From Clostridiales bacterium DTU089 (GTDB taxonomy: Bacteria > Bacillota > Clostridia > Oscillospirales > Acutalibacteraceae), in NCBI GenBank assembly GCA_001513045.1, contig LFSB01000013.1, positions 1 to 45,009 on the forward strand: a DNA stretch of 45,009 nt, written 5' to 3'. Below are positions 1 through 45,009 of this stretch, piece by piece; within the stretch, counting starts at the first letter, position 1; the number at the start of each line of letters is the position of its first letter. Under the pieces are notes generated by a model, which made no database searches, had not been told where the DNA came from, and saw only the letters and a list, made by a program, of their open reading frames with translations. Both the position numbers and the translations under genes were made by a program.

Positions 1-402
1 GCCCGCGGCTCCGTAATATACAGTAAGTGCGTAAAATGTGGTTTCCGTAGAGCCCGCCATAACCGATGCGGCACGTCCGATGTAGGAGTCGGTTCCGTAG
101 GTCTTCAGGATGCTTTCAAACATGCTCAGTGAGCCGCTGCCCGAAACAGGACTTAATACCGCAAGAGGTAAAACCTCTCCGGGGATTCCCGTCAGAGCGG
201 CGAGAGGGGAGAGTATATCGCAAATAAGCTCAAGTGCGCCCGAGCAGCGCAGCATATCCACTCCGAGCACAAGTCCGACGAGGGGCGGAAGAATATTCAT
301 CAGTGTCTTTATTCCGCCTCTTGCCCCCTCAACAAAGCAGTCAAAAACATTTACTCGTTTTATGAGTCCGAATATAACAATTCCGGCAACCGTAATCGGC
401 AT
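1..402 (-). CDS. spmB: Spore maturation protein B (partial, 3' end beyond window)
   Basis: Membrane protein of the nucleoside-recognition (gate) fold, needed with SpmA for spore core dehydration in Bacillus. About 130 residues are visible from the N terminus; the gene runs off the left edge. The read contains the typical SpmB stretches: hydrophobic N terminus, FVEGARGGIKT, ILPPLVGLVLGVDMLRCSGAL, and SPVSGSGSLSMFE followed by GSTETTFYALTVYYG. The gene lies directly downstream of spmA on the same strand. The first ATG in frame is at 402, 11 nt after the spmA stop, but it has no Shine-Dalgarno at normal spacing. An in-frame AUC at 429, six bases after GGAGGG and inside spmA, fits both the ribosome site and the usual SpmB length better. 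Identity is strong; the start is uncertain. Confidence 0.88.
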   Translation of the reverse strand, partial: MPITVAGIVIFGLIKRVNVFDCFVEGARGGIKTLMNILPPLVGLVLGVDMLRCSGALELICDILSPLAALTGIPGEVLPLAVLSPVSGSGSLSMFESILKTYGTDSYIGRAASVMAGSTETTFYALTVYYGAAG

Positions 403-413
403 TATAAGATTAG

Positions 414-1043
414 TTATCTTTTCCGTGATTCTTTGCCCTCCTTCCTTTTTCTGCCGGGCTCGGTATATTTACGCAGAATCAGGGAAAGCGTTATACCGAC
501 GGTGAGCGCGCATGCCGAGCTTAACCATGTAGGCGGCATTATATCCATGGGCTGTGTCGCACCGTATTCGCTGCGGAGCATCGCCACGGTGGTGGGAATT
601 ATCCTCAGCGCCGCGGAGTTGAGAACAACAAAAACCACCATGTCGTCGGTTGCGTATTCCGGCAGAAGATTGTTCCCCTGCATACGCCGCATGGCTTCAA
701 GTCCGAGCGGGGTCGCGGCGTTGCCGAGTCCGAAAAGATTTGCCGTTACGTTCATAGAAACCGCCGACAGCGCAGAGGAGTTCGTTTTAAGCGAAGGCAT
801 AAGCCGGCACAGCACAGGGGAGAGAAGCCGGGAGATAAGCTTTGTAAGCCCGCTTTTTTCGGCGATATTCATAAGCCCGCCCCACAGACAGAGCATTCCG
901 AGCAGCTTAAAGCAAAGCGTTACTGCGTTTGAGCCTGAGCTTATGATTGATTCGGACAGCGCGGATGTGTTTCCGAAAATCACCGAGCAGATAAAAGACA
1001 GAATTATCATGCCGCTCCAGATATAGTTAATCACTGTATTCAT
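414..1043 (-). CDS. spmA: Spore maturation protein A
   Basis: A 209-residue integral membrane protein of the SpmA family (nucleoside-recognition domain), working with SpmB in dehydration of the spore core. Visible family features are an N-terminal membrane segment (NYIWSGMIILSFICSVIFG), the LGMLCLWGGLMNIAEKSGL stretch, LSPVLCRLMPSLKTNSSA, NLFGLGNAATPLGLEAM, and near the end VLNSAALRIIPTTVAMLRSEYGA. A GTG at 1046 directly precedes the ATG at 1043; I chose the ATG. spmB follows immediately on the same strand, so the two are one transcription unit. The pair is good evidence for an endospore-forming lineage. The C terminus is short and basic. Confidence 0.93.
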   Translation of the reverse strand: MNTVINYIWSGMIILSFICSVIFGNTSALSESIISSGSNAVTLCFKLLGMLCLWGGLMNIAEKSGLTKLISRLLSPVLCRLMPSLKTNSSALSAVSMNVTANLFGLGNAATPLGLEAMRRMQGNNLLPEYATDDMVVFVVLNSAALRIIPTTVAMLRSEYGATQPMDIMPPTWLSSACALTVGITLSLILRKYTEPGRKRKEGKESRKR

Positions 1044-1099
1044 CACCCGTAAAATATATTAAAAACCACAATATATTATTACATATACCCAGGAAAAAC

Positions 1100-1129
1100 T
1101 TGACTTAACCCCAAGATGTAGTGTATAAT
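1100..1129 (+). promoter_or_regulatory. Sigma-A-type promoter of the topoisomerase operon
   Basis: TTGACT at 1100-1105, an 18-nt spacer, and TATAAT at 1124-1129, about 36 bp before the ATG. The ribosome site GGAGGA is at 1155-1160, five bases before the start codon at 1166. Confidence 0.8.
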
Positions 1130-1165
1130 AAAGCGTAAACCTTGCATTGAAACCGGAGGATATAT

Positions 1166-3151
1166 ATGGCAAAGAAAGCAGTATACGGAAACGACAGTAT
1201 ATCTCAGTTAAAAGGAGCGGACAGGGTTCGTAAGCGTCCGGCGGTCATTTTCGGCTCGGACGGTATTGAGGGCTGTCAGCATTCCATATTTGAAATAATT
1301 TCCAACTCAATAGATGAGGCGAGAGAGGGCTACGGCGACAAAATCGTCGTGACCAGGTTTCTTGACGGCTCCATTGAGGTTCAGGATTTCGGACGCGGCA
1401 TACCCGTTGATTTCAACGCGAAAGAGAACTGCTATAACTGGGAGCTTGTGTTCTGTGAGCTGTACGCGGGCGGAAAGTACGACACAAACGACGGCGGAAG
1501 CTACGAATATTCGCTCGGTCTTAACGGACTCGGTCTTTGTGCCACGCAGTATTCCTCGGAGTATATGGATTCGGAAATTCATACCGGCGGGTTCTGCTAC
1601 AAGCTTCATTTTGAACACGGAGAGCCCTCTGGCAAGATGATAAAAGAGGAATATTCAAAGCGTGATACAGGCTCAAGGATAAAATGGCGTCCCGATTTAA
1701 AGGTGTTTACCGACATAAACGTCCCTCTTGAATATTTTCAGGACACGCTGAAAAGGCAGTCGGTGGTAAATGACGGCGTACGCTTCATACTGAAAAATCA
1801 ACTCAGCGAGAGCCGCTTTGAGACCTTTGAATATGTATATGAAAACGGTATAGCGGACTATGTAAAGGAATTTGCGGCAGAGGACGCATTTTCATCGGTT
1901 CAGTTCTGGCAGGCGGAGCGCAAGGGTCGCGACCGCGAGGACAAGCCCGATTATAAGGTGAAAATCAACGCGGCAATGGCGTTCTCAAACAAAAAGCAGC
2001 TCAAGGAATACTATCACAACTCAAGCTGGCTTGAATACGGCGGAGCACCCGAAAAGGCGGTCAGAAGCGCTTTTGTAGCTCAGATTGACGCATACCTCAA
2101 GCAGAGCGGAAAATATCTCAAGAGCGACAGCAAAATAAGCTTTCAGGATGTTGAGGATTGCCTTATTCTTGTAATCTCCTCATTCTCAACCCAGACCTCA
2201 TACGAAAATCAGACCAAGAAGGCGATAAACAATAAATTTATTCAGGAAGCGATGACGGAGTTCCTGCGTCATCAGCTTGAAATATACTTCATTGAAAACC
2301 GTCTTGAGGCGGACAAAATTGCCGAGCAGGTGCTCATAAATATGCGTTCGCGTCTGCGCGCCGAGGTGACGAGGCTGAACCTGAAAAAGACGCTTTCCTC
2401 CTCAAATGATATGGCAAACAGAGTTGAAAAATTCGTTGACTGCCGCAGTAAAGACCCGAATGAGCGGGAAATCTTCATCGTGGAAGGCGATTCGGCTCTC
2501 GGTGCCTGTAAGCAGGCGAGGGATTCGCGCTTTCAGGCGGTCATTCCCGTAAGGGGAAAAATATTAAACTGCCTCAAGCCGGAATACGAGAAAATCTTTA
2601 AAAGTGAAATAATAACCGACCTTGTCAAGGTGCTCGGTTGCGGAGTTGAGGTAACAACAAAAGCAAATAAGGAGCTTTCCTCCTTCAACCTTGAAAATCT
2701 CCGCTGGAGCAAGGTTATAATATGTACCGATGCCGACGTTGACGGTTTCCACATAAGAACTCTTATTCTCACAATGATTTACCGACTCATGCCGACGCTT
2801 ATAGATGTCGGAAAGGTGTATATCGCGGAATCGCCGTTGTATGAAATAAACTCCAAGGGCGAGACGTGGTTTGCCTATACCGAGAAGGAAAAGGCGGATG
2901 CGCTTGAAGCAATAGGCAGTGCAAAATATACCATTCAGCGCTCCAAAGGACTCGGTGAAAACGATGCGGATATGATGTGGCTTACAACCATGAACCCCGC
3001 CACGCGACGGCTTGTAAAGGTTGAGAAAAACGATATTCAGGCGGAAACAGAGGAGAAGTTCAACCTGCTTATGGGGGACAACCTTCAGGGCAGGAAGGAG
3101 CACATTTCCACAAACGGATACATGTATATAGATATGGCGGATATAAGCTGA
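1166..3151 (+). CDS. parE: Type IIA DNA topoisomerase, ATPase subunit (ParE/GyrB-like)
   Basis: ATPase and TOPRIM subunit of a type IIA topoisomerase, expected to pair with the product of the next gene to pass one DNA duplex through another. The GHKL ATPase domain is N-terminal: EIISNSIDEA with the general-base Glu43 and Mg-binding Asn47, then DFGRGIP at 74-80. The nucleotide lid reads GLNGLGL at 118-124 instead of the common GGLHGVG, so this is a divergent branch. The TOPRIM domain has EGDSALG (Glu440) and DADVDG (Asp522, Asp524), followed by HIRTLIL, and later the SKGLGE segment. Length (661 aa) suits ParE or Gram-positive GyrB. An excellent GGAGGA site fixes the start. Whether it is topo IV or a third, extra type IIA enzyme cannot be decided from this window. 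Confidence 0.88.
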   Translation: MAKKAVYGNDSISQLKGADRVRKRPAVIFGSDGIEGCQHSIFEIISNSIDEAREGYGDKIVVTRFLDGSIEVQDFGRGIPVDFNAKENCYNWELVFCELYAGGKYDTNDGGSYEYSLGLNGLGLCATQYSSEYMDSEIHTGGFCYKLHFEHGEPSGKMIKEEYSKRDTGSRIKWRPDLKVFTDINVPLEYFQDTLKRQSVVNDGVRFILKNQLSESRFETFEYVYENGIADYVKEFAAEDAFSSVQFWQAERKGRDREDKPDYKVKINAAMAFSNKKQLKEYYHNSSWLEYGGAPEKAVRSAFVAQIDAYLKQSGKYLKSDSKISFQDVEDCLILVISSFSTQTSYENQTKKAINNKFIQEAMTEFLRHQLEIYFIENRLEADKIAEQVLINMRSRLRAEVTRLNLKKTLSSSNDMANRVEKFVDCRSKDPNEREIFIVEGDSALGACKQARDSRFQAVIPVRGKILNCLKPEYEKIFKSEIITDLVKVLGCGVEVTTKANKELSSFNLENLRWSKVIICTDADVDGFHIRTLILTMIYRLMPTLIDVGKVYIAESPLYEINSKGETWFAYTEKEKADALEAIGSAKYTIQRSKGLGENDADMMWLTTMNPATRRLVKVEKNDIQAETEEKFNLLMGDNLQGRKEHISTNGYMYIDMADIS

Positions 3152-3170
3152 AAAAACGGAGTGAACAGAA

Positions 3171-5420
3171 TTGGCGAAAAAATCTAAAAAGCAACAGGAA
3201 GAAAAGGTCGAAGAGAATCGCAATGCCCATATACTCGGCGCGGGTGAGGTCGTAAATCAGCTCATCACCGATACGCTCGAAACTAACTTCATGCCCTATG
3301 CCATGAGTGTTATTATGTCGCGTGCGATTCCCGAAATCGACGGCTTCAAGCCCTCGCACCGCAAGCTGCTGTACACCATGTATAAGATGGGGCTTATAAA
3401 CAGCGGAAGAATAAAGTCCGCAAACATAGTCGGCAGAACCATGCAGCTCAACCCCCACGGTGACGCTGCAATATATGACACCATGGTGCGTATGTCTCGC
3501 GGAAACGAATCTCTGCTGCACCCGTTTGTCGACAGCAAGGGTAACTTCGGTAAGGCATATTCGCGCAATATGCAATGTGCCGCGGCAAGATATACCGAGG
3601 CGAAGCTTGAAGCGATATGCACTGAGCTTTTCAGCGATATAGACAAGGACACGGTTGATTTTGTCGATAACTACGACAGCACAATGAAGGAGCCGGTGCT
3701 GCTGCCGGTCACATTTCCCACGATACTTACAAATGTCAATACAGGTATAGCTGTGGGCATGGCAAGCTCGATATGCTCGTTTAATATGCGTGAGCTGTGC
3801 GACACAACCATAGGACTTATCAAGGACCCGGATTTTGATATATTTGAAACGCTGAAGGCACCTGACTTTGTCGGAGGCGGACTTATAATCTATAACCGCG
3901 CCGCCCTGAAGGAGATTTATGAAACCGGCAGAGGCTCGGTGCGCGTACGCTCAAGATACACCTATGATAAGTCGAGCAACTGCATAGACGTAACACAGAT
4001 ACCGCCGACTACCACAAGTGAGGCAATAATCGAAAAGATAATCGAAAAGGTCAAGGGCGGCTCAATAAAGGATATAAGCGATATACGCGACGAAACCGAC
4101 AAGAGCGGACTGAAAATAACAATAGACCTGAAGCGCGGAGTTGACCCAGATAAGCTGATGGCTAAGCTGTTTCGCACAACACCGCTTGAGGAGGCTTTCC
4201 CGTGCAACTTCAATGTTCTCATCGCCGGCGCACCGGTCGTTCTCGGCGTTTCGGAGCTGCTCAGAGAGTGGATAGCCTTCCGTACGGAGTGCGTAAGCAG
4301 GCGCGTGTTTTTTGACCTGACAAAGGCAAAAGAACGTCTGCATCTTCTGCAGGGACTTCAGAAAATTCTTCTTGATATAGATAAGGCTATAAAAATCGTC
4401 CGCAATACCGAGGAGGAGGCTGAGGTTGTTCCCAACCTTATGATAGGCTTCGGAATCGATGAGATACAGGCGGAATATGTCGCAGAAATAAAGCTGCGTC
4501 ACCTGAACCGCGAGTATATTCTCAAACGCACTCAGGACATTGAAAAGCTGCTTGCCGACATCGAGGACATGGAGGATATTCTCGGCAGCAAGACGCGTGT
4601 AAAGAAAATTATTATAGCCGAGCTTAACGCAACTGCGGAAAAATACGGCAAGGACAGAGCGAGTGAAATAATTTACGAGACGGAAATAGAGGAAATCGAA
4701 GTCGAGGAAAGCGTACCGGACTATCCGGTAAATCTCTTCTTTACGCATGACGGCTATTTTAAGAAGATAACTCCGTTGTCGCTGCGTATGGGCGGAGAGC
4801 AAAAGCTCAAGGAAGGCGATTCGATAACGCAGTCGCTTGAAGCGTCAAATGCGGATGAACTGCTGTTCTTTACTGATAAATGTCAGGTTTACAAATCCCG
4901 CGCTGCGGATTTTGATGATTCAAAGGCGAGCGTGCTCGGCGATTTTGTCGCGTCAAAGCTTGAGTATTCCGAAAAAGGCGAGTCCTCGGTGTATATGGCT
5001 GTAACCCGCGACTATTCCGGATATATGCTTTTCTTCTTTGAAAACGGCAAGGTTGCGAAGGTCGATATGAAGGCTTATGAAACAAAGACCAACCGTAAAA
5101 AGCTTATAAAGGCGTATTCGGATAAATCCGCCATAGTTGCCGTAAGATATGTAAAGCAGGAGCAGGATTTTGTAATGCGCTCCTCATCGGGCAGGGTGCT
5201 CATCCTCAATACGGGTGCAATATCTCCGAAAACCACAAAGGATACCGCAGGGGTAAATGTTATGACTATCAAAAAAGGTCATAAGCTTATCTCGGTTACG
5301 GATTTCAGTGAGGAAATGTTTACAAAGCCCCATCGCTATCGCACGAAAAGCCTTCCGGCAGCGGGAGCTACGCTGAGTGCGGAGGATGTGGATTCCGGTG
5401 AACAGCTCAATATGTTTTAA
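3171..5420 (+). CDS. parC: Type IIA DNA topoisomerase, cleavage subunit (ParC/GyrA-like)
   Basis: DNA-cleaving subunit partner of the gene just upstream (19-bp gap). The N-terminal breakage-reunion domain carries the family motifs: MSVIMSRAIPEIDGFKPSHRKLLY, then NPHGDAAIYDTMVRM, and the active-site pair Arg140-Tyr141 in AARYTEAKLEAI; Tyr141 should form the DNA phosphotyrosine. A coiled-coil arm follows (about 370-490) and then a beta-pinwheel-like C-terminal domain. The canonical GyrA box (QRRGGKG type) is absent; NRKKLIKAY sits where it would be. That favours a relaxing or decatenating topo IV-like enzyme over a supercoiling gyrase. The start is TTG at 3171 with only a weak Shine-Dalgarno, consistent with translational coupling. 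749 aa. Confidence 0.88.
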   Translation: MAKKSKKQQEEKVEENRNAHILGAGEVVNQLITDTLETNFMPYAMSVIMSRAIPEIDGFKPSHRKLLYTMYKMGLINSGRIKSANIVGRTMQLNPHGDAAIYDTMVRMSRGNESLLHPFVDSKGNFGKAYSRNMQCAAARYTEAKLEAICTELFSDIDKDTVDFVDNYDSTMKEPVLLPVTFPTILTNVNTGIAVGMASSICSFNMRELCDTTIGLIKDPDFDIFETLKAPDFVGGGLIIYNRAALKEIYETGRGSVRVRSRYTYDKSSNCIDVTQIPPTTTSEAIIEKIIEKVKGGSIKDISDIRDETDKSGLKITIDLKRGVDPDKLMAKLFRTTPLEEAFPCNFNVLIAGAPVVLGVSELLREWIAFRTECVSRRVFFDLTKAKERLHLLQGLQKILLDIDKAIKIVRNTEEEAEVVPNLMIGFGIDEIQAEYVAEIKLRHLNREYILKRTQDIEKLLADIEDMEDILGSKTRVKKIIIAELNATAEKYGKDRASEIIYETEIEEIEVEESVPDYPVNLFFTHDGYFKKITPLSLRMGGEQKLKEGDSITQSLEASNADELLFFTDKCQVYKSRAADFDDSKASVLGDFVASKLEYSEKGESSVYMAVTRDYSGYMLFFFENGKVAKVDMKAYETKTNRKKLIKAYSDKSAIVAVRYVKQEQDFVMRSSSGRVLILNTGAISPKTTKDTAGVNVMTIKKGHKLISVTDFSEEMFTKPHRYRTKSLPAAGATLSAEDVDSGEQLNMF

Positions 5421-5427
5421 TAAAAAG

Positions 5428-5452
5428 CCCGTCCGCTTTATAGGCGGACGGG
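5428..5452. terminator. 9-bp GC-rich hairpin after the topoisomerase operon
   Basis: CCCGTCCGC and GCGGACGGG pair around a 7-nt loop, starting 8 nt after the parC stop. No T-tract follows on the plus strand. The T-rich tract (CTTTTTATT) lies on the minus-strand side, so as an intrinsic terminator it points left. Confidence 0.55.
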
Positions 5453-5613
5453 AGCGGCGTGTCGGTGTTCGGGAGACCATATATAAAAATCAAGCCGTCC
5501 CGGCAAACGCGTTATTGACCGAAATATCAGCCGCCGATAATTATGATACCCGGCCTGTTTCGTATAATTCACAAAAAACTTGGTAAAATCTATAAAAAAC
5601 CCGAAAAAAACTC

Positions 5614-5642
5614 TTGCCTTTTTCATTTGTGTATGTTAGAAT
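5614..5642 (+). promoter_or_regulatory. Extended -10 promoter of secG
   Basis: TTGCCT at 5614-5619, a 17-nt spacer, and TAGAAT at 5637-5642 preceded by TGT (extended -10). The stretch 5453-5613 between the hairpin and this promoter shows nothing that I can call as a gene. Confidence 0.65.
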
Positions 5643-5707
5643 ACTCAAGCATGCAAGAGCGCAGAGCAAGCAGCATGTGTTCTTTGTTATGAAAGGATGT
5701 CGCAAAA

Positions 5708-5959
5708 ATGACTTGGGATCAAATAGCTTTAGGCGTATTACTTTTAATTTCATCAATTGCAATCGTTGTTCTTGTGCTTATGCAGCAGGGTCGCGAGGCC
5801 GGTCTTTCCGGTGCTATCGCGGGCGGAGCCGAGAGCTTTTTCGGCAAGAATAAGGGTCGCACAATAGAGGCGAAGCTTGAGAAGCTTACAAAGGTTGTTG
5901 CAATCGGCTTTTTTGTGCTTACGCTCGGCATGACCATTCTTTTTTCGTTCATTCATTGA
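5708..5959 (+). CDS. secG: Preprotein translocase subunit SecG
   Basis: Small accessory membrane subunit of the SecYEG protein-export channel. It has 83 residues, normal for SecG, with two transmembrane helices (about 5-24 and 60-82). Between them lies the conserved cytoplasmic stretch VLMQQGREAGLSGAI followed by GGAESFFGKNKGRTIEAKLEKLTK; the LMQ, GLSG and FFGK elements are diagnostic. A GAAAGGA site at 5691-5697 lies 10 nt before the ATG. It is probably monocistronic or read through into the tRNA gene 72 bp downstream; no terminator with a T-tract is seen directly after secG. Confidence 0.95.
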   Translation: MTWDQIALGVLLLISSIAIVVLVLMQQGREAGLSGAIAGGAESFFGKNKGRTIEAKLEKLTKVVAIGFFVLTLGMTILFSFIH

Positions 5960-6031
5960 GCGTGGAGAATGGGCTTTCAGCTTGTCAAAATAAGCCTTGA
6001 AATGCAGTAATGTTATTTCAGGGCATAATTT

Positions 6032-6107
6032 GAGCCATTAGCTCAGTCGGCAGAGCACCTGCCTTTTAAGCAGGGTGTCCGGAGTTCGAATCTCCGATGG
6101 CTCACCA
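6032..6107 (+). tRNA. tRNA-Lys (anticodon UUU), CCA encoded
   Basis: A complete cloverleaf of 76 nt. The acceptor stem GAGCCAT pairs with ATGGCTC, followed by discriminator A and a genomically encoded CCA. The D-arm is GCTCAGTCGGCAGAGC. The anticodon stem CCTGC/GCAGG encloses loop CTTTTAA with TTT at 6065-6067. The T-arm is CGGAGTTCGAATCTCCG. It decodes AAA and AAG lysine codons. Confidence 0.97.
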
Positions 6108-6163
6108 AAGCGCAGCAAATCCGAACACTTGTGTTCGGATTTGTTGCATAATGGCTCACCAAA
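6097..6163 (+). repeat. Direct repeat of the tRNA-Lys 3' end
   Basis: The 13-mer ATGGCTCACCAAA occurs at 6097-6109 as the tRNA acceptor arm, CCA and flank, and again at 6151-6163, directly before the final terminator. The second copy has no tRNA body. It may be the remnant of a deleted tandem tRNA gene or an integration scar. Confidence 0.75.
6112..6147 (+). terminator. 17-bp hairpin after tRNA-Lys, without T-tract
   Basis: GCAGCAAATCCGAACAC pairs with GTGTTCGGATTTGTTGC around a TT loop, with one G-U pair. No T-run follows, so it may serve 3' processing or pausing more than termination. Confidence 0.6.
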
Positions 6164-6194
6164 AGACCTTGTTCTTCGGAACAAGGTCTTTTTT
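6163..6194 (+). terminator. Rho-independent terminator of the secG/tRNA region
   Basis: A perfect 12-bp stem AAGACCTTGTTC / GAACAAGGTCTT with a UUCG tetraloop, followed by a run of six T (6189-6194, partly in the stem). Confidence 0.9.
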
Positions 6195-6195
6195 A

Positions 6196-6330
6196 ATGAA
6201 TAATGAAGCCGCTTGCGCTGATGAATAATTTCGGGTGCTACGCACGTCATTGTAGAGTTGTTAGCTCGTGGCTGTTAGCTTGTAGTTTGTTGCTTGTAGT
6301 TTGTAATTCTTAGCGCTTGCGGCTATCGCA
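6196..6330. repeat. Low-complexity tandem repeats
   Basis: Degenerate tandem units of the TGTTAGCTTGTAGTTTGT kind. GCTTGTAGTTTGT occurs at 6278-6290 and again at 6292-6304, and GTTAGCT recurs at 6260-6280. No plausible coding region is seen. Confidence 0.6.
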
Positions 6331-6540
6331 AGCCTCCTTTGGCAAAGGAGGTGGCAGGACGAAGTCCTGACGGAGGATTGTTGCTTGATTGGTTTTTGGG
6401 TTTGGTTAATTTTAGGCTTTGCGGTAAAATTTATCTGCTCGTCAATCCTCAGTCCGCTTCGCGGACAGCTCCTTTTCTAAGGAGCCTTCAAATGCTGCGC
6501 TTACGGCGAACGCAAGCCTCCCTAAAAGCAAGGGAGGGCG
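6331..6540. repeat. Cluster of palindromic intergenic repeat elements
   Basis: A forward copy at 6331-6380 has two small hairpins: CCTCCTTT/AAAGGAGG at 6333-6351 and CAGGAC/GTCCTG at 6355-6369, then GGAGGATTG. An inverted copy at 6443-6488 has CAATCCTC, GTCCGC/GCGGAC at 6452-6466 and GCTCCTT/AAGGAGC at 6468-6485. A third partial forward copy (CGCAAGCCTCCCT.. AGGGAGG) is at 6511-6537. The copies have compensating changes in the stems, as expected of a dispersed structured repeat family. It resembles repeats I associate with gut Clostridia genomes; the name and distribution would need a genome search. The rest of the gap to 6657 is AT-rich 5' leader. Confidence 0.65.
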
Positions 6541-6657
6541 GCTCGCTGAAAATATTGATTTTTCCTGCAAATAAATTACTTTTTCAAATGATATGTTATT
6601 ATAAAAATAATTATAAATATGTTTTTGTTTGTGCAATAATTACAGGAGGCGTTTTAA

Positions 6658-9600
6658 ATGAAGGGGAAAACAAAAAAGCTTATTTCTGTCGCACTTTCAC
6701 TTGTGCTGCTCTTTACAATGCTGTTCAGCGTACCCGTGACCGCATTGTATACCGAGCCGGGAATTACCGGAGAGGTAACTGCGCTTGCAGGTTTTTTGAA
6801 TCAGCTTGATTTCAGCGGCATCTCAAACGCGCAAAAGCTCGACTGTGATGCATCAGACCCGGCAACCTGGTCATTTGTCGATTATTCTTCTGCTACAGGT
6901 GCTGTAACAGGCATTACAATTCGGCGCAGTCAGGTCGTCGGAGTTCTTGATTTGACAGGCTTTTCTTCTCTTGAGAATGTGAGCGTCAACGGCAATGGTC
7001 TTACTGATATTAAGCTTTCCGGCTGCTCCGCACTGGAAACCATTGATTGCTCATACAATGCTTTGACCTCCCTTGTGCTTGAGGGCGGAAGCAGCCTTGT
7101 TGCGGTTTATGCAGCGGAAAACCGCATAAGCAATTTCCGAATTAAAAACACGGCAGCCTCACTGGTCAATATATGGATGTCCTTTAATAAGATTGATAAA
7201 ATCGATTTTTCAAAGTGTCCTAATGTTGAAAACCTTTATTTGTGCGGGAACTTATTTTACACAATGGATGTTTCCTCGCTTACAGCTCTTAAGGAGCTTG
7301 ATGTTTCCGGAAATATGTTGGATTCCTTTGACGCTTCTGCTCTTACTGCGCTTACCTCCCTGAATGTTGCAAGTAACGAAATTGAACAGATTGTACTGCC
7401 GGCAGGAAATGTGCTTGACAGATTGTTCATAGGCGATAATAAGTTCAATACGCCGCTTGACCTTTCCCGTTTTACTTTTTCTGAGCTTTTTACCGAAAAC
7501 AGCGGCTTAAATGCAATAAACACATCAATAAAGCGTGAGAACGGAAGCGTTTGCACGATAGATATCTCGGGTGATGATTACTCTGCAGCTTTTGTCAGAG
7601 CAGGAATCTTACATAATGAAGAAACCGGTACCGACACTTATACAAACATCATTTCGGCGTCTGTAGAAAACGGAAAGCGCTTTTCGGGTTGGTACAGCAA
7701 AAGCACTCCCGCTCAGCTTGTTTCGACCGATATTGAATATGATTTCTCGGCTGAATCAAGCATATCCCTCACTGCGCAAACAGCGGATATGGTGTATAAT
7801 AACGATGATATTGCAAAGGTTCGCGGTTTCCTGGATAACGAGGATGAAACGGGCACTACAAACTACGAAAAGCTCGGTATAGATGCCGCAACTCCGGTTT
7901 CTCAATGGAAGTTTGCGGAATTCGATAATAACGGCAGGGTTATTACTCTGTGGTTCCAAAACGAAAACCAGGAGATATTGTCCGGTGTTGCTGATTTTTC
8001 GGCAATGAGTGCACTGGAGTTACTTTTTATAGATGCCTGTGCTTCTCCCTCAATAAATATCACGGGTTGTACTGCATTGACATCGTTTACATGTAATTCC
8101 CTCAATGAAGAAAAGCCGAATATTGATATAATCCTCGGCAACAATACAGCACTGAAGGATTTTACTGCAAATTCCTACACTATAAATACACTTGACCTTT
8201 CGCAAGTGCCTAATTTGCAATATTTTAACTTGTTTTCATGCGAAATCTCACTCAATACAATTTCACTGGCACGTTTGGATACTATTGATTTTTCAGATAC
8301 CGTGCTGGCTTGTGCGCTCGACTTGAGCGGATGTACCGCACTGGAACGACTGAATTTGAGAAATTGTGAAATTACGGGGCTTACCCTCGCGCAGGGGATA
8401 AAGCTTTCAGAGCTCGATTTATCCGGTAATATGCTTTCCGGTTCGCTTGATTTGCGTGACTTTACGCAGCTTCAATATGCTCTCATAACCGAGATGCCGC
8501 TTACATCAATCGCTCTGAAGCTTGAAGGTGTTGCAGATGAGGTTGTTACTCTTGATGTTTCCGCGGCTGCAAACGGCAACATCGGTCTGGAATACGGTTG
8601 GATATTTGACGAGGCATTGGGAACAGATATCATGAAAAACAGTATTATCGCTTATCCGAATGAGGGGTATATGCTTGAAGGCTGGTATGAGCAAAGTGTC
8701 AAGCTCTCATCTGATGCAAGCTTTGCTTTTGCCGCCAACAGGGACTATTCAATTTCGGTAAAATTCACTTCCTTTGCATACTCTCAGTCGGATGTTGCAA
8801 AAATAAAAACATTTTTGGAGTTGACCGGTTCGAGCGGAGAAACGAACTATTCTCTTTTGGGGATTAATATAGAGGCAGACCCCAGGACATGGGAGACTGA
8901 AGCATGGTCAGAGGATATGGGATATATTTATAAAAATCTGGTTGAATTTGATGCCTCGGGCAGAGTGGTTGCCTTATGGCTGCCGTATGATTCAGCAGTT
9001 GAGGGTGTGCTTGACCTGAGCGGACTTTCCGCACTTCGCCTCCTTGAAATCAGCTCATGTCTGGGCATAACAAGCCTGAATATCAGCGGTTGCACAAGCT
9101 TGAAAAGCATTTATAACAACAGTAACACTTTCATTCCGGACTTTACCCAGTGTCCGGGCCTGATGTTATTAACTCTAAACAATGTTGGGGGGATGTCGCA
9201 GCTGGATTTAAGCGGACTTGCATACCTGAAATCACTCGAAATGTGTTCTTCGGGTTTTTCAAGTGTTGACATTTCAGGCTGTAATTCCCTTGAACGCATT
9301 GCTACAGAAGACAGCGGGCTGAAAAAAATCATTTTAGGTGATGTAGATGACAAAACAGAGATAACCGCATCGGACAATGTGATTCTCAATATATGCGAGG
9401 GAGAAAACCGGATCGGTGAATATGTCAAAATGGTAAGTGCGGTTGTCGAAAACACTTACGGCTTTACGGGTTGGTACAGTGTTCCGGGCGGAGAGCTTGT
9501 CTCATCGGAGCCGGTTATAGAACTTGCTTACGCGACAGCTTTCGGCAATGTGCAGGCCGGAGCAGTTCAGCTTGAGGCAAATACAGCACAAATGAATGCG

Positions 9601-12600
9601 CTGAAGGCGTTTTTTAATCAGTCAGGCGAGGATGGCTTGGCAAATTATCAGAAGCTCAGTATTGATATAGATGATTTTAAAAGCTGGAACGGTGTAACCT
9701 GGGTCGAAAAAGACGGTGAGCTTTATGTGAAAGAGCTTAGTATTCCGGGCGGCTTAGGCGTTTCGGGAACTCTCACTCTGGATGGCTTTTCGGAGCTTGA
9801 ATCACTGTATATTGATTACTGCGGTATTTCATCACTCTCGCTTGACGGTTGCACGTCTTTGCAATTTCTTTTTGCTTCCGGAAATCCGATTACCACTCTG
9901 GATTTGAGCGATTGTGTAAATCTGATCACTGTGAATCTGAATGATATAAAAGATCCCAATTATAATCAGACAGGCCTTGAGAATCGTCTTATTCTGCCTG
10001 AATCGTTACCGCATCTGGAACAATTTGAGGCTTCAAATGCCGGACTTACACAGTTTGCTCTTAACTCGTCAAGCGTTGCGTGTTTGCGCTTGCGCAACAA
10101 TGAGCTTACATCAATTGATTTGTCATCTATGCCTAAGCTGATTGATATAGAGCTTGGTGAGAATAAGCTTACAACGCTTGATGCTTCCGGACACAGGCTT
10201 CTGGAGTCTTTGTCGGCGGGCTATAACCGCTCATTGTCCTCGTTGAATATTTCCGCTTCAAACAATATCAAACACCTGTACATAGAGGAAACCTCCATCA
10301 TTAACTCACTCGACCTTTCAAATCTCACTCTTTTCACCCTTCGCACGGAAGGAACTTCGCTTACGGATATAAGCTTTAACGGAAAGTACAACGGTATGAC
10401 CCGTTCCGTAAGCCTTCACGCACAGCAAAATGCGGTTATCAACAGCGTTATTTTCGGGTCGGAATGGGATGAAGAGCTTGGCGTGGATGTTGATGCTATG
10501 TATGCTGTCGCCGACGGCACGGACGGTTATGTCTTTGATAAATGGTACAATAATAAAACCTCATCCAATTTGCTTGACGGCGAAAAAATAGAACTCACAA
10601 CACTTTTCAACACGAATGATATTTCTCTGAACGTAAGCGCCCGCGAGGCTGTGCCGGACGATGCTGAGCTTGCGCAAATAAAGACATTTCTTGACCAGAG
10701 AGATAATTTCGGAATTACAAACGCGCAAAAGCTTTCAGTGGATTCCAACGACATTTCCACATGGAGCGAAATCGTAACAATAGGAAAAGAAAATGTAAAA
10801 GAAATCAATATCTCGCAGCAGAACGTTTCAGATGAAGCAGAGCGTATTGTCGGCGAACTGGAGCTTGACGGCTTCACAAATCTTGAGGTTGTCACGCTTG
10901 ACTTAACGGCGCTTACGCAGATTTCCCTGCAGAATTGTCCCGAGCTTCGTGAGTTTAAATCATGGGGAGCGCCTTTGACCTATTTCAATGCTCCGCAGTC
11001 CTCGAAGCTTGAAAACCTCGAGCTCAACTCCACTGATTTGACTTCCTTTGAAGCATCTTTTTCATATCCCGAGCTTAGATTTGTCAATTTCAACAACAGC
11101 AGGGAGCTTTCATATCTCAACTTGGGCGGTTGCTACTATATCGATTCGGTATTTATTGAAAACACAGGGCTTACATCCTTCGACTACGATTCGTGTTATT
11201 TACGGACGTTGCGTTACGCGGGTTCTGAGATGAAATCACTTTCGTTTACAGGCATAATGAACGAAGAAAACAAGACAATAGAGCTTTCGGCGGATGAAAA
11301 CACCGTAATAACAAAGTGCATTTTCGGCAGCGAGTGGGATGAAACTCTCGGAAACGATGTTGAGGCGTTTTACGCAGAAGCAGAGCCGTGTGACGGAGAA
11401 TATATTTTAGATGCGTGGTATGATTCTGCGGACAATCTCCTTGTGTCCGAAAAAACCATTTGCATCTCGGATTACAGCTATTACAGCACTATTTCACTGA
11501 ATGCAAAAAGTGTTGTAGCCGAGAAGGACGCTGCCGAAATCGGAGTGATAAAGACATTCCTTTTGCAGACGGATGCCTTGGGCAACTCAAACGCAGATAA
11601 GCTGTTTGTGGATGTAAACGATGTTTCCTCATGGTACTTTATTATCTGGCGCAGCGGACATATCGCTGAAATACATATTGACCAGAATGACCAAGAGGAT
11701 TCACAAAGGCTTACGGGAACACTCGATGTCAGCGGCTTCTCCGGATTGGAAAAGCTTGAGGTATGCAATACGGAGATTACAGAAATAGATGTCTCCGGAT
11801 GCCCGGAATTGTATGACCTTTGCTGCTGGTGCAATGACCTTACAACCCTTATCTTTACAAACTGCGCGAAGCTCCGGCATATTGATTGCTTCGGAAACAA
11901 GTTGACCTCGCTCGACTTTACGGGAGTGGCAGTGCTTGACAATCTCAAGTGCTCGGATAATCTGATAACCTCGCTTGATTTGTCTGCATACGACCTTAAC
12001 TGGCTTGAAACACGTAACAATCCTCTTATCTATATCAAAGCGCGCATGTATAAGCAAAATGAAAACGATGCGCCTTCGGAGTTTTTTGCGGAGCTTCACG
12101 GCACAGCCAACAACTATGTGGGGCTTATGTATGACAATTATAACAACAGGCGTGTTGCTGTTGCATATGCCACACCTAAGACGGGTTGGTATCCTGTCGG
12201 ATGGTGCAGCGACAGCGCCTGCACAAATCAGGTGTCCGACGACCAGGTGTATGAACTCAATCTTTCGGAATCCTGTCTGCTCTATACCGATGCGCAGGAA
12301 AGCTATGTCACGAGCATAGAGCTGGTATCTTCTCCGCAGCTTGATTATTTTGCGGGTGATTTGTTCAATATGAGCGATTTGCGTATTCGGGTGAATTACG
12401 GAAACGGAAAGAGCGCCGAAATATCGCAGGGCATTGCAACCTCATTGTATGAGGGAAAGCTGTTGGAATTCTCCGATGATTCAACTGTGGTGAATATAAG
12501 CTACGGCGGAGCCTCGATAAACACCCGTCCGATTACAGTCTCGAGTGTTTGCTCGCGCGGCGTAACACAGGATAACATTCTTCTGTGCGACGGCTCGCAG

Positions 12601-12960
12601 AGAAGCCTTGAACAGCTTAAACTCAGCATGGTTAACGACGGTCTTGCGGCGAATGTTGATGAAATTGCCATAACCGATGCAGACGGCAACGCAGTCTATG
12701 ACGGCTTCACAAGAACCGGGCTTACAGTCGGTGTCGGAGACATGGAGTTTTACAGAGTGAGCCTTCTCGGCGACACGAATTGCGACGGAGCCGTAAATGA
12801 AAGAGATTTTAACATGCTGCTTCTTGCTGCCGTGGGTTATGGCATTGAAAACGGCGGAATGGATACGCTTGACAAATGTATGCTCAGCAGCGCGGACTAC
12901 AATTCCGACACTGCGGTCGACGGGATTGACGTGGCATATATGGAGCTTCTGGGATGGTGA
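6658..12960 (+). CDS. Giant secreted leucine-rich-repeat protein with dockerin-like C terminus
   Basis: A 2100-residue exported protein. It has a Sec signal peptide (basic KGKTKK, hydrophobic core to about residue 24, cleavage probably near VTA). Six repeated modules begin near residues 37, 379, 708, 975, 1332 and 1621. Each starts with a helical cap of the form IKTFL-QxDxxGxxNxxKL-(V/I)D, continues with irregular LRRs (LDLSGxxxLxxL, INISGCTAL), and ends in a beta segment finishing in GWY or KWY. After module six, an Ig-like domain (about 1884-1985) starts VTSIELVSSPQLDYFAGD. The C terminus (about 2037-2100) carries two calcium-loop motifs of the dockerin type, DTNCDGAVNERD and DYNSDTAVDGID. 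It may bind a cohesin on a surface scaffold; the LRR ligand is unknown. AGGAGG lies 8 nt before the ATG. No transmembrane anchor is present. Confidence 0.85.
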   Translation: MKGKTKKLISVALSLVLLFTMLFSVPVTALYTEPGITGEVTALAGFLNQLDFSGISNAQKLDCDASDPATWSFVDYSSATGAVTGITIRRSQVVGVLDLTGFSSLENVSVNGNGLTDIKLSGCSALETIDCSYNALTSLVLEGGSSLVAVYAAENRISNFRIKNTAASLVNIWMSFNKIDKIDFSKCPNVENLYLCGNLFYTMDVSSLTALKELDVSGNMLDSFDASALTALTSLNVASNEIEQIVLPAGNVLDRLFIGDNKFNTPLDLSRFTFSELFTENSGLNAINTSIKRENGSVCTIDISGDDYSAAFVRAGILHNEETGTDTYTNIISASVENGKRFSGWYSKSTPAQLVSTDIEYDFSAESSISLTAQTADMVYNNDDIAKVRGFLDNEDETGTTNYEKLGIDAATPVSQWKFAEFDNNGRVITLWFQNENQEILSGVADFSAMSALELLFIDACASPSINITGCTALTSFTCNSLNEEKPNIDIILGNNTALKDFTANSYTINTLDLSQVPNLQYFNLFSCEISLNTISLARLDTIDFSDTVLACALDLSGCTALERLNLRNCEITGLTLAQGIKLSELDLSGNMLSGSLDLRDFTQLQYALITEMPLTSIALKLEGVADEVVTLDVSAAANGNIGLEYGWIFDEALGTDIMKNSIIAYPNEGYMLEGWYEQSVKLSSDASFAFAANRDYSISVKFTSFAYSQSDVAKIKTFLELTGSSGETNYSLLGINIEADPRTWETEAWSEDMGYIYKNLVEFDASGRVVALWLPYDSAVEGVLDLSGLSALRLLEISSCLGITSLNISGCTSLKSIYNNSNTFIPDFTQCPGLMLLTLNNVGGMSQLDLSGLAYLKSLEMCSSGFSSVDISGCNSLERIATEDSGLKKIILGDVDDKTEITASDNVILNICEGENRIGEYVKMVSAVVENTYGFTGWYSVPGGELVSSEPVIELAYATAFGNVQAGAVQLEANTAQMNALKAFFNQSGEDGLANYQKLSIDIDDFKSWNGVTWVEKDGELYVKELSIPGGLGVSGTLTLDGFSELESLYIDYCGISSLSLDGCTSLQFLFASGNPITTLDLSDCVNLITVNLNDIKDPNYNQTGLENRLILPESLPHLEQFEASNAGLTQFALNSSSVACLRLRNNELTSIDLSSMPKLIDIELGENKLTTLDASGHRLLESLSAGYNRSLSSLNISASNNIKHLYIEETSIINSLDLSNLTLFTLRTEGTSLTDISFNGKYNGMTRSVSLHAQQNAVINSVIFGSEWDEELGVDVDAMYAVADGTDGYVFDKWYNNKTSSNLLDGEKIELTTLFNTNDISLNVSAREAVPDDAELAQIKTFLDQRDNFGITNAQKLSVDSNDISTWSEIVTIGKENVKEINISQQNVSDEAERIVGELELDGFTNLEVVTLDLTALTQISLQNCPELREFKSWGAPLTYFNAPQSSKLENLELNSTDLTSFEASFSYPELRFVNFNNSRELSYLNLGGCYYIDSVFIENTGLTSFDYDSCYLRTLRYAGSEMKSLSFTGIMNEENKTIELSADENTVITKCIFGSEWDETLGNDVEAFYAEAEPCDGEYILDAWYDSADNLLVSEKTICISDYSYYSTISLNAKSVVAEKDAAEIGVIKTFLLQTDALGNSNADKLFVDVNDVSSWYFIIWRSGHIAEIHIDQNDQEDSQRLTGTLDVSGFSGLEKLEVCNTEITEIDVSGCPELYDLCCWCNDLTTLIFTNCAKLRHIDCFGNKLTSLDFTGVAVLDNLKCSDNLITSLDLSAYDLNWLETRNNPLIYIKARMYKQNENDAPSEFFAELHGTANNYVGLMYDNYNNRRVAVAYATPKTGWYPVGWCSDSACTNQVSDDQVYELNLSESCLLYTDAQESYVTSIELVSSPQLDYFAGDLFNMSDLRIRVNYGNGKSAEISQGIATSLYEGKLLEFSDDSTVVNISYGGASINTRPITVSSVCSRGVTQDNILLCDGSQRSLEQLKLSMVNDGLAANVDEIAITDADGNAVYDGFTRTGLTVGVGDMEFYRVSLLGDTNCDGAVNERDFNMLLLAAVGYGIENGGMDTLDKCMLSSADYNSDTAVDGIDVAYMELLGW

Positions 12961-14254
12961 CCTGCCGACTCAGAAGAATCAATGAAATGAGGTTCGGCAG
13001 TGCCATAAACCCGTTTAATATGTCTGCTGCATTCCACATCAGCGTCGGCTTCATAGCGCAGCCGGCAAAAATCAGAACAATATAAATAAAGGTGTAGAGC
13101 TTCGGGTATCTGTAATCAGTCAGGTACCCGAAGCATTTTTTTCCGTAAACAGACCAGCCCACAAGGGATGCAAACGCAAAAACCGCAGTCAATAAAGACA
13201 GGAGCCTTCCGCCGAAGGCGGGGAATACTGCGGAATATGCTGCCGCGCTGAGTGCCGCAGCGTCAACTCCGTTGCCGGGCACAAACGCTCCCGAGCACAG
13301 GATTACAAGCGCTGTTACGGTGCACATGAAAATCGTGTCTATGAACACCTCAAGAATTCCCCACATGCCCTGACGCTCCGGGGAATCGGTATCGGTTTCA
13401 CAATGTATTATCGCGGTGCTGCCAAGTCCGGCTTCATTTGAAAACACGCCTCTTGCAACCCCGTAGCGCATTGCCTTGAAGGTTCCGAAGCCCATAAGAC
13501 TGCGCGGAGTGAATGCCTCTGAAAATATCATTCGGACAGCCGGAATCAAATTATCGCGGCACACAAAAAGCACTGCAAATGACAGCCCGAGAAATACCGC
13601 ACTCATTAGCGGAACGGTTTTTTCGCTTACCGAGGCTATGCGCTTTACCCCTCCGAATATGACGAACGCCGCAAGTAAAGAGCAGACCGCTCCGCTCAAC
13701 ACAGGGGAAATCCCGAACGAGCTCTTCAGAGCATCCGAAACGGAGTTTGCCTGTGTCATGTTCCCGGTGGCAAGCGACGCGGCAACGCAGAAAACAGAGA
13801 AAACCTTTGCCGTGCGTCTGAAGCCGAGGCCGCGCTGCATGTATATCATTGCACCGCCGCACCATTCTCCGAGCGCGTTTTTGGTGCGGTATTTTATTCC
13901 TAAAACGTTTTCGGCATATGCCGTCATCATGCCCAGAGCGGCAGATGCCCACATCCAGAAAACAGCACCAGGGCCTCCGGAATAAATTGCCGTTGCAACT
14001 CCGACTATGTTGCCTGTGCCTATACACGCCGCAAGCGCGGAGCACAGCGTCTGGAATTCGCTTATACCGTCACCGCTCCGGCGGTTTTTCGCCTTGAGTG
14101 CGGAAATAATAGTCTGACTTATCCATGTTCCGGCTCCCCGGAACTGAAAGAAGCCGCTTTTCACGGTAAAAAGAAGACCCGTAAACAGAAACAGGCCGAG
14201 CATCGGAGGCCCCCATACTGCCTCGCCGATGAATTTAATTATTGCTTCAAGCAT
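12884..14254 (-). CDS. Sodium:amino-acid symporter (AGCS family)
   Basis: A 456-residue multi-spanning membrane protein of the alanine/glycine:cation symporter family, importing small neutral amino acids with Na+. Family signatures are FQTLCSALAACIGTGNIVGVATAI near residue 70, GGPGAVFWMW, the GEWCGGAMIYMQRGLG segment, and RGVFSNEAGLGSTAIIHCE. GTG codons at 14263 and 14260 precede the ATG at 14254; AAGGGG eight bases upstream supports the ATG. The last ~25 codons are antisense to the end of the LRR gene (77-bp tail-to-tail overlap), giving an unusual polar, Arg/Cys-rich tail. The tail may have arisen by loss of an earlier stop. The substrate is inferred from the family only. Confidence 0.9.
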   Translation of the reverse strand: MLEAIIKFIGEAVWGPPMLGLFLFTGLLFTVKSGFFQFRGAGTWISQTIISALKAKNRRSGDGISEFQTLCSALAACIGTGNIVGVATAIYSGGPGAVFWMWASAALGMMTAYAENVLGIKYRTKNALGEWCGGAMIYMQRGLGFRRTAKVFSVFCVAASLATGNMTQANSVSDALKSSFGISPVLSGAVCSLLAAFVIFGGVKRIASVSEKTVPLMSAVFLGLSFAVLFVCRDNLIPAVRMIFSEAFTPRSLMGFGTFKAMRYGVARGVFSNEAGLGSTAIIHCETDTDSPERQGMWGILEVFIDTIFMCTVTALVILCSGAFVPGNGVDAAALSAAAYSAVFPAFGGRLLSLLTAVFAFASLVGWSVYGKKCFGYLTDYRYPKLYTFIYIVLIFAGCAMKPTLMWNAADILNGFMALPNLISLILLSRQVTIPEAPYMPRQSRRPQCRNCSPRC

Positions 14255-14312
14255 TCGCACCACCCCTTAATAGAATAATATGAACAGGCGGTGCGGTTTA
14301 GGCGCGGAGGAT

Positions 14313-14344
14313 AAAAAAAGCCTCTGCCGTAACGGCAAAGGCTT
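14313..14344 (-). terminator. Intrinsic terminator of tcdA
   Basis: On the minus strand, AAGCC-TTT-GCCG-TTA-CGGC-AGA-GGCTT is followed by seven T. It lies 15 nt past the tcdA stop and upstream of the symporter gene. Confidence 0.85.
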
Positions 14345-14358
14345 AGAAATAATTTGTA

Positions 14359-15069
14359 TTATTGAGCGCAAAGGCTTCTGATGACCTCGCCCGCCAACAG
14401 AAGTCCGGCACAGGCGGGCACAAAGGCTATGCTTGCGGGGGTGTTCGACTTTGCCGATTCGGTGCAAAAGCCGGGGATGGGGGAGAGCGGCGCTTCACGT
14501 GAATATACAACCCTCAGACCGGGTACACCCCTTGCGCGCAGCTCTCTGCGCATTACGCGGCAGAGCGGACATACGCTTGTGTCATAGATATCGGCAACCT
14601 CAAACAGCTCAGGATGAAGCTTGTTGCCGGTGCCCATGCTGCTTATAAGCGGAATTCCCGCTGCGTTTGCACGCACGGCGATATCGATTTTTGCACTTAC
14701 CGTATCTATGGCATCGATAATATAATCGTAGTGCTCGCTGAAAAAATCTCCGCCGTTCTCCGGCAGATAGAAACGAGGCACGCTCACAACCCTGCATTCG
14801 GGATTTATATCCGCTATCCTTGCGGCGGCAACATCGGTTTTAAGCATACCGGCGGTAGAATGAAGCGCGTAGAGCTGACGGTTGATGTTGGAGAGCGATA
14901 CGGTATCGTTGTCGATTATCGTAAGCGCTCCTACACCTGCGCGCGCAAGAGCCTCCGCAGCGTACGAGCCTACTCCTCCGAGCCCGAACACGGCAACATG
15001 AGCGCTTTTCAGCCTGTTGACCCCGTCCTCTCCGATGAGCATGGCGGTTCTTGAAAATTCTTCCTTCAT
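14359..15069 (-). CDS. tcdA: tRNA threonylcarbamoyladenosine dehydratase (TcdA/CsdL)
   Basis: An E1-like (ThiF/MoeB-fold) enzyme that uses ATP to cyclise t6A37 in tRNAs to ct6A. Its 236 residues match the family length. The nucleotide-binding GLGGVGS is at 29-35, the acidic Asp53 and Asp55 follow, and NINRQ is at 61-65. Further on are IIDAIDTVSAKIDI, the two-cysteine stretch CPLCRVMRRELRARG, the VVYSREAP motif typical of TcdA, and the C-terminal PACAGLLLAGEVIRSL helix. GGAGG lies nine bases before the ATG. It is transcribed alone, with its own promoter and terminator. Other E1-like enzymes (ThiF, MoeB) lack the RELRARG/VVYS combination, so the TcdA call is fairly safe. Confidence 0.9.
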   Translation of the reverse strand: MKEEFSRTAMLIGEDGVNRLKSAHVAVFGLGGVGSYAAEALARAGVGALTIIDNDTVSLSNINRQLYALHSTAGMLKTDVAAARIADINPECRVVSVPRFYLPENGGDFFSEHYDYIIDAIDTVSAKIDIAVRANAAGIPLISSMGTGNKLHPELFEVADIYDTSVCPLCRVMRRELRARGVPGLRVVYSREAPLSPIPGFCTESAKSNTPASIAFVPACAGLLLAGEVIRSLCAQ

Positions 15070-15092
15070 TATACATCGCCTCCGCTTTTAAA

Positions 15093-15121
15093 AGTATACA
15101 GCAAAGGCAAAAACTTTGCAA
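15093..15121 (-). promoter_or_regulatory. Promoter of tcdA
   Basis: Minus-strand TTGCAA (15121-15116), a 17-nt spacer and TATACT (15098-15093). The stretch 15122-15150 separates it from the divergent operon promoter. Confidence 0.7.
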
Positions 15122-15150
15122 TAGAAAGCGTTTGTATGGAATTGTTTTTA

Positions 15151-15179
15151 TTGATTTTAGGCGGAGGTTATGGTATTCT
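15151..15179 (+). promoter_or_regulatory. Promoter of the long 15.3-24.4 kb operon
   Basis: TTGATT at 15151-15156, a 17-nt spacer, and TATTCT at 15174-15179 with an upstream TGG (extended -10). It is the only clear promoter I find before 24.5 kb on this strand. Confidence 0.6.
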
Positions 15180-15290
15180 AAATGTATTATATTTATACTT
15201 TTAGAGCAGCGAAGCCCTGCTTTTGGGGTATAAAGCTCAGGAGGATTTTTGCTGAGCTTTTGCGCCTCTACGAAAGGAATGGTCATAAAT

Positions 15291-16187
15291 ATGGCGACAA
15301 GATGTCCCGGGTGCAATCGCAGACTGACCTTGCTGGACTGGAAACAGACCTGTCCGGAATGCGGAACAAATCTTATATTCCACGGCTTTGAGGAACGCTT
15401 TTACGAGGATGCAAAGTATTCGGAGCTTGGCCTTGCAAAGGTTCGCGTATGGTGGGCAAAGGTGCTCTCCTGCTTCTTCGGCGGCAAGCTTCAGGTTATG
15501 CGTCTGATTTTTATTCTTCTTCCTCCTGCGGCGTTGCTTGTGCCGTTTTGCGGCTTTCATATCGAGCTTCCGCTGTATTCGTCCGACATTTCAATAAATC
15601 TTATCGGAGCAATTTCCGCCTTTACCGACGGCACGGTCAATGCCGTGCTTTCTTTGGGCGGAGCGCCCGTTACCGGCATTGCCGTTTCTGCGTTGGCGTC
15701 GGTTTTTATTGCGTTTGTCGGGGCGTTGCTGTGCGGAGTGCTGATAATACTTTTTCAAATACTCTGCTTTCTCGGCGCAAAGGCGATTTCGTGTGTAATC
15801 TGTGCATTCAGCGTTCTCGGCGCCGGCTTTTGCGTGTATTCGATATTCGCTTCAAAGGCTCTGGCGGACGCCGTTCAGGGCTTTGATACTCTTTTTTCCT
15901 TCACAGGCGGCTTAGGCGCCTATGTAGCGATTGCGGCGTTTGCTGCGGTATTTGTGCCTAACCTACTGCTGGCGGTAAAGGGTGTAAATATAAAATATAA
16001 AGAGGGCGACCTCTACCGGGTTGATATTGCAAAAAAGCTCAAACGGGGCGAGATAAAGCTTGAGGATTTGCCGCAGCCTATATTTGAAACCGAAGAGGAA
16101 CGCATTGAGCGCGAAAGAGCAATCGAAGATACCGTAAACGGAGTCTCACCCGAGAATGATGTGCAGGGGGAGGCGGAAACGGTATGA
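15291..16187 (+). CDS. Zinc-ribbon multi-pass membrane protein of unknown function
   Basis: 298 residues. The N terminus has a four-cysteine zinc ribbon, CPGC (Cys5, Cys8) and CPEC (Cys21, Cys24). About five hydrophobic segments follow between residues 55 and 235, then a charged cytosolic tail (KYKEGDLYRVDIAKKLKRGE and an acidic end). No enzymatic motif is seen. The ATG at 15291 is preceded by AAAGGA; an in-frame TTG at 15249 next to AGGAGG would add 14 residues of non-conserved appearance. The stop overlaps the next start (ATGA), so the two are translationally coupled. It is the first gene of the operon, which hints at a joint envelope role with the next protein. Confidence 0.75.
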   Translation: MATRCPGCNRRLTLLDWKQTCPECGTNLIFHGFEERFYEDAKYSELGLAKVRVWWAKVLSCFFGGKLQVMRLIFILLPPAALLVPFCGFHIELPLYSSDISINLIGAISAFTDGTVNAVLSLGGAPVTGIAVSALASVFIAFVGALLCGVLIILFQILCFLGAKAISCVICAFSVLGAGFCVYSIFASKALADAVQGFDTLFSFTGGLGAYVAIAAFAAVFVPNLLLAVKGVNIKYKEGDLYRVDIAKKLKRGEIKLEDLPQPIFETEEERIERERAIEDTVNGVSPENDVQGEAETV

Positions 16188-17566
16188 GTAAATACACACA
16201 GCGCATTGATGCGCTCGAAAATAACGACAGGAAGAAAAAAGGAATCTTCACGACGATAATTGTTTTGCTCGTGGTCATATTTTTCGGCGGTATGGTGATA
16301 GGCGCACAGAGCATCCTCAACACCGAGGGCGTGTGGGACCCCAATGAGGTCAGGGCGGAAAAGCCGCTTGATATGAATATCACCAAGCAGGATTTCGTTG
16401 AAACGCTTTCCTCCTCTCAAAAGGCCTCGGAGGATGCCGACTCTGTGAGAATTTCCGTGTATACGGATGTTGAGATTCCGGATGAGAGCATAAAAGTGGC
16501 ATCCGGTGAACAGAGCATAGTAACCCAATTGAAATACATAAAGCCCAAGGTGCTTGAGCAGATAAAGAATTATTATAAAATCTATGAGGGCAAATTCGGT
16601 GAGGATTTCACCTCAAAGCTTCTTCCGGTGAGCTTCGGAGCGGAAAATATCGATACTGCGAAATGCGAGCGCGGCAAGCTCAACGATAAGGGCGAGCTGA
16701 CTGATTACGATACTCTGTTTTTCAGCGCGGACTTTCCTGAGATTTCGTTTGACGCTGTGCAGGACAGTGTGCTTTTCAACAGCTTCGGCATGAGTGTATC
16801 GCAGGGAATATGTGATATGTTCCTTTCGGATATAGGCGCTGTTGCGTCCTCTGAGGATGCACTCATAACCTGTAATGATTTCAGAATAACCTATGAAAAG
16901 GATGAAAAAACCGGCGCGCTGAAAAACATACGGTATATAAGAGGGTATCATGTAACTCTCAGGCTCACCTTCAAGGGAGACCTTGCGGGTCTGGGTGCAC
17001 AGGAGATAAGCTTTGATTTCTCCGCAACCGAGAGCCACTGGTATACATTTGCGGGTCTGCGTCTTTCCGAGCATACCCTGAGCATGGAAAAAGGCGGAGT
17101 TCAGGCAATCGAGGCATACAGAACGGCTGATGAAGAGGTACAGGTCACATGGTCCTCGTCAAATCCGTCTGTTGCGAGCGTGGATGACAAGGGCTATGTA
17201 AAGGCAAGGAGCATAAGTGCTCAGCCTGTTATAATCACAGCCGTTTTTGAGTACCGCGGAAGAACGTATACGGATACCTGTGAGGTGTTTGTGAGAAAAC
17301 CGGTTGACGAGATAAAGCTGACTTCCCGAACCCTCGATATGCGGGTGGGCGATACCGGACGGCTCAGCGCGGAGGTGCTGCCCAAGAAGGCCACAATACA
17401 CGATGTTTTGTGGTTCACGGAGGATGAAAGCATAGCCTCGGTTGATGAAAACGGTGTCGTCACTGCGGTGGGAGTCGGTACGGTTAAGGTTTTTGCCGTT
17501 TCGGTTGACGGGTATTACCGTTCATCATGTGTTGTAAGCGTTACACAACAGGGAAGGGGGGAATAA
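16184..17566 (+). CDS. Membrane-anchored protein with two bacterial Ig-like (BIG2) domains
   Basis: 460 residues. A short basic cytosolic N terminus (NNDRKKKG) precedes one transmembrane helix (about 21-43), and the rest should face outside. Residues 60-290 form a domain I do not recognise. Two BIG2 domains follow: about 300-372 (SEHTLSMEKGG, VTWSSSNPSVASVDDKGYVKA) and 375-455 (RTLDMRVGDTGRL, LWFTEDESIASVDENGVVTAVGVGTVKV). BIG2 domains are common in surface and adhesion proteins. The gene is coupled to the zinc-ribbon protein by a 4-bp overlap and sits 3 bp before the transporter gene, so it may be an accessory surface component of the sugar-use operon. No wall-sorting signal is present. Confidence 0.8.
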   Translation: MSKYTQRIDALENNDRKKKGIFTTIIVLLVVIFFGGMVIGAQSILNTEGVWDPNEVRAEKPLDMNITKQDFVETLSSSQKASEDADSVRISVYTDVEIPDESIKVASGEQSIVTQLKYIKPKVLEQIKNYYKIYEGKFGEDFTSKLLPVSFGAENIDTAKCERGKLNDKGELTDYDTLFFSADFPEISFDAVQDSVLFNSFGMSVSQGICDMFLSDIGAVASSEDALITCNDFRITYEKDEKTGALKNIRYIRGYHVTLRLTFKGDLAGLGAQEISFDFSATESHWYTFAGLRLSEHTLSMEKGGVQAIEAYRTADEEVQVTWSSSNPSVASVDDKGYVKARSISAQPVIITAVFEYRGRTYTDTCEVFVRKPVDEIKLTSRTLDMRVGDTGRLSAEVLPKKATIHDVLWFTEDESIASVDENGVVTAVGVGTVKVFAVSVDGYYRSSCVVSVTQQGRGE

Positions 17567-17569
17567 AGC

Positions 17570-19192
17570 ATGGCAACCGAAAAGCAGGATTTTGTACATC
17601 AGGTGTTTGACGCGGAGGAGAATTCAGCAAAAAAGCTTGACGATTCAAAAATCAGCGGCTACAAATATTTAGCGGCAAAGATGTTCAACACTCAGGTGCT
17701 GCGCCCCAAAGAAATGCTTTATCCCGCTCTCGCGTCATTCGCGGGCAACATAGTAGGCGGCATCGGCACATATCAGACGCTTTTCTTTGTGAGCGTGCTG
17801 CGTATAGATATGCTTTATGTAGCGGCAATACGAGCACTTATAAGTATATGGGACGCTCTGAACAACCCTCTTATGGGTATCGTTTATGATAAAACACGTA
17901 CACGCTGGGGCAAGGCGCGTCCGTATATGATATTTACTCCGATTCCGTATTTTCTTTCTACGGCGGTGCTTTACTGCGGCGGACTTTTATTCAACAACGC
18001 AGATACCGCAGACCCCAAGAAAATAATCTTCCTGTTTGTTACGCTGTTTGTGCAGGAAACCTTTGCAACGATTTACGGAATACCGCGCAACAACATTCTT
18101 TCGCTTATGACACCCAACCCCAAGGACAGAATAACAATGGGTGTGCTCAATCAGTATGCGAACGATTTCGGCGCAGGCATCGTCTATACGCTGTTTATGC
18201 CCATTCAGGACCTCAACAGATGGGGCGTTACAAACATCTCCATGCAGTCGCTGTTTGCCTTCCTGGGCATCTTCGCGGCGGTTTTCGGCTCATTTGCGAA
18301 CATGGCTCTTGCCATTGGCACAAGGGAGCGCATACTGCTCCAGCAGAAGCCTGCCCCTATCACAAAATCTCTGTTTTACATACTCAAGAACAAGTACGCT
18401 ATGCGTAATTTTGCCGCTGAATTTGCCACAAGCTGGTTCGGCACCGGCGGCTACAGCTGGGATTTGGTTACACAGCTTGAAATTATAGGCGGTGCGTTCA
18501 AATCCACGCTTGTGTATATGCCCAACACCATAGTCAGGAATATAAGCATAGCTATGGTTCCCAAAATCATGAAGCTGTTTAAGCATAACATAAGAAACGG
18601 CGTTATAACCTTCCGCCTTCTGGACATCGGGCGTTCGTTTATTCAGTATTTCATGGGAAATATGTGGATAGACAAGCCCTTGCTGTTCAGCCTTCAATTT
18701 GCCTTCTGGTGGATGCTGAACGGACTTGACGATGCCCCTGCAATGGTGTTTGAGGCCGAAATGGACAGGGAGATAAACGACTACACCGAATATGTCACGG
18801 GCGAGCGTCCGGACGGAACATTCAACCTGATAAAGGACCTGATAAACAGAATCACATCTCCGCTCGGCGCCCTGTTTACCGTTGCGGTGTTCAAATGGAC
18901 CGGCTACGACTCGACCAAGCCTATGACCTACTTCTCACAGGGTAATATTGTTACCTACAAGCGGCTTTACTTCCTTTATATGTTCGGCTGGTCGATTCCG
19001 GCAATTGTCAAGCTTATACCGCTGTTTTTCTATGACATTACCGGCGACAAGCGTGAGGTTATGTATATGAAGCTCAATGCCCGCCGTGCTCTCATAGCAG
19101 ATGAAAAGAAGAATGAGATGAGCGATGAAATGCAGGCGATAGTCGGTATGCTTGCCGATGACAAACAGCCTGCGGGAGGGGATTTGAAATGA
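17570..19192 (+). CDS. GPH (MelB-type) sugar:cation symporter
   Basis: A 540-residue major-facilitator-type transporter of the glycoside-pentoside-hexuronide group (MFS_2). The family loop between helices 2 and 3 is clear: DALNNPLMGIVYDKTRTRWG, then KARPYM (95-120). The N terminus has about 45 hydrophilic residues before helix 1. The segment DYTEYVTGERPDGTF is shared with the other transporter in this window (DYQQYISGERIDGAF at 29662-31896), so they are relatives. AAGGGGGG precedes the ATG. The gene overlaps the GH5 gene by 4 bp (ATGA), a strong sign that it imports the substrate or product of that hydrolase. The sugar is not deducible. Confidence 0.85.
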   Translation: MATEKQDFVHQVFDAEENSAKKLDDSKISGYKYLAAKMFNTQVLRPKEMLYPALASFAGNIVGGIGTYQTLFFVSVLRIDMLYVAAIRALISIWDALNNPLMGIVYDKTRTRWGKARPYMIFTPIPYFLSTAVLYCGGLLFNNADTADPKKIIFLFVTLFVQETFATIYGIPRNNILSLMTPNPKDRITMGVLNQYANDFGAGIVYTLFMPIQDLNRWGVTNISMQSLFAFLGIFAAVFGSFANMALAIGTRERILLQQKPAPITKSLFYILKNKYAMRNFAAEFATSWFGTGGYSWDLVTQLEIIGGAFKSTLVYMPNTIVRNISIAMVPKIMKLFKHNIRNGVITFRLLDIGRSFIQYFMGNMWIDKPLLFSLQFAFWWMLNGLDDAPAMVFEAEMDREINDYTEYVTGERPDGTFNLIKDLINRITSPLGALFTVAVFKWTGYDSTKPMTYFSQGNIVTYKRLYFLYMFGWSIPAIVKLIPLFFYDITGDKREVMYMKLNARRALIADEKKNEMSDEMQAIVGMLADDKQPAGGDLK

Positions 19193-20346
19193 TTTCAGAG
19201 GCGGATTTCCTCCGTTGTGAGGGCAGAAAAATCAAGAACGAAAAGGGCGATACCGTCTTTCTGCGAGGCACAAACCTCGGTGGCTGGTTGCTTCAGGAGG
19301 AATGGATGGCAGCGTTTGAGGGCGCGGATTCCCAATGGGAAATCGTCACAACGCTTGTCGAGCGCTTCGGCGTTCAAAAGGCAAGAGAGCTTATAAACCG
19401 TTTTGAGGATAATTTTATCACCGGCTATGACCTTGATGTACTTAAAGCTGCCGGCTTCACCTGCCTTAGGGTGCCCTTCTGGTACAGAAATCTTCAATCC
19501 GATGAGAACGGCACATGGTATCTTAACGAAAACGGCGAGAAGGACTTTCGCCGTCTTGATTGGATTACCGAGGAGTGCGCCGCGAGAGGAATGTATGTCA
19601 TTCTCGATATGCACGGTGTGCCCGGACATCAGAGCATAGCTCATCATTCCTGCAGAACCAATCACTGCAAGCTGTATGACGAAACACCTGAGGGCGAGAA
19701 TTTCAGACGTATAGCGGCGGAGCTGTGGGGAGATATAGCCGAGCATTTCAGGGATAATCCTACCGTAGCTGCCTATGACCTCATGAACGAGCCGATGTGC
19801 GACTATCACGGCAGCGACAAGGTGAATGAAAAATACTGGAAGGTATATGACCTTCTTTATAAGGCGATACGCGAAAAGGATAAGCGTCATATAATCACGC
19901 TTGAAGCAATCTGGACTCCTATGGATATCCCGAAGCCCTCGGTTTACGGCTGGAAGAATGTGATGTATCAGTATCACCTCTATATGCCGTCGAATCTGAC
20001 CTTTTCCGGCTTTGTACCGCTTGAAAAGTCACGGCGCTTCAATGTGCCGGTGCTTATAGGTGAGTTTGCCACATGCCGCGGCAACGCCGACTGGGAGCAT
20101 GTGCTCAAAACCTTTAATAAGGCGGGCTACAACTGGTGCAGCTGGACATACAAGGGGCACAGCAAATGGGGCGACTCCTCGGAGTGGTTTATAACCGGAA
20201 CCTCAGGTACCGAAAGAATATTCAACATAAAAAGCGCCTCCTTTGAGGAGATTTACGAAAGATGGGGAGAGCCGCTGAAAACCCCGAACGGCTGTGTACC
20301 CATGAACGATATCGAACGCCTCGGCAGATATGCAAGGGAAAAATAA
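19189..20346 (+). CDS. Intracellular GH5-family glycoside hydrolase
   Basis: A 385-residue (beta/alpha)8 glycosidase of family GH5, resembling exo-beta-1,3-glucanases and related beta-glucosidases. The N-terminal block FLRGTNLGGWLLQEEW is typical. Acid/base Glu201 lies in YDLMNEPM and nucleophile Glu292 in VLIGEFATCRG. His142 (DMHGVPG) and the YQYHLY segment complete the active site, and WCSWTYKGHS lies downstream. There is no signal peptide, so it should act in the cytosol on oligosaccharides or glycosides imported by the coupled transporter. Exact subfamily and linkage need a CAZy comparison. The start overlaps the transporter stop. Confidence 0.9.
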   Translation: MISEADFLRCEGRKIKNEKGDTVFLRGTNLGGWLLQEEWMAAFEGADSQWEIVTTLVERFGVQKARELINRFEDNFITGYDLDVLKAAGFTCLRVPFWYRNLQSDENGTWYLNENGEKDFRRLDWITEECAARGMYVILDMHGVPGHQSIAHHSCRTNHCKLYDETPEGENFRRIAAELWGDIAEHFRDNPTVAAYDLMNEPMCDYHGSDKVNEKYWKVYDLLYKAIREKDKRHIITLEAIWTPMDIPKPSVYGWKNVMYQYHLYMPSNLTFSGFVPLEKSRRFNVPVLIGEFATCRGNADWEHVLKTFNKAGYNWCSWTYKGHSKWGDSSEWFITGTSGTERIFNIKSASFEEIYERWGEPLKTPNGCVPMNDIERLGRYAREK

Positions 20347-20379
20347 AATCAGAGATAATGGTTCGGAAAGAGTAATATT

Positions 20380-21252
20380 ATGAATACAGTACTTGCGCTT
20401 ATCTGTGCTTCGGCGTTTTCCCTTAACAGCCTTTCTATCAGATTTTTTCAGCTCAAGCTCATGCGCGTGTCGCGTGATGTTAAGCTTTTTCAGTTTCTTT
20501 TCTGCGCTGTGGCGTCGTGTGCCTATATGCTTGCCGGCGGCTTTGTGTTTACCCTGACACCGCGTGATATTCTGCTTGCCGCATCCTTCGGAATATTGTT
20601 TGCGGTGTGCATACTCGCTTCTGCGGAGTGTTATGTTTGCGGACCGATGTCCGTTACAAGCGTGATAATGAACTCAAGCGTGGTTGTGCCTGTTATTTAC
20701 AGCTGTGCGGTGCTTCACGAGTCAATAAGCGTTACGCAGATAATCGGGCTTATGCTTCTGATAGCTACCTTCGTTATTCTTTCCGGAGGCTCAAAAAAGA
20801 GCAACGGAATCTCGGCGCGGTGGTTTATACTTGTGCTTATTTCCTTCTTTGCCAACGGAAGTACTGCTGTAATTCAAAAGGTATATAAGCTTTCGGCGGC
20901 TCCCGGCGGAGGATATGATTTTATGGGAGTTGCGTATGCGATAGCCGCACTTGCGGTGTTTGCGGCATTTGCTGCCGATAAACGCAAGGCGGAGAGCGGT
21001 AAGGGCTTTTCATCTGCTCCGCTCTTTGTTGTTCTGGTGCTGGTTGCCGGACTCGGAAGCTTCTGCGGAAACGGAATGCTGCTGAACCTCAGCACAGTCA
21101 CGCCCGCGTCTCTGCTGTATCCTCTGATGAACGGAGCACTGTGTATTATAGTGGCGGCAGTTTCGCTGCTTGTGTTTCGTGAGAAGGTAACCCCGAGAAA
21201 GCTTTCGGCAATCGCATGCGGACTCGGTGCAATAATCGTGCTCAATCTATAA
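20380..21252 (+). CDS. DMT-superfamily permease (EamA-like)
   Basis: A 290-residue membrane protein with about ten predicted helices in two repeats, as in drug/metabolite transporters. The first half includes ECYVCGPMSVTSVIMNSSVV and the helix VVPVIYSCAVLHESISVTQIIG; the second half repeats the pattern (LLYPLMNGALCIIVAAVSLL, FREKVTPRKLSAI). The pattern of a conserved Glu near LHE/FREK, followed by a helix, is typical of EamA proteins. A 33-bp gap follows GH5, and 33 bp separate it from the isomerase gene. It may move a sugar, amino acid or metabolite; the family does not decide this. Confidence 0.8.
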   Translation: MNTVLALICASAFSLNSLSIRFFQLKLMRVSRDVKLFQFLFCAVASCAYMLAGGFVFTLTPRDILLAASFGILFAVCILASAECYVCGPMSVTSVIMNSSVVVPVIYSCAVLHESISVTQIIGLMLLIATFVILSGGSKKSNGISARWFILVLISFFANGSTAVIQKVYKLSAAPGGGYDFMGVAYAIAALAVFAAFAADKRKAESGKGFSSAPLFVVLVLVAGLGSFCGNGMLLNLSTVTPASLLYPLMNGALCIIVAAVSLLVFREKVTPRKLSAIACGLGAIIVLNL

Positions 21253-21285
21253 AAATATAAAATATAAAAGGAAGGACTAATTATT

Positions 21286-22077
21286 ATGAAAAAGCCTGTA
21301 ATGGGAATCCAGCTTTACACCCTGCGTGACTATATCCAGACCGCGGAGGATTTCGACACAACACTTGAGCGCCTCGGTAAAATGGGCGTGAAGGATGTTC
21401 AGATTTCCGCCATCGGCGATATTGAGGCTGAGGTTCAGCGCGATATACTCAATAAGCACTCAATGAAGGTGTGTGTGACCCACAAATCCATGGACAGAAT
21501 GCGCGATGAGCTTGAAGAGCTTATGCTTGAGCATAAAATCATCGGCTCTAAGAGACAGGGTATAGGCAGCGCCCCCTCAAACGCCAGGGGAAATATCGGC
21601 TCGGTCAGAGCCTTCATAAAAAAGGCGGATGCCATAGGTAAAATAATGAAGGAAAACGGCTTTACCTTCAACTACCACAATCACGCCTTTGAATTTCACA
21701 GGCTTGACGATTCAAGAAAGTGTATGATGGATTTGTTGCTTGAGGAAACCAATCCCGAATATTTCAACTTCATTCCGGACGTTGCGTGGATTCATTACGG
21801 ACAGCAAAATCCGGTTGACGTGCTCAAAAAGATGAAGGGCAGAGTAAAGGTAATTCATTTTAAGGATTATATATTCGACGATGAAGGCGTGAGACATTTC
21901 GTTCCGCTCGGACAGGGTATTGTAAACCTTGAGGACTGCTACAAAACAGCGTGTGAGCTTGAAATACCTTATATTATGTATGAGCACGATTCAGACTGGC
22001 CGGACGATGACCCGTTCAAGGCATGTGAGCAGTCATGGGAATACATGATGAAGCTTGACAAGGCATATAAGGGCTGA
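21286..22077 (+). CDS. Sugar phosphate isomerase/epimerase-like TIM-barrel enzyme
   Basis: 263 residues of the AP-endonuclease-2 fold used by xylose isomerase-like and IolE/IolI-type enzymes. It starts IGIQLYTLRD-like (GIQLYTLRDYI) and has the metal-ligand segments FNYHNHAFEF, FNFIPDVAWIHYG (Asp on strand 6), VIHFKDY, and the terminal YEHDSDWPDDDPF. GGAAGGA precedes the ATG. It probably isomerises, epimerises or dehydrates a sugar released by the operon's hydrolase. The region between 80 and 100 (GSKRQGIGSAPSNARG) is variable in the family. A specific substrate cannot be given. Confidence 0.85.
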   Translation: MKKPVMGIQLYTLRDYIQTAEDFDTTLERLGKMGVKDVQISAIGDIEAEVQRDILNKHSMKVCVTHKSMDRMRDELEELMLEHKIIGSKRQGIGSAPSNARGNIGSVRAFIKKADAIGKIMKENGFTFNYHNHAFEFHRLDDSRKCMMDLLLEETNPEYFNFIPDVAWIHYGQQNPVDVLKKMKGRVKVIHFKDYIFDDEGVRHFVPLGQGIVNLEDCYKTACELEIPYIMYEHDSDWPDDDPFKACEQSWEYMMKLDKAYKG

Positions 22078-22105
22078 ATTTAATATTTTTGAGAGGTATC
22101 CGAAT

Positions 22106-23098
22106 ATGCTGTTTAACGCGCTTTGTGCTGTTATCAGACCGTTTTTAATGCTGCTTTCCTTGGTGTTCAGGCCGGTTACCGGTAATTTTACGGCTCCGCG
22201 AAGGGCAAAGCAACCTGATAAAATAAAACTTAATGCCGCAATATTGTCGGATACTCACGTGAACAGCAGTCCTAAGTGTATACGCAAGCTGCGCAACGGC
22301 CTGAGTGATATGGAACGTGCAACCACCCCTAATGATGTTTTTATAAGTGTGGGGGACACCACCGACAGAGGAATTGCTGAAAACTGGGAAATTTGCGAGC
22401 GGATTTTTTCCGAACACAAGCCTGCGGAAAAGCTGTTTATCGTTCAGGGCAATCATGACCGTTGGAGAAATGAGGACGGCGACGGACTCGGAGTGGAATT
22501 GTTTTTAAAATACAGCGGTAGGCTGAGCGGTGTCGAGCGTTCGGCGCCTTGGTTTTCCGAGACCGTTAAAGGGTATACGTTTATTGCACTTTCTCAGGAG
22601 GATGATGATTTATTAAGCGAACGTCAGCTTGAGTGGTTTTCCGATACCATGGAAAAAGCCTCGCACAACAATCTGCCGATTTTTGTTTTCATGCATGAGT
22701 CGTTGAATGTTTCGCACGGACTTCCCTATGTGTGGGAGGCTCGCTGGTCCGGTAAGCGCTTGCCGGATATTTACCGTTCCGGTGCGGGGGTGAACTCGGA
22801 TGATATTGAGGCAATCATGAGGAAATACAAGAATGTGTTTTACTTCTCAGGCCACATACACCTCGGTCTGACATGGATGCGTCAGATGCATCGCTTCGGA
22901 TATTCAAATTTTGAATCCGACGGTTCGTTTCATAAAATAAATGTCCCTTCTTTTATGCACTTCAACCATCACGGTCTGCCTTGCTCGGGACTCGGTTATC
23001 AGCTTGAAGTATATGACCGTGAAGTGCTTATAAGACCGCGAAGCTATGCCGCATACCTTTGGTACAGCATGTTTGATAAAAAATTTACACTTGAGTAA
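22106..23098 (+). CDS. Calcineurin-like metallophosphoesterase
   Basis: 330 residues. After a hydrophobic N-terminal segment (LFNALCAVIRPFLMLLSLVF), probably a membrane anchor, it carries the full two-metal motif set: SDTHV (Asp, His), GDTTDRG, GNHDR, the MHES histidine, and SGHIHLG. It therefore should hydrolyse phosphomonoesters or diesters. GAGAGG lies nine bases before the ATG at 22106; an upstream in-frame ATG at 22055 lies inside the previous gene and has no ribosome site. Its place between two isomerase genes in the same operon hints at dephosphorylating a pathway intermediate, but this family is very broad. The C terminus (VLIRPRSYAAYLW) is aromatic-rich. Confidence 0.85.
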   Translation: MLFNALCAVIRPFLMLLSLVFRPVTGNFTAPRRAKQPDKIKLNAAILSDTHVNSSPKCIRKLRNGLSDMERATTPNDVFISVGDTTDRGIAENWEICERIFSEHKPAEKLFIVQGNHDRWRNEDGDGLGVELFLKYSGRLSGVERSAPWFSETVKGYTFIALSQEDDDLLSERQLEWFSDTMEKASHNNLPIFVFMHESLNVSHGLPYVWEARWSGKRLPDIYRSGAGVNSDDIEAIMRKYKNVFYFSGHIHLGLTWMRQMHRFGYSNFESDGSFHKINVPSFMHFNHHGLPCSGLGYQLEVYDREVLIRPRSYAAYLWYSMFDKKFTLE

Positions 23099-23113
23099 AG
23101 GGAATGATATCAC

Positions 23114-23950
23114 GTGTGGAACAAGAAGCTTTGTATGAGCACAAGCACACAATACGGCATTGACATTTCCGAACAAATTAAGCTGTTTGCCGAAATCGGC
23201 TTTGACGCCTTCTTTACAGGGTGGAACCGGGAGCTTTCAGTTCCGGAGTTGGTGAAAACGGCTCGCGAATACAATATGATATATCAGTCAATACACGCTC
23301 CGTTCGGCAAATCCGCTCACATGTGGGGCGAAGATAAGGTAAAAGGCGATATCGCGCTCGATGAGCTTACAGCTTGCCTTGAGTGCTGCTGCGAAAACGA
23401 AGTGCCGATTATGATAGCTCATGCGTTTTTGGGCTTTGAGGAGCACAACCCGACACAATCAGGCATTGAGCGTTTTGGAGCTCTCGTGCGCAGGGCGGAG
23501 GAGTGCGGAGTGAAAATCGCTTTTGAAAACACGGAGGGCGAGGAATATCTTGAGGCACTTATGGATAATTTTTCCGGCAGCCCGGCAGTGGGCTTTTGCT
23601 GGGATTGCGGCCATGAGATGTGCTATAATCACAGCAGGGATTGGCTCGGCATTTACGGCGACAGGCTCATTGCAACTCATCTGAATGACAATCTCGGAAT
23701 AAGGGATTACAACGGCAACATCACTTTCATTGATGATTTACATCTTTTGCCGTTTGACGGTATAGCCGACTGGGATGATATCGCTTCGCGGCTTGTGCGC
23801 TGCGGCTTTGATGATACGCTTACTTTTGAGCTTAACACTCAGAGCAAGCCGGGACGCCGCGAAAATGATATTTATGCGGCAATGCCTTTTGAGCAATATG
23901 CAACGGAGGCATATAAGCGGGCGTGCCGTTTTGCATCAAAAATGCACTGA
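23114..23950 (+). CDS. Second sugar phosphate isomerase/epimerase-like enzyme
   Basis: 278 residues, again the xylose-isomerase-like TIM barrel. Visible segments are YGIDISEQIKLFAEIGFDAFF, SIHAPFGKSAHMWG, the metal Glu in IAFENTEGEEYL, FCWDCGHEMCYN, the ATHLNDNLG histidine, and LTFELN near the end. It starts with GTG at 23114; AAAGGGA overlaps the previous stop. It is clearly different in sequence from the isomerase at 21286, so the two probably act at separate steps or on different sugars. The short gaps (15 bp before, 56 bp after) support one transcript. Confidence 0.85.
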   Translation: MWNKKLCMSTSTQYGIDISEQIKLFAEIGFDAFFTGWNRELSVPELVKTAREYNMIYQSIHAPFGKSAHMWGEDKVKGDIALDELTACLECCCENEVPIMIAHAFLGFEEHNPTQSGIERFGALVRRAEECGVKIAFENTEGEEYLEALMDNFSGSPAVGFCWDCGHEMCYNHSRDWLGIYGDRLIATHLNDNLGIRDYNGNITFIDDLHLLPFDGIADWDDIASRLVRCGFDDTLTFELNTQSKPGRRENDIYAAMPFEQYATEAYKRACRFASKMH

Positions 23951-24006
23951 AACGAATATTTATATTTAATCCGGACAAACTGTTTTTGCAGAAAGGAAGG
24001 ATTAAA

Positions 24007-24441
24007 ATGGCAGAACAAGATACAGTAAAGCTCCTGCGTGAATGTGACGCGGGAATAAAAATGGGCGTTTCCTCAATTGATGAGGTTCTTGAGTATGTTT
24101 GCGCAGAAAAGCTGCGTACTCTTTTAAGCGACTGCAGAACGGCGCACGTTCAGCTTCAGGCGGAGGTTCAGTCACTTCTGGATTCCTATCAGGATGAAGG
24201 CAAGCAGCCGAACCCGATTGCAAAAAGCATGTCGTGGATGAAAACAAATGTGAAGCTCGCGATGAAGGAATCGGACAAAACCATAGCCGACCTTATGACG
24301 GACGGCTGCGACATGGGAGTGAAATCCCTCAACCGCTATCTCAATCAATATAAGACGGCGGACGCAAAATCGAAGGATATCACACAACGTCTTATTCAGG
24401 TGGAGGAACAGCTTTCTAAGGATTTACGGCCGTTTTTATAA
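24007..24441 (+). CDS. Small all-helical protein, possibly ferritin-like four-helix bundle
   Basis: 144 residues with almost no aromatic residues and an alternating charged/hydrophobic helical pattern, predicted as four helices. It reminds me of DUF2383/PA2169-type four-helix-bundle proteins, but I cannot confirm this by eye. No signal peptide, membrane segment or catalytic motif is present. GAAAGGAAGG lies just before the ATG. It is the last gene before the strong terminator at 24455, so it belongs to the operon by position. Function is unknown. Confidence 0.7.
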   Translation: MAEQDTVKLLRECDAGIKMGVSSIDEVLEYVCAEKLRTLLSDCRTAHVQLQAEVQSLLDSYQDEGKQPNPIAKSMSWMKTNVKLAMKESDKTIADLMTDGCDMGVKSLNRYLNQYKTADAKSKDITQRLIQVEEQLSKDLRPFL

Positions 24442-24454
24442 AAATTATTTTATG

Positions 24455-24503
24455 CGGAGGCGTATGCGAGGTTCGTGTACGCCTCCGTTATTTAAATTTT
24501 TCT
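24455..24503 (+). terminator. Terminator of the 15.3-24.4 kb operon
   Basis: CGGAGGCGTA (24455-24464) pairs with TACGCCTCCG (24478-24487), followed by a T-rich tract (TTATTTAAATTTTTCT). Confidence 0.85.
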
Positions 24504-24531
24504 CGACATCTGTCAGGTTCTGTGATAAAAT
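24503..24531 (+). promoter_or_regulatory. Promoter of the HD-GYP/acetyltransferase pair
   Basis: TCGACA at 24503-24508, a 17-nt spacer, and TAAAAT at 24526-24531, 38 nt before the ATG. Confidence 0.5.
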
Positions 24532-24568
24532 CACATTCAGATATATAAAATTTAAAGGGGGGTACATA

Positions 24569-25828
24569 ATGGAATTCAGCGGCAAAGTGGTTCTCATAAA
24601 GTCATCACAGATTATTGATATAGTGCGTCACTCTTTAAGCAAGATTGACGCGCGTCTTGTGGATCACGGGGAAAGGGTAGGCTACATTGCGAAAAAGATA
24701 TATGAGCAGTGCCCTGATAAATCCGAGTTGGACTTCTCAAAGCTGTTTGTGCTGTGTGTGCTGCATGATATCGGAGCCTACAAAACAAGTGAAATTGACG
24801 ATATGCTGCGTTTTGAATCCGAAACGCCGTTCGACCATTCTCTCTATGGGTACCTCTTTCTGAAGAATACCACGCATCTTTCGGAGTATGCGGAGGCAAT
24901 ACTGTATCATCATACGGATTACAGTGTTCTTGCTGAAATAAATTGCCGGTATTCGAGATATGCGGAAATAATTCATCTTGCAGACCGTGCCGATATAATT
25001 ATAAATTCATCTGCTCAGGAGCTGTCATCGCTTGAGAAAATGAAAGGCTCAAAATTTTCTCCGCAGTATGTTGACGCCCTGCTTAGTGCACAGAGCAAGC
25101 ACGGAATTGTTGAAAAAATTCTTTCCGGAGAATACAGAACGGAAAATGAAGCGGTGATAGACTCGCTTAACATCCGGGAGGATGAAATAATGGATTATCT
25201 GAAGCTTTTGGTTTATGCCATAGATTTCAGAAGTCCCTATACCGTAACCCATACGGCGGATACAGCCATTATAAGCATGGAGCTCGGAACACTCCTCGGC
25301 CTGAATTCTCACGATATGCAGGCGCTTTACATAGGTGCGTTTTTGCATGATATAGGTAAGATTGCAATTTCTCACGATATACTCGACAAGCCCGGCAGAC
25401 TTACTCCCGAGGAATTTGATATAATTAAGCATCATATACCGGAGGGTGAGGAGATATTGCGCGGAGTTGTCAGTGATGAAATTTGCGACATAGCGCTTAG
25501 GCATCATGAGAAGCTTGACGGAAGCGGCTATTCAAAGGGAATAAAGGGAGAAGAGCTTACGCTTCCGCAGCGCATTGTGGCTGTGGCGGATATATTAAGC
25601 GCGCTTTCTCAGGAGCGTTCTTACAAGTCGGCATTTCCCAAGGAGAAGGTAATTTCAATACTTGTCGAAATGCGGGACTCCGGTTTTCTGTGCAAGCGTG
25701 TTGTGGATACAGCTTGTGAAAATTATGACCTTATTCTTAACAATACGGCAAAAAGCCACGACCCGGTAAAAACAATGTATGAAAAGCTTCTGGATGAGTA
25801 TAAACAGCATAAGGAGAACGAGGCTTAA
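24569..25828 (+). CDS. Double HD-domain protein (HD plus HD-GYP-type phosphodiesterase)
   Basis: 419 residues with two metal-dependent phosphohydrolase domains. The first has His33 (HGERV), His66-Asp67 (LHDIG), His114-His115 and Asp139 (LADRAD). The second has His228, His260-Asp261 (LHDIGKI), His288-His289, the signature HHEKLDGSGY at 312-321 and Asp341. This second set is HD-GYP-like, the class that hydrolyses cyclic di-GMP, although the motif reads GYS where GYP is standard. There is no sensor or membrane segment. The ATG at 24569 follows AAAGGGGGG; upstream in-frame codons fall in the terminator. The likely role is cyclic-dinucleotide turnover; the specificity is inferred from the family. 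Confidence 0.85.
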   Translation: MEFSGKVVLIKSSQIIDIVRHSLSKIDARLVDHGERVGYIAKKIYEQCPDKSELDFSKLFVLCVLHDIGAYKTSEIDDMLRFESETPFDHSLYGYLFLKNTTHLSEYAEAILYHHTDYSVLAEINCRYSRYAEIIHLADRADIIINSSAQELSSLEKMKGSKFSPQYVDALLSAQSKHGIVEKILSGEYRTENEAVIDSLNIREDEIMDYLKLLVYAIDFRSPYTVTHTADTAIISMELGTLLGLNSHDMQALYIGAFLHDIGKIAISHDILDKPGRLTPEEFDIIKHHIPEGEEILRGVVSDEICDIALRHHEKLDGSGYSKGIKGEELTLPQRIVAVADILSALSQERSYKSAFPKEKVISILVEMRDSGFLCKRVVDTACENYDLILNNTAKSHDPVKTMYEKLLDEYKQHKENEA

Positions 25829-25881
25829 AATGACCGCGTTGTTTAAGCTATATCAATGTGAACGAAAGGCCGAGTGTAACT

Positions 25882-26517
25882 ATGACAGAAGAAGAAAAAA
25901 TAAATGCAGGCATACTTTTTTGTCCGTCGGCTCCGGAGCTGAGGGCTATGAAAAAGAAGGCGCATGACCTGAACCGGGAATATAACGCAACATGTGAGGA
26001 CGATACGGAAAAGCGCAGTGAAATCATTTCACAGCTTATAGGGGAAACCGGAGAGGGCTGTACAATACAGGGTCCGGTATTCTTTCATTACGGGGTTCAC
26101 ACAAAAATAGGCAAAAACTTTTTTGCTAATTTTAATTTTACCGTTCAGGATGATGCCGAGGTTACAATAGGCGATAATTGCAATTTCGGACCTAATGTCA
26201 CGCTGGTTACGCCGATTCATCCGATGCTGCCCTCCGAACGCGAAAGAGTTTTTGACAGCAATAAAATACCGCGTCACATGTGTTATGCAAAGCCGGTACA
26301 TATAGGAAACGATTGCTGGCTCGGGGCAAATGTCGTCGTTTGTTCCGGTGTGAGCGTGGGAGACGGCTGCGTTATAGGCGCGGGGAGTGTGGTTGTAAAG
26401 GATATTCCGCCGCTTACCTTCGCTGCCGGAAATCCGTGCAGGGTTATCCGCGAAATCACGGAAAGCGACAGTATGAAATACAAACCGGAAATACTTTCCG
26501 ACAACACAGTAGAATAA
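25882..26517 (+). CDS. Maltose/galactoside-type O-acetyltransferase (hexapeptide repeat)
   Basis: 211 residues of the left-handed beta-helix acetyltransferase family (Maa/LacA/NodL). The N-terminal cap MTEEEKINAG is typical, followed by isoleucine-patch repeats (IGDNCNFGPNVTLVTPIHP, with the catalytic His in PIHP, IGNDCWLGANVVVCSGVSVG, IGAGSVVVKDIPP) and the AAGNPCRVIREI ending. It transfers acetyl from acetyl-CoA to a sugar hydroxyl. I chose the ATG at 25882 because family members start there; a GTG at 25858 is in frame. It follows the HD-GYP gene by 53 bp on the same strand and ends at a clear terminator. Confidence 0.92.
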   Translation: MTEEEKINAGILFCPSAPELRAMKKKAHDLNREYNATCEDDTEKRSEIISQLIGETGEGCTIQGPVFFHYGVHTKIGKNFFANFNFTVQDDAEVTIGDNCNFGPNVTLVTPIHPMLPSERERVFDSNKIPRHMCYAKPVHIGNDCWLGANVVVCSGVSVGDGCVIGAGSVVVKDIPPLTFAAGNPCRVIREITESDSMKYKPEILSDNTVE

Positions 26518-26527
26518 AAATTCTGAT

Positions 26528-26556
26528 ATGCCCTGTGCTTTTTGCAGGGCATTTTT
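26528..26556 (+). terminator. Terminator after the acetyltransferase gene
   Basis: ATGCCCTG (26528-26535) pairs with CAGGGCAT (26545-26552), followed by TTTTTCTTTTT. Confidence 0.85.
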
Positions 26557-26599
26557 CTTTTTGACGAAAAATGACATAAAATTTTTTAATATATTCAGG

Positions 26600-26628
26600 T
26601 TGACTATATTCAGAACGGGTGATATACT
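26600..26628 (+). promoter_or_regulatory. Promoter of trkA-trkH
   Basis: TTGACT at 26600-26605, a 17-nt spacer, and TATACT at 26623-26628. AAAAAGGAG precedes the trkA ATG. Confidence 0.8.
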
Positions 26629-26671
26629 GTACGAAGAAATTTTTCCGTAAAAAGGAAAAAGGAGAAAAATC

Positions 26672-28072
26672 ATGAAGATAGTTATAGTCGGTGACGGTAA
26701 GGTGGGTTATCTGCTCACTCAGCTTCTCTGCAAGGAGGAGCATGAGGTGGTTGTTATAGACAATGACGCCGAGGTTCTTGCCGAGCTTCAGAAAACCTTG
26801 GATGTCGCGATTGTGCAGGGCAACGGCGCTACAGTTGATGTTCAGCGTGAGGCAGGAGTGCAGGATTCCGACTTGCTCATTGCCGCCACCTCGGGCGATG
26901 AAATAAATCTCCTTTGCTGCGTAGTTGCAAAGCTTCTCGGCTGCAAGCATACGGTGGTTCGCGTACGCAACCCCGAATACGACCAGCAGATTGATTTTTT
27001 GCGTAAAAACCTCGGACTTTCACTTGCGATAAATCCCGAAAAGGCAGCGGCGCGTGAGATTTTTCGCCTTCTTCAGTTCCCGTCCTTCCTCAAGCGCGAC
27101 TCCTTCGCGGGCGGCAGGGTGGAGCTTGTGGAATGGAAGCTTCCTCCGACGAGCGCGCTTGTGGGAAAGAAGCTCGGCGAAATAAGTGACACACTTCGCG
27201 CAAACGCCCTTATATGTGCGGTTGACCGCGAGGGCGTAATCACGATTCCCGACGGCAGCTTCGTGCTTGAACCCGGAGACCGCGTTACGGTTTCGGCTGA
27301 CAGTGCAAAGCTTGTAAATCTTATTCATAACCTGAAGCTTGATGCTCGACCGGTTAAAAACGTCATGATAATCGGCGGCGGACGTATTGCTGTGTATCTT
27401 GCGGCTATGCTCACGAATTCAAAGGTGGATGTTACCATAATTGAGCAGGACGCACAGCGTTGCGAGCAATTAAGTGCTTATCTGCCGGAGGTAACAATAC
27501 TTCACGGCAACGGAACACAGCAGGATTTGCTGTTTGCCGAGGGTATACGAGAGACAGATGCGGTAGTCACCCTTACCGGAATGGATGAGGAAAACCTTAT
27601 TGTTTCAATGTTTGCAAACTCCATGGGAGTCCCCAAGACAATAACAAAAATAAACCGCATAGAATATGTGGGAGTGCTTAATCACGCGGGACTTGACACG
27701 CTCGTAAGCCCTAAGATGCTTGTTGCGGATGAAATTATGCGCTATGTGCGTGCGGTGTATGAAACGGGAACAGGCTCTGTCCATAAAGCGGGTCAGACAG
27801 GAACCGTTGAAACACTTTACCGGATAGTTAACGGCAAGGCGGAGGCTCTCGGCTTTACAGTGCCGCAGGAGGGCAAGTATCTCGGCGTACCTCTCAGCGA
27901 GCTGCATTTTCGCTCGAACATACTTTTGGCAAGCATTATACGCGCAGGTAAGGTTATAGTGCCTAAGGGCGCCGATGTCATGCAGCCCGGTGATTCGGTT
28001 GTTGTTATAACAACATCGGACCATGCCATAGCGTCCATTACCGACATCTTTCTTCCCGGCAGCCTGATATAA
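26672..28072 (+). CDS. trkA: Trk potassium uptake regulatory subunit TrkA
   Basis: 466 residues, the usual full TrkA length, made of two RCK_N/RCK_C repeats. The first Rossmann fold starts MKIVIVGDGKVGYLLTQLL with Asp30 after VVVID, and NGA-type QGNGATVDV follows. The second starts VMIIGGGRIAVYLA, then VTIIEQD and LHGNGTQQDLL. Each is followed by a TrkA_C domain (ALVGKKLGEIS; YLGVPLSELHF). It forms the cytosolic NAD(H)/nucleotide-binding gating ring of the Trk channel. The partner trkH starts 24 bp downstream. The first glycine motif reads GDGKVG, within the family's range. Confidence 0.95.
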   Translation: MKIVIVGDGKVGYLLTQLLCKEEHEVVVIDNDAEVLAELQKTLDVAIVQGNGATVDVQREAGVQDSDLLIAATSGDEINLLCCVVAKLLGCKHTVVRVRNPEYDQQIDFLRKNLGLSLAINPEKAAAREIFRLLQFPSFLKRDSFAGGRVELVEWKLPPTSALVGKKLGEISDTLRANALICAVDREGVITIPDGSFVLEPGDRVTVSADSAKLVNLIHNLKLDARPVKNVMIIGGGRIAVYLAAMLTNSKVDVTIIEQDAQRCEQLSAYLPEVTILHGNGTQQDLLFAEGIRETDAVVTLTGMDEENLIVSMFANSMGVPKTITKINRIEYVGVLNHAGLDTLVSPKMLVADEIMRYVRAVYETGTGSVHKAGQTGTVETLYRIVNGKAEALGFTVPQEGKYLGVPLSELHFRSNILLASIIRAGKVIVPKGADVMQPGDSVVVITTSDHAIASITDIFLPGSLI

Positions 28073-28096
28073 GCGGACAGCAACAAGGAGCACTAA

Positions 28097-29587
28097 ATGA
28101 ATTTACGCATAATTATAAAATATATGGGGCTTATCCTGCGAATGGAGTCACTGCTTATGCTGCCTCCTCTGGTTATAGCTCTCGTAAAAAATGAAGCAAG
28201 CTCCGCCGTCGGCTTTGCGCTTACGGCGGCAATACTTATGCTTATCGGTGCCGTGCTTGCACTTGTCAAGCAGGACGACAGCGGTGTGTACGCCAAGGAG
28301 GGCTTTGTCTCTGTTGCGCTTGCGTGGGTGCTCATATCAATCTTCGGCGGACTTCCGTTTTATATAAGCGGAGTTATTCCGAATTTTATAGACTGTTTCT
28401 TTGAAACCGTTTCGGGCTTTACAACAACCGGAGCGAGTATATTGCCCGCTGTTGAGGGCTTGCCTTACAGTATTCTTTACTGGCGCAGCTTCACCCATTG
28501 GGTGGGCGGCATGGGTGTTCTGGTATTCCTGCTTGCGATAGTGCCCATGAGCAAGGGCAAGGGCGGAGGAGAAGGCTTCCAGCTCATGCGTGCCGAAAGT
28601 CCCGGACCCATTGTGGGCAAGCTTACCCCGACCTTGCGGAATACGGCGCGGATTCTTTACGGAATATACTTTTTAATGACAGTTGTCGAGATACTTTTGC
28701 TTTTGGCGGGCGGTATGCCTCTTTTTGACAGCGTGGTAAACAGCTTTGCTACAGCTGGAACGGGAGGCTTCGCAATAAAAAACGCAAGCATAGGGGCGTA
28801 TTCAAGTCCTTATCTGCAACTTGTAATAGCATTTTTCATGATGCTGTTCGGAATTAACTTTTCACTTTACTATCTCGTGCTTCTGCGAAGAATACGGGAT
28901 GTGTTCCGCAATGAGGAGCTAAGGGTATATCTGGGAATCATGGGCACGGTAACACTGCTTATCTTCCTGAACATCGTACGCACATACGAAAACATAGGCA
29001 AAGCTTTGCTGGATAGCTATTTTCAAGTCTCAAGCATAATGACAACTACGGGCTTTGCCACAGCTGATTTTGATAAATGGCCGGAGTTTTCACGATTTCT
29101 GCTTGTGCTTATCATGATTTTCGGTGCTTGCGCAGGCTCAACCGGAGGCGGAATAAAAATCTCCCGCCTTATAATGCTCGTAAAATCCGGAAAACGTGAA
29201 ATAATGCATATTATCAGACCGCGTACCGTAAAGACACTGCGAGTGGACAGTAAGCCGGTCAGCGAGGAAACCGTACGCAACACGAATGCGTTTTTTGTCC
29301 TGTATTTCCTTATCTGCGTTTCTTCAATGGCTGCTGTGGCTATAGATAACTTCAATCAGGAAACCACTGTTACCGCTGTGCTTGCATGTATAAATAATAT
29401 AGGACCCGGACTTAGTCTTGTCGGCCCTTCGGGGAACTTTGCAATGTTCTCACCGCTTTCAAAAATAGTGCTTTCATTAGATATGCTTTTCGGAAGGCTT
29501 GAGATTTTCCCGATGATTATGCTGTTTACGCCGTCGGTGTGGCTTAAAGGCAGACATAAAAAGGACAGAGTAAAAATAGTTGAATAA
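28097..29587 (+). CDS. trkH: Trk potassium uptake membrane subunit TrkH
   Basis: A 496-residue K+ translocating subunit, built from four M1-P-M2-like repeats. The selectivity-filter regions are visible: ETVSGFTTTGASIL with HWVGGMGVLVFLLAI, SFATAGTGGFA, SSIMTTTGFATADFDKWP, and NNIGPGLSLVGPSGNF. The GACAGSTGGGIKISR loop and the C-terminal GRLEIFPMIMLF are standard for TrkH/KtrB. AAGGAG precedes the ATG. It should form a K+ uptake system with TrkA above. The convergent gene downstream is separated by a bidirectional terminator hairpin. Confidence 0.95.
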   Translation: MNLRIIIKYMGLILRMESLLMLPPLVIALVKNEASSAVGFALTAAILMLIGAVLALVKQDDSGVYAKEGFVSVALAWVLISIFGGLPFYISGVIPNFIDCFFETVSGFTTTGASILPAVEGLPYSILYWRSFTHWVGGMGVLVFLLAIVPMSKGKGGGEGFQLMRAESPGPIVGKLTPTLRNTARILYGIYFLMTVVEILLLLAGGMPLFDSVVNSFATAGTGGFAIKNASIGAYSSPYLQLVIAFFMMLFGINFSLYYLVLLRRIRDVFRNEELRVYLGIMGTVTLLIFLNIVRTYENIGKALLDSYFQVSSIMTTTGFATADFDKWPEFSRFLLVLIMIFGACAGSTGGGIKISRLIMLVKSGKREIMHIIRPRTVKTLRVDSKPVSEETVRNTNAFFVLYFLICVSSMAAVAIDNFNQETTVTAVLACINNIGPGLSLVGPSGNFAMFSPLSKIVLSLDMLFGRLEIFPMIMLFTPSVWLKGRHKKDRVKIVE

Positions 29588-29612
29588 CGGCATTACCGCA
29601 AGTATGAAAAAG

Positions 29613-29647
29613 CCCCGAAGAATCGCAAAATGCGTGATTCTTCGGGG
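29613..29647. terminator. Bidirectional hairpin between trkH and the GPH transporter
   Basis: CCCCGAAGAATC (29613-29624) pairs perfectly with GATTCTTCGGGG (29636-29647). The minus-strand side is followed by CTTTTTCAT and the plus side by TTAATATATT. Confidence 0.8.
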
Positions 29648-29661
29648 TTAATATATTGCCC

Positions 29662-31896
29662 TTATTTCTTGCCCTTGAGCGCCTTTTCCGCCTTCTTCTG
29701 TTCAAGCCGTCTTTGTGCCTCGGCGGCTCTTTCCGCTTGCTGAGCATCCGACTGCGCCTTGCGCAACGCATGTGCTTCATCAAGCCGTGTTCTCGCTTCT
29801 CCGAACTCACTCATAAATTGCCCGATGTTGTTGTATCCGGCACTCAGGGTTATATTGCGCATCGCGGTAAGATAGGGCTTGGCCGCCTTGCCGTAGGTTT
29901 TACGCGCCTTGTTGGCAAGCTTTATCGTGCGGTGCTTTTCCCTGCGCTGCTCCTTGGTGTCCTCCGGCAGACGGAAAACCTCCTCATATGCTGCGGCATC
30001 ATATGCTTCGAGTCCGTCGGGATAATATTTTTCAATCAGCTTTCCGGAACGGTGAATGGCTCTTGCGTTGCTTACGGCGTCCCGGCGGGAATCCTTTTCG
30101 AGCTTATTTTCCCCTCGCGGCAGGGTGTAGGCAAGCGCTATAATCTCTTCGTAGTTTTTGTAGTAGTTGTTCAGTCCGCCCGCGACGGTTGCTTCGGAAA
30201 GCTGAAGCAGCGCCTTTCCGAAATCTGATTTGTAGCGGTTGATTTCACCGAGTACAAATTCTGCGATTTCAATTTTTTCATTCTCGGCAGATAATTGCCT
30301 GCGAAGAAGCTTTTCCTCCTTGGATTTTGCTTTCGGGACATGGGCGGGCTGTTTTTCAATATATTCAAAGGCCTCCGTGAGCGCCTCACAGGCTTCGCAG
30401 TAGAGCTCATCCTCCACCAAGCCGGCAGCCTTGTCCTCAATTGCGGAACGCACACGTATAACGCGTATAACGGATTTCTGCTTGGTTTCCGTCAGGTCAT
30501 AGAACAGCCACGGCAGGATATCAGCCGCCGCGCCCACGACGGATACCGTCAGAAGGATGTTAATCAGAGGATAAAGCACATTATTGGGCTTGTATACACC
30601 GTTTTCGTCATACACCTCAAGCACGCTGTAATCGGTTCCGTCAAAGCCGTTACGCTTGTAAACCCATGGGATGAACAGATTTGTCAGCGCACCTATTCCG
30701 CCTCCGACGTAGGTTTGAATCACCCCGAAGGCGCCGTCTATGCGTTCGCCGCTGATGTATTGCTGATAGTCGCGCACATCCGATTCAATCGCGCGGTCGA
30801 TAACCTCCGTGGTTTCACAGAAGCGGTCAAGGAAATAAAATATTCCTATAAATATTACGCTTTTGCGGTAGGTGGCGGCAAGACCGAGAATAATGAATAC
30901 CTGAAGGATATTTTTTATTACCTTGAAGTTTTTCTTTCCGAGGCGGTCAATGAGATAGGGCGAAACGAGCATTGCCCACATTGAGGAGTTGTAGGAAACC
31001 GTATTGATAATGCCGTACATCGTCATTGAGCCGACTTTGCCGTAGTAGAAAACCCACTCCATAAGGCAGTTCTTTGCGCCCTCGAGGAAATTGTTCCATT
31101 CGTCCGTGCATTTTATCCAGAACAGCTTGTTGCGGGATACCGCCCTGAGTGCCTCACCGAGGCCGACTCCGGTAACTCTTGTCTGCGGCTGTACGATTCT
31201 CTCCTTTACCCCGTAATACGCGGTAAGGCTCATTGCAACACCCACAACGATAAAGGCGGGATAAATTATGCGGTAGGTGTTGATGTTGTAAAGATCTCCG
31301 TCGGCAAAGACATCGCTGAGAACGGGAATAAAAAGACCGGTCAGGCTCGGTGCAAAGTTGTGCACGAGGCTTGAAATCATCATAATACGAACGCGCTCCT
31401 TGGAGTTGGGCGACATGACGTATACGAGATTGCTTACTCCGGTTGAATACCAGTTTTGAACATAGCCCTGGATTTGACCGATGACAAACAAAGAAACCAC
31501 CATCGGAATATATCCCAGCTTTTCATAAGGGAAAAACAGCGCAAACATCGAAAGAATTCCGGCGGGTACGGCAAGCTTTATGTATACCCGGTATTTGCCG
31601 CTGCGGCTGCGGAGATTGTCGATAATATATGCGTTCAGAGGCGCGAGCATGTAGCCTATTGCCGTGCATACATAGCCCATTATCAGCAAATCCCTGTTGG
31701 TCATGTGAAGGGTCATGCCCGTAAACGCGTTTCCCACACCGAAGCTTATGCCGAATACGGTGGCAAAGCGCATGCCGAGCCATCCCAGTGAGAGCATAAG
31801 GATTTCCTTGTATGCAACGTAGTCGCCCTTGGCGGGGGAGCGCCAGTATGCCTTTATTTCATGCAGAAGGTCTTTGGCTTTTGTGAAAATATTCAT
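29662..31896 (-). CDS. GPH/MFS-type transporter with ~275-residue cytosolic C-terminal extension
   Basis: 744 residues. Residues 30-466 form a 12-helix MFS_2/GPH-like transporter related to the one at 17570 (shared DYQQYISGERIDGAF; MSPNSKERVRIMM after helix 4). The remaining ~275 residues are hydrophilic and charged, with helical stretches (EDELYCEACEALTEAFEYIEKQ, KSKEEKLLRRQLSAENEKIEI). They end in an Ala/Gln/Lys/Arg-rich coiled coil (QQAERAAEAQRRLEQKKAEK). GPH transporters are usually near 450-500 residues, so this tail is atypical; some relatives carry a IIA-like regulatory domain, but I see no IIA histidine motif here. The gene starts 8 bp after the GH30 stop on the same strand, so it probably imports the GH30 substrate. 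Confidence 0.85.
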   Translation of the reverse strand: MNIFTKAKDLLHEIKAYWRSPAKGDYVAYKEILMLSLGWLGMRFATVFGISFGVGNAFTGMTLHMTNRDLLIMGYVCTAIGYMLAPLNAYIIDNLRSRSGKYRVYIKLAVPAGILSMFALFFPYEKLGYIPMVVSLFVIGQIQGYVQNWYSTGVSNLVYVMSPNSKERVRIMMISSLVHNFAPSLTGLFIPVLSDVFADGDLYNINTYRIIYPAFIVVGVAMSLTAYYGVKERIVQPQTRVTGVGLGEALRAVSRNKLFWIKCTDEWNNFLEGAKNCLMEWVFYYGKVGSMTMYGIINTVSYNSSMWAMLVSPYLIDRLGKKNFKVIKNILQVFIILGLAATYRKSVIFIGIFYFLDRFCETTEVIDRAIESDVRDYQQYISGERIDGAFGVIQTYVGGGIGALTNLFIPWVYKRNGFDGTDYSVLEVYDENGVYKPNNVLYPLINILLTVSVVGAAADILPWLFYDLTETKQKSVIRVIRVRSAIEDKAAGLVEDELYCEACEALTEAFEYIEKQPAHVPKAKSKEEKLLRRQLSAENEKIEIAEFVLGEINRYKSDFGKALLQLSEATVAGGLNNYYKNYEEIIALAYTLPRGENKLEKDSRRDAVSNARAIHRSGKLIEKYYPDGLEAYDAAAYEEVFRLPEDTKEQRREKHRTIKLANKARKTYGKAAKPYLTAMRNITLSAGYNNIGQFMSEFGEARTRLDEAHALRKAQSDAQQAERAAEAQRRLEQKKAEKALKGKK

Positions 31897-31904
31897 GATT
31901 CAGG

Positions 31905-33287
31905 TCACTCCTTCACATTGAAAATTATTGTGTTGACAGATCGGGGAGTGAGAATTGCGTTGTCGGGTGAAAAGCCAGTTTTTTCTTCAAGATTGCTTTG
32001 TGAATCCGTGACAGTCAGCGTTGCGATTTCGGCGTTTATTCCGCTGAAGCACAGCACTTTTTCGTCATACGAGAGGTTTATCGAGGTTACGATTATCCGG
32101 CTTTCGCTTTCAAAAGCGAGAAGCAGTAAATCCTTATCGTCTGAGCTTATGCCTATACGTCTTGCACCCTGAGGAATAAACTTTGAATAGTTTCCGAAGG
32201 CGTAATAGCGCTTGGTCAGCTCAAAGCTTTTGTCATCATTTATGTATATGAGTCCGTCACAATAGTCAACGTTTGAAACGGCTATCCAGAGCTGCCAGGA
32301 GGCGGCGTTGAGCAGCGAGATATCCTCTGTGATAACCTTTGCCTGCTCAAGAGCGGAGTCCATGCCGTAATCCCTGCCGCCCTTCATGTGCGTCCATTCG
32401 CTTATGTTTACACGGGCGTCGGGATATTTTCTGTCAAGATACCTTCTGTATCGCCTGATATACGAAAGACGGTTGTTTATAAACGGAATCGGCAGCGGAA
32501 GAAAATATGAGTGAATATCAACCGCGCCGGCACTTTCGCGTATGAGCGGGTCGGAGAGCATTATACGGGTATAGGTTTTGTTAAACCAGCGTATATCTCC
32601 GTTTTCCGCGCCGGAAAGCCTTACTCCGGCAAGCGCATCTCGGTTCTTCATCTGCCTTGCAAACTCGCGCATAACTCCGCGAACCCCGCCGGGATTGTAG
32701 TGGCAGCCCTCCTGACCGTGCTTTTGCGTCCATACCCATACAGGCTCATTTACGGGGGAAATGTATTTTACGGGTATGCCCTCGGCTATGAAATGCTCGG
32801 CAACGTCGAGAACATATTTAGCAAACTTAGGATAGTTTTCCTTCTTTAAATTTGTATGCCACGCCCTGTCGAGAAACGCCTTGTGATTTTTTGTGAATCT
32901 CTCCGGGGGAGAGTTTGAAAACATTATTACCTCATCACAGCCGTTTTTGACAGCCTCGCGCATCATATAGACGGCGTTTTTATCACGCGAAAAATCATAT
33001 TCCGTTTCGCTTATATCGAAGCTCTCGGCCGTTCTGCTGGGGTTTCCGAAGGGGCATTCGTCGTGATTCCCGGAGCCGCCTCCGAGGTTGTAGCGGTAGG
33101 TGGCTATTCCTATTCCGCTTTGCCTGTTGAACAGCAGCTGTGCTATGCGCTCACGCACCGGCTTGCCGCTTTCGGCATCGATGTGCTCCCAACCTCCGAC
33201 CACCTGTGCCCACCATGCCGCGCTTGTGCCGAAGCGGTCAAAAATCTGATGCTTTTCCTCTCGGTTTATAACCACCGGAATATTCAT
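31905..33287 (-). CDS. Intracellular GH30-family glycoside hydrolase
   Basis: 460 residues of the GH30 (glucosylceramidase / beta-1,6-glycanase) family. A (beta/alpha)8 barrel carries acid/base Glu181 in ISPVNEPVW and nucleophile Glu297 in VNISEWTHM. The N-terminal IFDRFGTSAAWWAQ and the RYNLGGGSGNH block are typical, and the C-terminal ~100 residues form the usual beta-side domain. No signal peptide is present, so it acts in the cytosol. GGAG lies ten bases before the ATG. It is the first gene of a two-gene operon with the transporter. Known GH30 members cleave beta-1,6-galactan, beta-1,6-glucan, xylan or glucosylceramide; the exact target cannot be told here. Confidence 0.92.
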   Translation of the reverse strand: MNIPVVINREEKHQIFDRFGTSAAWWAQVVGGWEHIDAESGKPVRERIAQLLFNRQSGIGIATYRYNLGGGSGNHDECPFGNPSRTAESFDISETEYDFSRDKNAVYMMREAVKNGCDEVIMFSNSPPERFTKNHKAFLDRAWHTNLKKENYPKFAKYVLDVAEHFIAEGIPVKYISPVNEPVWVWTQKHGQEGCHYNPGGVRGVMREFARQMKNRDALAGVRLSGAENGDIRWFNKTYTRIMLSDPLIRESAGAVDIHSYFLPLPIPFINNRLSYIRRYRRYLDRKYPDARVNISEWTHMKGGRDYGMDSALEQAKVITEDISLLNAASWQLWIAVSNVDYCDGLIYINDDKSFELTKRYYAFGNYSKFIPQGARRIGISSDDKDLLLLAFESESRIIVTSINLSYDEKVLCFSGINAEIATLTVTDSQSNLEEKTGFSPDNAILTPRSVNTIIFNVKE

Positions 33288-33336
33288 CGGCTTTTCACTC
33301 CAAAATGCTTATTTGATTATTCTGTTCACAAAAACG

Positions 33337-33365
33337 AGTTTATCACAACAGATGAATAATTACAA
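33337..33365 (-). promoter_or_regulatory. Promoter of the GH30-transporter operon
   Basis: Minus-strand TTGTAA (33365-33360), a 17-nt spacer and TAAACT (33342-33337) with TGA upstream (extended -10). Confidence 0.6.
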
Positions 33366-33377
33366 GGGAATTACACC

Positions 33378-33406
33378 TTGACTTTATAATAAGTATAGGT
33401 TAAAAT
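33378..33406 (+). promoter_or_regulatory. Promoter of the nucleoside-hydrolase-like gene
   Basis: TTGACT at 33378-33383, a 17-nt spacer and TAAAAT at 33401-33406. The -35 boxes of this and the divergent GH30 promoter are only 12 bp apart. Confidence 0.75.
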
Positions 33407-33424
33407 CGGCTTCGGGGTGATGAG

Positions 33425-34348
33425 ATGAATATTTTTGATAAGCTCGCGGCGGACGGCAGGACTCCGGTGCATATTCTTCACGGTACGGATTGGTGGACGG
33501 ATTGCGATGACATAGTCGCCCTGCGTCTTCTGTGCCGTGCCCATAAGTCGGGAATAATAAAGCTGGAGTGCGTCTGTGCGGACGCGGTAATGGAGCATAC
33601 AGCAGCGTCGATTGATGCGTTTATATTGTCCGAGGGGCTTGAGGACATACCCATAGGCGTTGATAGAAATGCGTACTCAACAGGGGAGAGGTGCCGTTAT
33701 CAGAGTGTTCTGGCTAAGTATCCTCACAGAATATCCGGCAATGAGGCCTGCGAGGACGCATGCCGTCTTTATCGCCGTGTTCTCAGCCGGCTCGACTCGA
33801 AGGCGGACATTACCGAAATCGGTTTTCCGCAGATAATTCATCAGCTTCTTATAAGCCCTCCGGATGATATTTCTCCGCTTGACGGAATGAGCCTTGTAAA
33901 GCAAAAGGTCAATAAAATCTGGATGATGGCAGGCAAATGGGATACTCCGGACGGCAGGGAGTACAACCTCATCAACACCCCGGCATCACGGGCGGCAGGT
34001 CATTTTATATGTGAAAATTCACCTGTGCCGCTCAGCTTCCTCGGCTTTGAGGTCGGGGAGAGCGTGATAACCGGAGGCGGTGAGCCGGACGGGGATTTGC
34101 TTCGCGTGGGAATGGCGGCTCACGGCTCTCAAAACGGCAGAAGCTCGTGGGACCCGATGCTTGCGCTGATGGCAATAATAAACGATGAGCAGGCGGCGGG
34201 CTACCGTACCGTGAGGGGAACAGCAAGGGTGAATCCCGAAACCGGAGAAAATAATTTCACCGAATCACCCGACGGAAAGCATACCTATGTTGTGAAAGCT
34301 CACTCGGACGAATTTTACTCCGAAATGATAAACTCACTGATAAAATAA
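33425..34348 (+). CDS. Nucleoside-hydrolase-like protein (IUNH superfamily)
   Basis: 307 residues. The N-terminal acidic cluster GTDWWTDCDDIVAL (Asp22, Asp26, Asp28, Asp29) and the later SSWDPMLALMAI recall the Ca2+-binding aspartates of inosine-uridine nucleoside hydrolases. The central KIWMMAGKWD and LGFEVGESVITGG segments also fit. The first motif departs from the canonical DTDPGxDD: a Trp takes the position of the usual middle Asp, so true nucleosidase activity is uncertain. There is no signal peptide. GGGGTGAT precedes the ATG at 33425. It diverges from the GH30 operon with back-to-back promoters, which suggests shared control, and it may cleave an N- or O-ribosyl/glycosyl bond of a related substrate. 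Confidence 0.7.
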   Translation: MNIFDKLAADGRTPVHILHGTDWWTDCDDIVALRLLCRAHKSGIIKLECVCADAVMEHTAASIDAFILSEGLEDIPIGVDRNAYSTGERCRYQSVLAKYPHRISGNEACEDACRLYRRVLSRLDSKADITEIGFPQIIHQLLISPPDDISPLDGMSLVKQKVNKIWMMAGKWDTPDGREYNLINTPASRAAGHFICENSPVPLSFLGFEVGESVITGGGEPDGDLLRVGMAAHGSQNGRSSWDPMLALMAIINDEQAAGYRTVRGTARVNPETGENNFTESPDGKHTYVVKAHSDEFYSEMINSLIK

Positions 34349-34362
34349 GTGCAAAAAAAGTA

Positions 34363-34389
34363 ACCGGAACACCGCAATGGCGTTCCGGT
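34363..34389. terminator. Bidirectional terminator between convergent genes
   Basis: ACCGGAAC (34363-34370) pairs with GTTCCGGT (34382-34389). CAATTTTTATCTTTTTTT follows on plus, and TACTTTTTTTG on minus. Confidence 0.85.
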
Positions 34390-34395
34390 CAATTT

Positions 34396-35250
34396 TTATC
34401 TTTTTTTACGCTTCATAACCGCAAGCGAGAGCAGATAGAACACAACAGCCGTGGCGAGAAGAACAATTACACTCTCAAGCGTTGTTACGGTGTGCTCACC
34501 GAAGCGGAAGGTTACGCCGAGAAACTCGTTGAATTCATCAATCGTTTCCTGCGGGGCACCCTTGAAGCTTATACTTGCCGCGTCGCGTGTCATAACCTGA
34601 CGGAAAAGAGCAGCCGAATGGGAGGGTGGGAAGATTTTCACTATAGTCTGCACCCCTTCGGGGAGATTGCCGACAGGCAGATATATTCCGGTGAGAAAGC
34701 CTATGAGCGTTCCGATTATTGTGCTTGCTGCAGCAAAGGCATTTGAGCTGCTGAACAGTGAAACCGCAAACAACAGCAACGGAATATTTGCAAGACAGGA
34801 AAAGAATATCAGACCGATTACCTTGAGCAGCGTCATAAAATCCATAAGCGTGCCGCCGTAGGCGACAATATATATTTCCGCAAGCACGAGTGAGGCAAGG
34901 CTCATAATAACACCGATTATGTATGCGCTGAGCACATATCCGCCCGTTACCGCGCTTCTGCTGACCGGAGCAGAGTTTATGTCCTTGATAAGCTTGTTGG
35001 ATTTGTCGTCGACCATTGAGCTGAACGCGCCCATTGTGGTGGTGAGGGATGTAACCGCGAGAACCCCCGCCATAATCCAGCTGTCCATAAGATAGCGTAC
35101 ACCCTGAAGCTCCGCAAAGCTTTCAACCCACACGTCGCCCAGAAACAGAGCATAAAGTCCGATGATGATGAAAACCGCAAGGAAGGAAAAGAATACTGCG
35201 GATTTGTCGCGGAAAAATATCAGAAGATTTCTTTTTGTAAGCGCAATCAT
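34396..35250 (-). CDS. ABC-2 type transporter permease
   Basis: 284 residues with six predicted transmembrane helices, of the ABC-2 (DrrB/NodJ-like) exporter family. The N terminus RNLLIFFRDKSAVFFSFLAVFI is typical, with an external loop of about 30 residues, then MVDDKSNKLIKDINSAPVSR and the family's STIIGTLIGFLTGIYLPVGNLP block, ending in a basic KRKKR tail. It overlaps the ATPase gene by 4 bp, so the two form a complete exporter (two permeases, two ATPases). The substrate is unknown; the family exports drugs, antibiotics and lipids. Confidence 0.9.
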   Translation of the reverse strand: MIALTKRNLLIFFRDKSAVFFSFLAVFIIIGLYALFLGDVWVESFAELQGVRYLMDSWIMAGVLAVTSLTTTMGAFSSMVDDKSNKLIKDINSAPVSRSAVTGGYVLSAYIIGVIMSLASLVLAEIYIVAYGGTLMDFMTLLKVIGLIFFSCLANIPLLLFAVSLFSSSNAFAAASTIIGTLIGFLTGIYLPVGNLPEGVQTIVKIFPPSHSAALFRQVMTRDAASISFKGAPQETIDEFNEFLGVTFRFGEHTVTTLESVIVLLATAVVFYLLSLAVMKRKKR

Positions 35251-36161
35251 TCTCTTATCTCCTTTCCGGTTATTGCGATGAACGCGTCATCCATTGTGCC
35301 GTTTATTACCTCAAAGCCGGAGATGAAGCTTTTGCAATCCTCAATTATCGGCAGCGCCGCCATCGAATCGGGGATACATACACTCACAAGCTCGGCACAA
35401 GCCGTGTAATCAACGGATTTATTTTTAAAGTATGCTTCAACCGCCTCTATGTCTGTACATACAAGAGAGAGCCGGTCACTTGTGTACTTCTCTTTGAGCT
35501 CGGCAGGGGTACCCTTGGCGGCAATGAGTCCGTCGTCAATAACAATCACATAGTCCGCGTTGGCTGCTTCCTCCATGTAGTGAGTGGTAAGGAAGATGGT
35601 CATATCCGTCTGCTGCTGAAGATGAGTAACCGTTTCCCATACGATTTTTCTTGTCTGGGGGTCAAGTCCGGTGGTGGGCTCGTCAAGGAAAAGTATCTCA
35701 GGTGTATTTATAAGCGCCCTTGCTATGTCTGCACGTCTGCGCTGACCGCCGGAAAGCTTGCCGTACTGACGCTTGAGCAAATCGGTTATCCCTACGGTTT
35801 CGGCTGCCTTCAGCGCCGCGTCGTCGAGCGCCTTTCCTTTGATTCCGTACAGGCTGCCGCGAGTTTTCAGATTCTCAAGCACTGTAAGACGTTTGTCAAG
35901 CAGATTGTCCTGAAAAACAGCTCCGATTTTGCCGCGTATGGCGTTGTCGTCCTTGCCGAGAATTAAGCCGTCAACCGCCACCTCGCCGCTGTCCGGCTGC
36001 AAAAATGTGCATATAATATCAATTGTGGTTGATTTTCCGGCTCCGTTCGGACCGAGAAAAGCGAACAGCTTGCCTTTCTCAACATAAAAGTCAATTCCTT
36101 TTACCGCCTGAACGTCACCGTAGGATTTTTTCAGATTTTTCACCGTAATGATTTGAGACAT
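35247..36161 (-). CDS. ABC transporter ATP-binding protein (DrrA-type)
   Basis: 304 residues. Walker A GPNGAGKST at 37-45, Q-loop Gln84 (AVFQDN), signature LSGGQRRR from 136, Walker B ILFLDEPTTGLDP from 156 and His194 in the H-loop are all intact. The C-terminal ~85 residues form the DUF4162-like extension typical of the DrrA drug-resistance group. AAAGGAGATG precedes the ATG. It drives the ABC-2 permease encoded next. Confidence 0.93.
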   Translation of the reverse strand: MSQIITVKNLKKSYGDVQAVKGIDFYVEKGKLFAFLGPNGAGKSTTIDIICTFLQPDSGEVAVDGLILGKDDNAIRGKIGAVFQDNLLDKRLTVLENLKTRGSLYGIKGKALDDAALKAAETVGITDLLKRQYGKLSGGQRRRADIARALINTPEILFLDEPTTGLDPQTRKIVWETVTHLQQQTDMTIFLTTHYMEEAANADYVIVIDDGLIAAKGTPAELKEKYTSDRLSLVCTDIEAVEAYFKNKSVDYTACAELVSVCIPDSMAALPIIEDCKSFISGFEVINGTMDDAFIAITGKEIRE

Positions 36162-36186
36162 TTACGCATCTCCTTTCGCTTTTACT

Positions 36187-36215
36187 AATATAACAGATAC
36201 GGGATTGTGTGTCAA
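36187..36215 (-). promoter_or_regulatory. Promoter of the ABC exporter operon
   Basis: Minus-strand TTGACA (36215-36210), a 17-nt spacer and TATATT (36192-36187). Confidence 0.8.
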
Positions 36216-36249
36216 ACAAAAACACCTGTCCGAAATACCGAACAGGTGT
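36215..36249 (-). terminator. Terminator of the ArsB/NhaD-type gene
   Basis: Minus-strand ACACCTGTTCG / CGGACAGGTGT with one mismatch, then TTTTTGTTT. The T-run touches the -35 box of the ABC promoter. Confidence 0.8.
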
Positions 36250-36293
36250 AAATTTGTGATGTTGCCAAGGGAACTGTCAAAAAATCAAGTGTA

Positions 36294-37652
36294 TTATTTC
36301 CAGATGAACCATATAAGCAGATATCCCGTAATGACAGCCGAAAGAGTAAACGGTATGCCGTATTTCATGAAGGTTCCCGCCTTGACCTCGTAGCCCTCTT
36401 TGCGGAGTATTCCGATTCCGGCTATATTTGCCGAAGCACCTATCGGGGTGAGGTTTCCGCCGAGCGTTGCACCGCAGAGCAGGCCGTAATAGAACAGCTT
36501 AGGGTCAACCTGGGTTCCGCCTGCCGCGGAAAGACTTGAGGCAATAACCGCAACAACCGGAAGCATGGTTGCCGTGTAGGGGATGTTATCAATGAATGCC
36601 GAAAGTATTACAGACATCCATACAATAATTGTATACATAAGGAAGACCGAGTTTTCTCCGCCTCCGCCGATTCCGGCGATAAGTGTTCCGATTTTATCAA
36701 TAACTCCGGCGCGCGTGATTCCGCCGATTACAACAAAAAGACCCGCAAGCAGCGTGATTGTGTAGTAGTCGATTTCCTTGAAGGCGCCTTTGACGACAGA
36801 AAAATTCTTGGTTTTGACAACCTCGCGTATAAGGCCGATTGCGAAGTACAGCATGCATATCAGACCGTTTGTGATGTCGGGCTTGTAAAATTCGCCGGGA
36901 GCGGCGTTGCTTTTGTAGGGGATAAAGGACACGGCAATAAGAGTTACAACGGTTGCAACGAGGAGTATTGACGGGATTTTATCATCAACCTGCGTTCTGT
37001 CGTTTATTTCAATACCTGCTTTTTCCTTTCGGAACATCAGAAGTATTATAAGTCCGCTGACGAGTGCGCCCGCCTCAACGACAAAGAACATTCCGACACG
37101 TCCGTTGTCCACAAAGAAGTCGGTAAAATCAAGGTTTGCAGCCTTACCGAGCAATATCGAGGTTGTGTCGCCGACGAGGGTTGCGGCTCCCTGAAGGTTT
37201 GATGAAACAGCGATGCAAACTATACTCGGCACAGGTGAGATTTTTATTTTTTTGCAAAATGCAAGAGCTACGGGGGCAATCATAAGCACTGTTGCCACGT
37301 TGTCGACAAATGCGGAAATGATTCCGGCAAACAGCGAAAGCGCCAGCACAGCCCATTTGACATTAGGCATTTTTGAAATTAACACGTCGGACATCAGCTG
37401 CGGCATCTTTGATTCAATAAATAGATATACGGTGCCCATTGTGCCGGCAATCATCATAATGACGTTCCAGTCGATTTCACCGAGCGCATCGAGAAAGGTG
37501 TATGAAAATCCGTCAAAAACCGAGAGACTTCCGAGCACCACAAACAGTACGGCAGAGGCAACGGCGACATAAGGCCGGATTTTCTGAAACGAGAGCATCA
37601 GTATGTAGGTCGCTGCAAAAATAATCAGGGAAACAACGGTAACGGTATCCAT
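36294..37652 (-). CDS. ArsB/NhaD-type ion transporter (probable Na+/H+ antiporter)
   Basis: 452 residues with about 11-12 membrane helices in two inverted halves, as in the ion transporter superfamily (ArsB, NhaD, SLC13). Each half has its re-entrant motif: SAFVDNVATVLMIAPVALA with GDTTSILLG, and SAFIDNIPYTATMLPVVAVI with GGNLTPIGASANIAG. The Asp-Asn pairs are cation-binding in NhaD-type proteins. The ATG at 37652 follows GGAAGG by six bases; the longer in-frame reading up to 37916 translates the structured leader and is not protein. NhaD function is favoured but arsenite or dicarboxylate transport is not excluded. Expression is probably controlled by the leader attenuator. Confidence 0.85.
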   Translation of the reverse strand: MDTVTVVSLIIFAATYILMLSFQKIRPYVAVASAVLFVVLGSLSVFDGFSYTFLDALGEIDWNVIMMIAGTMGTVYLFIESKMPQLMSDVLISKMPNVKWAVLALSLFAGIISAFVDNVATVLMIAPVALAFCKKIKISPVPSIVCIAVSSNLQGAATLVGDTTSILLGKAANLDFTDFFVDNGRVGMFFVVEAGALVSGLIILLMFRKEKAGIEINDRTQVDDKIPSILLVATVVTLIAVSFIPYKSNAAPGEFYKPDITNGLICMLYFAIGLIREVVKTKNFSVVKGAFKEIDYYTITLLAGLFVVIGGITRAGVIDKIGTLIAGIGGGGENSVFLMYTIIVWMSVILSAFIDNIPYTATMLPVVAVIASSLSAAGGTQVDPKLFYYGLLCGATLGGNLTPIGASANIAGIGILRKEGYEVKAGTFMKYGIPFTLSAVITGYLLIWFIWK

Positions 37653-37933
37653 AAAACGCCTTCCTTTTTTAAATGATTTGCATAAAATAAAAGCCGAGCC
37701 GACATTCAGGCTTTCAAAAAATGCTTTTTGAAAAGCGGCGGAGTCGGTTCGGTAATGCCGTATTACACAGGGAGAAGCCCGGACTTTCTCAACCGAGTTG
37801 CGGCAAAACAAAAACGGAACCCACAAATTTTTGTGAGTCCCGTCAACAAGGCGCAAAAACGCACTGTTGACCAATAATAAATAGAACACCGCAAGGTGCC
37901 CTATGACAGACTCCACCTCTTATTATCAGGTCG
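37653..37933 (-). ncRNA. Structured 5' leader, candidate transcriptional riboswitch
   Basis: RNA runs right to left. P1 is a long helix (37920-37932 with 37869-37880) enclosing a hairpin (37895-37904 with 37881-37890, GCAA-side loop) and a 15-nt one-sided bulge (37905-37919). The bulge contains GAGUC, complementary to GACUC at 37835-37839. That GACUC is also part of a 12-bp hairpin (37816-37827 with 37830-37841), so the two pairings are exclusive. A small hairpin lies at 37772-37790. The 3' part is an attenuator: terminator 37682-37714, antiterminator 37743-37752 with 37694-37703 (9 of 10 paired), and anti-antiterminator 37791-37796 with 37744-37749. Class unknown; a sodium- or other ion-sensing riboswitch would suit the transporter downstream. 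Confidence 0.6.
37682..37714 (-). terminator. Attenuator terminator in the ArsB/NhaD leader
   Basis: Minus-strand AAAGCC (37714-37709) pairs with GGCTTT (37695-37690), followed by TTATTTTATG. It overlaps the antiterminator strand 37694-37703, and lies 30 nt before the start codon. Confidence 0.65.
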
Positions 37934-37939
37934 TTATAA

Positions 37940-37968
37940 ACTATAACAGAGCCGACGCGTCATGTCAA
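37940..37968 (-). promoter_or_regulatory. Promoter of the ArsB/NhaD leader and gene
   Basis: Minus-strand TTGACA (37968-37963), a 17-nt spacer and TATAGT (37945-37940). Transcription would start near 37933, exactly before the P1 helix. Confidence 0.85.
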
Positions 37969-38125
37969 CATCTTTTGACAAAAAGCGGCAAAATAAATGT
38001 CAATAATATTGCAGATTTGTCAATTGCCATTTCGCAAAAGCATATTGAAGTGTCGAAGCGTTTATGATATTGTCATATTGACGGGAAGGTGCGGGCGTAC
38101 CAAGCCTCTCTTAACATATAAAAAG

Positions 38126-38211
38126 GTAAAACAATAGGCAGGGCGGTTCTGTATCCTGGCGCTACCCGAAAGCCGGAAGCGTCAAAGGATACGGAGCCTT
38201 CTCTGTTTTAC
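38126..38211 (+). ncRNA. Structured leader RNA upstream of the surface protein gene (class unknown)
   Basis: A closed three-stem structure. P1: GTAAAACA (38126-38133) with TGTTTTAC (38204-38211). An asymmetric internal loop follows (11 nt / 5 nt). P2: 12 bp, 38145-38156 with 38187-38198, including G-U pairs, so stacked helices form without perfect repeats. P3: GGCGCT (38158-38163) with AGCGTC (38178-38183), and a 14-nt loop containing CCGAAAGCCGG. The ribosome site AAAGGGA is 16 nt past P1, allowing translational control. It does not match any riboswitch consensus I can recall. The stretch 37969-38125 upstream shows no gene and no convincing promoter. Confidence 0.5.
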
Positions 38212-38241
38212 GGATAATTTTTATCGAAAGGGATGACAATC

Positions 38242-38871
38242 GTGAATGGACGGGATTTACTCAAGCTCTTTTTCCCTGTTTTGCTGATTCTTTTGCTTTT
38301 GCCCGTAAGTGTGATTGTCTCCGGTGCCCAGAGTTGCGGAGATGTGCACATGCCGGGAGATTGGATTGTTGACTCGGCGGCGACTGTGTCAACAAAGGGC
38401 GAACGGCATAAGGAATGCACAATATGCAGTGCGGTTCTTGAGGTTGAAGAAATAGAAAAGCTGTCACCGGCTGTAATAAAGGGACAAAACGGAAAATGGA
38501 AGCGCGGAAGCGGCGTTTCGCTCTCTTTCACATCAAATGCTCCGGTGGGGGATTTTACAGGCTTGTTCGTTGACGGGAAGCGTGTGGATGAAAAAAATTA
38601 CATACTGAGCAGCGGGAGCACGGTGGTGGAGCTGAAAAAGGAATACCTTGAAACGCTCTTGTCAGGTAAGCATCTTATGACAATAAGCTCCGGAACCGGG
38701 GATGCACAGACAAACTTTACAATTGAGCAAAAGGTGTCATCCGATTTTTCATCCCCTGACACGGGAAGCGTGTTCTCACCGCTGATATGGATTGGAATAT
38801 TGTTTGTGTCGGTGCTTACGCTTACGGGCTTTGAGCTTGACAAAAGACGCAAGAGCAAATCTGAAAAATAG
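38242..38871 (+). CDS. Small sortase-type (SPDTG) surface protein
   Basis: 209 residues. Signal peptide: basic RDLLK, hydrophobic LFFPVLLILLLLPVSVIVSG, cleavage near SGA. The N-terminal part has a Cys/His module (HMPGDWIVDSAATVSTKG, then H-x3-C-x2-C and LEVEE) seen in many surface proteins of gut Clostridia. A beta-rich domain follows. The C terminus is a sorting signal: SPDTG at 171-175, a hydrophobic helix (PLIWIGILFVSVLTLTGF) and a basic KRRKSKSEK tail. SPxTG-type signals are known sortase substrates in Clostridioides. GTG at 38242 sits 8 nt after AAAGGGA; an ATG at 38233 is too close to the ribosome site. The ligand is unknown. Confidence 0.75.
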   Translation: MNGRDLLKLFFPVLLILLLLPVSVIVSGAQSCGDVHMPGDWIVDSAATVSTKGERHKECTICSAVLEVEEIEKLSPAVIKGQNGKWKRGSGVSLSFTSNAPVGDFTGLFVDGKRVDEKNYILSSGSTVVELKKEYLETLLSGKHLMTISSGTGDAQTNFTIEQKVSSDFSSPDTGSVFSPLIWIGILFVSVLTLTGFELDKRRKSKSEK

Positions 38872-38907
38872 CACTCCCGATTGACCCGATAAATGTGAAT
38901 ACACTCC

Positions 38908-38967
38908 ATACCGCGCTGTGCGAAAGGGGCATATGCTTTGTGCCGTCGCAGAGTGCGGTATTTTTTT
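38908..38967 (+). terminator. Large terminator hairpin after the surface protein gene
   Basis: ATACCGC (38908-38914) pairs with GCGGTAT (38955-38961) with further inner pairing (TGCGA/TCGCA, GGCA/TGCC), followed by seven T. Confidence 0.8.
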
Positions 38968-38976
38968 ATGTTTTGC

Positions 38977-39005
38977 TTGTCCTTTTTTTAATGTGCTGAT
39001 ATACT
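38977..39005 (+). promoter_or_regulatory. Promoter of the 644-residue glycosidase-like gene
   Basis: TTGTCC at 38977-38982, a 17-nt spacer and TATACT at 39000-39005 with TGA upstream (extended -10). Confidence 0.65.
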
Positions 39006-39108
39006 GTAATAAATATAAGCAGTAAAAAAACAGTACAGAAAGGTAAGGATACCGTACAGGAGCTTTTCGGGGCTTTTGCGCGAGCACCGTATCACATGGG
39101 AAATAAAA

Positions 39109-41043
39109 ATGGATTTACACCTTTACAGCATTATGCCTCTTGACACAGAGCATGCGGATGAAATATGTCTTGACATAAAAGCGCAGTATGAGTCGGGCGT
39201 TGCCACCTGCGCTCTTTTTATGATGACGCTTGTTCCGGAGGGCAATCCTCCTGTTGACAAGGTGGGGCAGCTGTGCGAAAAATATGATGTTTTCCGCGAC
39301 AAGCTCAGCGCAATGAATCTCAGAAGCGGTATTCTTGTCCAGGCTTCAATCGGTCACGGCTGGGTGCTGAGCGAAATGTTTCCGTTTCAACCGTTCGTCG
39401 AATTTGACACGGGCAAAGAGGAGCAGATTGTCTGCCCGTACGACAAGGGCTTCGGCGAGTACATAAAAAACGCCTTCGCCGTTATTGCTGCGCATAATCC
39501 GGATGAAATTATGCTCGATGATGATTTTAGGCTGATGTCGTATCGTCACGGAGACGGTTGCGGTTGCCCGTTGCACCTTGCCGAATTCAATCGTCGTGCC
39601 GGAACTGATTTTACCAGAACTGAACTGTGGGATGCTGTTCACGCCACGGGTGACGACGGTGACAGATTTAACAGTATAATGATTGATACGCAAAAGGATG
39701 CTCTTATTTCATGCGCCCGTCTCATGCGCGAGGGCATCGATTCGGTAAATCCGGATATTCCGGGTTCGTTTTGTTGCGTGGGCAACAATGCCGAATGTGC
39801 TGCCGAAATAGCCGGAATAATGGCGGGTAAAAACAATCCCACGGTGGTAAGGATTAACAATGCAAATTACGCACCGTCCGGTACGCGGTATTTCAGCAAT
39901 TCTTTTCTGCGTGCGGCTCAATCCGTTTCCAAGCTGAAGGGGAAGGTCGATTTAATACTTGCAGAAACCGATACCTGTCCGCAAAACCGTTACAGCACCG
40001 GCGCTATGTCGCTGCATACACACTTTACCGGCAGCCTGCTTGAGGGAGTTAACGGCGCAAAGCATTGGATTACACGTCTTTGTGCCTTTGAGCCGGAGAG
40101 CGGGGAGGCATATCGTAAGCTTCTCGGAGCTTACGCCGGATTTTATAAAACCCTCTCCGAAACGGTTGAGGAACTAAAATGGCGTGGATTTAGAATACCT
40201 ACCGATGACACACCCTGCTTTGATTACCGACGTGATAATTCCGGAAGCAATGCTTGGGCTACACGTGTGCTTGAGCGTCTGGGCTTGCCTATGTATTTTT
40301 CACACGAGCCCGGCGGAATAGCCTGCCTTGAGGGGGAGGCGGATAAGCATTTCACCGATGATGAGCTTGAAAAACTTCTGAGCGGTCCTGTCGTTTTTGC
40401 CTCCGACACAGCGAAGAGTGTTATACAGCGCGGCTTAGGAGAATATCTCGGCGTGGATGTGAGAGAATGGAGCGGTATGCAGCCGACCCGTGAAATTTTG
40501 CCGTTCAGAAGCAATGAGTGCTCGGTTCAGCACGATTGCCGGGAACTGATTCCTCTCGGCGAGGGCACAAAAATACTCTCAACGGTGTATCACAGTGCCG
40601 ATAAAATCCATAAGCAGATGCTTTTTCCGGGCGTTACAGCTTATTCTAACAGTCTCGGCGGCACGGCGTTCGTCTTTTGCGGAACTCCGAAAACTGACTT
40701 CGGCATAGGTGACATCTTCAGTTTTTTAACCTATTCGCGCAAGCTGCAGCTGATTGATATGATGAAATCGGTAAACGAGCTGCCGGTGTTTTATCCGGGG
40801 GACGCGGAGATGTATTTTCGGGCTGCGGACATGAAGGACGGCGGGCTTTTCTGCGCCGCCTTCAATCTCGGCTTTGACAGAATAAGCAAGCTTACGCTTT
40901 GCGCGGACCGGGAAATAACCGAAATAAAACATCTTACCGAAAGCGGCGAATATGAGGCTGTTGCCTTCAACGAAAAAGACGGCGTTCTGACACTCGACTT
41001 GCCCTGTTATACACTTGAACCCGTAATATTGATTCTGAGATAA
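39109..41043 (+). CDS. Large glycoside-hydrolase-like TIM-barrel protein, family not assigned
   Basis: 644 residues, no signal peptide. The first ~370 residues read as a TIM barrel: ILVQASIGHGWVLSEMFPFQ, then HNPDEIMLDDDFRLMSYRHG with an acidic cluster that could be catalytic, a Cys-rich GDGCGCPLHLAEFN, and DLILAETDTCPQNRYS. Next comes a GATase-like Rossmann segment (LSGPVVFASDTAKSVIQRGLGEYLGVDV), as found after the barrel in GH42-type beta-galactosidases. The C terminus is beta-rich. The overall order (barrel, GATase-like, beta) recalls GH42 and related uncharacterised proteins, but I do not recognise clear NE and E catalytic motifs. I took ATG 39109, with only GGGA before it; a TTG at 39076 is possible. 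Likely a cytosolic or unconventional glycosidase. Confidence 0.65.
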   Translation: MDLHLYSIMPLDTEHADEICLDIKAQYESGVATCALFMMTLVPEGNPPVDKVGQLCEKYDVFRDKLSAMNLRSGILVQASIGHGWVLSEMFPFQPFVEFDTGKEEQIVCPYDKGFGEYIKNAFAVIAAHNPDEIMLDDDFRLMSYRHGDGCGCPLHLAEFNRRAGTDFTRTELWDAVHATGDDGDRFNSIMIDTQKDALISCARLMREGIDSVNPDIPGSFCCVGNNAECAAEIAGIMAGKNNPTVVRINNANYAPSGTRYFSNSFLRAAQSVSKLKGKVDLILAETDTCPQNRYSTGAMSLHTHFTGSLLEGVNGAKHWITRLCAFEPESGEAYRKLLGAYAGFYKTLSETVEELKWRGFRIPTDDTPCFDYRRDNSGSNAWATRVLERLGLPMYFSHEPGGIACLEGEADKHFTDDELEKLLSGPVVFASDTAKSVIQRGLGEYLGVDVREWSGMQPTREILPFRSNECSVQHDCRELIPLGEGTKILSTVYHSADKIHKQMLFPGVTAYSNSLGGTAFVFCGTPKTDFGIGDIFSFLTYSRKLQLIDMMKSVNELPVFYPGDAEMYFRAADMKDGGLFCAAFNLGFDRISKLTLCADREITEIKHLTESGEYEAVAFNEKDGVLTLDLPCYTLEPVILILR

Positions 41044-41121
41044 TCCCATAGTAAACGGGAGAGTGCGAAAAAAGTCAAAGCATTTTTCATCGTTTCAAGG
41101 TGAAATGACAGTATAACAAAC

Positions 41122-41150
41122 TGCGGCGATACTGTATCAGTATCGCCGCA
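41122..41150. terminator. Perfect 12-bp hairpin between convergent genes
   Basis: TGCGGCGATACT pairs with AGTATCGCCGCA around GTATC. It lies between convergent genes; flanks are moderately T-rich on both strands (ATGCTTTATT on plus, GTTTGTTAT on minus). The rest of the 41044-41264 gap shows nothing else. Confidence 0.65.
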
Positions 41151-41264
41151 ATGCTTTATTAGGACGTTTTTGGCAAAATCAATGAGCGCGGTATTATGCC
41201 GCCGGTTTGAAAGCCATCAAGTCTGAAAAACCGCCTGATAACGCAAATCTCTTTTTGAGAATTT

Positions 41265-43160
41265 TCATAACTTGGGTTCAACCACCTTGTAGCTGTTTGT
41301 ATTGAAATCAACAGTTATTTCAATTCCGTTTGAATATACCGCTTTTTGCTGCCGGTAATCCCGCGAAAGGAATTCGTGCGAAATCAATTCGGCGTTCCAC
41401 ACAAGCTTTTCAATTTCACAAATTTCTTTTGCGCGGTCGATTACGGAGCGCATTTCATCGTCGTTTTCGGATTCATCAAGATAAGGCGTTTGTCCGTTAA
41501 GAATGCAGTGGAGTCTTCCGTAATCGCCGTCCGGTATTCCCCAGCCGCCTGTGCCTTTTACTACCCAAGGCACAAAAACGCAGTCATGATAAACAAGATT
41601 GGCAAGCGGAACCGGTATGCCTACGGCGACACCTCCGCCCTGCGGTCTGACCGCATAAGGGGAGTGATGCACAAGGTCAAGTGAGTTGACAAGCAGATGA
41701 CCTGCCTCTTCAGAGGAAACGATTATACCCTTTTTGCGCAAATACTCAAAGCATTCCCTTCGGAATTCGATGCTTTGCGTTCTTGTTATGCGGTGCTCGG
41801 GGTTGAAGCATTCATCGCCCCACATAATGCTGAAAACATCAAGATAGGTTCCGTCAACCTTGACCGAGTTTTCCTCAAGCTCACGATAAGTGGTCTTTAC
41901 AAAATCAAGCGCCTTGGAGGCGCAAAGCCAGGTGTGCTTACCGCCTGCCCATATATCGCAGTAAGGATGTTTGCGGTTTTCGTCAACCACCGCAAGGTTC
42001 ATATCGAATTTCTTGCAATCGTAATAGAAATCGCGGTACTGATCATGCAGCCCGAACATGTAGTCAAGCTCATTTGCGGTGCCGCTGAGCTTCCTCATAC
42101 CGTCCCAGCCTCCGGCCTGCGGGCACGGCGGCAAAATGTACGGACAAAGGTTGTCATAACCGCGTTCGCCCCAACCATCGGTATGAATATACAACCTGTC
42201 CATGCCCAACGCTTTGAAACATTTGAGCTGCTGAGCCTTTTGCTCAAAGGTTGAATGAAGAACCGAATGCTCCTTCTCTTTTTTATAAAACTTGGAATCG
42301 GGGCTGGTGTTGGAGAATATGGCAGTATGATATACCGGCGTTCCGATGAGCTTTTTAATATTCGGATTTTCTTCCGCCTTTTCTTCAAGTGTGCGAAGAT
42401 GCCCTTTTTCGATTTCTTGTTTGCGAAACTCCTTTGCAAAAGTGTTGTAATCGCAATTGTCATAAAAATGAAAGTGTACCGTCCTTTTGTACGACAGTTT
42501 ACCCAGGGACGAGACCCAGTTGACGGAATTCAGAAGAGCCTTGCCCTTGCCGAAGCATGAGAACATCGTGCTGTCGTTCGCATCGTCAATAATTCCGCAA
42601 AAACCTTTTTTGCCGCAGACTCTGCCCCAGAGCGGAAGGTAGCTGTCACCTGTATTCGCTTTGCGCCAGTATTTTGTGAGCAGAAATATTGATTGTCTGT
42701 TTTCTTTCCTGCCGTCCGGAAGAATAAAGCCCTGACGCATGGAATCAACGGAATATGCCTCTTTTTTGTCATACGCTTCAGCATTAAACGGAGCCGGAAA
42801 ATAAACAGCCTTTATGTCTTCATTTGTTTCATTAAAAGCCTCTATGCTGAAATCCACGCAGCCGTCACCGGCTATTTCGGCACGGGTAACGAGCGAAAAC
42901 GGAAGCTTCTTTCCAAACAACGAAAAGCCCGAATAGTTCACCTCGATATGATTGTCGGCGGCGGTTATTTCGGTTTTCTTTGCACCGCGAAAGCTTTTCG
43001 GAATCCAAATGTTTTTGCCAAACACTTTTTTTCGCAACACTATGTGGGCTTTTCTCCCTTCATTTTTCCACATGTATCCGTTAAAGCGTACGCTGTAAGT
43101 ATTTCTTTTCCGGTCAAATTCCAATAATGTGTCATTAAGTTTTGCGGCAATTTTGTTCAT
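41265..43160 (-). CDS. Glycosidase-like protein (DUF5696 / GH101-GH129-like)
   Basis: 631 residues, no signal peptide. A beta-sandwich N-terminal domain (to about 260) precedes a barrel with TPVYHTAIFSN, MDRLYIHTDGWGERGYDN, LHDQYRDFYYD, and VDENRKHPYCDIW. The candidate nucleophile is Asp441 in DGTYLDVFS and the candidate acid/base is Glu484 or Glu485 in SSEEAGH. This order and spacing resemble the GH101/GH129 alpha-N-acetylgalactosaminidase clan and DUF5696 proteins. Mucin-type glycans would be a logical target in the gut, but the lack of a signal peptide argues for intracellular action on imported fragments. The ATG at 43160 follows AGGAGAGG. The assignment is from motif reading only. Confidence 0.65.
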   Translation of the reverse strand: MNKIAAKLNDTLLEFDRKRNTYSVRFNGYMWKNEGRKAHIVLRKKVFGKNIWIPKSFRGAKKTEITAADNHIEVNYSGFSLFGKKLPFSLVTRAEIAGDGCVDFSIEAFNETNEDIKAVYFPAPFNAEAYDKKEAYSVDSMRQGFILPDGRKENRQSIFLLTKYWRKANTGDSYLPLWGRVCGKKGFCGIIDDANDSTMFSCFGKGKALLNSVNWVSSLGKLSYKRTVHFHFYDNCDYNTFAKEFRKQEIEKGHLRTLEEKAEENPNIKKLIGTPVYHTAIFSNTSPDSKFYKKEKEHSVLHSTFEQKAQQLKCFKALGMDRLYIHTDGWGERGYDNLCPYILPPCPQAGGWDGMRKLSGTANELDYMFGLHDQYRDFYYDCKKFDMNLAVVDENRKHPYCDIWAGGKHTWLCASKALDFVKTTYRELEENSVKVDGTYLDVFSIMWGDECFNPEHRITRTQSIEFRRECFEYLRKKGIIVSSEEAGHLLVNSLDLVHHSPYAVRPQGGGVAVGIPVPLANLVYHDCVFVPWVVKGTGGWGIPDGDYGRLHCILNGQTPYLDESENDDEMRSVIDRAKEICEIEKLVWNAELISHEFLSRDYRQQKAVYSNGIEITVDFNTNSYKVVEPKL

Positions 43161-43264
43161 TGCTTTTCCTCTCCTTGAAAAATCCTTTGGATTTTTGTGA
43201 TGCGATTATTTTCATTCCCGCCATTAGGGGCTAAGAGATTTTCCGCATATCACGTCATTTTTTG

Positions 43265-43293
43265 ATTATATTAGAAATCGGTTGTTATGTCAA
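43265..43293 (-). promoter_or_regulatory. Promoter of the GH101/129-like gene
   Basis: Minus-strand TTGACA (43293-43288), a 17-nt spacer and TATAAT (43270-43265), a near-consensus sigma-A promoter. The ~100-nt leader ends with an AAAAATCC/GGATTTTT hairpin just before the ribosome site. 43294-43415 shows no gene. Confidence 0.88.
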
Positions 43294-43415
43294 TGAGAGG
43301 AAGAAGAAAGATGCCGGTTATTCGCCTGAAAAGTACGCAAACTCATCTTATCAGCGTGAAATAATCCTTATCGGATTATAAAAACCGCCGGTATGTGCAA
43401 CAGGCAAGTTGCATT

Positions 43416-43446
43416 AAAAAACGCCTTGCAAAGCAAGACGCTTTTT
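43416..43446 (-). terminator. Terminator of the membrane-anchored metallophosphoesterase gene
   Basis: Minus-strand AAAAAGCGTCTTGC-TTT-GCAAGGCGTTTTTT with G-U pairs, followed by AATGC. It is 130 nt past the stop; 43447-43576 shows nothing else. Confidence 0.75.
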
Positions 43447-43576
43447 GTCAACCTGTGTAAAAACATTTTCGGGAGATTGGTGAGGGGGGAGAGAATATTG
43501 CCGTCTGCGGACAAATTAGCGAAATCGTACAGCTGTTTCGCGGATGAAATGAAGTCCGTTCAATCTGTTGTATGGC

Positions 43577-44761
43577 TTATTTTATATCGCCGTAATGACA
43601 CTGCGAAACGCTGAAGGTGTTGTCGCTTTTAATATTTACAACTGTTGCGCCGCGGTATTCATCCGTTTTATCAATATCCTTATAAGCCACATAATCGATA
43701 GAAAGGCTGTAGGTCAAAAGGATGCCTTGATACTCAGCCTGATAATTGTTGGTATGGTCGTGTCCCGCAAACATGGCGCGTGTGCTGCCGAATTTCTGCA
43801 TTTCGGAAAAGAAGACATCCTCATCGGTATTGGCGGGATGACAAACCGGTTCGTTTTTCGTGCCGAAAATAATTTTACCCTCATCATACGCAGTTTCATA
43901 CTCCGTCACCGGAATGTGGAAAAACGCAAGTGAACCGATTTCGCGAACTGTCCTGTTTTCTTGTGTCGCAATGGAGGAAATAACGGATTTATACCATTCA
44001 ATCTGATTCTTATGTATGGAGTCATAATTACTTATAACTCCGGTGTAATCGTTGCTGTCGAGAAGCATAAGCACCTGATTTACGGTTTTGTTTTCGTCGT
44101 TATTTCTGACAATAATTACCTGATTACCTATGCCGGTAAGCTCCTGAGGACCGGATGTAAACACACAGTTTTTATATTCGTCGGACTCAAGAATTTTGCC
44201 CATTTTCTCCCTGCTTGCAAATGCATAGACCTCGCTCTCATGATTTCCGAATGTGACAGTCCACGGAATACCGAGCGTTTCCATAAATGAGGCAAACACC
44301 TTCTGTGAATGTCCGCTGGAGAGTGAGCCCATAGTGGGGGCGGAATAGATACAATCACCGGTAACAACAATCAAATCCGGTTTAATGCTGTCGGCAAGCT
44401 TGTGAATAGCCTGCATAGCCAGCTTATCCTCTTTAACCGTGTACGGTGAGCAGCCCAGATGAACATCCGTAATATCCATAACAACAAAATCCTTGCCGTC
44501 TGCTTTTATGAAATTAAGTCTGCCCTCATCATCAACATAAGAATCAACCGTTGCGCCGGCAGCGCCGTCAATCGGAGCATAACCTGCTATTGTTGATGAA
44601 TATCCCCACGGAAGAGCCCATGATACGAGAAAAAGCACGCCGCATCCGAGAATTATCAGAAATATTATAAGAATTATCTTTGCAAGCTTTCGCAGCGAGC
44701 TGTGTTGCTTTTTTTCGCCTTTTTGCAAAGGGGATTGTCTAACAGAAGTTTTGGCATCCAT
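43577..44761 (-). CDS. Membrane-anchored calcineurin-like metallophosphoesterase
   Basis: 394 residues. A basic N terminus (QKGEKKQHSSLRKLAK) and one transmembrane helix (about 30-52) anchor it, with the catalytic part outside. Metal-site motifs are DITDVHLG, VTGDCIYS, TFGNHESE, the FFHIPVTEYE histidine, and MFAGHDHTNNY. The insert between the last two blocks (GTKNEPVCHPANTDEDVFFS) is common in secreted purple-acid-phosphatase-like members. AAAGGA lies nine bases before the ATG at 44761; the ATG at 44779 overlaps that ribosome site and was not used. A role in phosphate or nucleotide scavenging, or wall-polymer turnover, is possible. It differs clearly from the one at 22106. Confidence 0.85.
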   Translation of the reverse strand: MDAKTSVRQSPLQKGEKKQHSSLRKLAKIILIIFLIILGCGVLFLVSWALPWGYSSTIAGYAPIDGAAGATVDSYVDDEGRLNFIKADGKDFVVMDITDVHLGCSPYTVKEDKLAMQAIHKLADSIKPDLIVVTGDCIYSAPTMGSLSSGHSQKVFASFMETLGIPWTVTFGNHESEVYAFASREKMGKILESDEYKNCVFTSGPQELTGIGNQVIIVRNNDENKTVNQVLMLLDSNDYTGVISNYDSIHKNQIEWYKSVISSIATQENRTVREIGSLAFFHIPVTEYETAYDEGKIIFGTKNEPVCHPANTDEDVFFSEMQKFGSTRAMFAGHDHTNNYQAEYQGILLTYSLSIDYVAYKDIDKTDEYRGATVVNIKSDNTFSVSQCHYGDIK

Positions 44762-44802
44762 AATTAAAAATCCTTTCATTCTTAATTAAGCAGCAAAGCA
44801 AA

Positions 44803-44832
44803 TTAATACAATCGGCGTGTGCAACGTCGCAA
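44803..44832 (-). promoter_or_regulatory. Possible promoter of the metallophosphoesterase gene
   Basis: Minus-strand TTGCGA (44832-44827), an 18-nt spacer and TATTAA (44808-44803). The rest of 44833-45009 shows no gene. Confidence 0.4.
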
Positions 44833-45009
44833 GTGCTTTAAGAGGACACACATCAGGACAACACTTACAGCGGTAAGCAATATTGCAGATGCTCAACGCA
44901 GAGGAAAAAGAAGGTTGGTTTTGCCGAAAAGCACACAATCCGCACCGTTGAACCGCCCCCTGTCAAGTAGACAATTAAAATAAATAAAAAACGGATGGAT
45001 TATTTTTAG

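Follow-up and report, generated by a model that had tools for sequence, protein, structure and literature searches.

A bulged two-helix leader RNA as a candidate riboswitch class upstream of ion-transport and energy-related genes in Clostridia

The 45,009-nucleotide stretch of Clostridiales bacterium DTU089 analysed here (the window) carries on its minus strand a gene for a 452-aa membrane transporter of the CitMHS/ArsB type (IT superfamily; 36294 to 37652; Pfam CitMHS 2.6e-50, ArsB 2.6e-6), the profile of which gives weak matches to INDY/VcINDY and ArsB structures in the PDB. Its ATG, at 37652, is preceded by a long leader, and the question raised by the locus is what this leader does. An original prediction took it for a cis-regulatory RNA of no known class that attenuates transcription 5′ of the transporter gene, built from a closed multi-helix domain and a downstream three-state attenuator. 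Its general outline held up in our analysis: the sigma-70-type promoter TTGACA-17-TATAGT (37940 to 37968, minus strand) agrees with the consensus at 11 of 12 positions, the whole leader is strongly structured (-100.6 kcal/mol, z -5.8, with 0/200 shuffles that low), and a transcription-attenuation RNA does appear to lie in front of the gene. The architecture that emerged from relatives is a different and smaller one.

The comparison started from 80 loci with homologues of the transporter gene, many of which have the same stretch 5′ of the start codon and some of which end before the upstream region. Model R1 was made from alignment A1, comprising 44 sequences aligned by sequence only. A strong covariance-model match (E 2e-9 or better) was found in 38 of the 80 loci, most of which had been input to model building and so match by construction, and the 20 most distant homologues (L097-L116) yielded no strong match; five further model matches among 99 loci were the window and four relatives. 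When 98 relative genomes were searched at the DNA level with 37950-37650 as the query, the only matches were of 19-36 nt, at E 4.4e-5 and weaker, and those with E below 5e-4 fell in the bulge region described below. Because this search also found the core 5′ of other genes, a wider search was started, which led to alignment A3 (96 matches in 95 distinct rows, window included). Excluded from the counts as weak were L139, L147-L149, and L046 (L046 and L147 match on both strands, and L149 is the same place as L147), and left out as repeats were L001-L004, L013, L015, L016, L079, L089, L117-L120, L126, L128, L133, and L143.

What is conserved is a domain of 64 nt at the 5′ end of the transcript (37932-37869, minus strand), consisting of a helix P1, a 15-nt bulge in the 5′ strand, and a hairpin P2, with both helices identified by folding and covariation. 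The 5′ strand of P1 (37920 to 37932), from which U37928 is bulged out, lies a few nucleotides from the predicted transcript start and pairs with the 3′ strand UUAUUAUUGGUC (37869 to 37880), giving GACC.GAUAAUAA/UUAUUAUUGGUC in the window, and P2 (37881 to 37904) reads AUAGGGCACC-UUGC-GGUGUUCUAU. The 3′ side has no unpaired nucleotide between P1 and P2, and the bulge thus hangs off one strand. This bulge (37905 to 37919), GAGGUGGAGUCUGUC in the window and GNGGUGGAGUCUGUC as the consensus of letter counts in 95 distinct instances, is nearly invariant, 12 of its 15 positions being identical in at least 93 instances, position 1 in 92, and position 14 in 91, with position 2 alone varying freely (69 U, 20 C, 5 A), in a set gathered with patterns or models that contain the bulge and hence biased towards conserved bulges. 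As delimited by the model, the same instances are 72-89 nt long. The P1-P2 portion of the window folds alone at -19.4 kcal/mol, and with a z of only -2.1 and 6/200 shuffles as good, folding energy by itself is modest evidence.

Covariation is more informative. In A1, 87.9% of the P1/P2 cells are paired (shuffled mean 74.9, 0/500 shuffles that high), and the values for A2 and A3 are 91.4% and 90.4%, compared with 38-51% in slid controls (38-47% for A1 alone); A2 and A3 were fitted to the model and lean towards the structure, a tendency of which A1 is free. Two-sided changes occur in 18 of 20 pairs in A3, and the covariation score of 0.624 exceeds both the shuffled value (0.229) and the slid values (at most 0.130), so that P1 and P2 strongly pass the check in homologous leaders that the original prediction had proposed for its structure. 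P2 contributes 98.0% paired cells and two-sided changes in 6/7 pairs on A3. The bare count of two-sided-change pairs is less telling, being equalled by 28/500 shuffles on A1 and 8/500 on A3, and RNAalifold on the plain alignment A1 recovered P2 and did not recover P1. The low P2 pairs U-A and A-U have changed jointly to C-G and C-G in about ten loci, which belong to two families (L162, L164, L166-L168, L170-L174). A conserved, covarying, structured domain in the 5′ leader, as is looked for in a riboswitch, is therefore present.

Downstream of this domain lies an intrinsic terminator, a hairpin at 37844-37813 (-20 kcal/mol, z -5.3, 0/200 shuffles as good) with a U-rich tail (37807 to 37844 in all, minus strand). 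Its 5′ arm, GACGGGACUC (37835 to 37844), is the complement of bulge bases 37914-37905 (duplex -9.3 kcal/mol), and pairing of arm and bulge is mutually exclusive with closure of the terminator. The two competing pairings of GACUC (37839-37835) that had been noticed earlier are thus real alternatives, one with the bulge and the other inside the hairpin. The same relationship recurs among relatives, in which 63 of 94 leaders have GRCRGR, a complement to the UCUGUC of the bulge, in the 5′ arm of their strongest terminator, as against 71/1267 other terminators in the same loci and window. For hairpins of -11 kcal/mol or better the figures are 60/85 leader terminators vs 39/637 others; the leaders share kinship, and no probability is therefore attached to this enrichment. 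The sites are concentrated where the terminator hairpin begins. Between element and gene, at least one site occurs in 30/36 CitMHS leaders with a known gene start (shuffle expectation 4.7) and in 41/48 leaders of a second set, 46 of them non-CitMHS (expected 14.1). A minimal case is L145, with the terminator GACAGGC-GAAA-GUCUGUC, the 3′ arm of which is a copy of the bulge, and L129, L167, and L174 have two successive terminators with a bulge complement. The GRCRGR site is absent from the chosen terminator arm in 31/94 leaders, and bulge variants in L071, L087, and L088 are, by eye, without matching changes in the arm. Since the bulge is invariant, two-sided covariation of the bulge/arm pairing cannot show. 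A statistic based on the longest run of pairs anywhere in the arm was set aside for its high background (68/97 vs 433/1522 at six or more pairs), and the specific six-base complement was used instead. The complementarity points to an expression platform that would be exclusive with pairing of the domain's conserved bases, a further feature of riboswitches.

In 76/98 distinct leaders vs 6/98 single shuffles, no more than two mismatches separate the best sigma-70 promoter from the consensus, and the end of its -10 box lies 14-21 nt 5′ of the bulge in 86/98 leaders. A promoter at this near-fixed distance from the bulge implies a transcript start at about the first bases of P1, and the 5′ end of the transcript is accordingly placed near the 5′ edge of P1 in the window and its relatives. 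The fold, the upstream promoter, the terminator, and the bulge/arm complementarity are established by sequence comparison, and we consider it probable, with some reserve, that together they constitute a cis-regulatory RNA of a new class that works by transcription antitermination and is most probably a riboswitch. Transcription would begin at about the 5′ edge of P1, and P1 and P2 would fold, leaving the bulge exposed. Its 3′ part, GGAGUCUGUC, would pair with the downstream GRCRGR site (in the window the arm at 37844-37835), producing a pseudoknot over P2 such that the terminator could not close and the gene would be read; failing this pairing, transcription would end at about 37813-37807, some 120-126 nt from the predicted start. 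The choice between pseudoknot and terminator would be made cotranscriptionally and the balance tipped by a ligand at the bulge, which may thus serve as both putative ligand site and antiterminator strand. Of the two modes of action, stabilisation of the pseudoknot by the ligand (an ON switch) seems to us a little more probable than sequestration of the bulge (an OFF switch). Competition between the terminator and a pseudoknot formed with a downstream segment is how fluoride (crcB) and other pseudoknot riboswitches operate, and the element may work in a comparable manner; it differs from the fluoride class in having no Rfam match to it and no crcB-type gene among those found here.

The genes that follow 100 kept matches were CitMHS (44), HppA membrane pyrophosphatase (18), PiT phosphate carrier (16), TrkH (5), pyruvate kinase (4), ABC exporter (2), LPG-synthase-TM/flippase-like (2), and one each of GltD-like, OadB, and Na/Pi symporter, with the remaining 6 matches lacking a gene (contig ends, broken or missing genes). 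CitMHS is over-represented in this tally, as 41/44 were obtained via that gene or the window and some matches are near-identical; the families were named by Pfam and NCBIfam on ten representatives. Among 20 longer stretches, L202, L204, L205, and L207 have DUF47, flippase-like, TrkH, and TrkA genes downstream of PiT, in subsets that differ from locus to locus (Pfam names confirmed on L202 and L204). A second copy of the element in the genome of the window (L203) precedes a GltD-like gene and then OAD_beta (Pfam 7e-154), so that the beta subunit of a Na+-transporting decarboxylase occurs in two separate contexts (L145 and L203). L202 (G201:C6:18000-30000) contains two copies about 4 kb apart in one cluster, the first 5′ of an ABC exporter pair and the other 5′ of a PiT-DUF47-flippase-TrkH-TrkA run. 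By eye, decayed or misassembled targets were seen in L169, L172, and L159, in which the element is followed by a pyruvate-kinase C-terminal-like fragment, a broken pyrophosphatase gene, and a transposase-like gene, respectively. The gate residue of HppA was considered as a Na+/H+ discriminator and proved not decisive. It is Asp in 15/15 fragments that show the pattern, from among 18 HppA loci (motif DLFDSNVA; L127, L131, L136, L144, L146, L151, L156, L161, L162, L165, L167, L170, L171, L173, and L174), whereas Glu stands there in Na+ pumps and K+-independent H+ pumps, and the ion moved by these pyrophosphatases is consequently not readable from the sequence.

With its pumps and carriers that generate or exploit Na+ gradients, or that move K+ and phosphate, the wider gene set makes a monovalent cation, Na+ first, our leading guess for the putative ligand and renders the ion-sensing idea of the original prediction more plausible. 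The full version of this reading is put forward tentatively, as it stands well below an even chance. In it, a new natural riboswitch class, almost confined to one order of gut and rumen Clostridia, would detect a monovalent cation (as a second Na+ class or a K+ class) at its one-strand bulge and, by way of the pseudoknot of bulge and terminator arm, bring under joint control pyrophosphate-driven pumping, the Na+-decarboxylase, uptake of K+ and phosphate, and pyruvate kinase. The gene set is mixed, with pyruvate kinase, lipid-flippase-like, ABC exporter, and GltD-like genes in it, and this counts against the antitermination riboswitch. The same device might respond instead to phosphate or pyrophosphate, Mg2+, pH, or a nucleotide or energy signal, a variant that we regard as a serious possibility if still short of likely: PiT, the Na/Pi symporter, membrane pyrophosphatase, and pyruvate kinase each have a part in phosphate or energy metabolism, whereas TrkH-TrkA, the Na+-transporting decarboxylase beta subunit, and the CitMHS/DASS-type carriers better fit ion homeostasis. 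LicT-, PyrR-, and HutP-type proteins recognise their own RNA elements, and a small, simple, nearly invariant stem-bulge before unlike genes of a scattered regulon, almost within one bacterial order, would also suit a lineage-specific RNA-binding (anti)terminator protein that recognises P1-bulge-P2 and coordinates that regulon. We judge this rather unlikely, as no nucleic-acid-binding protein was seen among the products of the first downstream genes or, by eye, of the neighbours in the 20 longer stretches.

An improbable alternative is that the element is the target of a trans-acting small RNA or the site of ribosome/leader-peptide attenuation. A frame from GTG 37916 is open through the window leader, but the lengths of the motif fall into all residues modulo 3 (36, 27, and 32 of 95), so there is no conserved frame across the element, and covarying P1 and P2 around the bulge favour a shaped site over a linear target. 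Least probable of all, in our estimate, is the arrangement first envisaged, namely a large domain for which 37917-37909/37745-37737 is the closing helix, together with a three-state attenuator (37796-37682). The closing pairing, GGUGGAGUC/GACUCCGCC, is strong (-18.3 kcal/mol) and part of the minimum-energy fold, and GACUCCGCC (37737 to 37745, minus strand) is a second possible complement of the bulge, observed solely in the window and with no comparative support. However, relatives share this part only as short, weak matches (E 6.9e-4 or weaker below 37812), which leaves the downstream attenuator without comparative support, and the fold conserved in the 95 instances uses the same bulge bases otherwise, in the smaller P1 (37932-37920/37880-37869) and P2 (37904-37881) domain. 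The terminator named for that attenuator, 37682-37714, is weak (-6.2 kcal/mol, z -0.9, 31/200 shuffles as good), the strong one being 37844-37813. Its antiterminator, 37752-37743/37694-37703, can indeed form, and the segment 37753-37680 folds at -22.7 kcal/mol (z -3.5); however, CUUUUAUUUU follows directly, and the stem could equally be a second terminator (37684 to 37752, minus strand, stem 37752-37743/37703-37694 and then a U-rich tract), again observed solely in the window, lacking comparative support, and adjoined by the second bulge complement.

The antitermination riboswitch that we favour would also be new to the catalogues, in line with the earlier inability to place the leader in a class. 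No Rfam 15 family scored above chance over the element when the whole library (4227 models) was run on the window at gathering score, on 37550-38250 at E up to 10, and on sets of 6 and 12 loci with an E limit of 1, and these scans gave no match to Na+-I (DUF1646), Li+ nhaA-I/II, yybP-ykoY, M-box, fluoride, c-di-AMP, or T-box models. The sub-threshold matches include no riboswitch family, being CRISPR-DR8 on the opposite strand (15.9 of 39 bits, E 2.3, in 37550-38250) and rli42 at the 3′ edge of the L129 element (26.8 of 80 bits, E 0.042). A tRNA gene at 6032-6104 was the sole gathering-score match in the window. The segment 37790-37771 has what we take to be a resemblance to a conserved RNase P RNA block, a candidate dropped for want of an RNase P match in Rfam. 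At 20 loci of motif-less transporter relatives, scanned at gathering score, no known riboswitch was positioned 5′ of the gene; three c-di-GMP-I and two molybdenum riboswitches were detected, all on the opposite strand, the former upstream of motif-less CitMHS homologues (L106 1736-1816, L107 1717-1798, and L114 1718-1799, minus strand). A Bacillota metagenome contig (L099) has a match to Rfam sRNA_1300, named as an Enterococcus sRNA, at 301-518 (131 bits).

A literature search, outside which lay most subscription papers and preprints, returned no description of the motif or of a riboswitch with this gene set. A close likeness is the Na+-I class (DUF1646 motif), likewise a transcription-terminating leader RNA of ion-carrier genes, including oxaloacetate decarboxylase, and described as an ON switch (PMC9337991). 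Its conserved nucleotides, as given in the main text of that paper, lie at the base of P1 and in the loop of P2, whereas here they form a one-strand bulge between P1 and P2, and that same main text names no trk, ktr, or pyrophosphatase genes (PMC9337991). The Li+ riboswitches nhaA-I and nhaA-II are also leader RNAs of ion-transporter genes, but the genes reported in the relevant passages are nhaA (PMC9646797), of which there are none among the genes found here. The trpB and fhsA motifs are likewise orphan candidates that have terminator hairpins and may use antitermination or pair as pseudoknots but belong, in the sections concerned, to other genes and other lineages (PMC11109978); sections 11-13 of that article contain no motif with this gene set, and its supplements hold further candidates. 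As a candidate class absent from Rfam 15, the element combines a compact, easily synthesised domain with a clear expression platform and with genes that mostly fit together around ions and energy, so that the ligand can be tested for with a small panel of ions. It could also provide a handle on poorly understood carriers of uncultured gut Clostridia, such as the CitMHS-type transporters and the Asp-gated membrane pyrophosphatases.

In covariance-model searches the element was almost confined to one order of Clostridia, presumably Oscillospirales. Matches were found in 23/300 genomes in the family to which the window belongs (E up to 0.01, the match in G149/L139 being weak), in 7/21, 10/63, and 17/400 genomes of three other families of the order, and in 21/295 genomes of the order, with overlap among the genome samples and stricter filters for the large ones. 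At the level of the class, 6/391 genomes matched, one being the window's own, one in its family, and two weak, and in a phylum-wide sample the single match among 199 genomes was the window's own. In one scan of viral contigs the core had no exact match. Outside the order, the element is present in two genomes of the class (L145 and L146), with matches in 1/4 and 1/1 genomes of their families, which were picked because of prior matches. The matching contigs are labelled Ruminococcaceae, Oscillospiraceae, or Clostridia, and many are from rumen and gut.
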